64,000 bases of DNA, from positions 1,358,695 to 1,422,694 of the forward strand of contig NC_009051.1 of assembly GCF_000015825.1 (NCBI RefSeq). Direction: 5' to 3'. Within the stretch, counting starts at the first letter, position 1, and every line of letters begins with the position of its first letter. Positions 1-64,000 of this stretch are shown here, in pieces. Origin of the DNA: Methanoculleus marisnigri JR1 (GTDB lineage Archaea; Halobacteriota; Methanomicrobia; Methanomicrobiales; Methanoculleaceae). Below the pieces are notes generated by a model, which was given only the letters and a program-made list of their open reading frames with translations, did not search any database and was not told the DNA's origin. The position numbers were made by a program, and so were the translations under genes.

Positions 1-181
1 TTCAATTGAGGACGATTGACCGGCGGCGACATACTTGCGCCTCTCCGCGAAGGATCCCGCCACGTCCCGGCATGGAACGTAAGCCGGATACCCGGTCCCC
101 CCGGCATCCGATTCGTCCCTCCACGCTGTTCTCCCGGGATTCCAGCAACACTTAAGTATGTAGGGATGGGGAGGAAGGGGT

Positions 182-1105
182 ATGCCACCTGCACCCGATA
201 TCAGGATCCCTCTCGATGTGCCTTCCGAGGAGCAGGAGAGGTACCGGGAGAATTACAGTGCGATCACGCACGGCACCGGGAGGCTGATGCTCTTTGCCGG
301 TGACCAGAAGGTCGAGCACCTCAACGACGATTTCTTCGGCGAAGGCATCCACCCCGAGGATGCCGATCCCGAACACCTCTTCCGGATTGCGAGCCGGGCG
401 AGGATCGGGGTCTTTGCGACGCAGCTCGGGATGATCGCCCGGTACGGCGGGGACTACCGTGACGTGCCGTACCTCGTCAAGCTCAACTCCAAGACCAATC
501 TGGTCGGGACCTCCCAGCGCGACCCGCTCAGCTCGGAACTCCATCTTGTCCGGCAGGTCGTCGACCTCCGGGACCGGACGGGGCTCTCGATCCTCGGCGT
601 CGGCTACACGGTCTACCTGGGGAGCGAATACGAGGCGATGATGCTCTACCAGGCTGCGCAGATCGTCAACAACGCGCACCAGAACGGCCTTATCACCGTG
701 CTCTGGATGTATCCTCGCGGCAAGGCGGTCAAGGACGAGCGGGACCCGCACCTGATCGCGGGCGCGGCGGGTGTCGCGGCGACCCTCGGGACCGACTTCG
801 CGAAGGTGAACCCGCCCAAAGTTGGTAAATCGGTCGACGCTGCGCTGCTCAGGGAGGCGGTGGCGGCCGCAGGCAGGACCGGTGTCGTCTGTGCCGGCGG
901 GTCGCATGCCGATATGCAAGAGTTCCTGCAGCAGCTCCACGACCAGATTCATATCGGCGGCACGGTCGGGAACGCGACCGGCAGGAACATTCACCAGCGG
1001 TCGCTTGATGAGGCTGTCCGGTTCTGCAACGCGATATCGGCGATCACCCTCGACGATGCGAGTGTGGAGGAGGCAAACGAGATCTGCACGGGAGGCAGGT
1101 GTTAG
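182..1105 (+). CDS. Class I (DhnA-type) fructose-bisphosphate aldolase family protein
   Basis: A 307-residue TIM-barrel aldolase of the archaeal DhnA/FbaB family, expected in the cytosol to interconvert fructose 1,6-bisphosphate with the triose phosphates. The likely Schiff-base lysine is K208 in TDFAKVNPPK; an early DQKVEH segment (residues 41-46) and a GG-rich phosphate-binding end (VCAGGSHAD) also fit. The ATG is the first plausible start and follows GGAGGAAGGGG. The stop lies one base before the phosphofructokinase start, so the two form a glycolytic or gluconeogenic pair. Some members of this superfamily instead act in aromatic amino-acid synthesis or as transaldolase-like enzymes; the neighbour favours sugar phosphate metabolism. 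Confidence 0.85.
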   Translation: MPPAPDIRIPLDVPSEEQERYRENYSAITHGTGRLMLFAGDQKVEHLNDDFFGEGIHPEDADPEHLFRIASRARIGVFATQLGMIARYGGDYRDVPYLVKLNSKTNLVGTSQRDPLSSELHLVRQVVDLRDRTGLSILGVGYTVYLGSEYEAMMLYQAAQIVNNAHQNGLITVLWMYPRGKAVKDERDPHLIAGAAGVAATLGTDFAKVNPPKVGKSVDAALLREAVAAAGRTGVVCAGGSHADMQEFLQQLHDQIHIGGTVGNATGRNIHQRSLDEAVRFCNAISAITLDDASVEEANEICTGGRC

Positions 1106-1106
1106 G

Positions 1107-2141
1107 ATGACGACAGTCGGCATACTGACGGGAGGAGGCGACTGCCCGGGCCTGAACGCGGTGATCCGGGCGGTCGTGCGGACGGGAGCGAAGCACGGGT
1201 TCGATGCGATCGGGATCCGGGACGGATGGCTCGGGCTGGTCGCCGGGAACGTCGAACCGCTCACCGATTACTCGGTGACCGGGATCCTCCCGAAAGGCGG
1301 GACGATCCTCGGGACGTCGCGGACGAACCCCTTCAAGAACGAGGCCGACGTCCAGCGGCTGCGCGACAACATCAGGAAGTTCGGGATCGACGCGATCGTT
1401 GCGATCGGCGGCGAGGATACCCTGGGTGTCGCGAACAAACTCTCGAAGATGGGTATCCCGGTGGTGGGGGTCCCGAAGACCATCGACAACGACGTCGGTG
1501 CAACCGACTACACCTTCGGGTTCGACACCGCCGTCGCAACCGTCACGGAGGCGATCGACCGTCTCCACACGACGGCGGAGTCGCACCACCGCGTCATGGT
1601 CGTGGAGGTGATGGGCCGGCACGCCGGGTGGATCGCGACCGTGGCCGGGATCGCGGGTGGAGCCGACGAGATCCTGATCCCGGAGATCCCGTTCGACCTC
1701 GACGAGGTCACCCACCACCTCCGGGCGCGCTACGAGCGGGGGAAGAAGTTCAGCATCGTCGTGGTAGCCGAGGGCGCCCAGCCGAAGGGGATGGCGGAGG
1801 CGATCGCACAGTCCGCACGGACGGACGAGTTCGGCCACGTCACCCTCGGCGGTGTCGGGAACTACCTGCGCGACGAACTCGAAAAGAGGCTCGACATGGA
1901 GGTGCGGGTGACGGTGCTCGGGCACATCCAGCGCGGCGGCTCCCCGACGGCGCACGACCGGGTGCTCGCGACCCGGTTCGGGGTGGCGGCGGCGGACCTC
2001 ATCAAGGAGAAAGACTTCGGGAAGATGGTCGCGCTCCGGGGGGACGATATCGTCGCGGTCCCGCTCGAAGAGGCGGTGGCGAACCTCAAGACCGTGGATA
2101 TGGACCTCTACAAGATCGCGAGCATCTTTTACGGGGGGTGA
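1107..2141 (+). CDS. 6-phosphofructokinase, group III (PPi- or ATP-dependent PfkA family)
   Basis: This 344-residue PfkA-family enzyme phosphorylates fructose 6-phosphate. Visible motifs are the N-terminal nucleotide/phosphate loop TGGGDCPGLN, GGEDT at residues 101-105, PKTIDND at 123-129, the MGRHAGW sugar-binding motif and HIQRGG near the end. The Asp in GGEDT and the Lys in PKTIDND are the residues that separate PPi-type and mixed group III enzymes from classic ATP-PFK (GGDGS, PGTIDND). A longer open frame begins at 822, but homology begins at the ATG at 1107, right after the aldolase stop. Euryarchaeal methanogens more often carry an ADP-dependent PFK, so a bacterial origin is likely. The phosphoryl donor cannot be fixed from sequence. 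Confidence 0.88.
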   Translation: MTTVGILTGGGDCPGLNAVIRAVVRTGAKHGFDAIGIRDGWLGLVAGNVEPLTDYSVTGILPKGGTILGTSRTNPFKNEADVQRLRDNIRKFGIDAIVAIGGEDTLGVANKLSKMGIPVVGVPKTIDNDVGATDYTFGFDTAVATVTEAIDRLHTTAESHHRVMVVEVMGRHAGWIATVAGIAGGADEILIPEIPFDLDEVTHHLRARYERGKKFSIVVVAEGAQPKGMAEAIAQSARTDEFGHVTLGGVGNYLRDELEKRLDMEVRVTVLGHIQRGGSPTAHDRVLATRFGVAAADLIKEKDFGKMVALRGDDIVAVPLEEAVANLKTVDMDLYKIASIFYGG

Positions 2142-2793
2142 TGCAAGGGGATCCCCCCAATCGCTTTTAGTCCCTGAAACGTGCTCTTATGGCATGCGGA
2201 TAGCGTTGCACCCGGTGTTGCAGGCTGGATCGGGATCTGGATATCGGGAGGAGCGAAGCGAGCGGCAGGGTTCGTTGCGGTTGACACGACATCCGAAGCG
2301 ATAATAAATCCAAATACAGTGGACCGTGGGAGTATCGCCATTGGGGTGGGGCTGACGGGGAGGGGGTCTCCCCCTCCCCTGTCTCTACCCGTAAGGTTCT
2401 ACCCGTAACCCCCACCCCGCCCGGCCTCCGGCCTCCTCCCCCGCCCCTGGGGCGGGGGCAGTGCGTGGCGATATCCCCACGAAAGCCGTGCATGAGAGAC
2501 CGACTGACCGAAGGTGGGGACTTCGGGGTAACCCAAACCTGTTTTGTCCGTGGCTGACCCTGTGTGGTGGACCGTGGTGGATATCGCCACGGGGGAACGA
2601 CTGCCGGAACGGCAGGAGTTCGAGAAACCCGAAGGTCTTCGCTGTGTGAGCGAAAGCGAACACGAGAAGACCGAAGGTCTTCGCTGTGGGGGCCGGGGAG
2701 GGGGTCTCCCCCTCCCCCAAGAGAGACCTTGCCCGGAAGGTTACATCTGTCGCCCACGTGCGAATTAGCCTGAGGCTATCGGAACCGATCTCT
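2142..2793. repeat. Mosaic hairpin repeat block A
   Basis: A gene-free stretch built of recurrent modules. They include a GTGGACCGTGG ... ATCGCCAC motif near 2320-2343 and again near 2567-2592, GAGGGGG-TCT-CCCCCTC palindromes near 2361-2377 and 2696-2713, and CTGCCG-GAA-CGGCAG near 2601-2615. GACC-GAA-GGTC units lie near 2670, and the string GGCGGGGGCAGTGCGTGGCG near 2450 recurs in block D. Open frames here (for example 2385-2855 on the minus strand) have the simple repeated composition of these units and are not believed. The block lies between pfk and the downstream membrane gene, which are only about 15 bases apart in the duplicated copy at 3.7 kb. Confidence 0.8.
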
Positions 2794-3561
2794 TCAACCC
2801 GCCCCACCATCACCCGTACCTTCACCAAAACTCCCTCGCACAACCGCGCCGGCAACCCCCCCGGCGGTCCCGAGGAGGGTGAAGAGGTACACCAGGGCGA
2901 TCACGACCATCCCCTCGAACGTGTCGGCGAACCCGAAATCGTGCAACGCGGTCCAGAGCAACGGGATGAAGAAGAGGAGGCCGGCCCCGAAGAGTGCCGT
3001 GACGAAACCGGCCTCGAGGCCATCTTTTGGCCTGTCCCCTGAAGCATACCCCGCGATGAATCCGCCGGCAAGTGGTGCGGCCACGACCAGCAGCAGACTG
3101 AGGAGACCGGATACGAGGGCCAGACCGACGATGGCGACCGTGCCGACGGCGATCCCGCGCCGCCCGCCCTGCTCGCCCGTCCCGGCGGCACCGTCTCTCT
3201 GGAGAGCGCTGCGCACCGCTCTTCCCGCTGCCCCGCCGATGGCGTTGTAGGGGAGGAGGAGCCCCGTGAAGATCAGGGCGTAGAACGCAAAGGTTGACAG
3301 GACCGAAGGGTCTCCCTCCGACAGGCTCGTGAAAGCCGCCGCGATCAGCGCCACGATCACCCCGCAGGCGGCGCCGGCGACGGCCCCGTCCCTGACCCTT
3401 CCCCGGGTGAGGAGCCCGGCGACGAGCCCCCCGCAAAAGAGGAAGACCACCGTCATCACCGGGTCCGGGAGGAGACCCGACCGGCCGAGGAGAAAGACGC
3501 CGCCGCCTGCCAGCGCTCCCGGAATCACCCCGGAAAAGCGGCCAGCGTCGAATGAAACCAT
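2794..3561 (-). CDS. Polytopic membrane protein, copy 1 (possibly DUF5518-like)
   Basis: A 255-residue, very hydrophobic Gly/Ala-rich protein with about six predicted membrane segments. The N-terminal pair contains GRSGLLPDPVMTV and FLFCGGLVAGLL; a central hairpin and two C-terminal hairpins follow, with GGFIAGYASGDRPKDG in a loop. It is paralogous to the gene at 3715-4500 along its whole length, and the similarity continues upstream of the start (shared GCCCCGGCCG). The composition resembles small archaeal membrane families such as DUF5518; no catalytic motif is visible and the function is unknown. It converges on pfk with block A between them. Confidence 0.75.
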   Translation of the reverse strand: MVSFDAGRFSGVIPGALAGGGVFLLGRSGLLPDPVMTVVFLFCGGLVAGLLTRGRVRDGAVAGAACGVIVALIAAAFTSLSEGDPSVLSTFAFYALIFTGLLLPYNAIGGAAGRAVRSALQRDGAAGTGEQGGRRGIAVGTVAIVGLALVSGLLSLLLVVAAPLAGGFIAGYASGDRPKDGLEAGFVTALFGAGLLFFIPLLWTALHDFGFADTFEGMVVIALVYLFTLLGTAGGVAGAVVRGSFGEGTGDGGAG

Positions 3562-3631
3562 GGGAGACTCTCACCGCGCCGCACGATAGCCTTTCTGGTT
3601 TGCCCCGGCCGATCGTAGGCTTATGGGGTGG

Positions 3632-3711
3632 TGCAGCGGCAAACCTCGAGGCGGTGGATATGGACCTCTATAAGATCGCGAGCACCTTCTACAGGGGTGA
3701 AGGGAGCCTCC
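3632..3711 (+). pseudogene. Relic of the phosphofructokinase C-terminus
   Basis: The frame encodes ANLEAVDMDLYKIASTFYRG, matching the end of the intact enzyme at 2080-2141 (ANLKTVDMDLYKIASIFYGG) at about 16 of 20 positions. The stop region has diverged by a small indel (AGGGGTGAA against GGGGGGTGATG). No more of the gene is present upstream. It marks the left edge of a tandem duplication that copied the 3' end of pfk together with the convergent membrane gene. It is non-functional by itself. Confidence 0.85.
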
Positions 3712-3714
3712 CCC

Positions 3715-4500
3715 TTAACCCTCAGGCCCTCTCAAGTTCCTGCCCTGCTCTTTCCCAAAACTCGCCCGGAAAACCGCCCCGGCAACCCCGGCGGCGGTCC
3801 CGAGGAGAGGGAAGAGCAGTCCCAGGGCGATCGCGGCCATCCCCGCGAGCCCGGCGACGAACCCCTCAGCATGCGACGCGGTCCAGAGGAACGGGAGCAG
3901 AAAAAGGCCGGTACCGAAGAGCGCCGCGACAAGCCCGGCCTCGAGGCCGTCCTCCGGTCTCGGCCCGGCAGCGTACCCCGCGATGAACCCCCCGACGAGC
4001 GGAGGAGCCAGGAGCAGCGGGCCGAGGAAGGCAACGAAGAGAGACGACCCGGCGATGACGGCCGTGCCGATGCCGATCCCGACCCACCGGCCCCGCTCAC
4101 CCTCCCCGGTGCTGCTCCTCCGGAGACCGTTTCGCACCGCCGTCCCGGCCGCCCCGCCGACGGCGTTGTAGGGAAGGAAGAGCGCCGTGAGGATGAGGGC
4201 GTAGAAGAGAAAGGTCATCCAGGGCGGGGGATACCGCGGACTGCTCTCTACCAGGCTCATGAGGGCTACTCCGGAGGCCATAATCAGCGCCACGATCACC
4301 CCGCAGACGGCACCGGAGAGAGCGCCGTCCCTGATCGTTCCCGGGGTGAAGAGCCCGGCGACGAGCCCCCCGCAAAAGAGGAACGCCACCGTCATCACCG
4401 GGTCCGGGAGGAGACCCGAGCGACCGAGGAGCGAGACCGCACCGATCACCAGTGCTCCCAGGACCGCCCCTTTCCAGCGCCCGACGGCACACGCTGTCAT
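3715..4500 (-). CDS. Polytopic membrane protein, copy 2
   Basis: A 261-residue paralogue of the 2794-3561 product with the same order of hydrophobic segments. Shared motifs are GRSGLLPDPVMTV, FLFCGGLVAGL, LLPYNAVGGAAG (LLPYNAIGGAAG in copy 1) and GGFIAGYA. An extra segment, ESSRYPPPW-like, before the third helix accounts for the small length difference. Its stop lies about 15 bases from the pfk relic, which shows the compact ancestral arrangement. No known enzyme signature is visible and the function is unknown. The start ATG at 4498-4500 is the first in frame and aligns with that of copy 1. Confidence 0.75.
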   Translation of the reverse strand: MTACAVGRWKGAVLGALVIGAVSLLGRSGLLPDPVMTVAFLFCGGLVAGLFTPGTIRDGALSGAVCGVIVALIMASGVALMSLVESSPRYPPPWMTFLFYALILTALFLPYNAVGGAAGTAVRNGLRRSSTGEGERGRWVGIGIGTAVIAGSSLFVAFLGPLLLAPPLVGGFIAGYAAGPRPEDGLEAGLVAALFGTGLFLLPFLWTASHAEGFVAGLAGMAAIALGLLFPLLGTAAGVAGAVFRASFGKEQGRNLRGPEG

Positions 4501-4673
4501 ATGGGGATCTCGTCCCGTCTTGGTTTACCCGTTTCGATTCGCCCCGGCCGGCGGAGCACAGGTATTATAACGCCAGCAAGGTATGGAACTGCAACGGAGA
4601 CGTGGCGTAAGACCGGAGAGCGACCCTCCGGAATCCGGCCTCAGACTCGCCGCTCCGCAACCGGACTGTAACC

Positions 4674-6515
4674 ATGAGCATCACAGACTACTGCAGGCGC
4701 ACCGTCGCCTTCACCCGGGAGATCATGCAGCAGCCGGCGACGGCGAAGAAGGACCTCCGGTTCTCCGATCTCGGCTTCTTCCTCCGGTTCGCCCGGCCGA
4801 TCTGGAGTCTGGGCGTACTGGCCCTCGTGGCGACGGCGCTCGTTGCAGCCGCAAAGGCGGTCCTCCCCCTCAGCATCAAGTTCTTCATCGACAATATCCT
4901 GCTCGGGGAGACCCCGGCCCCCGATACCCTTATTGCAGGTGCCGGCGCCATCCTCTCGTCGCTCGATACCCTCATCGCCGCACTCCTGGTGCTCGGGCTC
5001 TTCACCGGCGGCATGGACCTGCTGCGGAACTACTGGACGGCCCGGTTCCGGGAAGGCTACGCCTTCAACCTCCAGACCGCTCTCGTCGAGCACGTCCTGA
5101 GTTTCCCGATCTCGTACTTCAAGTCGCAGCAGACCGGCTACATCATGTCCCGCCTCTCCGACGACGTCCAGATCCTGCAGTACACCGTCTCCCAGTACCT
5201 CCCCCTGATCGTCGCAAACGGCCTCTACGTCGTCTTCACCCTTGCCGTCCTCTGCATCCTGAGCCTGAGGCTCACCCTCGTCGTCGCCGCCTTCATCCCG
5301 CTCTACCTCCTGGTCAACGCCGTCTTCATCCGGCGGATCCGCGCCGCCACCCACCGGGAGCGCGAACGGCAGGCCTATGTCTCCCGCGACATCCAGGAGG
5401 TGATCTCCGGCATCGACACGGTAAAAACGCACGCCGCGGAGGAGCGGGAGGTGCACCGGGTCTCCGGGACGCTTGCAAAGATGGTCGATGCCCGGATCAG
5501 GAACACGATGCTCTCGGCGTTCTCGGAGTACTTCAGGATCGGCACGATGTCGCTCATGCTGATCGCCGTATTCTGGGTCGGCGGGAACGAGGTGCTCGCC
5601 GGGGGTATGACCATCGGGGACTTCGTCGCGTTCGCGGTCTACGTCGTGACGTTCGCTCCCACCGTCAACACCTTCTTCGCCTTCCCCGTCGTCATGCAGC
5701 CTGCGGCGACGTCCGCCGCCCGCCTGCGCGAACTCTTCTCGATGGACGGGGAGCCGTCCGGCGGCGGGGTCGTGCCCGCCGCGGTGCAGGGCAGGATAGA
5801 GTTTTCCGGCGTTCGGTTCGGTTATACGGAGTCGGAACCGGTTCTCGCGGACGCAAACCTCGTCATCCGTCCCGGCGAGGTGGTCGCCGTCGTCGGGAGA
5901 ACAGGTGCCGGGAAGACGACGCTCGTGAACCTGATCCTCCGGGCGTTCTCGCCGCAGGAAGGCACGATCACCCTCGACGGCCACGATCTTGCATCGCTCG
6001 ATCCGAGGTGGCTGCGGCGGCAGGTATCGCTCGTCTCACAGGACCTCTTCCTCTTCCACACCACCATCGAGGACAATATCCGCTACAGCAGGCCCAAGGC
6101 CACCTTCGAGGAGGTCGTCAATGCCGCACGGAAAGCGCAGATCCACGACGAGATCACGGGGTTCCCGGACGGATACCGGACGGTCGTCGGGGAGCGCGGG
6201 ACGCAGCTCTCCGTCGGTCAGCGGCAGCGGGTCGCCATTGCGAGAGCGTTCCTCAAAGACGCGCCCATCCTTATCCTCGACGAGCCCACGTCCGCGCTCG
6301 ACATGCAGACCGAGGAGCAGATTCGCCGGACGCTCCGGCTCCTGGTCCGGAACCGGACGACCATCCTCGTCTCCCACCGTCCGTCGCTCCTGACCATCGC
6401 CGACCGCGTCGTCGCGGTCGAAGGCGGGCGGGTGCGGGAACAGCAGGGAACGGATCTCCCGCCGGAACACGATACCGGCCGCATACGCCGCCCCGGCCAC
6501 TCCGCGGCCACCTGA
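4674..6515 (+). CDS. ABC exporter, fused membrane domain and ATPase (MsbA/MdlB type)
   Basis: A 613-residue half-transporter. Residues about 35-320 form a six-helix type I exporter membrane domain. The ATPase follows from about 365, with Walker A VVGRTGAGKTT, Q-loop VSQDLF, signature LSVGQRQ, Walker B ILILDEPTSALD and switch histidine VSHRPS. It probably works as a homodimer at the cytoplasmic membrane, exporting a lipid, peptide or drug; the substrate cannot be told. No partner half-transporter is adjacent. The ATG follows a short gap after the divergent membrane gene. The C-terminal tail after the ATPase (about residues 590-613) is basic and looks unstructured. Confidence 0.9.
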   Translation: MSITDYCRRTVAFTREIMQQPATAKKDLRFSDLGFFLRFARPIWSLGVLALVATALVAAAKAVLPLSIKFFIDNILLGETPAPDTLIAGAGAILSSLDTLIAALLVLGLFTGGMDLLRNYWTARFREGYAFNLQTALVEHVLSFPISYFKSQQTGYIMSRLSDDVQILQYTVSQYLPLIVANGLYVVFTLAVLCILSLRLTLVVAAFIPLYLLVNAVFIRRIRAATHRERERQAYVSRDIQEVISGIDTVKTHAAEEREVHRVSGTLAKMVDARIRNTMLSAFSEYFRIGTMSLMLIAVFWVGGNEVLAGGMTIGDFVAFAVYVVTFAPTVNTFFAFPVVMQPAATSAARLRELFSMDGEPSGGGVVPAAVQGRIEFSGVRFGYTESEPVLADANLVIRPGEVVAVVGRTGAGKTTLVNLILRAFSPQEGTITLDGHDLASLDPRWLRRQVSLVSQDLFLFHTTIEDNIRYSRPKATFEEVVNAARKAQIHDEITGFPDGYRTVVGERGTQLSVGQRQRVAIARAFLKDAPILILDEPTSALDMQTEEQIRRTLRLLVRNRTTILVSHRPSLLTIADRVVAVEGGRVREQQGTDLPPEHDTGRIRRPGHSAAT

Positions 6516-6534
6516 TCCGCCGGGTTCACCCCGG

Positions 6535-6726
6535 CTACCCGATCGAGTGACCCGTGGCCCGGAGGACGGCAACGATGATGAGATAGCCGGCGACGGTTCC
6601 GGCAAGCGTCACTGCGACGGCAATGAGGCCGCCGCCCCAGTGCATGCGGCTCCACCACCCCGCCGCGCTGCCGATGAGAAACGATACGAAGATGATGAGG
6701 ACCTCCTCTCTGTCGGGCGTTGCCAT
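6535..6726 (-). CDS. Small two-helix membrane protein
   Basis: A 63-residue product with two hydrophobic segments: about residues 9-26 (LIIFVSFLIGSAAGWW) and 33-54 (GLIAVAVTLAGTVAGYLIIV). They are separated by a short polar loop with RMHWGG. The gene lies on the strand opposite the ABC exporter and ends 19 bases from it. It is probably a conserved small membrane protein; no function is recognised. Its hydrophobic pattern and plausible start favour a real gene over chance. Confidence 0.6.
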   Translation of the reverse strand: MATPDREEVLIIFVSFLIGSAAGWWSRMHWGGGLIAVAVTLAGTVAGYLIIVAVLRATGHSIG

Positions 6727-6816
6727 AATCCGGAGAGTTATCGGCGCTCTCCCCCCATATCGTTTACCCTACCCCGAACAGCAGGAATATAACCACCGGC
6801 ATCGTCTTCATGAAAA

Positions 6817-7503
6817 GTGTTCGTCGCCTGCCACCTCTTCCTCGGCCTCATCCTGGGCCTCGCGATCGCCGGACGCCTGGGCGACCGGCGGCTCATCGGC
6901 TTCTGTGCTCTCGGGGCCGTCCTCCCCGACCTGATCGACAAACCGGTCGGCCACATTCTTCTTGCAGGCACGCTCAATTCCGGGCGGATATTCGGGCACG
7001 GGCTGCTCTTTCTCGCGCTCCTCGCGGTTGCGGGCATCGCCCTATACCGGAGACGGGAATCCTTTGCGCTCCTCGCCGTCGCCACCGGCGCACTCTCCCA
7101 CCAGGTCATCGACGCGATGTGGGCGATGCCCGTCACCTGGTACTTCCCGCTCCTCGGCCCGTACGAGGCTTACGAGTACACCGGCTACTTCGGCGGCGCC
7201 ATCCTGGCGGAAGTGTCGTCGCTCTCCGAATGGGTATTTCTCGCGGCATCGGCCGGTATCGCTCTCGCCGCCTGCAGGGGCCTCGGGTCCGGCACTTCCA
7301 GGCTCGCCGCGGCACTCGTCCGCGTCTCCGTCCCACTCCTCGGAATCCTCGCCCTCGCCTCCCTCCTCGCCTGGGCGGCCGGCGGCCCGGAGAGCGTCCT
7401 GATGACCGGAGCGGGGTCGGAGGATTACCTGCTGCTCGCAGCGGTGGCGGCAGTCGGGGTTGTCGGGGCTATACGGCACCAGGATCTCCTGGATGCCGAA
7501 TAA
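6817..7503 (+). CDS. Membrane-bound metal-dependent hydrolase-like protein (YdjM/DUF457 type)
   Basis: A 228-residue membrane protein. The N-terminus has HLFLGLILG followed by LGAVLPDLIDKPVG and GHGLLFL; conserved His and Asp at membrane edges are typical of the YdjM/DUF457 family. A further ALSHQVIDAMW motif supplies another His/Asp set. About six membrane helices are expected. Translation begins at GTG 6817; an ATG at 6810 lies in another frame that does not carry the homology. The biochemical activity of this family is unproven, so hydrolase is a family label only. Confidence 0.75.
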   Translation: MFVACHLFLGLILGLAIAGRLGDRRLIGFCALGAVLPDLIDKPVGHILLAGTLNSGRIFGHGLLFLALLAVAGIALYRRRESFALLAVATGALSHQVIDAMWAMPVTWYFPLLGPYEAYEYTGYFGGAILAEVSSLSEWVFLAASAGIALAACRGLGSGTSRLAAALVRVSVPLLGILALASLLAWAAGGPESVLMTGAGSEDYLLLAAVAAVGVVGAIRHQDLLDAE

Positions 7504-7508
7504 AGCCG

Positions 7509-8099
7509 TCAGTCAAGCCGGGTGATCGTGGTGACGCTGCCCGGCACCGTCCTCTCCACCCGGAGTGCCGGCCTTCCTGCCGGTTTGATCTCGACGGCAA
7601 ACGTCCGGTACGCCGTGCAATCCGACTTGCCGTCCGGTGAGACGTTCAGCACGTACAGCTCTCCGGCCTCGAGAAGGTGATCGGAGTCGGCGTTCAACCG
7701 CTCCTGGACGCTCCAGCGCCCGACTGCGGGAACGACGTCGATGAGAGGATCATTCCGGCGAACCGTCTCCTTATGCGTGGAGCCGATCAGGCGGACGGAT
7801 ACCGTGGTGATATCGATCGGCTCGCTGCCGGCGGTGAGACCGACCGGGACGATGATGGAATGTATGATTCCGGGAGTGCTGCTGACGCCGTATACGCAGC
7901 CGGTCACGGTGAGGCTCGACCCGGCCTCCTGGATGCCCTGGTGAACGACGGATCGGCTCTCCTCGGAGAAGAGGATACCCGCCCCCAGGACGACGTACGC
8001 AAAGACGGCTGCAACGACGACAAATGCTATGAGCACGATCGCAGCCTCGAGTCCGGTGAACCCGGCTTCAGAAGAGTTCGACGTAGACATTCTTTCCAA
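7509..8099 (-). CDS. flaB: Archaellin (archaeal flagellin) B, second of two
   Basis: A 196-residue archaellin. A short polar leader ends before the class III signal FTGLEAAIVLIAFVVV, the hydrophobic helix that polymerises into the filament core after cleavage by prepilin peptidase. The remainder is a beta-rich outer domain with two Cys residues (CVYG and SDCTAY), which is unusual among archaellins. The start at 8099 or the inner ATG at 8090 would both give an acceptable leader. It overlaps the end of the first archaellin by about 30 bases, so the two are co-transcribed. No other fla/arl motor genes occur in the window. Confidence 0.85.
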   Translation of the reverse strand: MERMSTSNSSEAGFTGLEAAIVLIAFVVVAAVFAYVVLGAGILFSEESRSVVHQGIQEAGSSLTVTGCVYGVSSTPGIIHSIIVPVGLTAGSEPIDITTVSVRLIGSTHKETVRRNDPLIDVVPAVGRWSVQERLNADSDHLLEAGELYVLNVSPDGKSDCTAYRTFAVEIKPAGRPALRVERTVPGSVTTITRLD

Positions 8100-8628
8100 T
8101 ACCGGCGGGAACGTTTCTGGTCAGCGCAGCGGTTTCTCCCCCTGCGGCGGTCATCTGGAGGGTGAACGTGTCTCCGCGTCCAACCTCAACACTTTCCATC
8201 TCCAGTCTCACCGTGACGACCTCCCCAGTCTCAAGGAGGGGTCCGCCATCTTCCGGATACCGCCAGGTGACGGTTACGGCGGGGTCGCCGGGGGGGAACG
8301 TGACGAGAGTCTTCTTCGTGGCGACGGTGTAGGTCATGCTCCCCATATCGATGACGGCGAGATCGGTCGCGGTCTCGAGATCGAACTCTATGGAATCAAG
8401 AAAACCCTGATTGTTATCCAGCTTGGCGATGACCGACTGTCCCGGGCGGAGGGCGGATCCGGCTTCCCCGAGAGCGGCATGCATCGTCTCCTGGCTCTTC
8501 TGCGACGTGGTCATGCCCACCCCGAGAACGACGTACGCAAAGACCGCTGCGACGACGATAAAGGCGATGAAGACGATGGCCGCTTCCAGTCCGGTGAACG
8601 CCCGATCGTCCCAGTCTTCCCGGGGCAT
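8068..8628 (-). CDS. flaB: Archaellin (archaeal flagellin) B, first of two
   Basis: A 186-residue archaellin with leader MPREDWDDR, then AFTGLEAAIVFIAFIVV as the processed N-terminal helix, followed by a beta-rich domain. The N-terminal 45 residues are nearly the same as in the downstream archaellin, while the outer domains differ strongly, so the two are likely minor and major filament subunits. A TATA-like CCTTTTAATCG (on the minus strand, about 8654-8664) sits about 30 bases upstream of the ATG. The protein belongs in the extracellular archaellum filament. Confidence 0.87.
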   Translation of the reverse strand: MPREDWDDRAFTGLEAAIVFIAFIVVAAVFAYVVLGVGMTTSQKSQETMHAALGEAGSALRPGQSVIAKLDNNQGFLDSIEFDLETATDLAVIDMGSMTYTVATKKTLVTFPPGDPAVTVTWRYPEDGGPLLETGEVVTVRLEMESVEVGRGDTFTLQMTAAGGETAALTRNVPAGIGKNVYVELF

Positions 8629-8739
8629 ATGAATGCGGGTTGGTCGCGCTTCGATTAAAAGGTGCTGCTTTTTCTCGCAGCCCCTTCTTCATGGGCTCCA
8701 GGGGTTCGTATCCCCCAAACGGGCCCTCACCGGAGAACC

Positions 8740-8750
8740 TATTTATACCA
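8740..8750 (+). promoter_or_regulatory. TATA box of the DUF1616 gene
   Basis: CTATTTATACC lies about 25-30 bases before the ATG at 8773, a spacing that suggests a very short leader. The sequence fits the archaeal TATA consensus. Confidence 0.55.
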
Positions 8751-8772
8751 TGGCTTTTTATGGGGTAACAGA

Positions 8773-9744
8773 ATGACAGCCGAAACCACCGCAGGCCTTC
8801 TCATCGGTTCCCTGGATCCCCGCACCATCCCGCTGGACATAAAAGGCGTCTATCTCTGGGCCTTCCTCGCCCTTGCCGGCATCTACGCCCCAATCATCAG
8901 CGAGAGCCCCCTTCGTGTGGTCTTCGTCCTGCCGTTCATCCTCTTCATCCCCGGCTATCTCCTGACCGCGGCCCTCTTCCCGGCAAGAGGCGACCTCGAC
9001 GGGATAGAGCGCATCGCCCTCTCGCTCGGCCTCTCCATCGCCGCCGTGCCGCTCTTCGGCTTCGCGCTCAACTACACGTCCTGGGGTATCCGGCTCGACT
9101 CCATCGCCATCACCCTCCTGGCATTCAGTCTCGCCGTCGGCCTTATCGCGCAGTTCCGACGCCGAGAACTTCCAGAAGAAAGCCGTTTAACGGTTCGTTT
9201 CGGCACGTACCTCGCCGCGATAAAGGAGGAGTTCTCCGGCGGTTCCCCGTCCCGGTTCGACCGGGTCTTAAGCGTCGTCCTCATTGCCGCCGTCCTCGTG
9301 GCCGTCGCGACGACGGTCTTCGTCATCGCGGTCCCGAAAGAGGGCGAGAAGTTCACCGAGTTCTACGTACTCGGGCCGCGAGGAAAAGCAGCCGATTACC
9401 CGACCGAGTTCATGTCCGGAACGCCGCAGACGGTCATCATCGGGATCGGGAACCACGAATACCAGGATATCACCTACACGGTGGAGACGTATGCCGTCGA
9501 GAGCAGATTCAATAACGCGACGAACCAGTCGAGGATCTTCTCGGCGACGCTCCTCGACCGTTTTTCCGTCACGGTGCCGCACAACCGGACCGTCGAGCAG
9601 CCCTACTCCTTCCAGATCACGGACCCGGATACGAACCGGCTTGAGTTCCTCCTCTTCAAGGAGGAGCCACCCGACAACATCCCCAAAAACAATCTCACCG
9701 GTGCCGGCTACCGCAACCTGCACCTCTGGCTACAGGTGCACTGA
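8773..9744 (+). CDS. DUF1616 family membrane protein
   Basis: A 323-residue protein with four or five N-terminal membrane helices (about residues 25-150), a cytoplasmic linker, another helix near 185-205 (VLSVVLIAAVLVAVATTVFVIAV) and an extracellular beta-rich domain. The last contains EFYVLGPRGKA and repeated N-x-S/T sites (NATNQS, HNRT). This layout is that of DUF1616, common in methanogens and often near surface glycan genes; its role is unknown. An in-frame upstream ATG at 8662 would add 37 residues, but the TATA box at 8740 supports 8773. Confidence 0.8.
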   Translation: MTAETTAGLLIGSLDPRTIPLDIKGVYLWAFLALAGIYAPIISESPLRVVFVLPFILFIPGYLLTAALFPARGDLDGIERIALSLGLSIAAVPLFGFALNYTSWGIRLDSIAITLLAFSLAVGLIAQFRRRELPEESRLTVRFGTYLAAIKEEFSGGSPSRFDRVLSVVLIAAVLVAVATTVFVIAVPKEGEKFTEFYVLGPRGKAADYPTEFMSGTPQTVIIGIGNHEYQDITYTVETYAVESRFNNATNQSRIFSATLLDRFSVTVPHNRTVEQPYSFQITDPDTNRLEFLLFKEEPPDNIPKNNLTGAGYRNLHLWLQVH

Positions 9745-9957
9745 TCGGAAACGGGCTGCACGCGGAGATCCCTGTGCCGGGGCACGGGAAGCGGTGCATC
9801 CCATGATGCCAGAGGCCTCGTTCGCCCGTATCGTTCGAGATATTGTATTTTCGGCAGAATACGACACAAAAAATCGGTTATCGGGTTGTTGAACACAGAG
9901 AGGGGTGTTCCAAACGTTTAAATTCCCAAACAGTATACGGTTCACCGAGGTACAAGA

Positions 9958-10452
9958 ATGAAAAGCGAAATTCTGGTCGCCTCCCTCCTGATCCTGGCGC
10001 TTATGGCGGCACCGGCCGGGGCTTTTAGTGCAGACAATCTTGTTATTGTCGTGGAAGAGGACGGGAGCGCGGAGATCACCTTTAACTACACCCTCTCGTG
10101 GGTCGAGACAATCGCCGTCTTCTTCAAGATCTCCGATCCGGAGCGGGAGCTGAAGGCCGCGCTCGAGGACGCGCTGGGGGTCCCCGTAACGGTAACCTCG
10201 GCCGGGAGCGACACCGCAACGTTCTCTGTCCGGGAGTTCGCGAAGATCAACGGCACCGACGAAGGACGGGCCTACTCGACGCCGGGACTCGACTTCACCG
10301 GGGCGCAGGAGATAATCGACGGATACTGGTTTGCATCGCTGGTCGAGACGGACCTCTCCCCCGGCCTGACGGTGGTCCGGTTCCCGGACGGCCACGAGGA
10401 GACGTTCTCCGACCAGAGCGCAATTCCGCCCCTCTCCCACACGGTTCCGTGA
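9958..10452 (+). CDS. Secreted or surface hypothetical protein
   Basis: A 164-residue protein with a clear signal peptide (MKSEILVASLLILALMAAPAGA, cleavage near residue 22), then a soluble beta-rich domain. The sequence VIVVEEDGSAEITFNYTLSWVE resembles repeats in other methanogen secreted proteins. It has no membrane anchor and no PGF-CTERM tail, so it may be released or bound to the S-layer. A TATA-like GTTTAAATTC lies about 40 bases upstream. No family is recognised with confidence. Confidence 0.7.
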   Translation: MKSEILVASLLILALMAAPAGAFSADNLVIVVEEDGSAEITFNYTLSWVETIAVFFKISDPERELKAALEDALGVPVTVTSAGSDTATFSVREFAKINGTDEGRAYSTPGLDFTGAQEIIDGYWFASLVETDLSPGLTVVRFPDGHEETFSDQSAIPPLSHTVP

Positions 10453-10566
10453 ACCGGCCTATCTCCTCTTTTTCTACACGCAAACTCTGTTCATCGACGT
10501 TTCCGGATACTGCCCTCGCCTGCCGCCACCACCCAGAAGAGGGAGACCTACGAGAGTGAACGCCGA

Positions 10567-10774
10567 TACCCGGACAGACTTCGCGTTCCTGGCGTAAGGC
10601 CGGATCACTATCCTTGCCCCATCACTCACGCGAAGAGCGACGGACGGGACGTCCGGAGTTCGAGGAGAACAAAGTTCTTCGAGAGCGCGAAGGCGCGAGG
10701 AGGAGGGACGATGTGGGCTTATCGATTGCCGGTGACGTACTGTCGGCACCGCAGCTAACCGGCCGCAATCTAGC
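10567..10774. repeat. Mosaic hairpin repeat block B
   Basis: A short block between a secreted-protein gene and fdhB. It contains CGGACG-GGA-CGTCCG near 10639-10653 and GAAC-AAA-GTTC near 10672-10682, followed by GCGAAGGCGCGAGGAGGAGGG. Linkers such as GGAGTTCGAGG are like those of the other blocks. No gene is seen here. Confidence 0.65.
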
Positions 10775-10782
10775 AAAAAAAA
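10775..10782 (-). terminator. T-tract terminator of the first fdh operon
   Basis: Eight A on the plus strand, read as eight T in the minus-strand transcript, 14 bases after the fdhB stop. Oligo-T tracts of this kind end archaeal transcripts. Confidence 0.6.
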
Positions 10783-10795
10783 GAAGGGGGAGATC

Positions 10796-12034
10796 TTACT
10801 CGAAGATGTTGAAGATCTGGTCGCTGCCGGTGTCGGAGAGACGCTTGCGTTCCGTCTGTTCCTCGACGAGCGCGAGCACCGGGAGCTCCATGTCCACACC
10901 CGGGGTGTGGCCGAACATCTCCTGAAGGTCGACCTGCAGGGCGTGCATGAAGAGCGCGTTCGGGATATCCATCGCGCAGTTCTCTTCGCACTGACCGCAG
11001 TTGATACACGAGTCCGAGATGTGAGCGTACCGGATCAGGTGGAACATGAAGGGCGGCGGAACCTGACCGGGCTCGACCAGGTAAGCCTTCTTCGTGCTGC
11101 ACTCGACGCAGTAGCAGATCGGGCAGTTCTCGATGCAGGCGTAGCACTTGATGCACCGGCTCGTCGCGTCCATGATCTTCTTCAGGCGCTCCTTGCCCTC
11201 GCCGAGGCCCTCGAAGTCTTTCGCCCGCCACTTGTCGCCGAGCTTCAGCATCGCGTTCTCGACCTTGCCGCGGATCTCGATACCCTTCGGGTTCGCGGCC
11301 TCGGTCTTGAGTTCTCCGGCCTTTATGGCTGCATCAAGGAGGTTTGCACCCTTCTCAGAGCAGACCTCGACGAAGGTGGCGTTCCCGGCTTTCTCCCCGA
11401 TGACGCCCCAGTTGCCGCAGGCGAGATCCGCCTGGCGCGGGACTTTCATCTTGCAGCGGCGGCAGTTGCTGCGGCGGCCGTAGCCTGCCTCCTCGAGTTC
11501 GTCCATCGAGATGCCCTTGTGCTGGCCGTCCTTCGTGACGATGATGAACTGGCCCTTGTCGATCTCTTCCTTGACGACGTCGTCGGGGTCGACCTCGAAC
11601 TTCTCGCGGATCATCTTCCGGGCGGCGACCGGGCTGACGGACCCACCACAGTTGAGACCGATCATCAGGACGTTGTCCAGGTTGACCTGGTTGCGCTTCG
11701 CGAGCTCGTAGAGGCCCATCGCATCGCAGCCTTTTACCGGCATGGCGATCCGCATGTTCTCGGCGCCGTCCAGGTACTTCTTGATCAGTTTCGAGAGCAG
11801 GAGCGTTCCGCAGTGGAGCGAGCCTGCCGTCTGTGCGATCTCGGCCGGGTCGGTGATGAGCGTGGGGACGGCGTCGTAGAGATCCTGTCCCTTCTTTACG
11901 GCAAAGACAGCGTCCACCATGCCGGATTTAAGCGCGTGCGTCAGCAGAGCGGTGACCGCTCCGCCGCACTCGCCCTTCTCCTGGCAGGCGGCGTCAGCTG
12001 CCCATGCGTAGACCATATCGCCTTTTGCTGCCAT
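10796..12034 (-). CDS. fdhB: F420-dependent formate dehydrogenase beta subunit, copy 1
   Basis: A 412-residue FdhB/FrhB-family subunit that takes electrons from FdhA through Fe-S clusters and FAD to reduce coenzyme F420. Visible are GECGGAVTALL, ACGNWGV and GLNCGGS, and two ferredoxin-like Cys clusters (CIKCYACIENCP and CINCGQCEENC) near residues 290-350. It starts 3 bases after the fdhA stop on the same strand, so the two are translated together. It is longer than copy 2 because of a C-terminal tail with DMELPVLALVEEQTERK. In methanogens FdhAB supplies reduced F420 and can bind heterodisulfide reductase. Confidence 0.93.
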   Translation of the reverse strand: MAAKGDMVYAWAADAACQEKGECGGAVTALLTHALKSGMVDAVFAVKKGQDLYDAVPTLITDPAEIAQTAGSLHCGTLLLSKLIKKYLDGAENMRIAMPVKGCDAMGLYELAKRNQVNLDNVLMIGLNCGGSVSPVAARKMIREKFEVDPDDVVKEEIDKGQFIIVTKDGQHKGISMDELEEAGYGRRSNCRRCKMKVPRQADLACGNWGVIGEKAGNATFVEVCSEKGANLLDAAIKAGELKTEAANPKGIEIRGKVENAMLKLGDKWRAKDFEGLGEGKERLKKIMDATSRCIKCYACIENCPICYCVECSTKKAYLVEPGQVPPPFMFHLIRYAHISDSCINCGQCEENCAMDIPNALFMHALQVDLQEMFGHTPGVDMELPVLALVEEQTERKRLSDTGSDQIFNIFE

Positions 12035-12036
12035 GT

Positions 12037-14103
12037 TCAGGCCTCCGTAATCTTCTCGACCTTCACAGCACAGGCCTTGAACTCAGGGATCTTCGCGATC
12101 GGGTCGAGTGCGTTGTTCGTCAGTCTGTTCGCTGCACACTCGGCGAAGTGGAACGGCATGAACATGACGCCCTTCTTGATCTCGTCGGTCACTTTCGCGG
12201 GGACGTCCACCGTGCCACGGCGGGAGGTCGCACGGACCATCTCCTTGTTCGCTATACCGAGTTCTTTTGCGTCCTCGGTGTTGATCTCGATCCAGCCGGT
12301 CGGGACCTCGGTATCGAGGGTCGCGGAGCGGCGGGTCATGGACCCGGTGTGCCAGTGCCAGAGGCAGCGGCCGGTGGTGAGGATGTAGGGGTACTCATCG
12401 TCGGGGACTTCCGCCGGCGGTTTCCACTCGATGGGGTGCATCACGCCCATGCCATCGGGGTGCGAACACTTGCCGATGTGCAGGATGGGTGTGCCGGGGT
12501 GGTCTTCCGTGGGGCAGGGCCAGTGGAGTGCTTCGGGCCGGTTGAGCCGCTCGTAGTTCATCCCGTGGTAGGACGGCGTGAGGGCGGCGATCTCGTTGAA
12601 GATCTCCTCGGCGCTCTGGTAGGGGAACTGGTCGGCGTAGCCCATGGCGGCCGCCACTTCGCTGATGATCTGCCAGTCGACCTTCGCCTCGCCGGGCGGG
12701 TCCTGGGCCTTGCGCCACATCTGGACACGCCGCTCGGTGGAGGTCTGGGTACCTTCCTTCTCTGCGTAGCAGGTGGCGGGCAGCACGACGTCTGCGTGCT
12801 GGGCGGTCTCGGTCAGGAAGATATCCTGGACGACCAGGAACTCGAGTTGCTCGAGTGCGTGCTCCGCGTGGGTGAGGTCCGGGTCGGAGAGCATCGGGTT
12901 CTCGCCCATGATGTACATCGCCTTGAGCTCGCCGGGGTTGTCGGTCAGGACGTTGAACATGACGGTGACTTCGTAGCCGTTCTTCGGCTCGCAGATGCCG
13001 TCGGGGAAGCCCCAGGCGTCGGCGAACTTCTTGTGGACGGCCTCGTCGATGACCTTCTGGTAGCCGGTGAAGACGACCGGGAGCGCACCCATGTCGCAGG
13101 CGCCCTGAACGTTGTTCTGGCCACGGAGTGCGTTCACGCCGCCACCACGCCTGCCGATGTTTCCGGTCAGCATCTGGAGGTTAGCGGTCGACTTGACGTT
13201 GTCGACGCCGACGGTGTGCTGGGTGATGCCCATCGAGTAGAGGAGCGCGGAGGATTCAGCGGTACCGATCCATTCGGCTGCGGTCTTGAGGTCCGCAGCA
13301 GCAATGCCGGAGATCTTCTCGACGTTCTCGGGGAGATAGGTGTCGCTCGTCACCGTCGCTTTGAGTTCCTCGTATCCCTTTGCACGCTTCGAGACCCATT
13401 CCTTGTCCTCCCATCCGTTCCTGATGATCTCTCCCATCAGGCAGTTGAGGACGGCCACATCGGTGCCGGAGTAGAAGGATGCATAGAGATCCGCCTGCTT
13501 CGCGGTCGGCGTGTAGCGCGGGTCGAACACGATGATTTTTGCACCGTTCAGCTTTGCCTGAACGATCTTGCGGCCGATGAGCGGGTGCTGCTCGAATGTG
13601 TTGGACCCGATGACGAAGACGCACTTCGACTCGGCGATGTCGAGGATGGAGTTGGTCATCGCACCGGAGCCGAACGAGGCGGCGAGACCGGCGACGGTGG
13701 ATGCGTGGCAGAGCCGGGCGCAGTGGTCGATGTGGCGCGTCTTGAAGACGCCGCGTGCCAGTTTCATCAGCAGGTAGTTCTCTTCGTTTGAGACACGGGC
13801 TGAGGAGAGGCAGGCGATTTCATCGGGCTTATACGACTTGAACTTCTGTGCGATCAGGTCGTAAGCCTCGTCCCAGGTCGCCTCGACGAACTTGCCGTCC
13901 TTCTTGATGAGCGGCTTTGTGAGGCGGTCCGGGCTGTTCACGAACTCGTGAGCGTAAGTGCCCTTGGGGCAGACTTTCCCCTCGTTGACCGGAGAACGCT
14001 TGTAAGGTTGTGTGCCGACAACCTTCCCGTCCTTCACAACGAGGTTGAAGCTGCACCCCGTACCGCAGTACGGGCATGTAGTTTGTACATACTTGAGATC
14101 CAT
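12037..14103 (-). CDS. fdhA: Formate dehydrogenase alpha (catalytic) subunit, copy 1
   Basis: A 688-residue molybdopterin oxidoreductase that oxidises formate to CO2. The N-terminal 4Fe-4S cluster uses Cys 10, 13, 17 and 45. The metal ligand is Cys132 in HCARLCHAST, so this is the Cys form and not selenocysteine. MGD-binding segments (GSNTFEQHPL, LRGQNNVQGACDMG, GENPMLSDPD) and the C-terminal dinucleotide-binding domain (TTGRCLWHWHTG) are present. It forms an operon with fdhB. The leader has GAGGT upstream of the ATG and TATA-like TTAAATATT at about 14141-14150, with no inverted repeat like that of copy 2. Confidence 0.95.
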   Translation of the reverse strand: MDLKYVQTTCPYCGTGCSFNLVVKDGKVVGTQPYKRSPVNEGKVCPKGTYAHEFVNSPDRLTKPLIKKDGKFVEATWDEAYDLIAQKFKSYKPDEIACLSSARVSNEENYLLMKLARGVFKTRHIDHCARLCHASTVAGLAASFGSGAMTNSILDIAESKCVFVIGSNTFEQHPLIGRKIVQAKLNGAKIIVFDPRYTPTAKQADLYASFYSGTDVAVLNCLMGEIIRNGWEDKEWVSKRAKGYEELKATVTSDTYLPENVEKISGIAAADLKTAAEWIGTAESSALLYSMGITQHTVGVDNVKSTANLQMLTGNIGRRGGGVNALRGQNNVQGACDMGALPVVFTGYQKVIDEAVHKKFADAWGFPDGICEPKNGYEVTVMFNVLTDNPGELKAMYIMGENPMLSDPDLTHAEHALEQLEFLVVQDIFLTETAQHADVVLPATCYAEKEGTQTSTERRVQMWRKAQDPPGEAKVDWQIISEVAAAMGYADQFPYQSAEEIFNEIAALTPSYHGMNYERLNRPEALHWPCPTEDHPGTPILHIGKCSHPDGMGVMHPIEWKPPAEVPDDEYPYILTTGRCLWHWHTGSMTRRSATLDTEVPTGWIEINTEDAKELGIANKEMVRATSRRGTVDVPAKVTDEIKKGVMFMPFHFAECAANRLTNNALDPIAKIPEFKACAVKVEKITEA

Positions 14104-14140
14104 GGTTAAAACCTCGGATACATAGAAATACGGGGTTCAG

Positions 14141-14155
14141 AATATTTAACTATAG
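14141..14155 (-). promoter_or_regulatory. TATA region of the first fdh operon
   Basis: On the minus strand CTATAGTTAAATATT lies about 40-50 bases upstream of the fdhA ATG, inside an AT-rich stretch (14140-14180). Confidence 0.5.
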
Positions 14156-14318
14156 TGATTAACACCCACTTTTTTGATGAATAAGTGTGGGGCAAAGCAT
14201 GCTTTTTGCCGGGAACTTGAGACGATATCGACCATTCTTGTCCGAACAGGCATTCAGGAGCATGAAATCGACCGGATCCGGGATGCGCACCTGAATACCG
14301 CATCAGGCAAAAAATGGG

Positions 14319-15470
14319 TTAGTTGGTGTAGGGTGCCTTCCCGAGTTTGGGCTCGAACGTAGTGTCGCCCTCGGTCCTGACGGCGTGGGAGAAGAGCGCA
14401 AGCGGGATATCCATCGGGCAGAGCTCTTCGCACTGGCCGCAGTTGATGCAGGAGTCCGAGATGTGCGCAAACCTGCGAAGATGGAACATCGGGTTCGGCG
14501 GAACCTCTCCCGAAGTGACCATCCGGGAGTTTCCTTTGAGTTCATCGGCAACCGGGAAGCAGACCGGGCAGTTCTCGATGCAGGAGTAGCACTTGATGCA
14601 CCGGCCGGTCTCGCGGCCGATGGTTCCCCAGAGGTCGGAGGCGAGCGCTTCGAAGTCCTTCTTCCGCCATTTGTTGCCGAGATTCAGCATTGCTCCCTCG
14701 ACCTTGCCGCGGATCTCGATCCCCTTCGGGTTCGCGGGCTCGGTGGCGACGGCCCCGGCTTTTGCGGCCGCATCCAGAAGTTTTGCGCCCTTCTCGGAGC
14801 AGACCTCGACGAAGGTGGCGTTCCCGGCTTTCTCCCCGATGACGCCCCAGTTCCCGCAGGCGAGATCCGCCTGGCGCGGGACCTTGTAGAGGCACCGGCG
14901 GCAGTTGCTGCGGCGGCCGTAACCCTCGTCCTCGAGATCGTCGATCTTGATCCCTTTATGACCGCCCTCATACTCGATGATGAACTGGCCCTTGTCGATC
15001 TCCTCTTTGTGGACCGCATCAGGGTCGACCTCGAACTTCTCGCGGATCATCTTGCGGGCCAGGACCGGGCTGACGGAGCCGCCGCAGTTCACGCCGAGCA
15101 GGAGGAGGCGATCCATATCGACCGCATTCCGCTTTGCGAGTTCGATGAGGCCCATCGTGTCGCAGCCCTTGACGGTGACGCCGAGCTTCGCGGTCCTGTT
15201 GTTATCGAGGTAGTCCTTCACCAGTTTCGAGAGCAGGAGCGTTCCGCAGTGGAGCGAGCCCGCCGTCTCTGCGATCTCCGCAGGATTGGTGATCACGGTC
15301 GGCACCGCGTCGTAGAGGTCCGCACCCTTCCTGACGGCAAGGACTGCGTCCACCATACCGGACTTAAGGGCATACTGCTGCAGGGCGGTGATCGCACCCC
15401 CGCACTCCCCCTTCTTCAGCACATCGGCGTCTGCCGCCCACGTGTAGAACATATCGCCTTTAGCTACCAT
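14319..15470 (-). CDS. fdhB: F420-dependent formate dehydrogenase beta subunit, copy 2
   Basis: A 383-residue FdhB closely related to the one at 10796-12034. It has the same GECGGA, LGVNCGGS and ACGNWGV segments and two Cys clusters (CIKCYSCIENCP, CINCGQCEELC). It differs in the link between the clusters (PVADELKGNSRMV in place of the Cys-rich YCVECSTKK) and lacks about 30 C-terminal residues. The start is the ATG at 15468-15470, 3 bases after fdhA; a longer open frame to 15575 reads into fdhA and is rejected. Electrons pass from FdhA to F420. A run of six T follows the stop. Confidence 0.93.
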   Translation of the reverse strand: MVAKGDMFYTWAADADVLKKGECGGAITALQQYALKSGMVDAVLAVRKGADLYDAVPTVITNPAEIAETAGSLHCGTLLLSKLVKDYLDNNRTAKLGVTVKGCDTMGLIELAKRNAVDMDRLLLLGVNCGGSVSPVLARKMIREKFEVDPDAVHKEEIDKGQFIIEYEGGHKGIKIDDLEDEGYGRRSNCRRCLYKVPRQADLACGNWGVIGEKAGNATFVEVCSEKGAKLLDAAAKAGAVATEPANPKGIEIRGKVEGAMLNLGNKWRKKDFEALASDLWGTIGRETGRCIKCYSCIENCPVCFPVADELKGNSRMVTSGEVPPNPMFHLRRFAHISDSCINCGQCEELCPMDIPLALFSHAVRTEGDTTFEPKLGKAPYTN

Positions 15471-15472
15471 GT

Positions 15473-17539
15473 TCAGGCCTCCGTAATCTTCTCGACCTTC
15501 ACAGCACAGGCCTTGAACTCGGGGATCTTTGCTACGGGATCGAGTGCGTTGTTCGTCAGGACGTTCGCGGCACATTCCTTGAAGTGGAACGGCATGAACA
15601 TGACACCCTTCATGATGTCTCTGGTCACCCTCGCGGGGACGTCGACGGACCCACGGCGGGTGACGGCACGGATCATTTCCTTGTTCTTGATGCCGAGCGC
15701 CTGCGCATCCTCGGGATTGATCTCGATCCAGCCGGTCGGGACCTCATGGTCGAGCGTTGCAGACCGGCGGGTCATGGTGCCGGTGTGCCAGTGCCAGAGG
15801 ACACGGCCGGTCGTGAGCACGAACGGATACTCCGCGTCGGGGACTTCCGCCGGCGGTTTCCACTCGAGGGGCGCAAAGACGCCCATGCCGTCGGGATGCG
15901 AGAACTTGCCGATGTGCAGGATCGGGGTGCCGGGGTGGTCGACTGCGGGGCAGGGCCAGTGCAGGGCCTCAGGCTTGTTGAGCCGTTCGTAGTTCATCCC
16001 GTGGTAGGACGGGGTGAGGGCGGCGATCTCGCTGAAGATCTCTTCGGCACTCCGGTAGGGGAACTGGGCAGCGTAGCCCATCTTCGCGGCGAGCTCGCTG
16101 ATGATCTGCCAGTCGACCTTCGCCTCGCCGGGCGGGTCCTGGGCCTTGCGCCACATCTGGACACGCCGCTCGGTGCTGGTCTGGGTGCCGTCGCGCTCCG
16201 CGTAACATGCCGCAGGCAGAACGACGTCGGCGAGTTCGGCGGTCTCGGTCAGGAAGATATCCTGGACGACCAGGAACTCCAGACTCTCAATGGCGTGCCT
16301 GACGTGGGTCAGGTCCGGGTCCGAGAGCATCGGGTTCTCGCCCATGATGTACATGCACTTGAGCTCGCCGGGATTGTCGGTCAGGATGTCCATCATGACG
16401 GTGACCTCGTAGCCGTTCTTCGGCTCGCAGATGCCGTCGGAAAAGCCCCAGGCGTCGGCGAACTTCTTATGGGCGGCCTCGTCGATGACCTTCTGGTAGC
16501 CGGTGAAGACGACCGGGAGAGCACCCATGTCGCAGGCGCCCTGGACGTTGTTCTGGCCACGGAGCGCGTTCACGCCGCCGCCGCGCTTGCCCAGGTTGCC
16601 GGTGAGCATCTGGAGGTTTGCGGTCGACCGGACGTTGTCGACGCCGACGGTGTGCTGGGTGATACCCATCGAGTAGAGGAGCGCTGAGGATTCAGCGGTG
16701 CCGAACCACTCGGCGGCGGTCTTGAGGCTTTCGGCGGGAATACCGGAGATCTTCGAGACGTTCTCAAGGCTGTAAGTGTCTTTCATGACGACTTCCTTGA
16801 GTTTCTCGTAGTCCTTCGTCCGGTTGGCGATGAACTCCCTGTCTTCCCAGCCGTTCTTGATGATCTCCTGCATCATGCAGTTGAGGATGGCGACATCACT
16901 GCCGGACACAAACGGCATGTAGAGATCGGCCTGCTTTGCGGTCGCGGTGTAGCGTGGGTCGGCGTAGATGATTTTTGCACCGTTTTTCTTGGCCTGCATG
17001 ACCTTGCGGCCGATGAGGGGGTGCTGCTCGAATGTGTTGGACCCGAGGATGAAGACACACTTGGAGTCGGCGATGTCGAGGATGGAGTTGGTCATCGCAC
17101 CGGAGCCGAACGAGGCGGCGAGGCCGGCGACGGTGGACGCATGGCAGAGACGGGCACAGTGGTCGATGTGCCGGGACTTCATGACGCCGCGGGTGAACTT
17201 CATCAGCAGGTAGTTCTCTTCGTTGGAGACACGGGCCGATGCAAGCGCCGCGAACTCATCGGGCTTGTACGACTTGAATTTCCGGGCGATCAGGTCGTAG
17301 GCCTCGTCCCAGGTTGCTTCCTCGAATTTGCCGTTCTTCTTGATGAGCGGCTTCGTCAGGCGGTCCGGGCTGTTCACGAACTCATGAGCGTAGGTGCCCT
17401 TCGGGCAGACCTTTCCCTCGTTCACGGGTGAGCGGCGGTAGGGTGCCGTTCCAACAACTTTGCCGTCCTGGACGACAAGGTTGAAACTGCAGCCGGTGCC
17501 GCAATAAGGACATGTTGTGGGAACATACTTCAACGTCAT
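15473..17539 (-). CDS. fdhA: Formate dehydrogenase alpha (catalytic) subunit, copy 2
   Basis: A 688-residue FdhA, the same length as copy 1 and alignable without gaps over most of its length. Cluster Cys residues (CPYCGTGC and KVCPKG) and the metal-ligand Cys in HCARLCHAST are conserved. Homology begins at MTLKYVPTTC, giving the ATG at 17537-17539; the open frame continues upstream to 17659 without homology. A 9-bp inverted repeat that includes the ribosome binding site lies directly before the start, which copy 1 lacks. With fdhB it forms a second complete formate dehydrogenase. Confidence 0.95.
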   Translation of the reverse strand: MTLKYVPTTCPYCGTGCSFNLVVQDGKVVGTAPYRRSPVNEGKVCPKGTYAHEFVNSPDRLTKPLIKKNGKFEEATWDEAYDLIARKFKSYKPDEFAALASARVSNEENYLLMKFTRGVMKSRHIDHCARLCHASTVAGLAASFGSGAMTNSILDIADSKCVFILGSNTFEQHPLIGRKVMQAKKNGAKIIYADPRYTATAKQADLYMPFVSGSDVAILNCMMQEIIKNGWEDREFIANRTKDYEKLKEVVMKDTYSLENVSKISGIPAESLKTAAEWFGTAESSALLYSMGITQHTVGVDNVRSTANLQMLTGNLGKRGGGVNALRGQNNVQGACDMGALPVVFTGYQKVIDEAAHKKFADAWGFSDGICEPKNGYEVTVMMDILTDNPGELKCMYIMGENPMLSDPDLTHVRHAIESLEFLVVQDIFLTETAELADVVLPAACYAERDGTQTSTERRVQMWRKAQDPPGEAKVDWQIISELAAKMGYAAQFPYRSAEEIFSEIAALTPSYHGMNYERLNKPEALHWPCPAVDHPGTPILHIGKFSHPDGMGVFAPLEWKPPAEVPDAEYPFVLTTGRVLWHWHTGTMTRRSATLDHEVPTGWIEINPEDAQALGIKNKEMIRAVTRRGSVDVPARVTRDIMKGVMFMPFHFKECAANVLTNNALDPVAKIPEFKACAVKVEKITEA

Positions 17540-17542
17540 GTT

Positions 17543-17564
17543 TTTTGTCACCTCTGTGACAAAA
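17543..17564 (-). promoter_or_regulatory. Inverted repeat that overlaps the ribosome binding site of fdhA copy 2
   Basis: Arms TTTTGTCAC and GTGACAAAA are perfect complements with a 4-base loop. On the minus strand the loop and second arm read AGAG-GTGA, which is the Shine-Dalgarno GAGGTGA, 8 bases before the ATG. The repeat could be a protein operator near the transcription start (TATA-like CTAATTTAAGT at 17581-17595) or an RNA hairpin that hides the ribosome binding site. Confidence 0.65.
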
Positions 17565-17909
17565 CGACAATCGGGTGTTAAGTTACTTAAATTAGGGTAG
17601 TTAACCTGATTCGCCACCCCCTTCGCCGGCAGCATTGGAGGACAAACAACAATCCGCATCCGCTCTTTGGGTTTTTACATGCATAAGAATCACCGGAACA
17701 CCGGCTTTAATCGGGATCGGAACCAGACATAAGTGCTGAACCGGTGCTCCGCGGAAGCATCTCCGGGCAGTCGGGAGCCAGGAAAACCGTTCCGAATCTG
17801 CGCGACAAGGGCCGAAAAGAAAAAAACGTGCGTTTTCCGGGGCACTCCCCTGCGTGCGGGAACGTTTATCCGTCCGTTCCCGTTTGACAGGAGATGTTAT
17901 TATCGGTGG

Positions 17910-18581
17910 ATGCATACCCCATTCATACAACTTGCACGGGAGAGAGTTGCCATAGCGAAGAAGACAGTGCCAATCCCACCGATGCTCGTCGATCTGGTGG
18001 GAAACGCCCTCGCGTCGATGGACGGGGTGATATTCGCCGATCTCGACGCCTGCCCGTCGTGCGGGGGTCAGGTGATCGGGCATGATATGCGGGCAAAACG
18101 GTTTGCCGTCATGCTCGATAACGAAAGAGAACGCACCATCCGGGTCTTCGTGAAGCGGTTCTACTGCCAGGACTGCGGCGCCCTCTGCTATGCGGACGCC
18201 CCTTTTTATCCCGATACCCGTCTCGCGTCGCCCATCGTCGATCTCTGCCTCCTTCTCTCACGGCAGATGCCCTTCAACCAGGTGGCGCAACACCTCCGGG
18301 CAATGGGGATCGTCGTCGACCGGGGAACGATCCGGAACTACGCCTCCCGCGACTTCGGGGCGATCCCCGCAACCGATCTCTTCGGCTTCCTGTTACCGCT
18401 CTCCCTCTTAAACCTCGCCACCTTCACCCTCGACCGTGAGCGGCGTCCCATCGTAGGGGCAGAAGCGCTCGCCGCCTGCGGTTTCCCACCCGCAGGCAGG
18501 GCAGCGTTTCGCAACAGGAGGGCGCCCGAAGAGCGGGATCAGCGGTATGAACAGGAAGAGAAAGAAGAACGGGAATCCTGA
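17910..18581 (+). CDS. Zinc-ribbon / helix-turn-helix protein resembling transposase N-termini
   Basis: A 223-residue frame with a four-Cys zinc ribbon (CPSCGG near residue 49 and CQDCGALCYAD near 85). A predicted helix-turn-helix follows (MPFNQVAQHLRAMGIVVDRGTIRNY, residues about 120-145). The arrangement resembles DNA-binding parts of transposases and related small archaeal proteins, but no DDE or other catalytic domain follows and no terminal repeats are visible. The last 57 codons lie antisense to a convincing small gene (18408-18647), so the C-terminus may be read-through after loss of the natural stop. The start ATG at 17910 is where the domain begins; the frame is open upstream to 17733. 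Confidence 0.6.
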   Translation: MHTPFIQLARERVAIAKKTVPIPPMLVDLVGNALASMDGVIFADLDACPSCGGQVIGHDMRAKRFAVMLDNERERTIRVFVKRFYCQDCGALCYADAPFYPDTRLASPIVDLCLLLSRQMPFNQVAQHLRAMGIVVDRGTIRNYASRDFGAIPATDLFGFLLPLSLLNLATFTLDRERRPIVGAEALAACGFPPAGRAAFRNRRAPEERDQRYEQEEKEERES

Positions 18582-18647
18582 CGCCAGCGATACGGCCGTG
18601 ACGGCGACCGATACCGCGAGCAGAAGAAGGGTCAGGCTCCACCGGAT
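18408..18647 (-). CDS. Small membrane protein with C-terminal zinc ribbon
   Basis: This frame reads about 79 codons. A hydrophobic region (SLTLLLLAVSVAVTAVSLAS, then FPFFFLFLFIPLIPLF) is followed by a zinc ribbon CPACGW ... CPYDGTPL and ends at TAA 18408-18410. The zinc-ribbon spacing and membrane hairpin are far better than chance. No ATG, GTG or TTG occurs in frame between the preceding in-frame stop and the hydrophobic segment, so the start is uncertain; 18647 is a nominal limit. It follows mfnF with a short overlap and lies antisense to the end of the zinc-ribbon/HTH frame. Confidence 0.55.
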   Translation of the reverse strand: MRWSLTLLLLAVSVAVTAVSLASGFPFFFLFLFIPLIPLFGRPPVAKRCPACGWETAGGERFCPYDGTPLTVEGEGGEV

Positions 18648-19561
18648 CGCCGTAGCGCCACCTCCCTGACCGCGTATGCCGGCAGTGCGTCCGAGACCTC
18701 CCCGATCTCCTCTTCAAGCGTAACGCCGCCGAGTTCTCGGGCAAAGAGGTCCGCTCCGATGCCGGCCGTGATCAGCCGCCCGGAACCGCTCCGGGATACC
18801 GCATGCTCTACTGCGCGGGCGATCAGTGTTCGCTGGGCATCCCAGAACTGCCGGGCGACCGCCAACGCTCCGTCCCGCCCTATCTCGTCGAGATCGGCGC
18901 AGACCACCCGGGCAAGTCTCCGGAGCGCCGCTTCGGGGGTCTTCTCGCCGTCGTCGGGTGCAGGCGAGGTGTAGTCCTCCGGGGCGATGTGGCCGAGCAG
19001 GAGGTGCGCGTCGCCGCTTGCGGCGAAGTACTCGGTGCTCACCGGGGTCGCCGTCCCGTCGAGCATGACCGACGATACCAGCGTCGCGACGTTCGTCCGG
19101 AGCATGCCGGTGTAGACGAGGTACTGCTCCTGCAGCCGCCGGGTGTCGGTCAGCCCCTTGAGGTCCTCAAAACGGTTCAGGGAGATGACGTCGGCGGTGG
19201 TGCTTCCCACGTCGAGGAGCACCGCGTCGGCGTAGTTCTCCCGCAGGTAGTCGGCCGACGCCAGCCAGTTCGCGGCGGCAAGGGCCGGAACCGGCCGGGT
19301 ATGGAACGCCGCGTCGGTGCCGTAGAAGACGGCGCCGGGAATGACCTCCTGCACCGCTTCGACGATCCACCGGATGCCGTCCATCTTGCTCGCAAAGCAG
19401 TCGGCAAGCTCCCCGCTCATCACCACGGCGGCGGGTTTTCCGGCATAGGGTTTGAGGAGATCGGCGAGCGGCGCGCCCTGCCAGAGGGGGCAGTAGTGGA
19501 TATGCACGCCGGTATCGTCGACGACCTTGAGGTTCGCGCCGCCGATGTCGATCCCGATCAT
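18632..19561 (-). CDS. mfnF: Methanofuran biosynthesis protein MfnF (hydantoinase/oxoprolinase-like fold)
   Basis: A 309-residue protein of the family long named H4MPT-linked C1 transfer pathway protein. In Methanocaldococcus it was shown to be MfnF, which joins the aminomethylfuran phosphate unit to gamma-glutamyltyramine. The ATPase-like phosphate motifs are IGIDIGGANLK at the N-terminus and LLDVGSTTADVISL near residue 115, with a third glycine-rich motif TAGIGADLFARELGG near the C-terminus. Its ATG overlaps the mfnD stop by 4 bases (ATGA), so the two methanofuran genes are translationally coupled. Confidence 0.88.
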   Translation of the reverse strand: MIGIDIGGANLKVVDDTGVHIHYCPLWQGAPLADLLKPYAGKPAAVVMSGELADCFASKMDGIRWIVEAVQEVIPGAVFYGTDAAFHTRPVPALAAANWLASADYLRENYADAVLLDVGSTTADVISLNRFEDLKGLTDTRRLQEQYLVYTGMLRTNVATLVSSVMLDGTATPVSTEYFAASGDAHLLLGHIAPEDYTSPAPDDGEKTPEAALRRLARVVCADLDEIGRDGALAVARQFWDAQRTLIARAVEHAVSRSGSGRLITAGIGADLFARELGGVTLEEEIGEVSDALPAYAVREVALRRSGGA

Positions 19562-20445
19562 AGCCGGTGAAGCCCCCCGTCCTTGTCGAACCGCACCCTC
19601 CCGGAGAGGTGCACCTCCGCCGGGGCCTCGCCGTGCGACGCTGCAACAAGGATATCGGCGATCTCCTCTTCCATGACGGCCGTGATGCCGACCAGGCTGG
19701 TCGTGGGCCTCGGGTTGACGTCCACGACGTAGATCCGGTCACCGACGACGACGTCGATCCCGGCGTACCCCTGGCACCCGAGGACGTTCATCGCCCGCAC
19801 GGCGGCATCGACGATCTCCTCCTCGCGATCGGGATGGACGGGCGTCTCTCCCCCGAGGTAGAGGAACCTCCCGTCGTCCGCGACGGCGATCTCCTGCCGG
19901 TTGACGGCGAGCAGGAGCGGCGCGGCGCCCGTGTAGAACTCGCAGACGTTGCCGGTCACCCTGCTCCCCACCAGGCTCACGCTCAGCGCCTCTCCTTCGA
20001 CGTAGGCCTGTGCAAACTCACCGGCTCCCGGCTCCTCATCCGTCAGCCGGACACCCAGGGCGCCGCAGCCCATGATCGGTTTGACGACTCTCCTCCCTTC
20101 CCCGGCAGCGGGGGGGACGGCTATACCGTTCCGGGAGAGGATATCTGCCGTCCGCTGCTTGTTGGCGCAGACCGCCGCGTTCATGCTCCCGCACCCGACG
20201 TTGTGGGTCAACCCTTCGAGGAGATGCGTGTACCGGAAGAGGAGATGATCCGGTGCGATGACCATGCCCACGTCGCACTCCGGCGCGAGCCTTTTGATCT
20301 CGCCCTCGAAGTCGGGGCTCTCCGGCGTCACCACGTCGTAACCGCACCGCTCAAAACTCTCGCTTATGGCGGCGAGCATGGCGGCGCCCTCGGGCGCAAG
20401 CTCGGGGTCGTTGCATACGGAGTATTCGGCGAGAAAGACCTTCAT
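19558..20445 (-). CDS. mfnD: Tyramine--L-glutamate ligase MfnD (ATP-grasp)
   Basis: A 295-residue ATP-grasp enzyme that forms gamma-glutamyltyramine, an early step of methanofuran biosynthesis. Visible are VVKPIMGCGALGVRL (ATP-grasp Lys and glycine loop), EGEALSVSLVG, and the Mg-binding YVVDVNPRPTTS near residue 245. Its immediate partner is mfnF, which supports the assignment over other ATP-grasp ligases. The gene is divergent from surE, with about 80 bases between them that must hold both promoters. Confidence 0.88.
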   Translation of the reverse strand: MKVFLAEYSVCNDPELAPEGAAMLAAISESFERCGYDVVTPESPDFEGEIKRLAPECDVGMVIAPDHLLFRYTHLLEGLTHNVGCGSMNAAVCANKQRTADILSRNGIAVPPAAGEGRRVVKPIMGCGALGVRLTDEEPGAGEFAQAYVEGEALSVSLVGSRVTGNVCEFYTGAAPLLLAVNRQEIAVADDGRFLYLGGETPVHPDREEEIVDAAVRAMNVLGCQGYAGIDVVVGDRIYVVDVNPRPTTSLVGITAVMEEEIADILVAASHGEAPAEVHLSGRVRFDKDGGLHRL

Positions 20446-20528
20446 TGCAGTAGAGGTTAGCTACAGAGGACTTGACCCTGACGATCGGGCAGGTTTTTGA
20501 TGCGCGGGGACCATCCCTATAGACAAGG

Positions 20529-21320
20529 ATGAAGCCCAAGATTCTGCTCACCAACGACGACGGGATAACCTCTACGGGACTCTGGGCGGCATACGACGCG
20601 CTCGCGCCGATCGCCGACGTCACCGTGGTCGCGCCCGCCACCCAGCAGAGCGCCGTAGGAAGGTCCATCTCCATCTTCGAGCCTATCCGTGCGAATCAGG
20701 TGACGATGAACGGCGTGACCGCCTACTCGGTCGGCGGGAAACCGACCGATGCCGTGATCATCGGGCTGTTCGCGCTGCGCCTGAACCCCGACCTCGTGGT
20801 CAGCGGGGTCAACATCGGCGAGAACCTCTCGTTCGAGTCGATCATGACCTCGGGAACCGTCGGGGCCGCACTCGAGGCGGCGAACCAGGGGGTGCCGTCT
20901 CTTGCCTTCTCGCTCCAGGTGGAGGACCAGGGCGACAAGTTCGACGACCCCTCGCGGATCATCGACCGGTACTCCGACGCGAAGAGGGTGGTCCGCGAGA
21001 CCTGCGAGAGGGTGCTTGCAAACGGGTTCCCCGGAAAAGCTCACGTCATCAACGTGAATATCCCGGCACGGGTGCGCGGGGGATACGAGATCACCCGTCT
21101 TGCCGAGAAGCTCTTCTACACCGGCGTGGAGGAGCGCCTCGACCCGCGCGGCCGTCCCTACTACTGGATCGACGGGCCGCTATACGAGGATGCGGAGGAG
21201 GGCACCGACGTGCACGCGGTGCAGAGGGGCAACGTCTCCATCACGCCGATCACGCTCGACTGCACGGCTTATGCCGCCGCGGACGAACTCAAGGCCATCT
21301 TCGACGGTATGCATATCTGA
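20529..21320 (+). CDS. surE: 5'/3'-nucleotidase SurE
   Basis: A 263-residue SurE family acid phosphatase that dephosphorylates nucleoside monophosphates. The metal-site motif ILLTNDDGI lies at residues 5-13, VVAPATQQSAVG near 38-49, and VVSGVNIGENLSFESIMTSGTVGAA near 92-116. The length is normal for the family. It lies 21 bases upstream of rpiA in the same direction, a likely pair. The start ATG follows ACAAGG. Confidence 0.92.
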   Translation: MKPKILLTNDDGITSTGLWAAYDALAPIADVTVVAPATQQSAVGRSISIFEPIRANQVTMNGVTAYSVGGKPTDAVIIGLFALRLNPDLVVSGVNIGENLSFESIMTSGTVGAALEAANQGVPSLAFSLQVEDQGDKFDDPSRIIDRYSDAKRVVRETCERVLANGFPGKAHVINVNIPARVRGGYEITRLAEKLFYTGVEERLDPRGRPYYWIDGPLYEDAEEGTDVHAVQRGNVSITPITLDCTAYAAADELKAIFDGMHI

Positions 21321-21341
21321 ACGGGAGGAGAAGAGTACAGC

Positions 21342-22025
21342 ATGAGTGCAGAAAAGCGGAACGCAGGCTACCGGGCGGCAGAAGAGGTCGAGGACGGGAT
21401 GGTCGTCGGACTCGGCACCGGGTCGACCGTCTTCTTCGCGATGGAGCGGCTGGGCAAGCGGATAGCAGAGGACCGGCTCTCCATTGCCGGCGTCCCGACG
21501 TCCTACCAGGCGGCCATCCGGGCACGCCGGTACGGCATCCCCCTCACGAGCCTCGACGAGTATCCCGAACTCGATATCGCCATCGACGGGGCCGACCAGG
21601 TCGATCCGGCTCTCTGCCTGATCAAGGGGCGCGGTGCCGCGCTCCTCCGGGAGAAGTGCGTCTGCGACGCGGCACAAAGAGCGGTCATCGTCGTTGATGG
21701 GACAAAGATGGTGGAGGCCCTGAACGCGCCCGTGCCGGTCGAGGTGCTCCCGTTCGCCGTGGAGGCGGTCTCGCGCCGGCTTGCGGCGCTCGGTGCCGAC
21801 CCGGTCCTCCGGGAAGCGGTGAAGAAAGACGGGCCGGTCGTCACCGACAACGGCAACTTCATCCTCGACTGCAGTTTCGGGACGATCGCGGACCCCGGGC
21901 GCCTGGAGACGGCGATTGCCTCGATCCCCGGTACACTGGAGTGCGGCCTGTTCTCGGCCTACACAGAAAAAATAACGGTTATTGTCGGTGAGGAGAAGGG
22001 TTGCAGCGTCGTATCACTGCATTGA
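21342..22025 (+). CDS. rpiA: Ribose-5-phosphate isomerase A
   Basis: A 227-residue RpiA that interconverts ribose 5-phosphate and ribulose 5-phosphate. Motifs are GLGTGSTV (phosphate loop, residues 24-31), SLDEYPELDIAIDGADQVD (catalytic Asp), KGRGAALLREK (catalytic Glu/Lys region) and VTDNGNFILD. The ATG is preceded by GGGAGGAG. Its end overlaps the convergent regulator gene by 12 bases. In methanogens it serves ribose synthesis for nucleotides. Confidence 0.94.
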   Translation: MSAEKRNAGYRAAEEVEDGMVVGLGTGSTVFFAMERLGKRIAEDRLSIAGVPTSYQAAIRARRYGIPLTSLDEYPELDIAIDGADQVDPALCLIKGRGAALLREKCVCDAAQRAVIVVDGTKMVEALNAPVPVEVLPFAVEAVSRRLAALGADPVLREAVKKDGPVVTDNGNFILDCSFGTIADPGRLETAIASIPGTLECGLFSAYTEKITVIVGEEKGCSVVSLH

Positions 22026-22394
22026 GATGCATTCCCGCATCTTCTGGATGAGGTCTAACTGATGCCGGGCTTCCTTCTTCTTTTCTTTCTCGATTGTATC
22101 CATGATCTCCGTTATTGAGCGCGAGAGCGTGTAGATCTTCACCGGCCTTCCTTTGCTCTCCGACTTGCTCTCGCGGGTATCGATCCAGTTACATTCTTTG
22201 AGGTAGCGCATGGCGATGCTGACTTCGGGCTGGCGGAGATCGGTGCCGCGCTCGATGTCCCGGGATGTCGCTTCCTCGATATTTGCCAGGTATACGAGCA
22301 CTTTGGAGACGTTTCGTTTGATTCCGATACCCATCAGGAGCTCGGCGAGTTCTTCATCGCGTGGCGTAAAATACCGTACCTTATCGGACCTCAT
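22014..22394 (-). CDS. Winged-helix transcriptional regulator
   Basis: A 126-residue protein. An N-terminal segment (FTPRDEELAELLMGIGIKRNVSKVLVYL) is followed by a winged helix-turn-helix (ATSRDIERGTDLRQPEVSIAMRYL), a basic wing (SESKGRPVKIYTL) and a C-terminal coiled coil rich in Lys/Glu. The form is that of the predicted archaeal regulators of the ArsR/TrmB-like superfamily. It converges on rpiA with a 12-base overlap. Its targets are unknown. The gap to tbp holds AT-rich promoter-like sequence (22420-22460). Confidence 0.78.
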   Translation of the reverse strand: MRSDKVRYFTPRDEELAELLMGIGIKRNVSKVLVYLANIEEATSRDIERGTDLRQPEVSIAMRYLKECNWIDTRESKSESKGRPVKIYTLSRSITEIMDTIEKEKKKEARHQLDLIQKMRECISMQ

Positions 22395-22665
22395 CCATTC
22401 ACCATCAGATAGTATCTATTGTTTTAAATCTGACTATAAAAATATTATTATTTCAATAGGAGATCCGGCGATTGTGATTGTTTTAAGTGAATAGATGAAG
22501 CATCAAACCCTTGAGAACGGTCTTTTCTTCACCGGATCACGCTTCCACCGGCAGCAGGAGAGTGCTCTCCAGCGGGAGAGAGAACGATCGGGAGGCCGGA
22601 AAACGGGGGTCACGCCATCGGCCGGGGTATCCATAGCTACCGGGTAGCGCCGAAGATTCAAAACG

Positions 22666-22729
22666 GCCCGTATGGGAACCAACGGCCCAAAGGCCCGTAT
22701 GGAAACCAACGGCCCAAAGGCCCGTATGG
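22666..22729. repeat. 27-bp direct repeat downstream of tbp
   Basis: The unit, beginning GCCCGTATGG and ending in CGGCCCAAAG, recurs at 22666, 22693 and 22720 with a 27-base period: two full units and a partial third. Each carries GGCC-CAAA-GGCC, which can pair. It lies between the tbp terminator and the upstream side of the winged-helix gene. Confidence 0.8.
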
Positions 22730-22734
22730 TCTGT

Positions 22735-22743
22735 AAAAAAAAA
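22735..22743 (-). terminator. T-tract terminator of tbp
   Basis: Nine A on the plus strand (nine T in the transcript), about 20 bases after the tbp stop. Confidence 0.6.
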
Positions 22744-22761
22744 GAGAAGGACTAACGGGTT

Positions 22762-23325
22762 TCAGATGAGACCGAGACTGGAGAGTTCGGAGAGAATCCG
22801 CTTTACCGCACGCTGGGCATCCTCGGGCACCTTGCCGCCCGTGATGATCAGTTTGCCGGACCCGAACAGGAGGACGACCACCTTGGGGTCGTCGAGCCGG
22901 TATACGAGCCCGGGGAACTGTTCGGGCTCGTACTCGATCTTGTCCAGATTGAAGCCCACGGCGATCTTATTGAGGTTGATCGGCGTCCCGAGGTCTGCGG
23001 ACGTGACGATGTTCTGGATCTTATACTCAGGGTTCTCGGGGATGTCGATGTCGAGCGCCCGCAACTGATCGGCGAGGATTTGCAGGCCCCGGGAGAGGTT
23101 GTCGATGCTCTTTGCACCGGTCAGGACGACCTTGCCGGAACCGAAGACGAGCGCGGCGATTTTCGGGTCCTGCATCCGGAGAACGACGCCGGGGAACCGC
23201 TTTTTATTGTATTCCGCGTCCTTCAGCCGGGAAGCAAGAGAAGGCAGATCAAGAGAATCCGTCACTTTCGCGGAAGCGACGATATTTTCTATCTTGAGGG
23301 ACTCCTCTGGTCTGTGCTCATTCAT
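22762..23325 (-). CDS. tbp: TATA-box-binding protein
   Basis: A 187-residue archaeal TBP made of two direct repeats of about 90 residues: IENIVASAKVTDSLDL ... FPGVVLRMQDPKIAALVFGSGKVVLTG and IQNIVTSADLGTPINL ... FPGLVYRLDDPKVVVLLFGSGKLIITG. The repeats form the saddle that bends promoter DNA and recruits TFB and RNA polymerase. The length is normal. Its own TATA box, CTTTATATAC on the minus strand at 23348-23357, stands about 25-30 bases before the ATG, with a palindromic AGCATGCT between them. Confidence 0.96.
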   Translation of the reverse strand: MNEHRPEESLKIENIVASAKVTDSLDLPSLASRLKDAEYNKKRFPGVVLRMQDPKIAALVFGSGKVVLTGAKSIDNLSRGLQILADQLRALDIDIPENPEYKIQNIVTSADLGTPINLNKIAVGFNLDKIEYEPEQFPGLVYRLDDPKVVVLLFGSGKLIITGGKVPEDAQRAVKRILSELSSLGLI

Positions 23326-23347
23326 ATATATAGCATGCTTAAAAAAG

Positions 23348-23357
23348 GTATATAAAG
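23348..23357 (-). promoter_or_regulatory. TATA box of tbp
   Basis: CTTTATATAC on the minus strand matches the archaeal TATA consensus. An AGCATGCT palindrome lies between the box and the start codon. Confidence 0.65.
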
Positions 23358-23367
23358 AGTTGGTTTT

Positions 23368-25266
23368 CTACTCTTCCAAAGTCGAGATATCACCGGGGTC
23401 CATACCCAGCTCCTGTGCTTTCAGGACCCGCCTCATGATCTTGCCGCTCCGGGTCTTGGGGAGCGAATCGACGAAGTCAATCTCGGACGGTATGGCGATG
23501 GGACCGAGCGTCATCCTGACGTGGTAGACGAGATCGTTTCTCAGTTTTTCGCCGGGTTTTTGGCCGTTCCTGAGGATGACGAAGGCTTTTATGGTGTTCC
23601 CCTTCAGGGCGTCGGGTTTCCCGATGACGGCGGCTTCCGCCACGGCCTCGTGGGAGACGAGCGCGCTCTCGACCTCGGCCGTCCCGATGTTGTGCCCGGC
23701 GACGACGATCAGGTCGTCGGACCGCCCGATGACCATGATGTAGCCGTCCTTGTCCTTCACCGCGAGGTCGGCCGCGGTGTAGCAGCCGGGAACGGTGTTC
23801 CAGTACTTGCAGTACCGCTCATCGTCGTTCCAGATCGTTCGCATCATCGACGGCCAGGGCTCCCTGACGACCAGGAGGCCGCCCGTGCCCGGCGGACACG
23901 GGTTGCCCGCCATATCGACGACGTCCGCGACGACGCCCGGGATCGGCTTCCCGGCGAATCCGGGGCGCATCGGCTCGCCGATCATCGTGGTCACCATGTG
24001 CATCCCGGTCTCGGTCTGCCACCAGGTGTCCACGATCGGGCACCGGTCTTTGCCGATGGTGCGGTAGAACCACTCGAACGCCTCGGGGTTGAGCGGCTCG
24101 CCGACCGACCCGAGGATGCGGAGCGACGAGAGGTTGTAGCGGTCCGGCCACTCTTCGCCCACCCGCATGAACATCCGGATGGCCGTCGGTGCGGTGTAGA
24201 AGATGGTGACGCCGTACTCCTCGATGAGGTCCCAGTAGGTGCCCGGATCCGGGTAGTCGGGGGTGGCCTCGGCGATGAGGCAGGTGGCGCCGTTCAGGAG
24301 CGGGCCGTAGACGCCGTAACTGTGACCGGTGATCCACCCGGGGTCGGCGGTGCACCAGTAGATGTCGTTGTCCTTGACGTCGAAGACGTGGCGGGTGGTG
24401 TAGTAGGTCCCGACCATGTAGCCGCCGCAGGTGTGCACGATGCCCTTCGGGGATCCGGTGGTGCCGCTCGTGTAGAGGATGAAGAGCGGGTCTTCGGCGT
24501 CCATCGGTTCGGCCGGGCACTCCCGCTCGACGCCCTCCATCAGGTCGTAGTAGTCCACCTCCATCTCGGGGTGGAGCTCCACGGGCTTGTCGTCGTCGCG
24601 CCGGAGGATGACGATCCGCTCGACGGAGGGTGCGTTGACGACCGCCTCCTCGACGATATTCTTGAGCGGAATTGCCTTACCGCGCCGGTAGGTGACGTCG
24701 GCGGTGACGACCACCTTTGCATCGGTGCCCGTGATGCGCTGATTGAGTGCACTGACGCCGAACCCGCCGAAGACGACCGTGTGGATGGCCCCGATCCGGG
24801 CGCAGGCGAGCATGGCGACGATCTGTTCGGGCACCACCGGCATGTAGATGCAGACGCGGTCGCCCTTCCCGACGCCGAGACGCTTCAGGCCGTTTGCGAA
24901 CCGACAGACGGCCTGGAAGAGCTGGCGGTAGGTGAGGATCCGCTCCTCCTCTTCGGTCTCTCCCCGCCACATGATCGCGACCTTGTTGCGCCGCTGGTTG
25001 TAGACGTGGCGATCCAGGCAGTTGTGGGTGATGTTGAGTTTGCCGTTGAGGAACCACCTGGCGTAGGGGTAGTTCCACTCCTTCACCCGGTCCCAGGGCT
25101 GGAACCACTCAAGCTCCTTGGCGACGCAGTCCCAGAACCCGTCGGGGTCCGCAAGAAACTCCCGGTAGGCCTGGTTGTAGTCCCCGACCCAGGACTGCTC
25201 CCTGCAGCTGGCTTCGGGGGTATAGTACTTCGCCTCCTCGAGTTTGACGTTAAAATCTTCAGCCAT
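23368..25266 (-). CDS. acsA: Acetyl-CoA synthetase (AMP-forming)
   Basis: A 632-residue ANL-superfamily enzyme that activates acetate through acetyl-AMP. Motifs are YTSGTTGSPKG (P-loop, near residue 265), DTWWQTETGMH (near 390), the hinge region GRSDDLIVVAGHNIGTAEVE and the C-terminal PKTRSGKIMRR, whose lysine is catalytic and the usual acetylation site. In a CO2-reducing methanogen it provides acetyl-CoA for biosynthesis. A perfect 22-bp palindrome at the promoter suggests tight control. Confidence 0.94.
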   Translation of the reverse strand: MAEDFNVKLEEAKYYTPEASCREQSWVGDYNQAYREFLADPDGFWDCVAKELEWFQPWDRVKEWNYPYARWFLNGKLNITHNCLDRHVYNQRRNKVAIMWRGETEEEERILTYRQLFQAVCRFANGLKRLGVGKGDRVCIYMPVVPEQIVAMLACARIGAIHTVVFGGFGVSALNQRITGTDAKVVVTADVTYRRGKAIPLKNIVEEAVVNAPSVERIVILRRDDDKPVELHPEMEVDYYDLMEGVERECPAEPMDAEDPLFILYTSGTTGSPKGIVHTCGGYMVGTYYTTRHVFDVKDNDIYWCTADPGWITGHSYGVYGPLLNGATCLIAEATPDYPDPGTYWDLIEEYGVTIFYTAPTAIRMFMRVGEEWPDRYNLSSLRILGSVGEPLNPEAFEWFYRTIGKDRCPIVDTWWQTETGMHMVTTMIGEPMRPGFAGKPIPGVVADVVDMAGNPCPPGTGGLLVVREPWPSMMRTIWNDDERYCKYWNTVPGCYTAADLAVKDKDGYIMVIGRSDDLIVVAGHNIGTAEVESALVSHEAVAEAAVIGKPDALKGNTIKAFVILRNGQKPGEKLRNDLVYHVRMTLGPIAIPSEIDFVDSLPKTRSGKIMRRVLKAQELGMDPGDISTLEE

Positions 25267-25281
25267 CCTATTACCCCTTAT

Positions 25282-25303
25282 TATACATTATTAATAATGT
25301 ATA
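25282..25303. promoter_or_regulatory. Perfect 22-bp palindrome at the acsA promoter
   Basis: The half-site TATACATTATT is followed immediately by its exact reverse complement. The palindrome ends 16 bases before the acsA start, in an AT-only region that must also hold the TATA box. It is probably the operator of a dimeric repressor or activator. Confidence 0.75.
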
Positions 25304-25862
25304 TTGTATATCAACATTCTGGTTGAAGGGACGGTTTCGTCAGAGGGGTCCTGGCCGGGAATGGTTGCCGGGACCGCACCGGGAGGGGTGTCTGCCAAGC
25401 AGAAATGTGCAACCCTTGAGGGATTTTGGCGGATTGGCACGCGGGAAGGGCGATTCCTGGGTTAGGACAGGGATTGGATCAGCCGGACACCGGCCTCTTC
25501 GTCGGAGGGCGATGTCGCGCGAAAAGAGGGGCAGCCTCCGTCCGTGGTCGTGTGGGTGAATGGACTCTTCCTGGGACAAGAAGGGAGAGATAAAAGTAAT
25601 TTCAGAGTGCGCTCAACTTGATTAACCCTACCCACCAGCGTTTTCCCAAGCAGACCGCTCACGCAGGCAATGTACTTCCCGGCATCGGTAATGTGAACGG
25701 TGAATCGCCTGCCTGACCAGATGCACGTGATGGACGACCCGACCCGCTCAACGCCGCCACCATACCAGAACGAATATATACAAATATCGCGAGACACCAT
25801 GTAGTTTACAAAACAATAAATAACAAAGCAATCGTAAACCCGGCGCTTGGCGGTGAGATGAG
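25304..25862. other. Gene-poor gap between acsA and the accessory cluster
   Basis: About 560 bases. The right end (25760-25850) is AT-rich, with GAATATATACAAATATC and AAACAATAAATAAC that could be promoters in both directions. A minus-strand frame of 112 codons from ATG 25798-25800 down to 25462 contains VHITDAGKYIACVSGLLGK, but it has no recognised domain and degenerates downstream. It may be a gene remnant. Nothing else can be supported. Confidence 0.5.
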
Positions 25863-26891
25863 ATGACCATTGGAGAACGGATAAAATCCGCACGCATTGG
25901 CGCGGGATTGAGCCAGCGGAATCTGGCCGAAAAGATGGGCCTGAGCGCCATGGCGATCTCGAAGTACGAGAACGGCGAAGTCACCCCGAGATCGGGGCTC
26001 CTGATTCAGATGAGCGAGATGCTCGGAGTGAACGTCGATTACTTCTTCCGCTCCATATCCGTGGATCTTTCCGAGCCGCAGTATCGGTGCCGGAAACCGC
26101 TGAAAAAGCGAGAGGAAAGCCAGATACATGCAAAAGTTCAGGAATGGCTCGAAAGATATCTCGAGATCGAGTTGATTCTGGGTGAGGAGAAGCCTCTCTT
26201 GCTCCCTTCAAGGGAGGATTGCCGCATAACAAGCCTGGGGGAGATCGAAGATGTGGCCCAGAAAGTTCGTGATGAGTGGAACCTGGGCCTGGATCCCATT
26301 GAGAGCGTCATGGATGTGCTGGAGCAGCACGGCATTAAGGTCGGCATCATCGGAGCCACGGATAAGTTCGACGCTCTGACATTCTATTACGATGATAACA
26401 CGCCGGTTATAGCCATAAACAACGACACCCCAGGGGACCGCCAGCGGTTCAACCTTGCCCACGAACTCGGACACCTTCTGCTCCGGATTGAAGGGGACGT
26501 CGATGAAGAAACGGCGGCCCATCGATTTGCCGCTGCGTTCCTCGTACCGAAAGAGATGGCGTTTCGGGAGCTGGGGCAACGACGCCGGAACATATCACCA
26601 CGCGAATTCTATCTTCTCAAGCATAAATGGGGCATGAGCATGAGTGCCTGGCTCCATCGGGCTGCCGACCTCGGGATCATATCAGAGAGGACGTCGAAAC
26701 GGCTCTGGTTGCTCTTCAACAGTAATGGGTGGCGGCAGACAGAGCCCGGAACCCCGTTGCCGCCCGAACATCCGACGCACATGAAACTGCTGGTGCTCCG
26801 CGCTCTTAGCGAGAAGAAGATAAGTACAGCGCGAGCTCAGGAATTATTGGGGGGAGAGCAGCCCGGTGAGCAGTGTGTCGAAGCATTCTAG
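25863..26891 (+). CDS. XRE helix-turn-helix protein with ImmA/IrrE metallopeptidase domain
   Basis: A 342-residue protein. Residues 1-62 are an XRE helix-turn-helix (IKSARIGAGLSQRNLAEKMGLSAMAISKYENG). Residues about 140-260 are an ImmA/IrrE (COG2856) domain with the zinc motif HELGH in FNLAHELGHLLL and a downstream AHRFAAAFLVP. Such proteins cleave repressors or serve as antitoxin-like regulators in mobile elements and toxin-antitoxin loci. The next gene encodes a PIN nuclease 9 bases downstream, so the two are probably a toxin-antitoxin-type operon. A TATA-like AATAAATAAC lies about 40 bases upstream. Confidence 0.88.
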   Translation: MTIGERIKSARIGAGLSQRNLAEKMGLSAMAISKYENGEVTPRSGLLIQMSEMLGVNVDYFFRSISVDLSEPQYRCRKPLKKREESQIHAKVQEWLERYLEIELILGEEKPLLLPSREDCRITSLGEIEDVAQKVRDEWNLGLDPIESVMDVLEQHGIKVGIIGATDKFDALTFYYDDNTPVIAINNDTPGDRQRFNLAHELGHLLLRIEGDVDEETAAHRFAAAFLVPKEMAFRELGQRRRNISPREFYLLKHKWGMSMSAWLHRAADLGIISERTSKRLWLLFNSNGWRQTEPGTPLPPEHPTHMKLLVLRALSEKKISTARAQELLGGEQPGEQCVEAF

Positions 26892-26900
26892 GCGATACGT

Positions 26901-27398
26901 GTGAAAGGTGCCAAGGTCAAGTGTTCAATCGATGCGAACTACGTCTTCGACCTGGACACCGGCGGGATACTGGATTGTCCCCCATATCTCGGTTACACCT
27001 TCCTTATGGCGAACTTCATCGCCCACGAGATAGCAACAATCTCCCACGAACGATTACGGCTCTGCGGCATGCAGATCGCCGACCTGGAACCCGGGCAGGT
27101 TTCGGAGATCTACGAACTCCTCCGGGAGCACCGCGGACTCTCCTACAGGGATCTCGCCGCATTCGTCCTGGCACGGGATACGCAATCCATACTGGTAACC
27201 GGCGACGGTCATTTGCGCACGATGGCCGGAGAGAATGATATAGAATGCCACGGGACATTGTGGATACTGGATGCACTCGTGGACGCAGGCATCCTCACGG
27301 GGCCGCGCGCCGCAGATGCCCTGAGAACGATGCAGGCGAACAACAGGTGGCTCCCAAAGACTGAGTGCGATGCGCGAATACGAACGTGGAGGCCATAG
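26901..27398 (+). CDS. PIN-domain nuclease (putative toxin)
   Basis: A 165-residue PIN-fold protein with the acidic residues of the active site: Asp in CSIDANYVF near the N-terminus, Glu in FIAHEIAT, Asp in SYRDLAAFVLA and Asp in LVTGDGHLRTMA. PIN proteins are Mg-dependent RNases and often toxins. The start is GTG 26901, following the XRE-ImmA/IrrE gene by 9 bases, so that protein is the likely regulator or antitoxin. The C-terminal 40 residues (GILTGPRAADALRTMQANNRWLP) are typical of the DUF3368-like group. Confidence 0.82.
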   Translation: MKGAKVKCSIDANYVFDLDTGGILDCPPYLGYTFLMANFIAHEIATISHERLRLCGMQIADLEPGQVSEIYELLREHRGLSYRDLAAFVLARDTQSILVTGDGHLRTMAGENDIECHGTLWILDALVDAGILTGPRAADALRTMQANNRWLPKTECDARIRTWRP

Positions 27399-27425
27399 AG
27401 ATCTCCAACAGCCGTAACGCACCCC

Positions 27426-27596
27426 ATGATGAGAGACACTATCGGGCTGCTGTTTCCGGCATCACTCGTGGCGCTCAGCATCAGCACCGCGGGGATGTAC
27501 CGATGTGCCGCGCAACGAGAGTGTCCCGGTATGGCCGCTGCAACACGAGAGGCAGCCGGGGATCGTGAAATCGTCAGCGGCGGCCGTTTTAAGTGA
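27426..27596 (+). CDS. Possible small membrane-anchored protein
   Basis: A 56-residue frame beginning MMRDTIGLLFPASLVALSIST, with one possible N-terminal membrane helix followed by a polar Cys/Arg-rich tail (CAAQRECPGM). It follows the PIN gene by 27 bases in the same direction. No homologue is recognised and it may be the broken start of a longer membrane protein. Support is the hydrophobic segment, tandem ATG codons and operon-like spacing only. Confidence 0.3.
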   Translation: MMRDTIGLLFPASLVALSISTAGMYRCAAQRECPGMAAATREAAGDREIVSGGRFK

Positions 27597-27648
27597 GGAC
27601 AAATGCCAACCTTTTTGCCGCCCTCTTTTCCATATCCAATTGATCACC

Positions 27649-27789
27649 ATGCACAACGGGGTGATTCACAAGACCATCCCCTCCCGGCGCCACGGCCCCG
27701 CCGGGATGTTCGACGCGACCGGCCGGCAGATCGACCTGCGGGTATGCGAGTCGCAGAGGCTCGCGGAGGACGGGGTGGCGAAGGAATGA
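27649..27789 (+). CDS. Small protein coupled to the HEPN-like gene
   Basis: A 46-residue frame (MHNGVIHKTIPSRRH ... RLAEDGVAKE) whose TGA overlaps the ATG of the next gene in an ATGA arrangement, typical of translational coupling. It is polar, partly basic and without membrane segments. No family is recognised. It could be a small antitoxin or partner of the HEPN-like protein. Confidence 0.45.
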   Translation: MHNGVIHKTIPSRRHGPAGMFDATGRQIDLRVCESQRLAEDGVAKE

Positions 27790-28625
27790 GGGGGATTGAA
27801 GGAATCGAGCAGACGATAAACGGACTTGAGACCGACGCAATTGAGATTGAGCGGATTGTAATAGGGTTACTTCGAACCGTGGAACTGATCCACAAACCGG
27901 ATCCTGCAGGAGCACTCTTCTTCGCTCCGAGTAATCAGTGGAGCGAGTTGTCCGGCCAGGAGCAGCAGAAACAGCGAGACGCGCTACGAAAATATCAACG
28001 GTGGTATACGGTCGCCCACCGGTACGTCAGGGAATATGCCCCCGAAAGGGTCGATGAATTCAATCACTGCTATTTTGGCGACACGCAGGGCAACTACGGC
28101 GTTATCGATTACATCAAGTTAGAACGGCTGCAACGGTCACGCAACAAGTCCAGGATCATCGACGATTTCTGGCGCGTCTTCGAGATCCAAAGGAGTATCC
28201 TCCTCTCCGTATCGGATGTTCTCGGGATCGAGAGAATAAACCTCCGGGAACTCATATCGTCGGACTTCATCGACCGCGAGATCGGTGAAGCCGACTGTCT
28301 CTGCAGGATGGGTCATCCTCGTGCCGCGGGCGTCCTTGCGGGGGTTGCGCTCGAACGGCAACTGAAGACGCTGTGCGACAGGTATGGCCTCGAATACCAG
28401 AAGAAGGACGCTGTCGAACATCTGGTGCAAAGGCTGTATGAAAACGATTGCCTTGATCTCACGCAACTCAGAACCATCCGGCATCTTGCCGAGATCCGGG
28501 AGAAGTGCGACCATGCAAGCGACGTCACAGGCGATGAGGTCGGTGAGTTGATCGAACGGTTGAGGGAATTCATGCGGCAGAGTTTTCCGACCGAACCGCT
28601 GCAGCCGCAGGATACGATAGCGTAG
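27786..28625 (+). CDS. HEPN-like protein (putative RNase or effector)
   Basis: A 279-residue, mostly alpha-helical protein. The N-terminal 170 residues include long amphipathic helices (GIEQTINGLETDAIEIERIVIGLL) and are not recognised. The C-terminal 100 residues look like a HEPN/DUF4145-type helical bundle: AAGVLAGVALERQLKTLCDRYGL, then DLTQLRTIRHLAEIREKCDHA. REKCDH fits the R-x4-6-H motif of HEPN nucleases. The start at 27786 couples it to the preceding 46-residue frame; a longer frame from 27603 has no support. The context with PIN and ImmA/IrrE genes suggests defence or toxin function. Confidence 0.65.
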   Translation: MRGIEGIEQTINGLETDAIEIERIVIGLLRTVELIHKPDPAGALFFAPSNQWSELSGQEQQKQRDALRKYQRWYTVAHRYVREYAPERVDEFNHCYFGDTQGNYGVIDYIKLERLQRSRNKSRIIDDFWRVFEIQRSILLSVSDVLGIERINLRELISSDFIDREIGEADCLCRMGHPRAAGVLAGVALERQLKTLCDRYGLEYQKKDAVEHLVQRLYENDCLDLTQLRTIRHLAEIREKCDHASDVTGDEVGELIERLREFMRQSFPTEPLQPQDTIA

Positions 28626-28829
28626 CAGAAGCGAGACTTCGTCCCCCATCGATCAGCCCGTCTCCTACGTGCGGATCGAGATCCCGCACCTGGCAGGGGG
28701 ACAGAGAATACGGGCATCATGGATGCCGGGGGGTTGGGGATAGGGCCTAGTGGAGTCGAAAAGAACTCGCCAGAAAACAACAGAAAGAAATGCGCCCCGG
28801 AGGGGCATCAGAACAGTAAACCTGCCGGA

Positions 28830-29144
28830 TCAATCGTACTCGCGCCAGGTCTTGCCGCAGGCGGTGCACCGGAAGAACCTGACTTCGCTCTCATCAGCCG
28901 CACGCAGCTGCCGCAGCCACCAGAATGCCGTCGTGCAGTCGCACTCCGGGCACTTGATGCTCGCGGTCGGGAGGGTCGCTATCTTGTCCTCCTCGTCGAC
29001 GATGGTGATCTCTTTCTCCACACGTTTGTCTGTCTTCTTCAACCGGTCGGAATCATCGATCTCCCGGATATAGCCACATTTTTTGCATTTCAGCTGACCA
29101 CCGGACGATATCATCAGACCTTTACACTGCGGACAGAACATCAT
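28830..29144 (-). CDS. tfs: Transcription factor S (TFIIS/RPB9-like)
   Basis: A 104-residue archaeal TFS that stimulates RNA cleavage by stalled RNA polymerase. The N-terminal zinc ribbon is FCPQCKGLM ... CKKCGY. The C-terminal ribbon is CPECDC ... FRCTACGKTW. Between them lies the acidic loop ADESE (archaeal RADESE-like, here RAADESE), which reaches the polymerase active site. The start is ATG 29142-29144 (or 29141); upstream in-frame sequence to 29234 is not conserved. It is divergent from artA. A GC-rich hairpin and T-rich stretch near 28780-28800 follow the stop and could end transcription. Confidence 0.92.
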   Translation of the reverse strand: MMFCPQCKGLMISSGGQLKCKKCGYIREIDDSDRLKKTDKRVEKEITIVDEEDKIATLPTASIKCPECDCTTAFWWLRQLRAADESEVRFFRCTACGKTWREYD

Positions 29145-29269
29145 TGTAATGAATGGGGTGGCAATCGCAATTAATTCTTGGTCGCGCAGCATGATCCGTT
29201 CGCATGACAGGTGGCCCGGACTGGACGGGTGCACAAATAATTATAGTCGGATACGGCGAAGGGTAAAGG

Positions 29270-30094
29270 ATGAAGGATTACCTGGTGCTGATCTCCTGCA
29301 TCTGCTTTCTCGTCTTTCTCATCCCGGGCAGGTTCAGGAAATACTTCGCACTCGGCGGGTGGGCGAGCATCGTCGGATACCTCTTTCTCGAGCTTCCCTA
29401 CTACTTCTCCCTCAATAACTTCATGTACCCGGCGATAGCCGTCCTCTCGGTACCCTTCCTCTACATCACCGCAAAATACCTGCTCCGCGACGACCCCCGG
29501 GTGATGCAGATCTCGACGATAGCGGCCGTGGCATTCCTGATCTACGCTCCCTTCGGCTACATGCCCGCACTCGGGAACTGGCTGATTGCAGCCGTCGCCG
29601 ACCAGACCTCGGCGGTGCTCGCGGCGGTCGGCTACCCCGTAACCTTCCAGGACTGGAACCTGATGGAGCGCAACGGGCTCCAGACCGAGATCATCCTTGC
29701 CTGCACCGGCATCCAGAGCATCGCGATCATGCTCGGGGTCGCCTGGGGCGTGCAGTCGACGCTGAAGCAGAAGATCGCCGGCTTCCTCGTCGTCTTCCCG
29801 ACGATCTACATCCTCAATATCGTGCGGAACGTCTTCGTGATAACGGCCTACACCGAACAGTGGTTCCCCTACCTCCCCGAGATCGCCGGCAACGGCGAGT
29901 TCGGGTACGAGAGTTTCTTCTGGGCACACAACGTCATGGCGGAACTCGGGGCGCTCGTCTTTCTTGTGGTCCTCGCGTACACCCTCTTCATGATCGTGCC
30001 CCAGCTCGGCACCCTCGCCGACAACCTCTACCGGCTCTATCGCGGCGAGATCGCGCAGGTCGTCCGGCCGAACGCCGGAAAGACCGAACGTTGA
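29270..30094 (+). CDS. artA: Archaeosortase A
   Basis: A 274-residue membrane protein with about seven helices and the exosortase/archaeosortase catalytic set: Cys in ILACTGIQS (near residue 146), Arg in LNIVRNVFV and His in FFWAHNVM. ArtA cleaves PGF-CTERM proteins and attaches them to membrane lipid. No PGF-CTERM substrate is complete within this window; the partial secreted protein at its right end could be one but its C-terminus is missing. The ATG follows GGGTAAAGG, and an AATAATTATAG TATA-like stretch lies about 30 bases upstream. Confidence 0.9.
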   Translation: MKDYLVLISCICFLVFLIPGRFRKYFALGGWASIVGYLFLELPYYFSLNNFMYPAIAVLSVPFLYITAKYLLRDDPRVMQISTIAAVAFLIYAPFGYMPALGNWLIAAVADQTSAVLAAVGYPVTFQDWNLMERNGLQTEIILACTGIQSIAIMLGVAWGVQSTLKQKIAGFLVVFPTIYILNIVRNVFVITAYTEQWFPYLPEIAGNGEFGYESFFWAHNVMAELGALVFLVVLAYTLFMIVPQLGTLADNLYRLYRGEIAQVVRPNAGKTER

Positions 30095-30600
30095 CGCCGG
30101 GCGGGAAGTGCCCGGTAGTCGCACTCCAGAGTGTCGTTCTTCGCACCTGCGGTGATCACGCTCCTGCCCCGAAAACGCTTCGCGTTTTCTCATGCTCCTG
30201 CCGTTCCGGCAGTCGCACCCTTCGGCCAGTCGCGCTTCGCGTGAGACTTCAGCACAGAGTGAGTTCAGGGACTCACGCGAAGCCGCGAAGGGGAGTTGAT
30301 CTCAGATAAACCGATCTTCGCGCTCTTCGCACCTGCGGTGCTCAAGCTCCGGGCGTTCCGCCCATCGCTCTTCGCGGCTCGCACCTGGCGGTGCTCACGC
30401 TCGCTACGCTCGCAAGTCGCACCTACGGTGCTCCAACTCCGCTTCTGACGAAGCGTCGTTCTTCGCGTGAACTAACAGTTTATATGCGATGATACGGCCT
30501 CACGCGAAGGCCAAAGGGCACGGTTTGAGCACCGTCAGGATGCGGGCTGCAACGCCCATCCGCTACGCTTCCTCAAGGCCCAAAAAAGATCTGCGAGCCG
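30095..30600. repeat. Mosaic hairpin repeat block C (reverse orientation)
   Basis: About 500 bases in which the units appear as reverse complements, with TTC loops. Examples are AACGC-TTC-GCGTT near 30175-30190, CTGCCG-TTC-CGGCAG near 30202-30216, GGGCG-TTC-CGCCC near 30352-30362, CACC-TGC-GGTG near 30336 and CACC-TAC-GGTG near 30421. Linkers include CTCACGCTCGCTACGCTCGC and GTCGCAC. No gene is seen. Confidence 0.8.
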
Positions 30601-30601
30601 G

Positions 30602-31234
30602 TCAGGAATACCGCCGGTAGAGGTAGAAGACCCGCTGGACCGCGGAGAGGTTCGTGCAGACCGCGATGAGGAGGACCGCAACCCAGAGGAGCCCGGTCAC
30701 GCCGCCGAGCACCAGCACGAGGATCGTCTCGGGCCTGCCGAAGAAGCCGACCCCCTCGAGGGGATCCTCGATCTTCCCGGCAACCCTCTCGGAATACCCG
30801 ATCTCCGCGTACGTGACCGGCTTGATGAATGTGTTCATCAGCGATCCCGCGAGCGCCAGCCCCACGATACCGAAGTCGGCGACCGGCGGGACGTCGACGA
30901 GGTGGCTGACGATGGGGATGCCGGAGAACCCCACGCCGAGGATGACCGCCGCGTCGACGTATTTGTCGGCGATCCAGTCGAAGACCGCCCCAAACCGGCT
31001 CTCGGCGTGATTTTTCCGGGCGACGTTGCCGTCCACCAGGTCGAGGATCGCCGAGACGAACAGGAGCAGGCTGCCCGCGAGGAAGTGGCGCCCGGCGAAG
31101 GCAAGCGCGCACGAAAAACCGAAGAGCACCGAGAGTACCGAGACCTGATTCGGCGTAACGCCCAGGCGTATAAAAAACGACGCGATTGGCTCCGTATATT
31201 TGATGAATTTCGGCCGCAGGGAGGTTATATTCAT
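30602..31234 (-). CDS. CDP-alcohol phosphatidyltransferase family protein
   Basis: A 210-residue integral membrane enzyme with the full family motif: DG at LVDGNVAR, eight residues on G, then D-x3-D (FGAVFDWIADKYVD). It joins an activated CDP-lipid to an alcohol. In archaea the likely products are archaetidylinositol phosphate or a related head group; the acceptor cannot be set from sequence. Six membrane helices are expected. The stop abuts repeat block C. The start ATG at 31234 aligns with family starts (MNITSLRPKF). Confidence 0.88.
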   Translation of the reverse strand: MNITSLRPKFIKYTEPIASFFIRLGVTPNQVSVLSVLFGFSCALAFAGRHFLAGSLLLFVSAILDLVDGNVARKNHAESRFGAVFDWIADKYVDAAVILGVGFSGIPIVSHLVDVPPVADFGIVGLALAGSLMNTFIKPVTYAEIGYSERVAGKIEDPLEGVGFFGRPETILVLVLGGVTGLLWVAVLLIAVCTNLSAVQRVFYLYRRYS

Positions 31235-31377
31235 CGCATATTTTATCTGCTCGAAAGGAGTTTAACCTTTGCTCTGATGGACGAGAGCGCAACACTTCAC
31301 CCGGAATACCGTTTACGGGCTAAAATCACCAGATTCATAAACGCTCCCGCCAGATAGATCACCGGGAACGAATTCCA

Positions 31378-32064
31378 ATGCCAGAACACGATAGGCCGCA
31401 CGTGCTCATGATGTCGGAGATCACCGTCGACGGGAAACTCACCCTGAAACGCGGGGCCTCGAGCAAGATTCTCATGAAGTACATGGCTCCCGAAACCGAA
31501 CTCCTCCTTCACCAGACCCGGGCGGAATATGACGCCATCATGGTCGGGGCGAACACCATCAGGATCGACAACTCCTTCCTGACGGTCAGGCTGGTCGAGG
31601 GAAAAAGCCCGCTCCGCGTCATTCCGAGCAGCCGGGCAGATATCCCGCCGGATGCAAACGTCCTCGGACCGGACGCGAGAACCGTCATCGCCGTCAGTGA
31701 GGCCGCGCCGGCGGAGAATGTCGCCCGGCTCCGGGAAAGCGGCGTCGACGTCGTCGTCGCGGGCGAGAAAGAGGTCGATCTGCCGGAACTGATGGGCATC
31801 CTGAAGAGAGATTACGGCGTCGACCGGATGATGATCGAGGGGGGGCCGACGCTGAACTGGGCGATGCTGAATCACCGGCTTGTGGACGAGATACGCCTGA
31901 TCCACCTGCCGTTCATTGTCGGCGGCGCCGACACCCCGTCGCTCGTCGGCGGCATGCATATCGAGACCGAGGAGGAGATGTTCCGGCTCTCCTTAAAGCG
32001 CCACTTCATGTGCGGGAGCAACCTGGTCACCGAGTGGGATGTGCTCTACCAGCCAGGAAATTAA
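31378..32064 (+). CDS. arfC: 2,5-diamino-6-(ribosylamino)pyrimidinone 5'-phosphate reductase
   Basis: A 228-residue RibD-C/Rib7-family reductase that converts the ribosyl side chain to ribityl in archaeal riboflavin and F420-precursor synthesis. Motifs are the N-terminal SEITVDGKLT, the dinucleotide-binding YDAIMVGANTIRIDNSFLTVR, and MMIEGGPTLNWAML near residue 155. The protein stands alone without a deaminase domain, as expected in archaea. The length is normal for the family. Confidence 0.87.
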   Translation: MPEHDRPHVLMMSEITVDGKLTLKRGASSKILMKYMAPETELLLHQTRAEYDAIMVGANTIRIDNSFLTVRLVEGKSPLRVIPSSRADIPPDANVLGPDARTVIAVSEAAPAENVARLRESGVDVVVAGEKEVDLPELMGILKRDYGVDRMMIEGGPTLNWAMLNHRLVDEIRLIHLPFIVGGADTPSLVGGMHIETEEEMFRLSLKRHFMCGSNLVTEWDVLYQPGN

Positions 32065-32085
32065 CCACTTTTCACCGCCGATCCC

Positions 32086-33357
32086 CTAGATCATCATGTA
32101 GGGGTCGGCCTTCATGTATTCCCGGCAGACCGTCGTCGCGTAGTGGCCGGGAGGGAGCGTGAATTTGAGCCGGACATCCGCACCGGATACCTCCGTCTCC
32201 ACGTCGGCGGAGAGGCTGATCGGCCGGAGCACCCCGGAAAACGCCGTCTCCACGAACCGGGAGGCGCGCTCGAAGTCCCCGGCGTCGATACCCGACTCGA
32301 TCATCAGTTCCTGCATCATCTCGTCCATCGGCCCGCGCGATGTCACCTGTCCAGAGCCCGGAATGAAGAGGGCGATCCGGCACCGGCCGCGGCGAACATG
32401 CATCAGGGCCGCCTGCCGGTTCCGCGCGGAGACGATATCCTCGCGGCTGTTCTCAAAGAGGAGCCGGTCGCCGATCTCGGGCTCGGTGAGCGACATGCCG
32501 GCATCGATGCGGGAGGAGAGCGCGCAGTTGAAGAGGTAGGACTGGTATGCGCTCACGAGGAGCGAGAGGAGTTTCGGGGGGAGCGCCCGGAGCGCGCCGG
32601 CGTAGTCGCCGGGGTTCGCGACGAGGTGGTTCGCCATCGCCCGCTCGTAGGTCATCCATATGGGTAAGTCGGCGAGCGCCGCCCGTGCATCGTGGGTCTC
32701 GGTGAAATGAGTCCGGGCGCGCTGTGCCTCCTCCGACTCCCGGGGGTAGGCCCGGCCGATGTAGATGGCCACGGCGCCTTCGTAATCGCCCTTGAGGATC
32801 CTCTCGCCGACCAGATGCGTGACCGGCCGGACGACGCCGAACCGCTGCAGCCCGTAGTAGTTCGGTATCCCGGCGGACGCCACCTCCGTCGCCGCCTGCA
32901 CCCGCGCCGGGAGGCCGTCTTCGATGCAGTCGCGGATGACGATATCGAACCGGTTGCCCGCGAGGCTGCCGAGGGAGAGCGGGTGCTGCGACCGCCCGAC
33001 GACCTCGAGCGAGATGTCCGCAAGGTGCACCTGTTCAACGGCCTCCGGCGTGACGTTGTAGATCGATATGAACTGGGTGGTCACCGCGTTCTTGTCCTTC
33101 GTCCCCGCCCAGGCGATCCGCCGGTGGCTGATGCCGAGCCGTTTTGCGATCTCCTTGACCGCCCGCTGGAGTTCCCAGTTCGTCTTGGTGAGCAGGCAGA
33201 TGAGGTGCGGGCCGTTCTGGTCGCTGATCGGGAGCGGGAGTTCCTCGACGACGAAGTCGGCGGGGCTTACGCGGAGCCGGCCGCCGATACCGGGGGCATC
33301 GGACGCGTAGTAGCGCATCCCGAGTTCCTGCTCGAGGGGATGGGGCGAGGGCATCAT
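32086..33357 (-). CDS. truD: tRNA pseudouridine(13) synthase TruD
   Basis: A 423-residue TruD that isomerises uridine 13 of tRNA. The catalytic motif WAGTKDKNAVTTQ (Asp nucleophile) lies near residues 80-92. The family segments YYGLQRFG and LLVSAYQSYLFN follow. The start at 33357 overlaps the pth2 stop by 4 bases, so the two tRNA-related genes are coupled. The inserted TRUD domain spans about residues 165-350. Confidence 0.92.
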   Translation of the reverse strand: MMPSPHPLEQELGMRYYASDAPGIGGRLRVSPADFVVEELPLPISDQNGPHLICLLTKTNWELQRAVKEIAKRLGISHRRIAWAGTKDKNAVTTQFISIYNVTPEAVEQVHLADISLEVVGRSQHPLSLGSLAGNRFDIVIRDCIEDGLPARVQAATEVASAGIPNYYGLQRFGVVRPVTHLVGERILKGDYEGAVAIYIGRAYPRESEEAQRARTHFTETHDARAALADLPIWMTYERAMANHLVANPGDYAGALRALPPKLLSLLVSAYQSYLFNCALSSRIDAGMSLTEPEIGDRLLFENSREDIVSARNRQAALMHVRRGRCRIALFIPGSGQVTSRGPMDEMMQELMIESGIDAGDFERASRFVETAFSGVLRPISLSADVETEVSGADVRLKFTLPPGHYATTVCREYMKADPYMMI

Positions 33358-33716
33358 AGCAGGGAAAGGTCTCCGGTGATCCGGTCGAGGTCTTCGGAGC
33401 GGGCGGGGCCGAGGCCAAGCGCCGTCACGGTTCCCGGCGGGATCTCGGTCATCCCGGCGTCCTGGATGATCGACGCGGGGATGCCCGCCCGCTCCGCGAT
33501 CGTCTTGAGTTCAAAGAGCTGCCGCTCGGCCGAAGCCTTCAACACCACCTTCTTCTGCCCTTCGTCGAGCCAGGCCTTCCTCGCCAGTTTGTCGGCCTTC
33601 TCGTAGGCCCCGATGGCGGCGTGAGCGATCTGCGCGCACTTCTTGCCGCAGCTCATCTTGATGTCGGCGCGCACAATCAGGCACTGCTTCCACTTGAACT
33701 CCCGTATATCAGGCAT
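33354..33716 (-). CDS. pth: Peptidyl-tRNA hydrolase, Pth2 type
   Basis: A 120-residue Pth2 that releases peptides from peptidyl-tRNA. Family motifs are KWKQCLIVRADIKMSCGKKCAQIAHAA at residues 8-34, QKKVVLKA and DAGMTEIPPGTVTALGLGP. It has normal length. It is the first gene of the pth-truD pair. Its upstream region merges with repeat block D. Confidence 0.94.
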   Translation of the reverse strand: MPDIREFKWKQCLIVRADIKMSCGKKCAQIAHAAIGAYEKADKLARKAWLDEGQKKVVLKASAERQLFELKTIAERAGIPASIIQDAGMTEIPPGTVTALGLGPARSEDLDRITGDLSLL

Positions 33717-33739
33717 TTCGTACTACCTGGGGCATGATC

Positions 33740-34436
33740 CGTCAAATACGCAGCTGTGGGGTGCGACTGCCGGAACGGCAGGAGCATGAGAAAACGCGAA
33801 GCGTTTTCGGGGCCGGAGCATGAGCACCGATAGGTGCGGGGAGGGAGCGGGGGGCATGTCGCCGGCGTCGCAGAGAGTCTTGCGAGGTGGGGAAGGGGGT
33901 TTGGGGAATTTGGATATCGCGGCCGCCGTCCCCCAGGATACTATGAACCCACACACGGATTTCCAGTGGATATCGCGACTGGGGGAGGGGCTGACGGGGA
34001 GTGTGATGGGCGGAATGCGACCGGTCGCCAGAGCGGGAGCATGAGCACCGAAGGTGCGAACGCCCGGAGCTCGACCACCGTCAGGTGGGGAGGGGGGCAT
34101 GCCCCCTCCCCTGTCTCCAACTCACATCATTGTTGCTCAAACTCGCTATGCCTGCATCCCCTATTACCCCCACCCCTCCCGCGCTTTGCGCTCCTCCTCC
34201 ACACCTTCGGTGCTCATGCTCCGGCCCCATGGCCCGTCGCACCCCGCCCCGAGGGGCGGGGGCAGTGCGTGGCGATATGCGACTGTCGAAGGGCAGGAGC
34301 AGGAGCAACGCCAGGTGTAATAGGAAACGGGCCGGAGGGCAGGAGAACGGGCAGCGGAGGTGGGAGGTGCACAGTCCCCCAAACTCCTGTCCTCCAGCCG
34401 CTCATCACCGATGACTCTTACTCCCATCATCCACCC
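33740..34436. repeat. Mosaic hairpin repeat block D
   Basis: About 700 bases of repeat units. These include CTGCCG-GAA-CGGCAG near 33769-33783, AACGC-GAA-GCGTT near 33793-33805, CACC-GAA-GGTG near 34047-34057 and a GAGGGGGGCATGCCCCCTC palindrome near 34091-34109. GGGCGGGGGCAGTGCGTGGCG near 34253 is shared with block A. Several open frames cross it (33723-34100 minus, 33834-34712 plus), but their translations are unit repeats in changing frames. Confidence 0.8.
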
Positions 34437-34447
34437 CCTTTTATACC
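34437..34447 (+). promoter_or_regulatory. TATA box at the right edge of block D
   Basis: CCTTTTATACC lies about 70 bases before the ATG at 34515, just where repeat sequence stops. It is the likely promoter of the FAD-dependent reductase. Confidence 0.5.
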
Positions 34448-34514
34448 GCCGAACGTCCACTCTACTCAGGAACCGGCCCGCCATCGGCGAACCGGGAACC
34501 AACTCGTGCGGGGC

Positions 34515-35674
34515 ATGATACTCTGGTCTGGGATGTTGTCGTTGTGGGCGCGGGGCCTGCCGGGAGCGCCGCGGCGCGGGCGTGCGCAAAAGAGGGGCTC
34601 AAGACGCTCTGTATTGAGGAGCACGGAACGATCGGCTACCCGGTGCAGTGCGCTGGACTGCTCTCGGTCTCCGCCCTTGCCGAGTGCAACGTCTCGAATT
34701 GCTCGGTCTTGAACGAGGTGAGCGGTGCCCGCATGGTCTCGGGTCTCGGAGGAGAACTCCTCTTCGATGCGGGGGTCACGAAGGCTTACGTCGTCGACCG
34801 GTGTCTCCTCGACCGGGAGATGGCACAGAAGGCAGCGGACGCCGGGGCGGAGTTCCGCCCAAAGACCAGTGCATCGGGCATCAGCGGCTCCTCGCTCCTG
34901 ACCCGGGGCGTCCGCGGGCGGGAGGAGATCCCCTTCCGCCTCCTGATTGCCGCCGACGGACCGCGGAGTTCCGTCGCCCGCATGCTCGGCCTGCAGCGCC
35001 CTGCGCTCTACCTCGCCGGGATTCAGGCGGAGGTTCCCTACGAGATGGACCCGCGCTACGTGGAACTCCACCCCAACGCCTCGCCCGACTTCTTCGGGTG
35101 GGTGATCCCGGTCTCGGCGACCCGCGCCCGTGTCGGCCTCTGCGCCCGGGAGCACGCAAAAGACCACTTCGACCGGTTCACCGCCCGCTACGGGGGGAAC
35201 TCGCTCCACCTCGCGAGCGGGGTCATCCCGCTCGGGGTCATGCCCCGGACTTACGGACGGCGGGCACTCGTCGTCGGCGATGCGGCGGGGTTCGCAAAGC
35301 CCACGTCTGGCGGCGGGGTCTACACCGGCGTCCGGTCGGCGAAACACGCGGCCGCCGTCGCCGCGGCGTGCTGTGCGCGCGGGGAGTTCGACGACGGGAG
35401 CCTCCGGGACTATGAGCGGCGCTGGAAAGAGGATTTCGGGAAAGAGCTCGATATCGGGATGAAAGCGCTTCATATGCGCCAGAAGATGACGGCGGAGGAG
35501 ATCGACCGCCTCTGCCGGGCTCTCGACGATCCGGATCTCATCGCGACGATCGTGGAGCACGGTGACATGGACAGGCCGGGCACCCTGCTCCGCAAACTTG
35601 CCCTGAAACCCGCGCTGGCCCGGGCAATGGGCATACTTTTCGCATCGGGAGTACGCCGGATTCTTACCGGCTGA
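34515..35674 (+). CDS. Geranylgeranyl-reductase-family FAD-dependent oxidoreductase, disturbed start
   Basis: The main frame (34544-35674, GTG start, 376 codons) is a flavoprotein of the geranylgeranyl reductase family, which in archaea saturates isoprenoid chains. It shows GAGPAGSAAARACAKEG, PVQCAGLLS, VVGDAAGFAKPTSGGG and a C-terminal lipid-binding half. The expected first beta strand is encoded just upstream in frame (DVVVVGAGPAG from 34532), but no ATG, GTG or TTG precedes it. An ATG at 34515 is one frame off. One lost base near 34525-34531 would join MILWSG to DVVVVGAG. So this is either a frameshift, a sequence error or a shortened start. Confidence 0.8.
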
Positions 35675-35697
35675 GATATGCGACGTGCTTAGTAATA

Positions 35698-35707
35698 CCT
35701 TTATACC
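35698..35707 (+). promoter_or_regulatory. TATA box of the cbiMNOQ operon
   Basis: CCTTTATACC is 31 bases before the cbiM ATG, implying a very short leader and making a leader riboswitch unlikely. Confidence 0.6.
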
Positions 35708-35737
35708 AATACGTAATACAATCGCATCAGGTGTGTC

Positions 35738-36376
35738 ATGCATATACCTGACGCGTTCATACCGATGGGGCAGGCCCTGGTCTACTGGGTCATCGCCCTG
35801 ATCTTCATTGCACTCGCCCTCCGGTGGGCGCGGCGTTCGATGGGAGAGGAGAAGATACCGCTGGTCGCCGTGCTCGCAGCAGGCATCTTCGCCATCCAGG
35901 CGTTGAACATCCCCATCCCCTGGGGGACGAGCGGCCACATGGTCGGTGCGGCGCTCGCGGCAATCGTCCTCGGGTCGCCGTTCGCAGGGGTCTTCGTCCT
36001 GACGCTGGTGCTCCTCGTGCAGGGTATCATCTTCGGCGACGGCGGCATCACCGTCATGGGTGCCAACATCATCAATATGGGCGTCATCGGCGGATTCGTC
36101 GGCTACTACGGCTATGCCGGCATCAAACGCGTGATAGGGAATGCGTATGCCGCCGCCTTCATCGCCGCATGGGCGTCGCTCTTCGTCTCCGCAATCCTCT
36201 GTGCGGTCGAACTCGCAATCGCCGGAACGTTCCCGCTGGTTCCAGCACTCACCGGCCTTGGGCTCTACCATGCGGTCATCGGGCTCATCGAGGGAGGCAT
36301 CACCGCGGGCGCCCTCTACCTGATTGCCTCGGCACGGCCCGACATCCTCGAACACCCGGCAGGGGTGAGCGCGTAA
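35738..36376 (+). CDS. cbiM: ECF cobalt/nickel transporter substrate-specific subunit CbiM
   Basis: A 212-residue membrane protein. The N-terminus MHIPDAFIP carries the metal-binding His-2 of the CbiM/NikM family, and [32 protein letters not shown] and [12 protein letters not shown] are family motifs. It binds Co2+ or Ni2+, both needed in methanogens for corrinoid and F430. It is first in a tightly packed M-N-O-Q operon; its stop overlaps the next start by one base. Metal choice cannot be set from sequence alone. Confidence 0.92.
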
Positions 36377-36726
36377 TGGAGAGAAAGCAGTTCGTCATCA
36401 TCGGCGTCGCGATCGCCCTCGTGATCGCGGTTGCCGCACCGTTCCTCGCCTCCGGAGACCCCGACGGGCTCGAGAGCGCGTTCTTCAGCATTTACGGCGC
36501 AAAGCCCTTCATGGGGAGCGAGCTCGATGAAGATGCCGCCGGCGCCGCAGAGGAGCAGGTGGTCGCCGCGACCGGGAACGACTTCGCGTACGAGGCACTC
36601 ATGCCCGACTACAGTATCCCCGGCATGGATAAGGCCGGAGAGGTGCTTGCGGTCGTTATCGGCACGCTTCTCATGCTGATACTGGTATTCGCCGTCGCGA
36701 GGGTCTCCGCACGGCCCGATAACTAG
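36376..36726 (+). CDS. cbiN: PDGLE-domain protein, CbiN-like component
   Basis: A 116-residue protein with an N-terminal membrane helix, the diagnostic DPDGLES motif at residues 28-34, a short extracellular part (AFFSIYGAKPFMG) and a C-terminal helix. It replaces or resembles CbiN, the small subunit that assists CbiM in metal uptake. It lies between cbiM and cbiO, as usual. Confidence 0.88.
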   Translation: MERKQFVIIGVAIALVIAVAAPFLASGDPDGLESAFFSIYGAKPFMGSELDEDAAGAAEEQVVAATGNDFAYEALMPDYSIPGMDKAGEVLAVVIGTLLMLILVFAVARVSARPDN

Positions 36727-36756
36727 ATACCTGAAAAACCCACACTTTTTGCTATC

Positions 36757-37590
36757 ATGCACCTGCTCGAGACCCGCGACCTCACCCATATCTATCGCGG
36801 CGACGTCCACGCTCTCGAAGGCGTGAACTTCACCGCAGAGAGGAAGTCCCGCATCGCCGTCATCGGGCCGAACGGTGCCGGGAAGAGCACGCTTTTCAAG
36901 CACTTCAACGGCATCCTCAAACCCACGTCCGGCGAGGTGCTGGTCCGGGGCGAGCCTATCACGAAGGAGAACGTCCGTGAGGTCAGGAAGTTCGTCGGGA
37001 TCGTCTTCCAGAACCCCGACGACCAGATCTTCTCCCCCACCGTGGAGCAGGACATTGCGTTCGGCCCGATTAACCTCGGCCTCGACGAGGCGACGGTCGC
37101 CCACCGTGTCGAGGAGGCCCTGCACCTCCTCGGGATCGAGGAACTGCGCGAGCGCGTGCCGCACCACCTCTCGGGCGGCGAGAAGAAACGGGTCGCCATC
37201 GCCGGCATCCTTGCGATGGAGCCGCAGGTGCTGGTGCTCGACGAGCCGACCGCGGGGCTCGACCCCCAGGGTGTCGCCGACCTCGTGGCGTTCGTCAACC
37301 GGCTGCCCGAGGAGTACGGCATGACGGTGGTCTTCTCGACTCATCATCTCGACCTCGTGGCGGAGATGGCGGACTACATCTACGTAATGGATAAGGGAAG
37401 GGTCGTGGGCTCCGGGACAGTCGAGGAGGTCTTCACCCGGCCGGAACTGCTCACCCAAACAAGGCTCGACGTGCCGCCCATACCGAAACTGATCCGGTCG
37501 CTCCGGGAGAACGGCGTCGCCATCGATATGGCATACACCTACGAGGACGCGAAGAAGTCGTTCCTCGACGCCTACGCGAGAAGAGCATGA
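36757..37590 (+). CDS. cbiO: ECF transporter ATPase CbiO
   Basis: A 277-residue ABC ATPase. It has Walker A IGPNGAGKST, Q-loop VFQNPDDQIF, signature LSGGEKKRVAIAG, Walker B VLVLDEPTAGLDPQG and switch histidine FSTHHLDL. The VFQNPDDQ form is typical of ECF ATPases. The stop overlaps the cbiQ ATG by 4 bases. It energises cobalt or nickel uptake together with CbiM, CbiN and CbiQ. Confidence 0.93.
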   Translation: MHLLETRDLTHIYRGDVHALEGVNFTAERKSRIAVIGPNGAGKSTLFKHFNGILKPTSGEVLVRGEPITKENVREVRKFVGIVFQNPDDQIFSPTVEQDIAFGPINLGLDEATVAHRVEEALHLLGIEELRERVPHHLSGGEKKRVAIAGILAMEPQVLVLDEPTAGLDPQGVADLVAFVNRLPEEYGMTVVFSTHHLDLVAEMADYIYVMDKGRVVGSGTVEEVFTRPELLTQTRLDVPPIPKLIRSLRENGVAIDMAYTYEDAKKSFLDAYARRA

Positions 37591-38402
37591 TCGACGATCT
37601 CTACTACATCGAGAAGCATGCTTATCGGACGAGCATCGTCCACCGGCTGGACGCGAGGGTTAAACTCCTCATAGCCCTCGCCGCCATCGTGGCCATCGTA
37701 GCCGTGCCGTACTCGACGAGGGTCTACGAGGTCGGCGCCGCCCTCTTTGCCCTCTTTGCCCTCCTCTGGGCCGCATCGCGCCTCTCACCGGTTGTCTACT
37801 TGAAAAGGCTCGCGCTCATCCTGCCGTTCGGCATCTTCTTAATCGCGTTCCAGGTATTCGTAAAAAATCCATATTACGATGTTTTTCATACGATTGCGAC
37901 CCTCCCCTTCGGGATCGAGGTCTACGCGGAGTCGGTGGAGTTCGCGTCGATCCTCCTCCTGAAGTTCGTCGTCAGCGTATCGTTCATCATCCTGCTCTCG
38001 TCGACGACGAAGATGCAGGACATGATCGAGGCGGCGGGGAGGCTCGGCCTGCCCCGGGAGTTCACCCTCACGCTCGCGATGATGGTCCGCTACATCTTCG
38101 TCTTTGCCGAGATGTTTACCCGGATACGGACCGCGATGGCGACCCGGTGCTTCGATCCCCTCGACCGCACCCTCCCCTACCGCTACCGGCTGCACCAGAT
38201 CGGCTACACGGTCGGGACGATCTTCATCAGGTCCTACGAGCAGGGCGAGCGCACCTACACGAGCATGCTCTGCCGGGGCTACGGGGCGAACGCCGGCCTG
38301 TATATCAGGAAGAAACCCCTCCGCACCGGAGAGACCGTCTTCTTCGCCGCGACGCTGGGTTTCATCGTGCTCTCTTCGGTTCTGATCTATGGGCAGCCGT
38401 AG
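37587..38402 (+). CDS. cbiQ: ECF transporter transmembrane subunit CbiQ
   Basis: A 271-residue T component with about five helices. It carries the coupling motifs AAGRLGLPREFTLTLAMMVRY and YTSMLCRGYGANAG (Ala-Arg-Gly-like signatures that contact CbiO). HRLDARVKLLIAL at residues about 19-31 is the family's N-terminal mark. It is last in the operon and is followed by 160 bases without a gene and then repeat block E. Confidence 0.92.
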   Translation: MIDDLYYIEKHAYRTSIVHRLDARVKLLIALAAIVAIVAVPYSTRVYEVGAALFALFALLWAASRLSPVVYLKRLALILPFGIFLIAFQVFVKNPYYDVFHTIATLPFGIEVYAESVEFASILLLKFVVSVSFIILLSSTTKMQDMIEAAGRLGLPREFTLTLAMMVRYIFVFAEMFTRIRTAMATRCFDPLDRTLPYRYRLHQIGYTVGTIFIRSYEQGERTYTSMLCRGYGANAGLYIRKKPLRTGETVFFAATLGFIVLSSVLIYGQP

Positions 38403-38559
38403 GTGAGTGCGATGTTACCTTGCCAATCAAATTCTGTCCCTGTTGAAGCGTCCAGAGCCTGAAATGGCTTACTTGCGTGTTGCAGACATTATCTCTTCTC
38501 GTCAAAGCGATTCCGGGATACCAACGACAACAATGCAACTATAGCGAGGAAAAGCCCGA

Positions 38560-38870
38560 TCCAGTGGACCGTGGTGGCTATCGCCACGCAGGGGGGTGGG
38601 GACAATGGGGAGTGCGAACGGAGTGAGCATGAGAAACTCGAAGAGTTTCGAGGGGGGAATATTCCCCCCTCCCCGTCAGCCCCTCCCCAAATGGCGATAG
38701 TCACTGGGAAGCCGTGCACGGGATGTAGACTGCGCGTAGGACAGGAGCTTGAGCACCGTCAGGTGCAGGGGCGGGAGCACGAGAGGCCGTGAGGCTTAGA
38801 GGCGCGAACACAGTGAGCGTGAGCACCGCCAGGTGCGAAGTGCGCAGTCCCCTCGAAATCCGTGCCAGGT
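38560..38870. repeat. Mosaic hairpin repeat block E
   Basis: Contains GTGGACCGTGGTGGCTATCGCCAC (near 38564-38587), AAACTC-GAA-GAGTTT (near 38634-38648), GGGGGGAATATTCCCCCC (near 38654-38671), and CACC-GTC-AGGTG and CACC-GCC-AGGTG units near 38755 and 38825. The region 38403-38560 before it holds nothing recognised except promoter-like AT-rich bases. Confidence 0.78.
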
Positions 38871-39005
38871 GCAATTAAAAGAGACAACCGAATGCAAATG
38901 CAGAAGCATGAGCAACATCGCAGACCCGGAACCGTTTCCCGGAACACCATCGGCATACGAAAAAAACCAGATCGTTCATATTCCCCGGCGGTGTATAGGG
39001 AAAGT

Positions 39006-39320
39006 ATGCCCGCAAAGAGCGAATTCGGCAGAGGGTTCGTCGTCAACCTGATGCTGCTTTCACGGCATTTCGGCCTGCCTCCCGAGCGAGCGTTCTACGG
39101 CGCCGCGGATCACCTCAACGACTTCACCGTGCCGGAACAGTTCCGGGGAACCGAGATCGAAGAACTCGTTGAGCGGCTCCGCAAACAGGTGATCTGGCAC
39201 CAGCCCGGCACCCTGGACAAGGAAGATGCTGCCGACGTAAAACGGCTCCTCAACCGGCTCGCGGTCGCGATCGACAGAGAACTCGGCATACCCGATCCGG
39301 ATACGGGAAAATACGACTGA
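39006..39320 (+). CDS. Conserved hypothetical helical protein
   Basis: A 104-residue soluble protein, mostly alpha-helical: GRGFVVNLMLLSRHFGLPPERAFYGAADHLNDF, then IEELVERLRKQVIWHQPG, then ADVKRLLNRLAVAIDRELGI. The composition is normal for the organism and unlike the repeats upstream. The frame opens further upstream to 38862 across repeat sequence, so the ATG at 39006 is preferred. No function is recognised. Confidence 0.65.
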   Translation: MPAKSEFGRGFVVNLMLLSRHFGLPPERAFYGAADHLNDFTVPEQFRGTEIEELVERLRKQVIWHQPGTLDKEDAADVKRLLNRLAVAIDRELGIPDPDTGKYD

Positions 39321-39450
39321 GGGGAGCGCGCATCCCGCCAGGGAGCCGGGATCGGACGGGGGCCGCCGGGGCTTTCCGACCGCGCCTGCGCTGGAGCCCC
39401 ATCGAACCGTTGAGCAGCAGGACAGCCTCAAAATAGAGATTTTTCCAGGG

Positions 39451-39487
39451 CCATATACTATAAGTGCTTATAAAACCAATATATACT
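39451..39487 (+). promoter_or_regulatory. Promoter region of gyrBA
   Basis: Three AT-rich elements (CATATACTATAAG, CTTATAAAACC and AATATATACT) lie 50-85 bases before the gyrB ATG. More than one TATA box or a regulated promoter is possible. Confidence 0.5.
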
Positions 39488-39491
39488 GTGA

Positions 39492-43932
<4,441 letters not shown>

Positions 43933-44170
43933 GCGGCCTCTCCCTCTCTTTTTCAACGTTCGCTCTCTTTGTGCCCCTCGCACCGAATTCTGTCTTTGCG
44001 ATCGCTCCGGAAGCATAGGGGCTCATTCACCCAAGAGATCTGCGTGGCGGTGCTCTGCTCAAGAATCCGGAGATGCCTGTATCCTCGTGTCGATACCCAT
44101 AGGGAAATTCGCCACTCAAAATAGGAAGCTATTTACTCTAAAAGAGAAATATATGTTACGTTGGGAAAAC

Positions 44171-44773
44171 ATGAAACAGAGAACCTATCTCATCTGCATC
44201 GCCCTGGTGGCAATCGGCCTGGTCTTTGCTCTCGGATTCGGCCTGACGACCGCAAACATGATCGTCCCGGTCGTCGCCGTCATTGCCGGCATCGCTATCC
44301 TGGCTCTCTGCCGCCGCAGCGTGACGGAGGTCACGGAAGACGAACTCTCCACGATCCTGCACGGGAAAGCGGCGCTCAGCGCACTTGAGGTGACCATCCT
44401 CATCGCCGCGATCGGATTTGCTGCGCTGATGAGCTTTTCGTCCGGCGGTGGATCCGGCTGGGGCCTGGCAACATACGACAATGGATCGACCAAGGTCTAC
44501 TACGGGGTACTCTCTATCTCTCCAACACTCTCCGTCTCTCCTCTAGATCTGAATTACGAAAGTTACTCCCTGTACGAAGGCTCCTACCTCATCCCCGACC
44601 CGGCAAACCTGACTTTTGACGACGTCATCGCCATTGATGCGATGTTTGCCGAAGGCCACCGCATCCGTGATACGACCCGCGCGTTCGGTGCGGCGCTCGG
44701 CGCGGTCACGGTGCTGTTGACGGCACTGTACGGCGCGTTCCTGTGGTATTACAACAGAAAATACGGGGCGTAA
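44171..44773 (+). CDS. DUF2178-type membrane protein
   Basis: A 200-residue protein with two N-terminal helices (TYLICIALVAIGLVFALGF and MIVPVVAVIAGIAILALC). A cytoplasmic RRSVTEVTEDELSTILHGKAAL segment follows, then a third helix, an extracellular loop (YDNGSTKVYYGVLSISP) and a C-terminal helix. Such proteins usually precede a small XRE regulator, as here. An AGAAATATATG TATA-like box at 44145-44155 lies too near the upstream ATGs (44087, 44153), which supports 44171. It is the first gene of a five-gene operon. Confidence 0.7.
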   Translation: MKQRTYLICIALVAIGLVFALGFGLTTANMIVPVVAVIAGIAILALCRRSVTEVTEDELSTILHGKAALSALEVTILIAAIGFAALMSFSSGGGSGWGLATYDNGSTKVYYGVLSISPTLSVSPLDLNYESYSLYEGSYLIPDPANLTFDDVIAIDAMFAEGHRIRDTTRAFGAALGAVTVLLTALYGAFLWYYNRKYGA

Positions 44774-44778
44774 AGCCG

Positions 44779-44997
44779 ATGAAGAACAGGATCAAGGTCT
44801 TTCGCGCGATGCACGACATGACCCAGGAGGAGCTTGCCGATGCGATCCGGGTCACCCGGCGGACGATCAACTCCATCGAGCGGGGGAAGTACAACCCCTC
44901 CATCGAGGTCGCCTACAGGATCGCGAAAACCTTCGGTGTCACCATCGAGGAGGTCTTCTGCTTCGAGGACGGCGAGGATACGGAGGACCGGCGATGA
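44779..44997 (+). CDS. Small XRE-family regulator
   Basis: A 72-residue YozG/XRE helix-turn-helix protein (KVFRAMHDMTQEELADAIRVTRRTINSIERGKYNPSIEVAYRIAKTFGVTIEEVF) that is almost entirely DNA-binding domain. The start ATG at 44779 follows the upstream stop by 5 bases. Its stop overlaps the ABC ATPase start by 4 bases. It probably controls its own operon. Confidence 0.9.
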   Translation: MKNRIKVFRAMHDMTQEELADAIRVTRRTINSIERGKYNPSIEVAYRIAKTFGVTIEEVFCFEDGEDTEDRR

Positions 44998-45905
44998 TCC
45001 GCTGCGACCACCTGACCAAGATCTACAACAGCATCGCTGCCGTGGACGACCTCTGCCTCGAGATCCCCGCCGGCGAGGTCTTCGGGCTGCTCGGCCCGAA
45101 CGGCGCCGGCAAGAGCACCACCATCCTGATGCTCGTCGGGCTCATCCAGCCGACCTCGGGCGCGTGCTCCATCGACGGGACCGAGGTCGCCGCCCACCCA
45201 ATCGAGGTGAAGAAGAAGATTGGCTACATGCCCGAAGACGTCGGGTTCTACCCCGACCGCACCGCAGAAGAGAACCTCGACTACGCGGCGAGGTTCTACG
45301 GGCTCAGCGAGGCCGAGCGGAAACGGCGGGTCGACGACCTCCTCGCCCTCGTCGGGCTGGACGGCGTCGGGACGAAGGTCGGCGGCTACTCGAAAGGGAT
45401 GCGGCAGCGCCTCGGTCTCGCCCGGGCCCTCGTCAACGAACCCGCCGTCGTCATCCTCGACGAGCCCACGGCAAACCTCGACCCCCGGGGGGTGCTGGAC
45501 TACCGCCGGATCGTCAGGAGTCTTGCCGACCGGGGAACGACCGTGCTCGTCTCCTCCCACATCCTCTCAGAGGTGAGCAAAGTCTGCACCTCCGTCGGTA
45601 TCCTCGCACGCGGCAAACTCATCGCGTCCGGCGACCGGGAGATGCTCTCGCGCGCCGCGATGCAGGACCGGGTGACGATCGACGTCGAGACCGTGACCCC
45701 GATGCCCCGGCTCACGAACCCGGAGATCCTCTCTGCGGAGTATTCGCAGGACACCTGCTCCGCCCGGATCGTCGCGAAGCATGATATCAGCGGTTTCATC
45801 GCAGAGACCCTGTATGCCGAAGGCATCCTCCCCCGGCGGCTGGCGGTCGAGATGCCCGACATGGAGGATATCCTGCTCTCGTATTACGCGGAGGGAACCG
45901 CATGA
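44994..45905 (+). CDS. ABC transporter ATPase
   Basis: A 303-residue ATPase. Walker A is LGPNGAGKST, the Q-loop lies in IGYMPEDVGFYP, the signature is YSKGMRQRLGLARA, Walker B is AVVILDEPTANLDPRG and the switch histidine is VSSHILSEV. The C-terminal 80 residues form the extension common to CcmA/NatA-type ATPases. It pairs with the downstream permease, whose ATG overlaps the stop by 4 bases. The substrate is unknown. Confidence 0.92.
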   Translation: MIRCDHLTKIYNSIAAVDDLCLEIPAGEVFGLLGPNGAGKSTTILMLVGLIQPTSGACSIDGTEVAAHPIEVKKKIGYMPEDVGFYPDRTAEENLDYAARFYGLSEAERKRRVDDLLALVGLDGVGTKVGGYSKGMRQRLGLARALVNEPAVVILDEPTANLDPRGVLDYRRIVRSLADRGTTVLVSSHILSEVSKVCTSVGILARGKLIASGDREMLSRAAMQDRVTIDVETVTPMPRLTNPEILSAEYSQDTCSARIVAKHDISGFIAETLYAEGILPRRLAVEMPDMEDILLSYYAEGTA

Positions 45906-46960
45906 CGCAGGCGGCCTTGCGTATCATCGCGGGCAAGGAGTTCTCCGACCATCTCCGGAGCAGGCGGTTCCACCTCCTCTTCGCGATCCTGGCCGTCGTC
46001 GCCGCCGTCGGCATGATCACCGGAGCGGTCCAGTACTCGAAAGACCTCTCCGACTACAACGCGGTCCAGATGATCGCGGAGGGGGACGACGACCCGACGC
46101 TCGCCGGCAACCTTGCCGGGATGAAACCCTCCGTCCTCTCGGCATACTCCCAGATGGGAATGCTGATGGCCGGTATCGGCGTGGTGCTCGGGATCGCGAT
46201 GGGGTTCGACCTGGTGACCCGGGAGAAAGAGAGTAAATCCCTCAAAAGCCTGCTCGCCTACCCGGTGTTCCGCGACGAGGTGATCAACGGAAAAGCCCTC
46301 GGGGGCGTCGGCGCAATCGCGCTCGCGATGGGGGTCGTCCTGATCGTCTCCGTTGCAATCATGGCCCTGTTCGGCATCGTCCCGAACCTCGACGAACTGG
46401 TACGCATCCTGGTCTTCGGGGTGACGTCGTTCCTCCTCGTCTTCACGTTCTTTGCCCTCGCCCTCCTGATGTCGACGGTCTCCAAAGACAGCGGGAGCGC
46501 CCTGCTGTACTCCCTGATCGTGATGATCGTTCTCTCGTCGTTCATTCCGATCTTCGCGTACACCCCGGTATACTCGGCCGTCTTCGGCGACGCCCCCACC
46601 CCGCCGGGCATGTCCACCTACTCCTACCAGCAGAGTTCTTCGGCCTATACTGTGACATCGGTCGCGGTTGCATACAAATCCGACGATGCCGTAGACCCGG
46701 AAGCCCTCGCGGAGTACGAGCGGGCATCGAGAGAGTACATGAACCAGAAACGGACAATCACCGATATCGTCACGCTCGTCTCGCCGACCGGCAACTACCA
46801 GACGATTCTCGGCGCCGTATCGCAGCCCGCAGGGGAGAATACCCCGGGACTCGGAAACCTCCTCGGCGCCCTCGCCTGCAACATCATCGCCCTGCTTGCA
46901 ATGCCCGCAGCCTTCTTCGGGCTGGCATGGGTCCGGTTCATGCGGGAGGATATCCGGTGA
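45902..46960 (+). CDS. ABC-2/NatB-type permease
   Basis: A 352-residue membrane protein with a first helix near residues 22-42, a large extracellular loop, four central helices (about 85-240), a second extracellular region with many Ser/Tyr (TYSYQQSSSAYT) and a last helix before VRFMREDIR. The segment FDLVTREKESKSLKSLLAYPVFRDEVINGKALG is the coupling-helix region of ABC-2 permeases. It is paired with the preceding ATPase. Confidence 0.88.
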   Translation: MTQAALRIIAGKEFSDHLRSRRFHLLFAILAVVAAVGMITGAVQYSKDLSDYNAVQMIAEGDDDPTLAGNLAGMKPSVLSAYSQMGMLMAGIGVVLGIAMGFDLVTREKESKSLKSLLAYPVFRDEVINGKALGGVGAIALAMGVVLIVSVAIMALFGIVPNLDELVRILVFGVTSFLLVFTFFALALLMSTVSKDSGSALLYSLIVMIVLSSFIPIFAYTPVYSAVFGDAPTPPGMSTYSYQQSSSAYTVTSVAVAYKSDDAVDPEALAEYERASREYMNQKRTITDIVTLVSPTGNYQTILGAVSQPAGENTPGLGNLLGALACNIIALLAMPAAFFGLAWVRFMREDIR

Positions 46961-47274
46961 CCGGAGCCCCCTCCTGGCTGGAGAAGCCGGGCGTGGTGCT
47001 CATCATTCTCCTGGCCGGACTGACGGCGGCGACGGTCTCGAACATCGGCGGGAGGGAGGTCGCCGTCTATCTCATGGCGGTACTGGCGGTCGCGAGCGCA
47101 ATCGTCGTGTACTTCGATGCGACGGCGATCGGTGCCGGAACCCGGGTAAAGACCGAACGGCTCCGCGATATCGAGACATGGAAGCCGGCCTCGTGGGCGA
47201 TCTGGGTCGTCATCTTCTGGCCGCTCTTCCTGCCGTATTATCTCTGGAAGCGGAATGGAATGAAGAGTTCCTGA
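46957..47274 (+). CDS. Small membrane protein at the end of the ABC operon
   Basis: A 105-residue protein starting with GTG that overlaps the permease stop by 4 bases. It has two N-terminal helices (GVVLIILLAGLTAATVSNIG, VAVYLMAVLAVASAIVVYF), a short polar part (IGAGTRVKTERLRDIETWKPASW) and a third helix (IWVVIFWPLFLPYYLWKR). It probably serves the transporter, but no family is recognised. Confidence 0.75.
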   Translation: MTGAPSWLEKPGVVLIILLAGLTAATVSNIGGREVAVYLMAVLAVASAIVVYFDATAIGAGTRVKTERLRDIETWKPASWAIWVVIFWPLFLPYYLWKRNGMKSS

Positions 47275-47368
47275 TGCTTGCTATGTACATCCCAGGCCAT
47301 AGCATCCCCAAAACCGTCCGGAGACGTCCCGGGAGCGTCTCCTCCCCGGCGCCTCTCTCAAAAACAGG

Positions 47369-47554
47369 TTAGAATTCCGTTTTCCTGAAGTACCTGAGCG
47401 CCTCCGGCCGGTGCTGTTCAAGCTCCGCGAAGAAGTGCTCTGCAAGTTGCGGGTCGGAGTCGTTGATCGCCTGCTGCAGAGTGCGCATCAGCCAGCCATG
47501 GATCTCCTGGCCGCGGTCAAGCGTATTCATCACGACGACGACCGCCTCGCCCAC
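47369..47554 (-). CDS. Small conserved hypothetical protein
   Basis: A 61-residue soluble protein: MNTLDRGQEIHGWLMRTLQQAINDSDPQ, then LAEHFFAELEQHRPEALRYFRKTEF. Two or three helices are predicted. An inner ATG at 47530 would give 53 residues. The composition and codon pattern look coding, and no larger frame covers the region. The function is unknown. Confidence 0.55.
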   Translation of the reverse strand: MGEAVVVVMNTLDRGQEIHGWLMRTLQQAINDSDPQLAEHFFAELEQHRPEALRYFRKTEF

Positions 47555-47651
47555 ATCTCGTCTGTCGTTCCATCAATACACCGTACCACCATCTTTTCCG
47601 CGGGTTTTATCCGGCCGGAGGACAACAGGACGTTCGGATGAGGTGTCTGTG

Positions 47652-48065
47652 ATGTTTCGTACGACGATAAAAGTAGATACGCACGGCGAGGGGGAGATCG
47701 TCGACCTCACGCCCAGGGTGGCGCAGGCGGTCGCCGAGAGCGGTGTTCGGGAAGGCCTCGCGAACGTCTTCGTCGCGGGCTCGACCGCCGCCGTCACCAC
47801 CATCGAGTACGAGCCCGGCGTGCTCTCCGATCTCTCCCGGGCGCTCTCGGTCATCGCCCCGGCCGATATCCCCTACGCCCACGATGCGGCGTGGGGCGAC
47901 GGCAACGGCCGCTCCCACGTCAGGGCGGCAATCGTCGGCCCGTCGATCTCTATTCCGGTCATCGCCGGTGCGCTCGCGTGCGGCACCTGGCAGCAGATTG
48001 TCCTCTTAGAACTCGACGTGCGGTCGAGGCGCGAGCGCACGGTCTACGTCACCGTCACGGACTGA
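47652..48065 (+). CDS. YjbQ/UPF0047 family protein
   Basis: A 137-residue protein of the YjbQ family, some members of which have thiamine phosphate synthase side activity. Motifs are GEGEIVDLTPRVAQAV near residue 12, VFVAGSTAAVTTIEYEPGV (the conserved Thr/Glu) near 40 and GNGRSHVRAAIVGPSISIPVIAG, with the metal-site His near residue 90. CGTWQQIVLLELDVRSRRERTVYV closes the family fold. The frame is open upstream to 47463 but homology starts at 47652. Confidence 0.88.
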   Translation: MFRTTIKVDTHGEGEIVDLTPRVAQAVAESGVREGLANVFVAGSTAAVTTIEYEPGVLSDLSRALSVIAPADIPYAHDAAWGDGNGRSHVRAAIVGPSISIPVIAGALACGTWQQIVLLELDVRSRRERTVYVTVTD

Positions 48066-48197
48066 CGCCGGGGACGGGGTGAGATACACAGCCCGATTGC
48101 CGCACGGCGGGCAAAAGAGGTACGGTGTTGCCGGCAACCCGGATTGTATCGCCCTGCTCCCGGTGTTAACCGGAATCGTTCGGGAAGAATGAGTGAT

Positions 48198-48461
48198 TTA
48201 GTCGAGAGGTACCGTTTCGAGTTGAGATACCAGTTCCCAGATGCGGGTCCGTGCGTGGACCGGCATGTTCGGGTCGTTGCTGATCTCGTCTATCATGGAG
48301 ATTGCGGTTGCGGCGCGAAGACCAATGCTCCTGGAGTCGTCCTGGAGAACCGATTTGGTCGAGTCTGCGACGCGCCGGATATTTCTTGGAATGGTAGAAT
48401 CCTCACTGATATTCTGTAGCATCTGGATGCAGATCCGTATTGTTTCGTCTGGACTTGCCAT
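48198..48461 (-). CDS. UPF0147 family protein
   Basis: An 87-residue helical protein of the archaeal UPF0147 family ([29 protein letters not shown], then [28 protein letters not shown]). It is conserved in most archaea and its function is unknown. It is divergent from the SSSCA1-type zinc-ribbon gene with 66 bases between the starts. Confidence 0.9.
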
Positions 48462-48527
48462 TAGAATTACCCCTCTATTATTAATGGCATCCAGACATAT
48501 ATAAGTTCATTAAGGGAGTTCAACGAA

Positions 48528-48911
48528 ATGACGGCTGATCAGGCTGACGAAGTCATGGCCGGGTATCTCCTCAAGGGAGGAAAGATGCTCGCTAAATCCT
48601 GTAAAGTCTGCGGCTACCCCCTCTTTGAGTATAAGGGAGAGACACAGTGCGTCGTCTGCCCGCTTGCTGCTTCAGAAGAACCTCTTCCCACACCGGAGCC
48701 GCCGGCACCGGCCCCAGAATCCGGGCGGTCCCCGGCACCGGCACCGGCCGCACGGGAGGAGCCGCAGGGCGAAGCTGCCGTGGAGATCGAGCGGACGATC
48801 GTCCACCTCTGCGAACGGATCAGGGAAGAACAGAGGCCCGAAGAGTGCCTGACCCTGATGAAGGCGGTCGAGCGGGGCGCGAGAGCCCTCGCACGACTGG
48901 GTCAGCGGTAA
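48528..48911 (+). CDS. SSSCA1-type (Sjogren's syndrome autoantigen 1) zinc-ribbon protein
   Basis: A 127-residue protein. The N-terminal LLKGGKMLAKSCKVCGYPLFEYKGETQCVVC is the SSSCA1 zinc ribbon. A Pro/Ala linker (residues about 48-80) and a C-terminal helical part (VEIERTIVHLCERIREEQRPEECLTLM) follow. Function in archaea is unproven. Its end overlaps the convergent hef gene by 10 bases. Confidence 0.87.
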   Translation: MTADQADEVMAGYLLKGGKMLAKSCKVCGYPLFEYKGETQCVVCPLAASEEPLPTPEPPAPAPESGRSPAPAPAAREEPQGEAAVEIERTIVHLCERIREEQRPEECLTLMKAVERGARALARLGQR

Positions 48912-51157
48912 GGTCTGCGGGCAAGATCCCATATCGCACGGGCGGTCTTTTCCCCGATCCCGTGCACCGCCGCCAGCTCCTCCGGTTCGGCATCGACGAT
49001 CGCCTTGAGCGAGCCGAAGTGTTCGAGGAGGAGACGTGCGCTTTTTAAACCGACGTTCGGAAACGCAGCGAGCGCGTACTCCTGCTCCTCACGAACCGAG
49101 CGGTAAGACTTCTTCGGGTGCACCTTCCGCTCTCCCCGCTCGCTCCCCTCCCGCTGTGCGAGGACGTAGAGCGTATCGGCGGTGTCGTCCGCATCCCGCG
49201 TACGTATCAGCGCGACGCCCATATCGACCGTGATGGCCGCAAGCGTGCCCCGGATAGCGTTCGGGTGGATGTTTCGAACCGAATAAAGGTCGTCCTCTCC
49301 TTCGATGATCAGGACGGGACGCGGCACCGCGTCGGCCATCGCCTTGATCTGCCCGAAGAGATCGCGCTCGACGAGGGTGTTCATGAAGTCCTGCACGGTC
49401 TTCCTCTCCACGAGGATGCGGTCGCCGACGGCGTAGTCGCCGACCTCGAGGCGCTCCAGCGCGATCGATGCCCCGAGTTCGTACAGGCGCCCGACGACCC
49501 TCGACGACGTCTCACGGTCGTCGACGGTGATCGCCGGTCCCGCCGGAGCAAACGAGAGGATGTCCGCCTGCCTAGTGGCGGACGGGACGGCCGGGGCGGG
49601 GATCGGGGCGGGGGCGGGTGCCGAGCTCATACCCTTGATCCCCGTCACCATCGCCCGCTCCCGGCTCTGGCTCACGTACCGGAATGTCTCATCGGACGTG
49701 CCCTTCGTCACCAGCACGACGATCGTGCCGCTGCCGCTTCTCCCGGTTCGTCCCTTCCGCTGGATGCTCCGGATCTCCGAGGGGACGGCCTCATAAAAGA
49801 TCACCATATCCGTCGAGGGGACGTCGAGCCCCTCCTCGCCCACGGAGGTCGCGACCAGGCACCTGAACTCGCCCTCCCGGAACCGGGCGAGGCTCGCGAT
49901 CTGCTCCTTCTGCGAGAGTCCCCGCTCCGCGTCCCGCGACGCCTGGCCGACGAACCGCTCGCAGGCGATGCCGGCAGCGGTGAGCGTATCCACGAGCGTC
50001 TGGACGGTGTCGCGATAGGTGGCGAAGACGATGATCCGGCTCTCGGGGTGCGCCGCGAGCTGCGCCCGCACCAGTTCGCGGACGATCGAGGCCTTGGGGT
50101 GCAGTTCCTCCTTCCAGCCGGCTGCGGCCTCGACGAGGCTTTTGTAGGCAGGGTCGGCGACGAGGCGCTTGCTCGCTTTGCTCCCTGCGCTCGAGACTCC
50201 TTCCGCACCGAGCCGGGCGAGATAGTGCTTGAGCGCCTCGCTCCCTTGCGTCTCGGCAAGCGATATGGCGTGCCGGAGTTTCATGCACTCGGCATGCAGG
50301 GACGCCGCGATGAACGCCGATGGATCGCGTGTCCGTATACGCTGCTGGATCTGGGCGTTCAAGGCGTTGAGCGCCTTCATCGAGAGTTTGTCCGGTTTCG
50401 GGACGCGGAAGTTGAGTTTCGCGAGCCGGCCAAGACGCGACTCCACGAGCCCCCGGAGGACGACGAGCGCCGCCTGCAGTTCTTCGGGCAGGTAGACGTC
50501 GACGTACTGGATATCACGCTCGTGGATGTAGGGCCGGACGTCCTCGTCGGTTTCCACCCTCGTCTCGACCGCCTCGATGCGCAGGTTGTTGCAGACCTCC
50601 TGCACCTTCGCCTGGTCACCGCCGGGCGAGGCGGTCATCGCGAGCAGCAGGGGGTCTTTTGCCGCGGTGCAGTAGTGCCCGGCAAGGAAGACATAGGCGT
50701 AGTTCCCCACCGCCCGGTGGCACTCGTCAACGACCAGCAGCACGACGTCGGCGAGGCTGTACCTCCCTGCCAGGCAGTCGTTCTTGATCACCTGCGGGGT
50801 GGCGAAACAGACCCGGCACGCTTCCCAGGCCCGCGCCCGCTCCGCCGGGGGGGTGTCCCCGGTGAACATGGCAAAATCGGACTCATCCGGCTCGGAGCCG
50901 TCCCGGATGAGCAGGAACTGTTTGAAGAAACGGAGGTGCTGCTCAACCAGGGGTTTCGTGGGCGCAAGCACGAGCACCCTCCCCGGGTGGGAGTGGAGGC
51001 GGGACGCCGCGACAATGAGCGCGACGGCCGTCTTCCCGAGGCCCGTCGGGAGGACGACCATCGTGTTCGCATCGAGCGCCCGGAGCGCGATGGAGAGTTG
51101 ATACCGCCGTTCCTCGATGCTTTCCGGCCGGATCAGCGGGTGGGAGACGTAGTTCAT
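48902..51157 (-). CDS. hef: Hef-type helicase-nuclease
   Basis: A 751-residue DNA repair enzyme for stalled forks. The helicase half has LPTGLGKTAVALIVA, DECHRA, MTASPGG and GRTGRSGSGTIVVL. The XPF/MUS81-type nuclease half has VDDRETSS, VGDYAVGDRILVERKTVQDF and IIEGEDDLY, ending in a helix-hairpin-helix (FPNVGLKSARLLLEHFGS, VHGIGEKTARAIWDLA). The start is the ATG at 51155-51157, overlapping the glyS stop by 4 bases; the frame is open further upstream but runs into glyS. Confidence 0.94.
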   Translation of the reverse strand: MNYVSHPLIRPESIEERRYQLSIALRALDANTMVVLPTGLGKTAVALIVAASRLHSHPGRVLVLAPTKPLVEQHLRFFKQFLLIRDGSEPDESDFAMFTGDTPPAERARAWEACRVCFATPQVIKNDCLAGRYSLADVVLLVVDECHRAVGNYAYVFLAGHYCTAAKDPLLLAMTASPGGDQAKVQEVCNNLRIEAVETRVETDEDVRPYIHERDIQYVDVYLPEELQAALVVLRGLVESRLGRLAKLNFRVPKPDKLSMKALNALNAQIQQRIRTRDPSAFIAASLHAECMKLRHAISLAETQGSEALKHYLARLGAEGVSSAGSKASKRLVADPAYKSLVEAAAGWKEELHPKASIVRELVRAQLAAHPESRIIVFATYRDTVQTLVDTLTAAGIACERFVGQASRDAERGLSQKEQIASLARFREGEFRCLVATSVGEEGLDVPSTDMVIFYEAVPSEIRSIQRKGRTGRSGSGTIVVLVTKGTSDETFRYVSQSRERAMVTGIKGMSSAPAPAPIPAPAVPSATRQADILSFAPAGPAITVDDRETSSRVVGRLYELGASIALERLEVGDYAVGDRILVERKTVQDFMNTLVERDLFGQIKAMADAVPRPVLIIEGEDDLYSVRNIHPNAIRGTLAAITVDMGVALIRTRDADDTADTLYVLAQREGSERGERKVHPKKSYRSVREEQEYALAAFPNVGLKSARLLLEHFGSLKAIVDAEPEELAAVHGIGEKTARAIWDLARRPYR

Positions 51158-52884
51158 GCCCTGATTTCGCGGAACGTGGCGGCACCGGAGATGAGTGCGG
51201 AGAGAACCTCCGGCAGCCGCTCGATCGGTATGCGGACCTGCTCCATGCTGTCGCGGTCTCTCACGGTCACGGTGTTGTCTTCGAGCGTTTCGTAGTCGAC
51301 GGTGACGGCAAAGGGCGTCCCGACTTCGTCCTGTCTCCGGTAACGCCTGCCGATGGCGCCGGAGTCGTCGTACTGGGCGAGAATGCGGCACTGCGTGAGC
51401 CTCTCCGTGATCGTCTGCGCGACGGTCTCGAGGCCGTCCCGGTTCATCAGCGGAAAGACGGCGACCTGGATCGGCGCGACCGCCGGCGGGAGCCGGAGCA
51501 CTTTCCGGATCTCGCCTTCGACCTCTTCCTCGGCGTAGCTGTGCTCCAGAGCAACGTAGATCATCCTATCGATGCCGTACGACGGCTCAATGACGTGGGG
51601 CATCACCTCTTCGCCGCGAACTTCGACCTCCTCTTCCCGGACCTGGTAGAGGTCGGCGGGGATGAAGAACTCCTCGCCGTCGACGGTGACCCGCGCACCG
51701 TCCTCTCCCGGCTCGGATGCGGCGAGAGCATCCGCGATTGCCTTTGCCTTGCCGCGGTACCGCGGGCCGAGCACGCCCATGTCGGCCGTGATCCGCCGCT
51801 TTACGACCCTTTTGGGCTCGTCATAAGGCATGAAGACCGTCATCGAGGTGCCGGAATGTCCCGCATGCGAGCGCAGATCGTAGTTGGTGCGGTCGGCGAT
51901 GCCGACGATCTCGACCCACCCGAACCGGCCGGAGTAGACCTCGGCGTCCCAGCAGTCGGCCGCATAGTGCGCCCGCTCATCGATCAGGTGCTGGCGGAAC
52001 CGGAGTTTTACCGGGTCGACACCGATAGCGGTCAGGATCCGGTGCGTCAACGCGATGTAGTAGGCGACGTACTCGTTCGCGATAACCCCCTCGTCCACGG
52101 CGGCACGCATCGTCATTGCGGCCGGCTCCTGGCCGTCGAGCTGCCGCGCGATGGTGAGGAGAGGGGCCGTGTAGTCCGCGTAGCGGTGGAACGCGGGATG
52201 ATCCTTCCGGTCGGGGTGAACGAAGATCTCGGCCTCCGCCTGGGAGAACTCCCGCAGCCGGATCATGCCCTGGCGGGGGGAGATCTCGTTTCTGTAGGAC
52301 TTCCCGATCTGAACGGCGCCGAAGGGGAGTTTGTCCCGGTAAAATCGCAGGAGCCGGGAGAAGTCGGTGAAGATGCCCTGGGCGGTCTCGGGGCGCAGGT
52401 AGCCCTTCCGTTGCGAGCCGGGGCCGATTGTCGTCTGAAACATAAGGTTGAACGCGAAGACGCCCGCTTCGCCCAGGGGTTCCTTGCACGACGGGCAGGG
52501 AAGTTCGTAGAGCGCCGCCTGGAGCGCCTCCGCAGAAAGCGTGCCCGCGTTCTCGATGCCGTTCTCCTCCGCGATGTGATCGGCGCGGAGGTACTCGCCG
52601 CAGTGCGGGCACTGCACCATCTTGTCGGCGAACTCTTTCACATGGCCGGATGCGACGAAAATCGCTTCGTTTCCGACGGTGGGGCATTCGATCTCGTAGT
52701 AGCCTTCCTGGAAGACGTAGAACGACCGCCAGAGATTCTCGACGTTTCGCTTCAGCATCGCTCCGAGCGGGCCGTAATCGATGAACCCGGCAATCGACCC
52801 GTATATCTCGGATGAGGGCCAGACGAAACCTCGTCTTCTGGCTACTTCCATGACTTTTTCGTAAATATCGCTCGTCTCGGCCAT
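51154..52884 (-). CDS. glyS: Glycyl-tRNA synthetase (alpha2 type)
   Basis: A 576-residue class II synthetase. It shows FIDYGPLGAMLKRNVENLW (N-terminal motif), a zinc-binding pair (QCPHCGEYL and LPCPSCKEPL), GYLRPETAQGIFTDF (motif 2 region), FGAVQIGKSYRNEISPRQGMIRLREFSQAEAE and GIDRMIYVALEHSY (motif 3 region). A C-terminal anticodon-binding domain starts at about 480. It is followed by hef with a coupled start. The start is at 52884 (MAETSDIYEK). Confidence 0.95.
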   Translation of the reverse strand: MAETSDIYEKVMEVARRRGFVWPSSEIYGSIAGFIDYGPLGAMLKRNVENLWRSFYVFQEGYYEIECPTVGNEAIFVASGHVKEFADKMVQCPHCGEYLRADHIAEENGIENAGTLSAEALQAALYELPCPSCKEPLGEAGVFAFNLMFQTTIGPGSQRKGYLRPETAQGIFTDFSRLLRFYRDKLPFGAVQIGKSYRNEISPRQGMIRLREFSQAEAEIFVHPDRKDHPAFHRYADYTAPLLTIARQLDGQEPAAMTMRAAVDEGVIANEYVAYYIALTHRILTAIGVDPVKLRFRQHLIDERAHYAADCWDAEVYSGRFGWVEIVGIADRTNYDLRSHAGHSGTSMTVFMPYDEPKRVVKRRITADMGVLGPRYRGKAKAIADALAASEPGEDGARVTVDGEEFFIPADLYQVREEEVEVRGEEVMPHVIEPSYGIDRMIYVALEHSYAEEEVEGEIRKVLRLPPAVAPIQVAVFPLMNRDGLETVAQTITERLTQCRILAQYDDSGAIGRRYRRQDEVGTPFAVTVDYETLEDNTVTVRDRDSMEQVRIPIERLPEVLSALISGAATFREIRA

Positions 52885-53120
52885 AGTCTTGCAGTACAGT
52901 TGAGCGGCGGTGCTAATAAAGAATAGTCCTCACCTCGCGCGGGATCACGATTCTTCGAGAAATGGGCAGTGCGGCAAAGTTTTTTTTCACGGCGGGGAAT
53001 ATCCCGGAAGATATGGTTACATCCGCAGAAACGATCCATCTGTTTTGAGAGTTTATATGGTAAACTTTAAATGTTAGCGGTTGTAATGTAGGGAACGTTA
53101 CGCCCCGGTCGGGGGAGAAC

Positions 53121-53130
53121 CTTTATATAC
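53121..53130 (+). promoter_or_regulatory. TATA box of the gene at 53192
   Basis: CTTTATATAC lies about 62 bases before the ATG at 53192. An in-frame ATG at 53144 would lie too close to the expected transcription start. Confidence 0.55.
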
Positions 53131-53191
53131 AGGGTCGCCATGGGTGACCCCCAGAACCAGACGGTGGAATGCAGAACTGAGAGAGACGGAC

Positions 53192-53800
53192 ATGGCAGAA
53201 GATACCCGCAAGCAGCAGCTCCTCGAGCTGTTCACGACCATCACGAACAAGAAGACGATCGTTGAACCGATGAGAAAGGTTCACGGTACGCTCCGGGATC
53301 GCGACGCTGTGGAACGCGAGATTGCCCTGATCATGCGGGAGATCCTCGATCGGGGGTATTTCAAGACCAAACTCGCCCCGCGGCAGCTCGCGAAACTCGT
53401 GGTTGCGTATTACGACGGCAAGAACGACACCGAAATCGCGAGGGCGCTCGGCGATGAGAAGTTGAGCAAGACCGTGGCACGTGCCCGGGTCCGCCTCAAA
53501 CTCTTCAGGGAGCTCGATTTCAAGATGCCGTTCGATCAGGCGGAGATGGCGGAACTTCTTGATTCGGGGAAGACCATGAAGGAGATCAGCGAGGAACTCG
53601 ATATAAGTCCCTCGACACTTCGTGAGTACCGCCACGTGATCGACCAGCAGAGAGACACCACTCTCGACCCATTCCTGGAACGGATCAGGGACGTCATGGA
53701 GGACCGCGATCTCTCCGAGATGATGACGCGCGGTGTCGCGAACGACGGCCTTAGCGAAGCGATCGACATCACCGAAGCGATCGACATGGGGGAGTTCTGA
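53192..53800 (+). CDS. Archaeal helix-turn-helix protein (annotated elsewhere as conditioned medium-induced protein 4)
   Basis: A 202-residue acidic protein. The middle and C-terminal parts hold helix-turn-helix-like segments (LVVAYYDGKNDTEIARALGDEKLSKTVARARVRLKLF and LLDSGKTMKEISEELDISPSTLREYRHVI). The family is conserved in euryarchaea, and in haloarchaea it carries the name CMI4; the molecular role is unknown. It stands alone behind a strong TATA box, with a short gap to the next gene. Confidence 0.75.
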   Translation: MAEDTRKQQLLELFTTITNKKTIVEPMRKVHGTLRDRDAVEREIALIMREILDRGYFKTKLAPRQLAKLVVAYYDGKNDTEIARALGDEKLSKTVARARVRLKLFRELDFKMPFDQAEMAELLDSGKTMKEISEELDISPSTLREYRHVIDQQRDTTLDPFLERIRDVMEDRDLSEMMTRGVANDGLSEAIDITEAIDMGEF

Positions 53801-53862
53801 ACCCCGGTTCATCCTCATAATCCACTGAACATTTTTTAGTATTACGAATCGATCTCTTCTCC

Positions 53863-54537
53863 ATGAGGTTGACCTGGCTTGGCCACGCGTGTTTTTCTCT
53901 TGCAGGATCGCGGACGATCGTCATCGATCCTTTCATCCCGGAGGGATCGCTTCCCGCGGAGCCCGATATCGTTGCCGTGACGCACGCCCACGCCGACCAC
54001 CTGGGCATTGCCACAGAACTCTCGAAGAAGACGGTCGCCGTCAACGAGGTGGCGAAGTACCTGAAAACGAAGGGCGTTCCCGCCGAACCGATGAACCTCG
54101 GCGGCACCATCACCGTCGACGGCGTCCGGTTCACGATGACGCCCGCGCTCCACTCGTCGTGGCTGGAAGACGAGGGACCGGGGTTCTACGGCGGTGTGGC
54201 CGCCGGATTCGTCATCACGATGGACGGTGTCAGCGTCTACCACGCCGGCGACACGGCGCTCTTCTCCGATATGCAGCTCATCCGCGACCTCTACCGGCCG
54301 GACGTGGCGCTTCTCCCCGTAGGCGGGTGCTTTACGATGGGGCCCGAAGAGGCGATGATCGCGGCGCGATACATCGGCGCGCCGCTCGTGGTCCCGATGC
54401 ACTACGATACCTTCCCCGCCATCCGGCAGAACCTGGAGGAGTTCAAGCGGACCATCGAGCGCACGACGTCGATCCGGGTCGCGCTGCTCTCGCCGGGAGA
54501 GAGCATCGAGGTCGGCCCGGAAAAGGCCGGGGAGTGA
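53863..54537 (+). CDS. UPF0173 family metallo-beta-lactamase-fold hydrolase
   Basis: A 224-residue protein of the UPF0173 (YtkL-like) group. It has the N-terminal WLGHACFSL, metal motif VTHAHADHLG, MTPALHSS, VYHAGDTALFSDM and C-terminal MHYDTFPAI. All the His and Asp ligands of a two-metal site are present. The substrate is unknown. The length is normal and the ATG is the only plausible start. It is followed by repeat block F. Confidence 0.88.
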   Translation: MRLTWLGHACFSLAGSRTIVIDPFIPEGSLPAEPDIVAVTHAHADHLGIATELSKKTVAVNEVAKYLKTKGVPAEPMNLGGTITVDGVRFTMTPALHSSWLEDEGPGFYGGVAAGFVITMDGVSVYHAGDTALFSDMQLIRDLYRPDVALLPVGGCFTMGPEEAMIAARYIGAPLVVPMHYDTFPAIRQNLEEFKRTIERTTSIRVALLSPGESIEVGPEKAGE

Positions 54538-54599
54538 GGGGGGGCCCCACCCCGTTTTGCGATTACAGAGAGCGTATGCCCGGGTGATGGTGTTTCGGT

Positions 54600-55310
54600 G
54601 GCACGTATGGCCGAGGATTGAGGAAGATCAACTCATACTTTCGGTGCTCGTGCTCCTCCGGCCACATTTTGGGACATCTCAAGTCCCGTGCACGGATTTC
54701 CACTGGGAGTCGCACCTTTGGTGCTCCAACTCCGTTCCTGCCGAAACGTCGTTTATCGCCATTGGGGAGTGCGGCTGGCCGAAGGTGCGATGTTCCGGTG
54801 GAACGGAGCTGGAGCACCGGTAGGAACGACGTTCCATGGGAACGGAGTTCGAGCACCGGAGGTGCGAGGTGCGGGGGCAGGAGCATGAGAAGAACGAAGT
54901 TCTTCGGGGGGCTGACGGGGAGTGCGATGGGCGGAACGCCCGGAGCTCGAGCACCCGAAGGGTGCGGAGTGCGAGCGTAGCGAGCTTGAGCACCGGAGGT
55001 GCGAGTGCGATGGTTCGGAGCGCGACTGCCGTCCCGGCAGGAGCGTGAGCACCGAAGGTGCGAAGAACCGGAGCTCGAGCACCCGAAGGGTGTGGAGTGC
55101 GAGCGAAGCGAGCTTGAGCACCGACAGGTGCGAGCGAAGTGAGCATGAGAAACTCGAAGAGTTTCGAGGGGTGAGCATCCCCCCTCCCCTGTCCCCACGT
55201 TACACCTTCAGACTTCATTGCTGCAGACAGTTCTGCTCCTGCAACCCCCACTCGAAGACCTTCGGTCTTCTCAAGCTCCGGACGTCCCGTCCGTCGCACC
55301 CCCCACCCAA
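54600..55310. repeat. Mosaic hairpin repeat block F (most ordered)
   Basis: About 700 bases, the best example of the family. Units in order include GTTCC-GGT-GGAAC (about 54792), CACC-GGA-GGTG (54855), AGAAC-GAA-GTTCT (54891), GGCG-GAA-CGCC (54930), CACCC-GAA-GGGTG (54951), GCCG-TCC-CGGC (55027), CACC-GAA-GGTG (55049), CACCC-GAA-GGGTG (55079), CACC-GACA-GGTG and AAACTC-GAA-GAGTTT (55149). It ends in GAGGGGTGAGCATCCCCCCTC. Linkers such as GGAGCTCGAG and GAGCTTGAG join them. Open frames of 308 codons (54922-55848) and others cross it but are repeat reads. Confidence 0.82.
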
Positions 55311-55399
55311 CCCTGCACAAAGATATATGTGGTCTCACGCCTGGAGTGACGCGGGCTCACCGGGCCCCGGTGAGAGTATCCAGTATGAGGTGAGGGAAA

Positions 55400-56362
55400 A
55401 TGGAAGAGAAGATGTTTACTCCCGGCGGCATGGAGCGCCTGCAGGCCACGAGCGACCGGGAGAATATCCCGTATCCCCGTGGGGACGGCAAAGTCAAACT
55501 GGTGAACTCGGAGTGGCTGGACCGCCACTTAACCGACACAAACCTGACGGTCATCGACGTTCAGCCGAATATACACGACTACATCCAGGAGCACGTCCCC
55601 GGTGCCGTCTACCTGACCGAAGGCGTCCTGCGGGTATCAAACCGCGGCTTCCCGGGGTCGTACAGCCCGAACGCCTGCATCCAGGAGTCGTTCCGGCGTG
55701 CAGGCATTACGGCCGACTCCCCGGTCGTCGTCTATACCGGGAAAGGCGCGTTCTCCGGCGCGGGCGACGGGCTCGGGCAGACGATGATGGCCTACACCCT
55801 GGCGAAATACGGCCACAACGCCGTGTACATCCTCGACGGCGGGATTGACGCGTGGAAGAGCGAGGGGCGGGAACTCTCGCAGGACTACCCCCCGGTCGAA
55901 CCGTCGGATTTCACCGTCGAGGTCCGGGACGACTACCCCATCGGGTACGAGGAGTTCGTGCGGATCAAGGACAACGACGATGTGGTCGTGCTCGATGCAC
56001 GCCCGGCAAAGGTCTATGAAGGGAAGGGGCCCTGGCGGAAGGCCGGGCATATCCCCGGTGCCGTCAACCTGCCCTGGAAGAGCCTGATGCACGAGGCGAA
56101 CCCGGCCCGGCTTAAATCCAACGACGAACTCGACATGATCCTGGAAGAGCACGGCGTCGACCGGAGCAAAACGGTCATCTGCTCGTGCGGGACCGGAAGG
56201 GAAGCCACGAACGAGTTCGTCCTCTTAAAGTGGCTCTACCTCTACCCGAACGTTCGGATCTACGAGGGATCGTTCACCGAGTGGGTTACCTACCCGGACA
56301 ACCCGGTCGTAGAGGGGTCGGATCCCCGAGGGGCGAGAGTCGAGACGGCTTCTGCACGGTAA
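55400..56362 (+). CDS. Two-domain rhodanese (sulfurtransferase)
   Basis: A 320-residue protein with two rhodanese domains. The N-terminal one (LVNSEWLDRHLTDTNLTVIDVQP ... AVYILDGGIDAWKSEGREL) lacks an active-site Cys. The C-terminal one (VVVLDARPAKVYEGKGPWRKAGHIPGAVN) has the loop CSCGTGREATNE with the catalytic Cys near residue 259. It transfers sulfane sulfur from thiosulfate or a persulfide to an acceptor such as cyanide. The start at 55400 follows GAGGTGAGGG. It is the first gene after block F. Confidence 0.9.
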   Translation: MEEKMFTPGGMERLQATSDRENIPYPRGDGKVKLVNSEWLDRHLTDTNLTVIDVQPNIHDYIQEHVPGAVYLTEGVLRVSNRGFPGSYSPNACIQESFRRAGITADSPVVVYTGKGAFSGAGDGLGQTMMAYTLAKYGHNAVYILDGGIDAWKSEGRELSQDYPPVEPSDFTVEVRDDYPIGYEEFVRIKDNDDVVVLDARPAKVYEGKGPWRKAGHIPGAVNLPWKSLMHEANPARLKSNDELDMILEEHGVDRSKTVICSCGTGREATNEFVLLKWLYLYPNVRIYEGSFTEWVTYPDNPVVEGSDPRGARVETASAR

Positions 56363-56524
56363 TCCTTAAACGTCCGGGCAACCGGCCAAAACCTTTATTT
56401 TCTATATTTCCCAAACAGAAACCATTAAATATTACAATGCACTAGATAGACCTAGAGAGATTTGGATTCACACAAGACACTTCCCCCCTTGACGTCGTCT
56501 TTTTGTGTATCCTCTTCTCTCTAA

Positions 56525-56660
56525 AAGCGACGGGCCGGAGCTCGAGAAAACGCGAAGCGTTTTCGAGTTGCGAGGTTCCGCAGGAACCGAGCAGGAGCAC
56601 CGTCAAGGTGCGACTTGCGACTGCCGGAACGGCAAGAGCACCGCAGGCACGAAACCGCAT
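56525..56660. repeat. Mosaic hairpin repeat block G
   Basis: Contains AAAACGC-GAA-GCGTTTT near 56545-56561, GGTTCC-GC-AGGAACC near 56574-56587, CACC-GTCAA-GGTG near 56598-56610 and TGCCG-GAA-CGGCA near 56620-56632, with GGAGCTCGAG and GAGCAGGAGCACC linkers. The surrounding 56363-56524 and 56660-56820 hold no recognised gene; an AT-rich stretch (56395-56440) may hold a promoter. Confidence 0.75.
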
Positions 56661-56877
56661 TTCTTCCGGGATTACCGTCCACCGGCAGGCAGGTCTCCGC
56701 GACGCACCGCCGCGTTTTGCCGAGCAAGAACGTCTTCAGGACCGCCGATTCTTTGATAACCCGACATCTCCCGTATCCAGGCAACATTTATGTTCATCCG
56801 TCACCATTACACTCTTCGTGGATAGTACTGTCGCCGGGATCGCCCCCGTAGACGATGAAGAGCCCGGCGATCACACG

Positions 56878-57096
56878 ATGGGGGACGCCTTGTCGACATT
56901 TCTCACCCTGGAATACCCGTATTGCTACGTAGCGGAGCACTGCCTCCGTGCGCCTGCCGACTGTTATGGTGCAGCATCCGCCTTTGCAGGATCGGCTCCC
57001 GGGGAGAGTCTGCGGCCGGGCACACGGCATGAAACAGACCAGGCGCGGGAACTTGCGCGCATCGGCGGAGCCGCCGACGGCCGGACGGAGACATGA
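56878..57096 (+). CDS. Possible small protein upstream of the DUF389 gene
   Basis: A 72-residue frame (MGDALSTFLTLEYPYCYVAEHCLRAP ... GAADGRTET) ending in TGA that overlaps the next ATG by 4 bases. The N-terminal part has some hydrophobic and aromatic residues and two Cys; the rest is Gly/Ala/Arg-rich and could be chance. No homologue is recognised. The coupled stop/start arrangement is the only positive argument. Confidence 0.25.
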   Translation: MGDALSTFLTLEYPYCYVAEHCLRAPADCYGAASAFAGSAPGESLRPGTRHETDQARELARIGGAADGRTET

Positions 57097-58067
57097 AGAA
57101 GATCGTCGTTCACGTGCGGGAGGACGGGCACGAGAAGATAGAAGAAGTTCTCGAGGGCCTCCATTACACGATATCGCTCGTTCAGGACATCTACCAGATC
57201 ACCATATACACGCCGGAGGAGAACCTCGACGACCTGATCGAGAAGATCCAGGCCGTACTGGACCTGCGGTACAACGAGAACATAATCGAGGTATCGACGC
57301 CGGAGTTCGTCATCTCGTCGCTCCTGAAACGTGCCGAGAAGAAGGTCGAGAAAAAGGAAGAGAAGACACCGGTCGAGAAACTGCTTGACACCGTTAAGGA
57401 TTATGGAACCCTGGATCTCGAAAAGTTGTCGTTGACGTCCATCGCCGGACTGGTAGCCCTCTCCGGCCTGCTCCTCGACAACCAGACGATCATCATCGGG
57501 GCGATGCTCCTCTCCCCGATCATGGGCCCGATCTACGGGTTCTCCGTCTATGCCGCGCTCGGCAGGATCGAGAACGCCATGCGCTGCCTCGGCGTGCTCG
57601 CGGCGCTGCTCCTGGGTGTCCTCGTCCTCTCCGCAATCGCCAGTTTCCTGATCAACCTCGTCATACCGCTCACGATGACCGACGAGATCGCCACGCGCCT
57701 CGTGGTGAACCCCATCTACACGATAATGGCGGTGCTCCTCGGATTCGCGGCGGTGGTGGCGTTCAACCGGGGCACGTCAGAGGTGATCGCCGGCGTCGCC
57801 ATCGCTGCCGCCATCATCCCGCCGACGGTGGTGGCCGGCCTTGTTCTGGTGCTCCAGCCCATGAGCCTGATCACTACTGCGCTGCTGGTGGCCGGGCAGG
57901 TTGTCGGGCTGATAGCCGGGGCGCTCGTCGCCGTGACCGTGCTGAAGATCAAACCCCGGGATACCCGTGACCAGAATATCGCAAGGCGATATATGACGTG
58001 GTCGGTCGCGATGATCGTGCTGCTGATCGTCCTGCTTCTCTGGATCTCGTGGCTCATGTGGAGTTAG
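57093..58067 (+). CDS. DUF389 (TIGR00341-type) membrane protein
   Basis: A 324-residue protein. An N-terminal soluble domain (about 1-90) has an ACT-like pattern (KKIVVHVREDGHEKIEEVLEGL). A charged linker (EKKVEKKEEKTPVEKL) follows, then six or so helices containing LDNQTIIIGAMLLSPIMGPIYGFSVYAAL, GTSEVIAGVAIAAAIIPPTVVAGL and a C-terminal helix. This is the DUF389 family; its function is unknown. The start at 57093 is the family-like methionine. Confidence 0.85.
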   Translation: MKKIVVHVREDGHEKIEEVLEGLHYTISLVQDIYQITIYTPEENLDDLIEKIQAVLDLRYNENIIEVSTPEFVISSLLKRAEKKVEKKEEKTPVEKLLDTVKDYGTLDLEKLSLTSIAGLVALSGLLLDNQTIIIGAMLLSPIMGPIYGFSVYAALGRIENAMRCLGVLAALLLGVLVLSAIASFLINLVIPLTMTDEIATRLVVNPIYTIMAVLLGFAAVVAFNRGTSEVIAGVAIAAAIIPPTVVAGLVLVLQPMSLITTALLVAGQVVGLIAGALVAVTVLKIKPRDTRDQNIARRYMTWSVAMIVLLIVLLLWISWLMWS

Positions 58068-58220
58068 CGGCGCCATCGCACCGAGCGTAACCAGGAGCGT
58101 GCCGGCCCGGGATCCGGCTTCTTCCTGGCGCGACCGTTCCCCGGGCGCTACGCCGATCCGGACCATATGCTTACCATGCAGGTGCCCCGAGCAGACAGAC
58201 GTTCCCGAAGGAGACTATAT

Positions 58221-58280
58221 GGATATATTCACCCCCCATAAACTCCAGTGGGGTATATACCACGCAGAATGAATATATCC
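58221..58280. promoter_or_regulatory. Long-spaced inverted repeat upstream of the PhoU-like gene
   Basis: Arms GGATATATTCA (58221-58231) and TGAATATATCC (58270-58280) are perfect 11-bp complements, 38 bases apart. Between them lie CCCC ... GGGG pairing bases (about 58233-58252) and GTATATAC (about 58253-58260), a likely TATA box about 46 bases before the start at 58306. It is a candidate operator for autoregulation. Confidence 0.65.
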
Positions 58281-58305
58281 TGACGGCGCCAACGCCTACC
58301 AATCC

Positions 58306-59313
58306 ATGGAGATCAGAAAAGTCCAGATCACCGGGGGTTCGTCGTACATCGTATCCCTGCCGAAACAGTGGATCAGGTCCGCGAACATCCAGAAGAACGA
58401 TCCGGTGGGACTGGTTGTGCAGCCCGACGGATCGCTCCTGATCACCCCGAAGATCAGCGGTGAGTCGGCCCACCGGACCCGGGTCTTCGAAGTGGGGGCC
58501 GCGACCGACCGCACCTACCTGCTCCGCCTCCTCGTAGGGGCGTACATTGCCGGGTTCACGACCATCCGTCTTGAGTCGAAAGGAAGAATGCCGCCGTTCA
58601 TCCTGCAGCTCGTCCGGGAGTTCACGCAGATGGCGATCGGGCAGGAGGTGGTCGGCGAGACCAACACCTCGATAACGATCAAGGATCTCCTCAATCCAAC
58701 AGAGATGCCGTTCGAGAACACCATCAAACGGATGCACCTTCTCGCGCGGGGCATGCAGCAGGACGCGATGGCCGCGATACGGGGGCAAGATACGGCTCTT
58801 GCGGGCGATGTCGTCGTGCGGGACACGGAGGTCGACCGGCTGCACTGGCTCGTTGCGCGGCAGGACAATCTCATCGCGAACGACGCCACGCTCGCGCGCC
58901 GGATGGGCATCCCGGCAACCCGGGCGGCGTACTGTTTCCAGGTAAGCAGGATCATCGAGCGGATTGCCGACCACGCCACCCGGGTCGCGCACAACGCCCT
59001 CCTCCTGATCGACCGGGATATCGAGGCGGCGACGCTCGATCTCATGGACGAATCAAGCGCGCTTGCGCTGCAGATCTTCTCGTGGAGCATGGAGGCGTTT
59101 CACACGGGAGACGTCGAAAAGGCGAACACGACGCTTCAGAGGGTGCGCGACCTCGAGGAGATGGCCCGCGACATCAATACCCGGGTGCTCCGGTTCGATG
59201 CGGTGACGGCGATCCCGACAGGGCAGATTGCAGACAGTATCCGGCGGATCGGGGAATATTCCGGCGACATCTGTGAGAGCGTCATCAACTATACCGTCGG
59301 GCAGACGGCCTGA
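58306..59313 (+). CDS. PhoU-domain regulator with AbrB/SpoVT N-terminus
   Basis: A 335-residue protein. Residues 1-48 form an AbrB/SpoVT swapped-hairpin DNA-binding domain (EIRKVQITGGSSYIVSLPKQWIRSANIQKNDPVGLVV). The remainder holds two PhoU three-helix repeats (from about 120 and about 215) with acidic motifs (RDTEVDRLHWLVARQ, YCFQVSRIIERIADHATRVAHN). Such archaeal proteins are thought to sense metal or phosphate state and regulate transport. The next gene on the same strand is an anion transporter. The gene lies behind a strong inverted repeat. Confidence 0.88.
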   Translation: MEIRKVQITGGSSYIVSLPKQWIRSANIQKNDPVGLVVQPDGSLLITPKISGESAHRTRVFEVGAATDRTYLLRLLVGAYIAGFTTIRLESKGRMPPFILQLVREFTQMAIGQEVVGETNTSITIKDLLNPTEMPFENTIKRMHLLARGMQQDAMAAIRGQDTALAGDVVVRDTEVDRLHWLVARQDNLIANDATLARRMGIPATRAAYCFQVSRIIERIADHATRVAHNALLLIDRDIEAATLDLMDESSALALQIFSWSMEAFHTGDVEKANTTLQRVRDLEEMARDINTRVLRFDAVTAIPTGQIADSIRRIGEYSGDICESVINYTVGQTA

Positions 59314-59396
59314 CGGCCCGTCGGCCCCGGGAGCTCTTTTTTTCGGGTAGAGAGCAAACCAATCGATAACGCGCAAGTATCTTCACCGGCGATATC

Positions 59397-60650
59397 ATGG
59401 GCACACTCATCCCGCTCGTCGTTCTCGTCATCGTCTTCCTCCTGATCGCGATCCGAAAGATCGGGAACACCGACTTCCGCATCTGGCAGGTGATGCTCCT
59501 CGGCGCGGCGGCCGTCCTTGCAACAGGATCGATCGCGCCGCTCGACGCGCTCGCGTCGATCAACCTCGACGTGATGCTCTTCCTCTTCTTCATGTTCGTG
59601 ATCGGGGAGGCGCTTGCGTCGAGCGGCTACCTCTACCACCTCTCCTTCCGCCTCTTCTCGCGGGCAGGGTCGGTCCGGCACCTGGTCGTTCTCATCCTCA
59701 TCGGCGCAGGCGTCCTCTCGGCGCTCCTGATGAACGACACGCTCGCGGTCGTCGGCACCCCGCTGATGCTCTACTTCGCCCGGCGGCACGGCATCTCTTC
59801 AAAACTCCTGCTCTTAGCACTTGCGTTCGCCGTCACGACGGGAAGCGTCCTAAGCCCCATCGGGAACCCGCAGAACCTCCTCATCGCGCTCTCGGGCGAC
59901 GTTGCAAACCCGTTCATCACGTTTCCCCTCTACCTCGGCGTCCCGACGGCGATCTCCCTCCTGCTCGCCTACGCCTTCCTCCGCCGGGCGTTCCCGGACG
60001 AACTCAACTCCACCGTTCCGCTGGTTCACCGCGAGGAGGCGATCTGTGATCCCGCGCTCGCGGCCCTCTCCCGCCTCTCGCTCATCCTGCTCGTCCTCAT
60101 GATCGCGGCAAGGGTCGCCGCGGTGATGCTCGTCCCGGGCATCGATATCCCGCTGACCTGGATCGCGGCCGCTGCGGCCGTTCCCATCCTCGCCGGGAGC
60201 GGGCGGCGGTTCGAGATCCTCCGCCGGATCGATTGGCCGACACTTGCCTTCTTCGCCGCCCTCTTCGTCCTCATGGCGAGCGTCTGGCAGTCGGGGTTCT
60301 TCCAGCCGTTCATCGAGGGAAGTTCGCTCGATCTCGCCGCCGTCCCGGTCATCGTCGCAACCGGCGTCGTCGCCTCCCAGTTCATCTCAAACGTCCCCTT
60401 CGTCGCCCTCTTCCTCCCGGTCCTCTCCCACCTCGGGACGTCCACGGTCGGGATGATGGCGCTTGCGGCCGGCAGCACCATCGCCGGGAACATGCTGATC
60501 CTCGGCGCGGCAAGCAACGTCATCGTCATCCAGGGTGCGGAGAAGGAAGGCGAGACACTGACGTTTTGCGAGTTCGCGCGGGTCGGCGTCCCGCTCACCC
60601 TCGCCCAGGCGGTGGTGTACGTGGTCTGGCTCTCGCTCGTCCCGGCGTGA
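59397..60650 (+). CDS. Anion transporter of the ArsB/NhaD/CitM superfamily
   Basis: A 417-residue membrane protein with about eleven helices. It shows the repeated motifs LLMNDTLAVVGTPLML and GSVLSPIGNPQNLLIALSG in the first half and VIVATGVVASQFISNVPFVALFLPVL, NMLILGAASNVIVIQGAEKEG in the second. These Asn/Pro-rich loops are those of the ion transporter superfamily. The substrate could be phosphate, arsenite, a carboxylate or Na+/H+; the neighbouring PhoU-like regulator weakly favours an oxyanion. The ATG follows CACCGGCGATATC. Confidence 0.85.
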   Translation: MGTLIPLVVLVIVFLLIAIRKIGNTDFRIWQVMLLGAAAVLATGSIAPLDALASINLDVMLFLFFMFVIGEALASSGYLYHLSFRLFSRAGSVRHLVVLILIGAGVLSALLMNDTLAVVGTPLMLYFARRHGISSKLLLLALAFAVTTGSVLSPIGNPQNLLIALSGDVANPFITFPLYLGVPTAISLLLAYAFLRRAFPDELNSTVPLVHREEAICDPALAALSRLSLILLVLMIAARVAAVMLVPGIDIPLTWIAAAAAVPILAGSGRRFEILRRIDWPTLAFFAALFVLMASVWQSGFFQPFIEGSSLDLAAVPVIVATGVVASQFISNVPFVALFLPVLSHLGTSTVGMMALAAGSTIAGNMLILGAASNVIVIQGAEKEGETLTFCEFARVGVPLTLAQAVVYVVWLSLVPA

Positions 60651-60653
60651 GAC

Positions 60654-61595
60654 TCAGGGCCCAAACGACTCCATCGACCCCGGAACCGCCCCGAGATCCA
60701 GGTATATCGAACCGAACCGGACCGACGCGACGGCGGCCGGGTCGAAGGGCGGGGCGAAGACCTCGAGCCGCCGTCCTCCAGGGTGCAGATCTTTGACGAT
60801 GCCGAGGGCGACAACAAAGTTCTCGGGGTCGTTGAGGGAGACCAGGCGCCCGACGACCCCGCGGGGGTTCCCGAGATCAGGCACCCTGCCCTGGAGACCG
60901 AGCCCACGGAGCGGGATCTCCTGCAGTTCTGCGCCGGCAAAATAGGATGCGAACCGTTCCTCGCGGTAGCGCCGCCGCCCGGCGGCTGGACGGGCGACGA
61001 CCGCAGGGGATACGGGGATTCTGTGGATTGCAACCCCCGGGCGGCGGGCGAAGTTCGCGAGGAGCCGTTCGAGTTCACGCCCGCGCTGGAGGGCGACGAT
61101 GCGGGTGGGGCGCAGGAGGTCGATCATCTGGAACTGGAACTCGATCCCCACCCCACCGGCGACGAGCCCGGGCGAGTCGATGACAATGACGCGGGCGGAG
61201 AGTTCTTCGGCCTTCTCGACGAGGCGTTTTGCCCCCGTGATGGTCTGGACGAAGTGGCCGCCCGGAGACGTCGAGCCGACGAACCGGAGGTAGGTGGGGC
61301 CGGAACAGAGGACCATCCCCTCGGTCGTCGGCGGGCCGATCCGGGACTGCCCGGTATCGCAGTCGACGTATGCCGCCCTCGTCTGCGCGGCCGCCGTATC
61401 GACGAGGTACCGGCAGAGCGTCGTCTTCCCGCTGTCCGTCGATCCGACTACGTAGACGCGCTCCCCGGCATCCGACCTCCGGAGTGCCGCGGCGAGGCCT
61501 TCCCATCCTTCCCCGATGTCGATCAAACCCGGTACGCCTCCCTGGAAGAACTGTTGCGCTCCAGGGATATAACGCACCCCGCCGAAAGGCCGCAC
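60654..61595 (-). CDS. Clp1/Grc3-type polynucleotide 5'-hydroxyl kinase
   Basis: A 313-residue P-loop protein with Walker A VGSTDSGKTTL (near residue 50), AYVDCDTGQSRIGPPTTEGM (Clp1/Grc3 signature), the Clp1-like loop GSTSPGGHFVQTITGAKRL and VIVIDSPGLVAGGVG. It phosphorylates 5'-hydroxyl ends of RNA, and perhaps DNA, in RNA processing. An N-terminal stretch of about 25 residues before LIDIGEGW is less conserved, so the start may lie at an internal TTG. It converges on the anion transporter and is divergent from the gene at 61640. Confidence 0.87.
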   Translation of the reverse strand: MRPFGGVRYIPGAQQFFQGGVPGLIDIGEGWEGLAAALRRSDAGERVYVVGSTDSGKTTLCRYLVDTAAAQTRAAYVDCDTGQSRIGPPTTEGMVLCSGPTYLRFVGSTSPGGHFVQTITGAKRLVEKAEELSARVIVIDSPGLVAGGVGIEFQFQMIDLLRPTRIVALQRGRELERLLANFARRPGVAIHRIPVSPAVVARPAAGRRRYREERFASYFAGAELQEIPLRGLGLQGRVPDLGNPRGVVGRLVSLNDPENFVVALGIVKDLHPGGRRLEVFAPPFDPAAVASVRFGSIYLDLGAVPGSMESFGP

Positions 61596-61607
61596 CCCCC
61601 GGGGAGA

Positions 61608-61619
61608 ACTTTATCTAAA
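61608..61619. promoter_or_regulatory. Shared TATA-like palindrome between divergent genes
   Basis: CTTTATCTAAAG is a near-perfect palindrome between the Clp1-type gene (start 61595) and the gene at 61640. It may act as a TATA element for the rightward gene; the distance to the leftward start is only 13 bases. Confidence 0.45.
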
Positions 61620-61639
61620 GGGTGCCCTTATCTGCGGCC

Positions 61640-62161
61640 ATGAACAGAACGGCATCAACCACTGAGCCGGTGCCTGCAGCCCTCGGCAGGACGTTTCCCA
61701 CCCTCATGGCGACGTCACTCTCCGGCAGGGTCGTCACCCTCCCCGACGATGCGGGCGGCGACGTCTCGCTCGTCGTCCTCGTCTTCCTCGAATCTGCAGG
61801 GCCGATGGAAGAGTCATGGAGCGGCCCGTTCACCGGGGCGTTCACCGGGAATCCCCGGGTGAAGACCTACCTCGCTCTAGTCGTCGGCGACAGCCTCGTC
61901 GGCAGGTCCCTTGCCGACCGCATCCGGCAGGGACTCGCGGGCGGCACCCCTCCCGCAAAGCACGACCAGGTGCTGACCGTCCCGGAGGATATCGAGCGGT
62001 GCCGGCGGGCCTACGGGATCGGCGATCCGTCGCTCGCCTACATCTACCTCCTGGACGGGCGCGGCATCATCCGCTGGATGGAGAAAGGGACCGCGACACC
62101 AGAAGGCCTCGCCGGCCTGCTCGATAGCGCCGGAACGATACTCGAACCGCTTCTCGCGTGA
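61640..62161 (+). CDS. Thioredoxin-fold-like hypothetical protein
   Basis: A 173-residue protein: LGRTFPTLMATSLSGRVVTLP, then VVLVFLESAGPMEESWSGPFT, then CRRAYGIGDPSLAYIYLLDGRGIIRWMEKG. The pattern resembles the ATP10/YtfJ or thioredoxin-like fold that lacks the CxxC motif. It has no signal peptide. Its role is unknown. The start ATG at 61640 is preferred over a GTG at 61622. Confidence 0.6.
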   Translation: MNRTASTTEPVPAALGRTFPTLMATSLSGRVVTLPDDAGGDVSLVVLVFLESAGPMEESWSGPFTGAFTGNPRVKTYLALVVGDSLVGRSLADRIRQGLAGGTPPAKHDQVLTVPEDIERCRRAYGIGDPSLAYIYLLDGRGIIRWMEKGTATPEGLAGLLDSAGTILEPLLA

Positions 62162-62284
62162 CTCACGGCGACGGGCAAAAAGGCGGGACGCGAGCGAGGG
62201 CGAGCGTCGCGGCCGCCCGGTCCCTTCCCGGGCTCACAGGGGTTCCGCACACCGGGGCATCTGTTGCCCCGAACAGGTTCCGAT

Positions 62285-62292
62285 AAAAAAAA
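62285..62292 (-). terminator. T-tract terminator of the pyridoxamine oxidase-like gene
   Basis: Eight A on the plus strand (T8 in the transcript), 2-3 bases after the stop on the minus strand. Confidence 0.6.
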
Positions 62293-62294
62293 GG

Positions 62295-62771
62295 TCAGAG
62301 GTTCTTCAAGGCAACGATATCGGTCACGCCGGTAAGTTTCCAGATGTTCGAACGCTCTTCGGAGGCGATCGCCTCGATCGGCTCCTCGGGCTTATGGCCG
62401 AGCGCCGCAAGGATGTTTTTGGAGAGGCTATGCGCCTTGATCATGTTCACGAACTTCTCCCTGACGAGCTTCTTCTCGATCGCGTCCTCAAGCTGCACCA
62501 GGTACCCCTGCATCGTCACGAAGGTGTAGCAGGAGAGGTCGCCGGAATACCTCTCGACCTCGACGGAGACGTACGGGTGCTGCCGGAAGAGGTCGTTCTT
62601 CCTGCCGTACTTGGTTGCCAGGAAGTAGAGAAATTTTCCGTCGAAGACGTACAGGAACGGGGCGATATACGGGTATTTTCCCCCCTGAAATGCGATACGG
62701 CTGAGAAACCCTTCCTCGATGAGCTTGTCGTACTCCGCCTTGTCCATATTCGGTATCTTCACGATCTCCAT
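62295..62771 (-). CDS. Pyridoxamine 5'-phosphate oxidase-family flavin-binding protein
   Basis: A 158-residue split-barrel protein (LIEEGFLSRIAFQGGKYPYIAPFLYVFDGKFLYFLATKYGRKNDLFRQHPYVSVEVERY, then FVTMQGYLVQLED). The pattern is that of F420- or FMN-dependent reductases of this family, common in methanogens. The ATG at 62769-62771 is the family start; the frame is open to 63494 but runs antisense to the secreted-protein gene. A TATA-like AACTTATATG (minus strand) lies about 35-45 bases upstream. Confidence 0.85.
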   Translation of the reverse strand: MEIVKIPNMDKAEYDKLIEEGFLSRIAFQGGKYPYIAPFLYVFDGKFLYFLATKYGRKNDLFRQHPYVSVEVERYSGDLSCYTFVTMQGYLVQLEDAIEKKLVREKFVNMIKAHSLSKNILAALGHKPEEPIEAIASEERSNIWKLTGVTDIVALKNL

Positions 62772-63135
62772 CGGGCATCCTCCTATGCCGGTAACCCGTG
62801 AGAGTTCATATAAGTTTCCACAAGACGACGCGAAACCTCCGGCAAACATCCGACCAATCCCCGGAATGTCGGTCTTAACGGCCGGGAGCCCCGGCAATGA
62901 CTCTTTCGCAGCCGGGATTATGCCCCACTCCCTGCAGGGTTCTGTTGCACCATGAGCGGTCTGCGGGTCTTTTGCCGGCTGCTCCAGGCCACGGCCCCGG
63001 CGACCCGGCCATGCTGCCGGGTATGCAGGGTCGCGGATGGTACAGATGTGCCGGTACCGAAAACGGTTTTGCCGGAGAACTCTTTTTTCTAAACAGAAAA
63101 TATAATAATATTTATATTCATCAACTGAAAGAAAA
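62772..63135. other. Gap between divergent genes
   Basis: It contains the leftward promoter near 62800-62815 and, at 63097-63117, AAAATATAATAATATTTATA, a strong TATA region for the rightward secreted-protein gene. Between them CCCGGC-ATGCTG-CCGGG-like pairing bases lie near 63004-63022. No gene is seen. Confidence 0.5.
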
Positions 63136-64000
63136 ATGCACATGAGCAAGCACCACCAGAGCGCTCTGATTCTCCTTGGAATTGCCGTCTGCGCGGGATT
63201 CCTCCTCTCCGTACCAGCCGCTGCCGGCTCCGGCCAGGGGCTCACGGTTCTGGAGACGGGAGAGCTGCTGTCGCTCTCGCTCAGGGAGCTTCCGGCGGCA
63301 GAGAACGGATCGGAGCCATCCGGTGATCCTGTACTCCCGGACGAGAACGGTACCCCCGATGTTGTCCCGGTGCTCCCCGAAGACGAGGCTGACCCCGACA
63401 TGCCCGCGGTGACCCCCGACATGGCTCCGGTAACCCCCGACGAGGATAACACCACCGGTGCAGTTCCCGCCCCGACCGGTGCCGACGTCGGCACGGAGCC
63501 GACAATGCCTGCCGGTGAAACCGGCAGTTACGACGACGAACGGCTGGCGGGGTTGGTCGAGACCGCCAGCATACGCCTGATGCGGCTCTCGATGGAGCAC
63601 GCCCACGCCCTCTACCTGCAGGATGAAGATGCCGCCGCTACGGCCGCAGACGACCTGCATGCATTCTCCGTCAGGCTGCTTGGCGAGGTGGAGCCGCTCC
63701 AGGTCTCCCCGGAACGGCAGCCTTTCAAGGACGAATTCGTCAGGTCGCTCGAGGCATACTCCCTGGCAAGCTCGAAACTTCTCGGCTCGACCGATGCCGG
63801 CGAGGATGCCGTTCCGGCGGCCTTCAGTGATCTGGCGGCGGCGTCGGAAAACCTTGAGACGGTCAGCCGCGAGGCCGGCGAGATACAATCCCGTGCACCC
63901 ATGGTGAGCTTCGCCGCCGCGGCGCCCGGCATCCCGGCCGGAACCGGGCCCGCCGTAATTCCGCCCCCAAAAAAGGTGCTCCATCTCCTGGATCGCCATA
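63136..64000 (+). CDS. Secreted or surface protein, 3' end beyond the window
   Basis: An open frame from ATG 63136 (or 63142) to the window end, at least 288 codons. A signal peptide (ALILLGIAVCAGFLLSVPAAA, cleavage near residue 32) is followed by a Pro/Asp/Glu-rich linker with repeats of the kind VTPDMAPVTPDED (residues about 75-120). A mostly helical soluble part follows (RLAGLVETASIRLMRLSMEHAHALYLQDEDA, LHAFSVRLLGEVEPL). It lies behind a very AT-rich promoter. The end is missing, so a PGF-CTERM sorting tail can be neither confirmed nor excluded. Confidence 0.72.
   Translation, partial: MHMSKHHQSALILLGIAVCAGFLLSVPAAAGSGQGLTVLETGELLSLSLRELPAAENGSEPSGDPVLPDENGTPDVVPVLPEDEADPDMPAVTPDMAPVTPDEDNTTGAVPAPTGADVGTEPTMPAGETGSYDDERLAGLVETASIRLMRLSMEHAHALYLQDEDAAATAADDLHAFSVRLLGEVEPLQVSPERQPFKDEFVRSLEAYSLASSKLLGSTDAGEDAVPAAFSDLAAASENLETVSREAGEIQSRAPMVSFAAAAPGIPAGTGPAVIPPPKKVLHLLDRH

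Follow-up and report, generated by a model that had tools for sequence, protein, structure and literature searches.

The window that we analyzed is the whole stretch of 64,000 nucleotides at genome positions 1358695-1422694 of Methanoculleus marisnigri JR1, the genome of which is a single contig of 2,478,101 bp; evidence from this genome was drawn from genome searches and from stretches totaling about 0.58 Mb. Genes for a metal-dependent hydrolase (53863-54537) and a rhodanese/sulfurtransferase (55400-56362) enclose block F, where a plus-strand chain of small hairpins (about 54770-55170) is flanked by minus-strand pieces (54638-54740 and 55250-55300). The window holds at least seven hairpin blocks, those besides F lying near 2.6, 10.6, 30.2, 33.8, 38.6 and 56.5 kb. 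Many further blocks are found beyond the window, and the genome carries well over a hundred such hairpins. These belong to two classes, X and Y, which alternate, an X followed by a Y hairpin making up a basic unit of about 45-51 bp.

On the minus strand, block F starts with a degraded chain piece (GGAGCACGAGCACCGAAAG..., 54638-54660), listed as inverted repeat I3/I5, and with the Y hairpin GCACC-AAA-GGTGC, the loop of which is mutated (54712-54724). In the plus-strand chain, the X hairpin GTTCC-GGT-GGAAC (54792-54804) is followed by an X hairpin with the outer helix AAC/GTT, GA/GA feet (54825-54849) and the inner stem CGTTCC-ATG-GGAACG (54830-54844), and by the Y hairpins GCACC-GGA-GGTGC (54853-54865) and GAAGAAC-GAA-GTTCTTC (54889-54905). 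Here, GGGGCTGACGGGGAG of the host palindrome E1 (54908-54922, plus strand) intervenes and the next chain begins after it with TGCGA, continuing with the X hairpin GGGCG-GAA-CGCCC (54929-54941), the Y hairpin GCACCC-GAA-GGGTGC (54951-54965), a minimal hairpin, GC-GTA-GC, with GA/GA feet (54975-54981), and a further Y hairpin, GCACC-GGA-GGTGC (54990-55002). The X hairpin CTGCCG-TCC-CGGCAG (55026-55040) has a loop that is inverted relative to its feet. It is followed by the Y hairpins GCACC-GAA-GGTGC (55049-55061) and CACCC-GAA-GGGTG (55080-55092), by the minimal hairpin GC-GAA-GC, which is the GCGAAGC mini-hairpin itself (55103-55109), by a Y hairpin with a tetraloop, GCACC-GACA-GGTGC (55118-55131), and by GAAACTC-GAA-GAGTTTC (55149-55165), the Y hairpin with which the plus-strand chain ends. 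Back on the minus strand, a Y hairpin (GAAGACC-GAA-GGTCTTC, 55254-55270) and an X hairpin (CGGACG-GGA-CGTCCG, 55279-55293) complete the block. All four hairpins quoted in a preliminary description of this DNA are present (54889-54905, 54929-54941, 54951-54965 and 55149-55165).

Over the 64-kb window, C/G-closed triloops on stems of at least 5 bp are enriched for GAA (22, as compared to 2.1 expected from an order-2 Markov model) and for GGA (11, as compared to 2.4 expected from the same model). The DNA fold of 54770-55175 has a z-score of -4.58, with none of 100 shuffles equaling it.

A separate hairpin (GGCTCACCGG...CCGGTGAGA) is found at 55352-55380 on the plus strand, upstream of the rhodanese gene. 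Its sequence varies among relatives, with pairing kept in several, and it is possibly a leader element. It should also be noted that more than one frame is open across the chains, with several of them open, and that long spurious ORFs result, such as one of 308 amino acids at 54922-55848.

Caps, feet and stems of the hairpins

The preliminary description had assigned the chains a fixed three-base loop. The loops are in fact GNA (GAA, GCA, GGA or GTA) or GNNA, mostly closed by a C-G pair. In X hairpins, an outer 3-bp helix is followed by GA facing GA and by an inner stem of roughly 6 bp (e.g., CTGCCG, CGTTCC and CGGACG). Y hairpins have a stem of 5-8 bp (e.g., GCACC, GAAGACC, GAAACTC and GAAAACGC) on YGA/GAG feet. 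What had been read as linkers joining the units belongs to the fold, as GA faces GA at the foot and the X linkers form a covarying outer helix (AAC/GTT, TGC/GCA, AGC/GCT or CGC/GCG), the first three pairs of which beat each of 1,000 permutations. Between linkers, X segments that are 7 nt long are frequent. TGC/GCT, in which the outermost pair is broken, is also frequent around X, and pair 4 is a G.G mismatch in many X copies, a point against the reading favored below. In DNA, sheared pairs can form between 5'-GA-3' steps that face each other.

The word with its full flanks, GAGNNYGA-GCACC-G(N or NN)A-GGTGC-G, occurs 126 times genome-wide, with none found for the reversed control. Among the 61 genomes compared, the core word is nearly restricted to the genus, where copy number is patchy, ranging from 0 to about 75 for one word.

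Hairpins were selected by their feet (YGA before and G0-1GAG after), leaving the loop free. In genus loci, the 345 triloops thus collected are mostly GNA and the 111 tetraloops mostly GNNA, while in the M. marisnigri genome, a G..A loop is found in 105 of 134 triloops and in 41 of 62 tetraloops. The third base of these GNNA loops is a pyrimidine in 39 of 41 cases (13 of 15 when each stem-loop combination is counted once), with only 2 being of the GNRA form. When hairpins were instead selected by the loop, GA was seen on both feet of 103 of 213 cGNAg hairpins, as compared to 37 of 1,622 for other G/C-closed loops. Inverted loops are rare, the triloops selected by feet comprising about 290 GNA and about 8 TNC. 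In an unbiased 400-kb sample of the same genome, the GNA excess is modest (78 versus 56 expected), since only a small part of the genome is occupied by chains.

When they sit on two or more G-C pairs, GNA and GNNA loops are known as extraordinarily stable DNA mini-hairpins, with GCGAAGC melting at about 78 °C (PMC4686876), and d(cGNNAg) is named as one of four stable DNA tetraloop motifs in the title of Nakano et al. 2002 (via PMC5090098). Most of the caps described here have this build, with a G..A loop of three or four nucleotides on at least two G-C pairs. They share with the mini-hairpins the loops, the C-G closure and GCGAAGC itself (PMC4686876), yet the mini-hairpins are chemical motifs, whereas in the chains the same caps are the repeated, covarying core of genomic repeats. 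Among C-closed GNA caps in genus loci, GAA is seen most often and GTA least often; GAA loops are placed 6 degrees above GTA loops (PMC6479982). ViennaRNA energies, both DNA and RNA, rank the loops uninformatively, the DNA set having no GNA bonus. The pyrimidine preference at the third GNNA base is not demanded by the DNA motif and should be counted against an explanation by DNA folding.

Covariation of the stems

For the covariation analysis, X and Y segments were picked by their linkers alone, within the neighborhoods of GCACC hairpins. An earlier test of X with loose linkers gave no signal, the sample being mostly unrelated background, and the tight-linker design was chosen after that failure. 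X segments (15 nt) are 80.1% Watson-Crick paired over six pairs, as compared to 52.6% with permuted arms (maximum of 1,000 permutations, 57.5%), and Y segments (17 nt) are 60.8% paired, as compared to 40.8% (maximum 48.2%). As a separate check, one orthologous site was considered in nine genomes, where 94.8% of cells are paired, as compared to 35-44% when partners are slid. These permutation and sliding controls leave relatedness in, and replacement of whole modules can contribute to the paired changes. At the orthologous site, five base pairs are altered on both sides; CGGTCC, CGGCCC, CGGCCG and CTGCCG are examples for X, and the change from GAAAACGC to GAAAACAC is one for Y.

The statement that stems vary and yet pair thus holds, since pairing is much lower with permuted arms and slid partners, although not all stems differ, as a stem vocabulary is reused throughout the genome. 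Pairing is also incomplete in 60 of 89 distinct X segments. One could argue that the apparent covariation reflects nothing more than decay of tandem copies or shared descent, considering that tandem arrays exist and modules are reused. The permutation and sliding controls, the grammar of caps and feet and the location of sites in unrelated flanks all speak against this reading, which is hardly credible and which we consider refuted by the covariation tests. Neither outcome that the preliminary description had named as fatal to its claim was seen, as covariation is stronger than in shuffled controls and simple tandem decay does not describe the stems.

DNA or RNA level

The preliminary description implied an RNA reading, and covariation as such would be expected of transcribed hairpins that end, stabilize or regulate transcripts; one chain, moreover, lies directly behind a putative small RNA gene. 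Nonetheless, the orientation of the chains is random relative to flanking genes. In intergenic regions between genes of the same direction (with genes being simple ORF calls), the GNA strand runs with transcription in 18 cases and against it in 16 (p = 0.86), and block F itself holds both orientations. The tetraloops, with their pyrimidine third base, are not GNRA, the Rfam search of both intergenic regions yielded nothing above chance, and no U-tract design is seen. A structured RNA is thus an improbable explanation. No obvious replication-strand bias was found. That chains have inserted between and within genes, and that nearly all hairpins bear caps known for unusual stability in single-stranded DNA, suggests a mobile repeat whose form is set by folding of the DNA and not by a function as RNA or protein.

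Filled, empty, nested and tandem sites

The putative small RNA gene (CTAGAGAGATTTGGATYC...CTTCCCCCCTTGACGTCGTCTTTT...TCTCTCTAAA) lies at 56452-56525 on the plus strand, with a closing AGAGAGA/TCTCTCT stem. It is nearly invariant in about 26 Methanoculleus genomes and has no Rfam match. At its 3' end, TCTCTCTAA|A continues directly into the downstream flank in twelve genomes, while a chain is present in twelve genomes, including M. marisnigri (56526-56652, plus strand). On the gene tree, the filled state requires three changes.

A second such site is found inside a gene. In an NcsA/TIGR00269-like tRNA-thiolation gene outside the window (genome positions 469369-470416, locus L224), an in-frame chain is located at the zinc-ribbon end, between CERCGE and PCGKICRTC. 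Seven genomes are filled at this position (G000, G033, G030 and four others) and 21 are empty. Counted from the marker, there are 74 residues in G000 and G033, 125 in G030, and 59-60 in the four genomes, which carry a different chain at the same place, whereas empty genomes, including the close relatives G004 and G006, mostly have 28-29 residues.

Units are also found within other repeats and within each other. A 45-bp X-Y unit is present at the tip of palindrome E1 in G015 and absent in G030, G003 and G033, a 51-bp X-Y unit is nested inside the G030 copy of the tRNA-thiolation gene, and another nested unit is located in an X arm of G004 and G033 at the small-RNA-end site. The first bases of inserted pieces are TGCGA or CGA and the last are GA(A)G, GAGT or GGA; the pieces adjoin GAG, GGA, AAA or GGG. 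Four of five insertions are flanked by two to three similar bases, with no clear target duplication. Tandem arrays are seen with periods of about 46, 55, 61 and 97 bp, and at one site, where G000 has one or two copies, the array in G033 holds six or seven. Inversion of the loop with the stem left intact is seen as TCC at 55026 in block F and as TTC in G004 at the orthologous site.

The host palindrome E1 (...TATCGCCATTGGGGGAGGGGCTGACGGGGAG...CCCCCTCCCCTGTC...) is a larger repeat that often carries chains in its tip. Its core is found at 54908-54922 of the window and at 66 other places in the genome, which together make 56 exact copies and 11 with one mismatch, and in relatives, chains begin at the same E1 position as at 54908-54922. 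A second host repeat, E2 (TCACGCGAAGNNCGCGAAGCCGCGAAG...CTTCGCGTGA), also bears chains, in the window at 10630-10680 and elsewhere in the genome at 46900-47600 and 499100-499560.

These sites bear on the possibility that the chains are selected DNA landmarks, namely cruciforms or single-strand hairpins bound by protein in chromatin, replication or repair, with selection on the fold keeping the pairing. Such landmarks would account for a grammar based on the fold with the stem sequence left free, for the mostly intergenic location of the chains and for the fact that a clade of relatives has retained a chain at one site while its bases changed in pairs. They sit poorly with the patchy copy number in the genus, with clean absence at orthologous sites, with insertion within a gene and with decaying copies such as the incompletely paired X segments, and we thus regard this explanation as rather unlikely.

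Occurrence outside the genus

Among the matches listed in a scan of all genomes, the same 18-base module was found outside the genus. When as many as two mismatches are allowed, 160 modules are counted in Dictyobacter aurantiacus, as compared to 2 for reversed controls, and smaller sets are found in Alistipes, Prevotellaceae, Lachnospiraceae and Clostridia; as these genomes were picked for having a match, the counts reflect recurrence and not frequency. Where read, the modules sit in unrelated repeats (in Chloroflexota, Bacteroidota and Clostridia). In the D. aurantiacus repeat (L320-L329), for example, GAGCACC-GNA-GGTGCGAA, with a variable loop N, comes after a long palindrome. This loop position is variable in Alistipes as well, where a paired stem change from C:G to T:A is seen within one repeat. 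In unbiased triloop spectra of other genomes, the GNA excess is weak, so the design is confined there to specific repeats.

Comparison with known systems

The chains resemble REP/BIME elements in being short hairpins in paired units, found in intergenic clusters and in many copies. In addition, some REP tetranucleotides have (G)GAG at the foot, to which the (G)GAG at the foot of the chain hairpins can be likened. REP/BIME elements have, however, a conserved hairpin sequence and a conserved 5' tetranucleotide, whereas the stems of the chains vary and covary, with only caps and feet constant, the caps are GNA, and insertion into a gene is occasional. A REP/BIME-type element mobilized in trans by a Y1 (RAYT/IS200-type) transposase should also be accompanied by that enzyme. 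The Y1/HUH transposase family, PF01797, gave 0 matches in the M. marisnigri genome and is absent from nearly all chain-rich relatives, while being present in the chain-poor genomes G023, G020 and G002. We thus consider such mobilization very improbable; the Y1 transposase as mover was rejected for this absence.

Rickettsia palindromic elements (RPE) are likewise short palindromic repeats that are found across a genus and in frame inside genes (PMC10969869), and the chains are inserted in frame in one gene. RPE are, nonetheless, families of about 150 bp with a conserved sequence that encodes a conserved peptide, whereas chain units are of 45-51 bp, with free stems and constant caps and feet, and two different chains occupy the same gene site in different species. 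The chains thus work like RPE or BIME, yet fail the tests that define these elements, namely the Y1 enzyme and a conserved sequence. As MITEs do, the chains present short, non-autonomous units in many copies with empty sites in relatives. Terminal inverted repeats spanning the unit are not seen, target duplication is not clear-cut, given the two to three similar bases at four of five insertions, and no partner transposon was found in the family searched (Y1). CRISPR does not apply either, as block F consists of alternating hairpins and not of a constant repeat array; the M. marisnigri genome paper gives 0 CRISPR repeats, and its passages mentioning repeats do not describe these chains (PMC3035220).

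Repeats of 45 and 51 nt were listed before among the prokaryotic satellites of M. marisnigri (PMC6749651), and, judging by their length, these are probably tandem X-Y units. That survey treats tandem arrays, and the portions consulted make no mention of hairpins, of caps or of copies that are dispersed (PMC6749651). The preliminary description knew of no named repeat family with this design, and this is borne out, as there is no Rfam match and the open-access literature yielded neither a description of the chain design nor a named family that has it.

Proposed origin and upkeep of the chains

The reading that we favor, with a probability of roughly 0.6, is that the chains are a genus-wide, non-autonomous, modular family of interspersed DNA repeats that acts as single-stranded DNA and in which pairing is kept by copying and fold-back synthesis. 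A unit would act when DNA is single-stranded, during replication or repair, where its caps would snap shut. Units would insert beside purine triplets (GAG, GGA or AAA) and multiply via tandem duplication, and gene conversion may swap them between sites. Fold-back DNA synthesis, rewriting one arm from the other, would be the main keeper of pairing, such that the two arms would change in concert and loops would at times be inverted, while copies that lack caps would fade.

The preliminary description had left open whether selection or copying maintains pairing. Copying explains much of it, because modules are reused, insertions are nested, units are duplicated in tandem and loops are inverted. 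Hairpins can be created by template switching, which can also alter the two arms simultaneously and invert the loop (PMC8794818), and copying with fold-back rewriting is favored because paired changes and rare inversions occur here; selection on the DNA fold is its main rival. Still, as inverted loops are rare, either such loops are lost or switching of the template from strand to strand is infrequent. A broader and more tentative proposal, to which we would give less than even odds, is that of mobile DNA defined by its fold, in which single-stranded GNA-capped mini-hairpins would be recognized and propagated, drifting stems would be rewritten as pairs, and Archaea, Chloroflexota, Bacteroidota and Clostridia would have come by the design through separate origin or through spread.

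Covariation is usually taken as strong evidence of functional RNA, whereas here a large natural set of covarying stems seems to originate at the DNA level. In practical terms, covariation-based RNA searches in such genomes need the chain repeat to be masked, and ORFs called across chains, being likely false genes or in-frame insertions, should be considered a trap for automatic gene calling. As filled, empty, nested and loop-inverted states are found at orthologous sites, the chains permit a direct test of the birth and upkeep of hairpins by template switching. They would also suggest a genomic role for GNA/GNNA DNA mini-hairpins, which are known mainly from chemistry and aptamer work.
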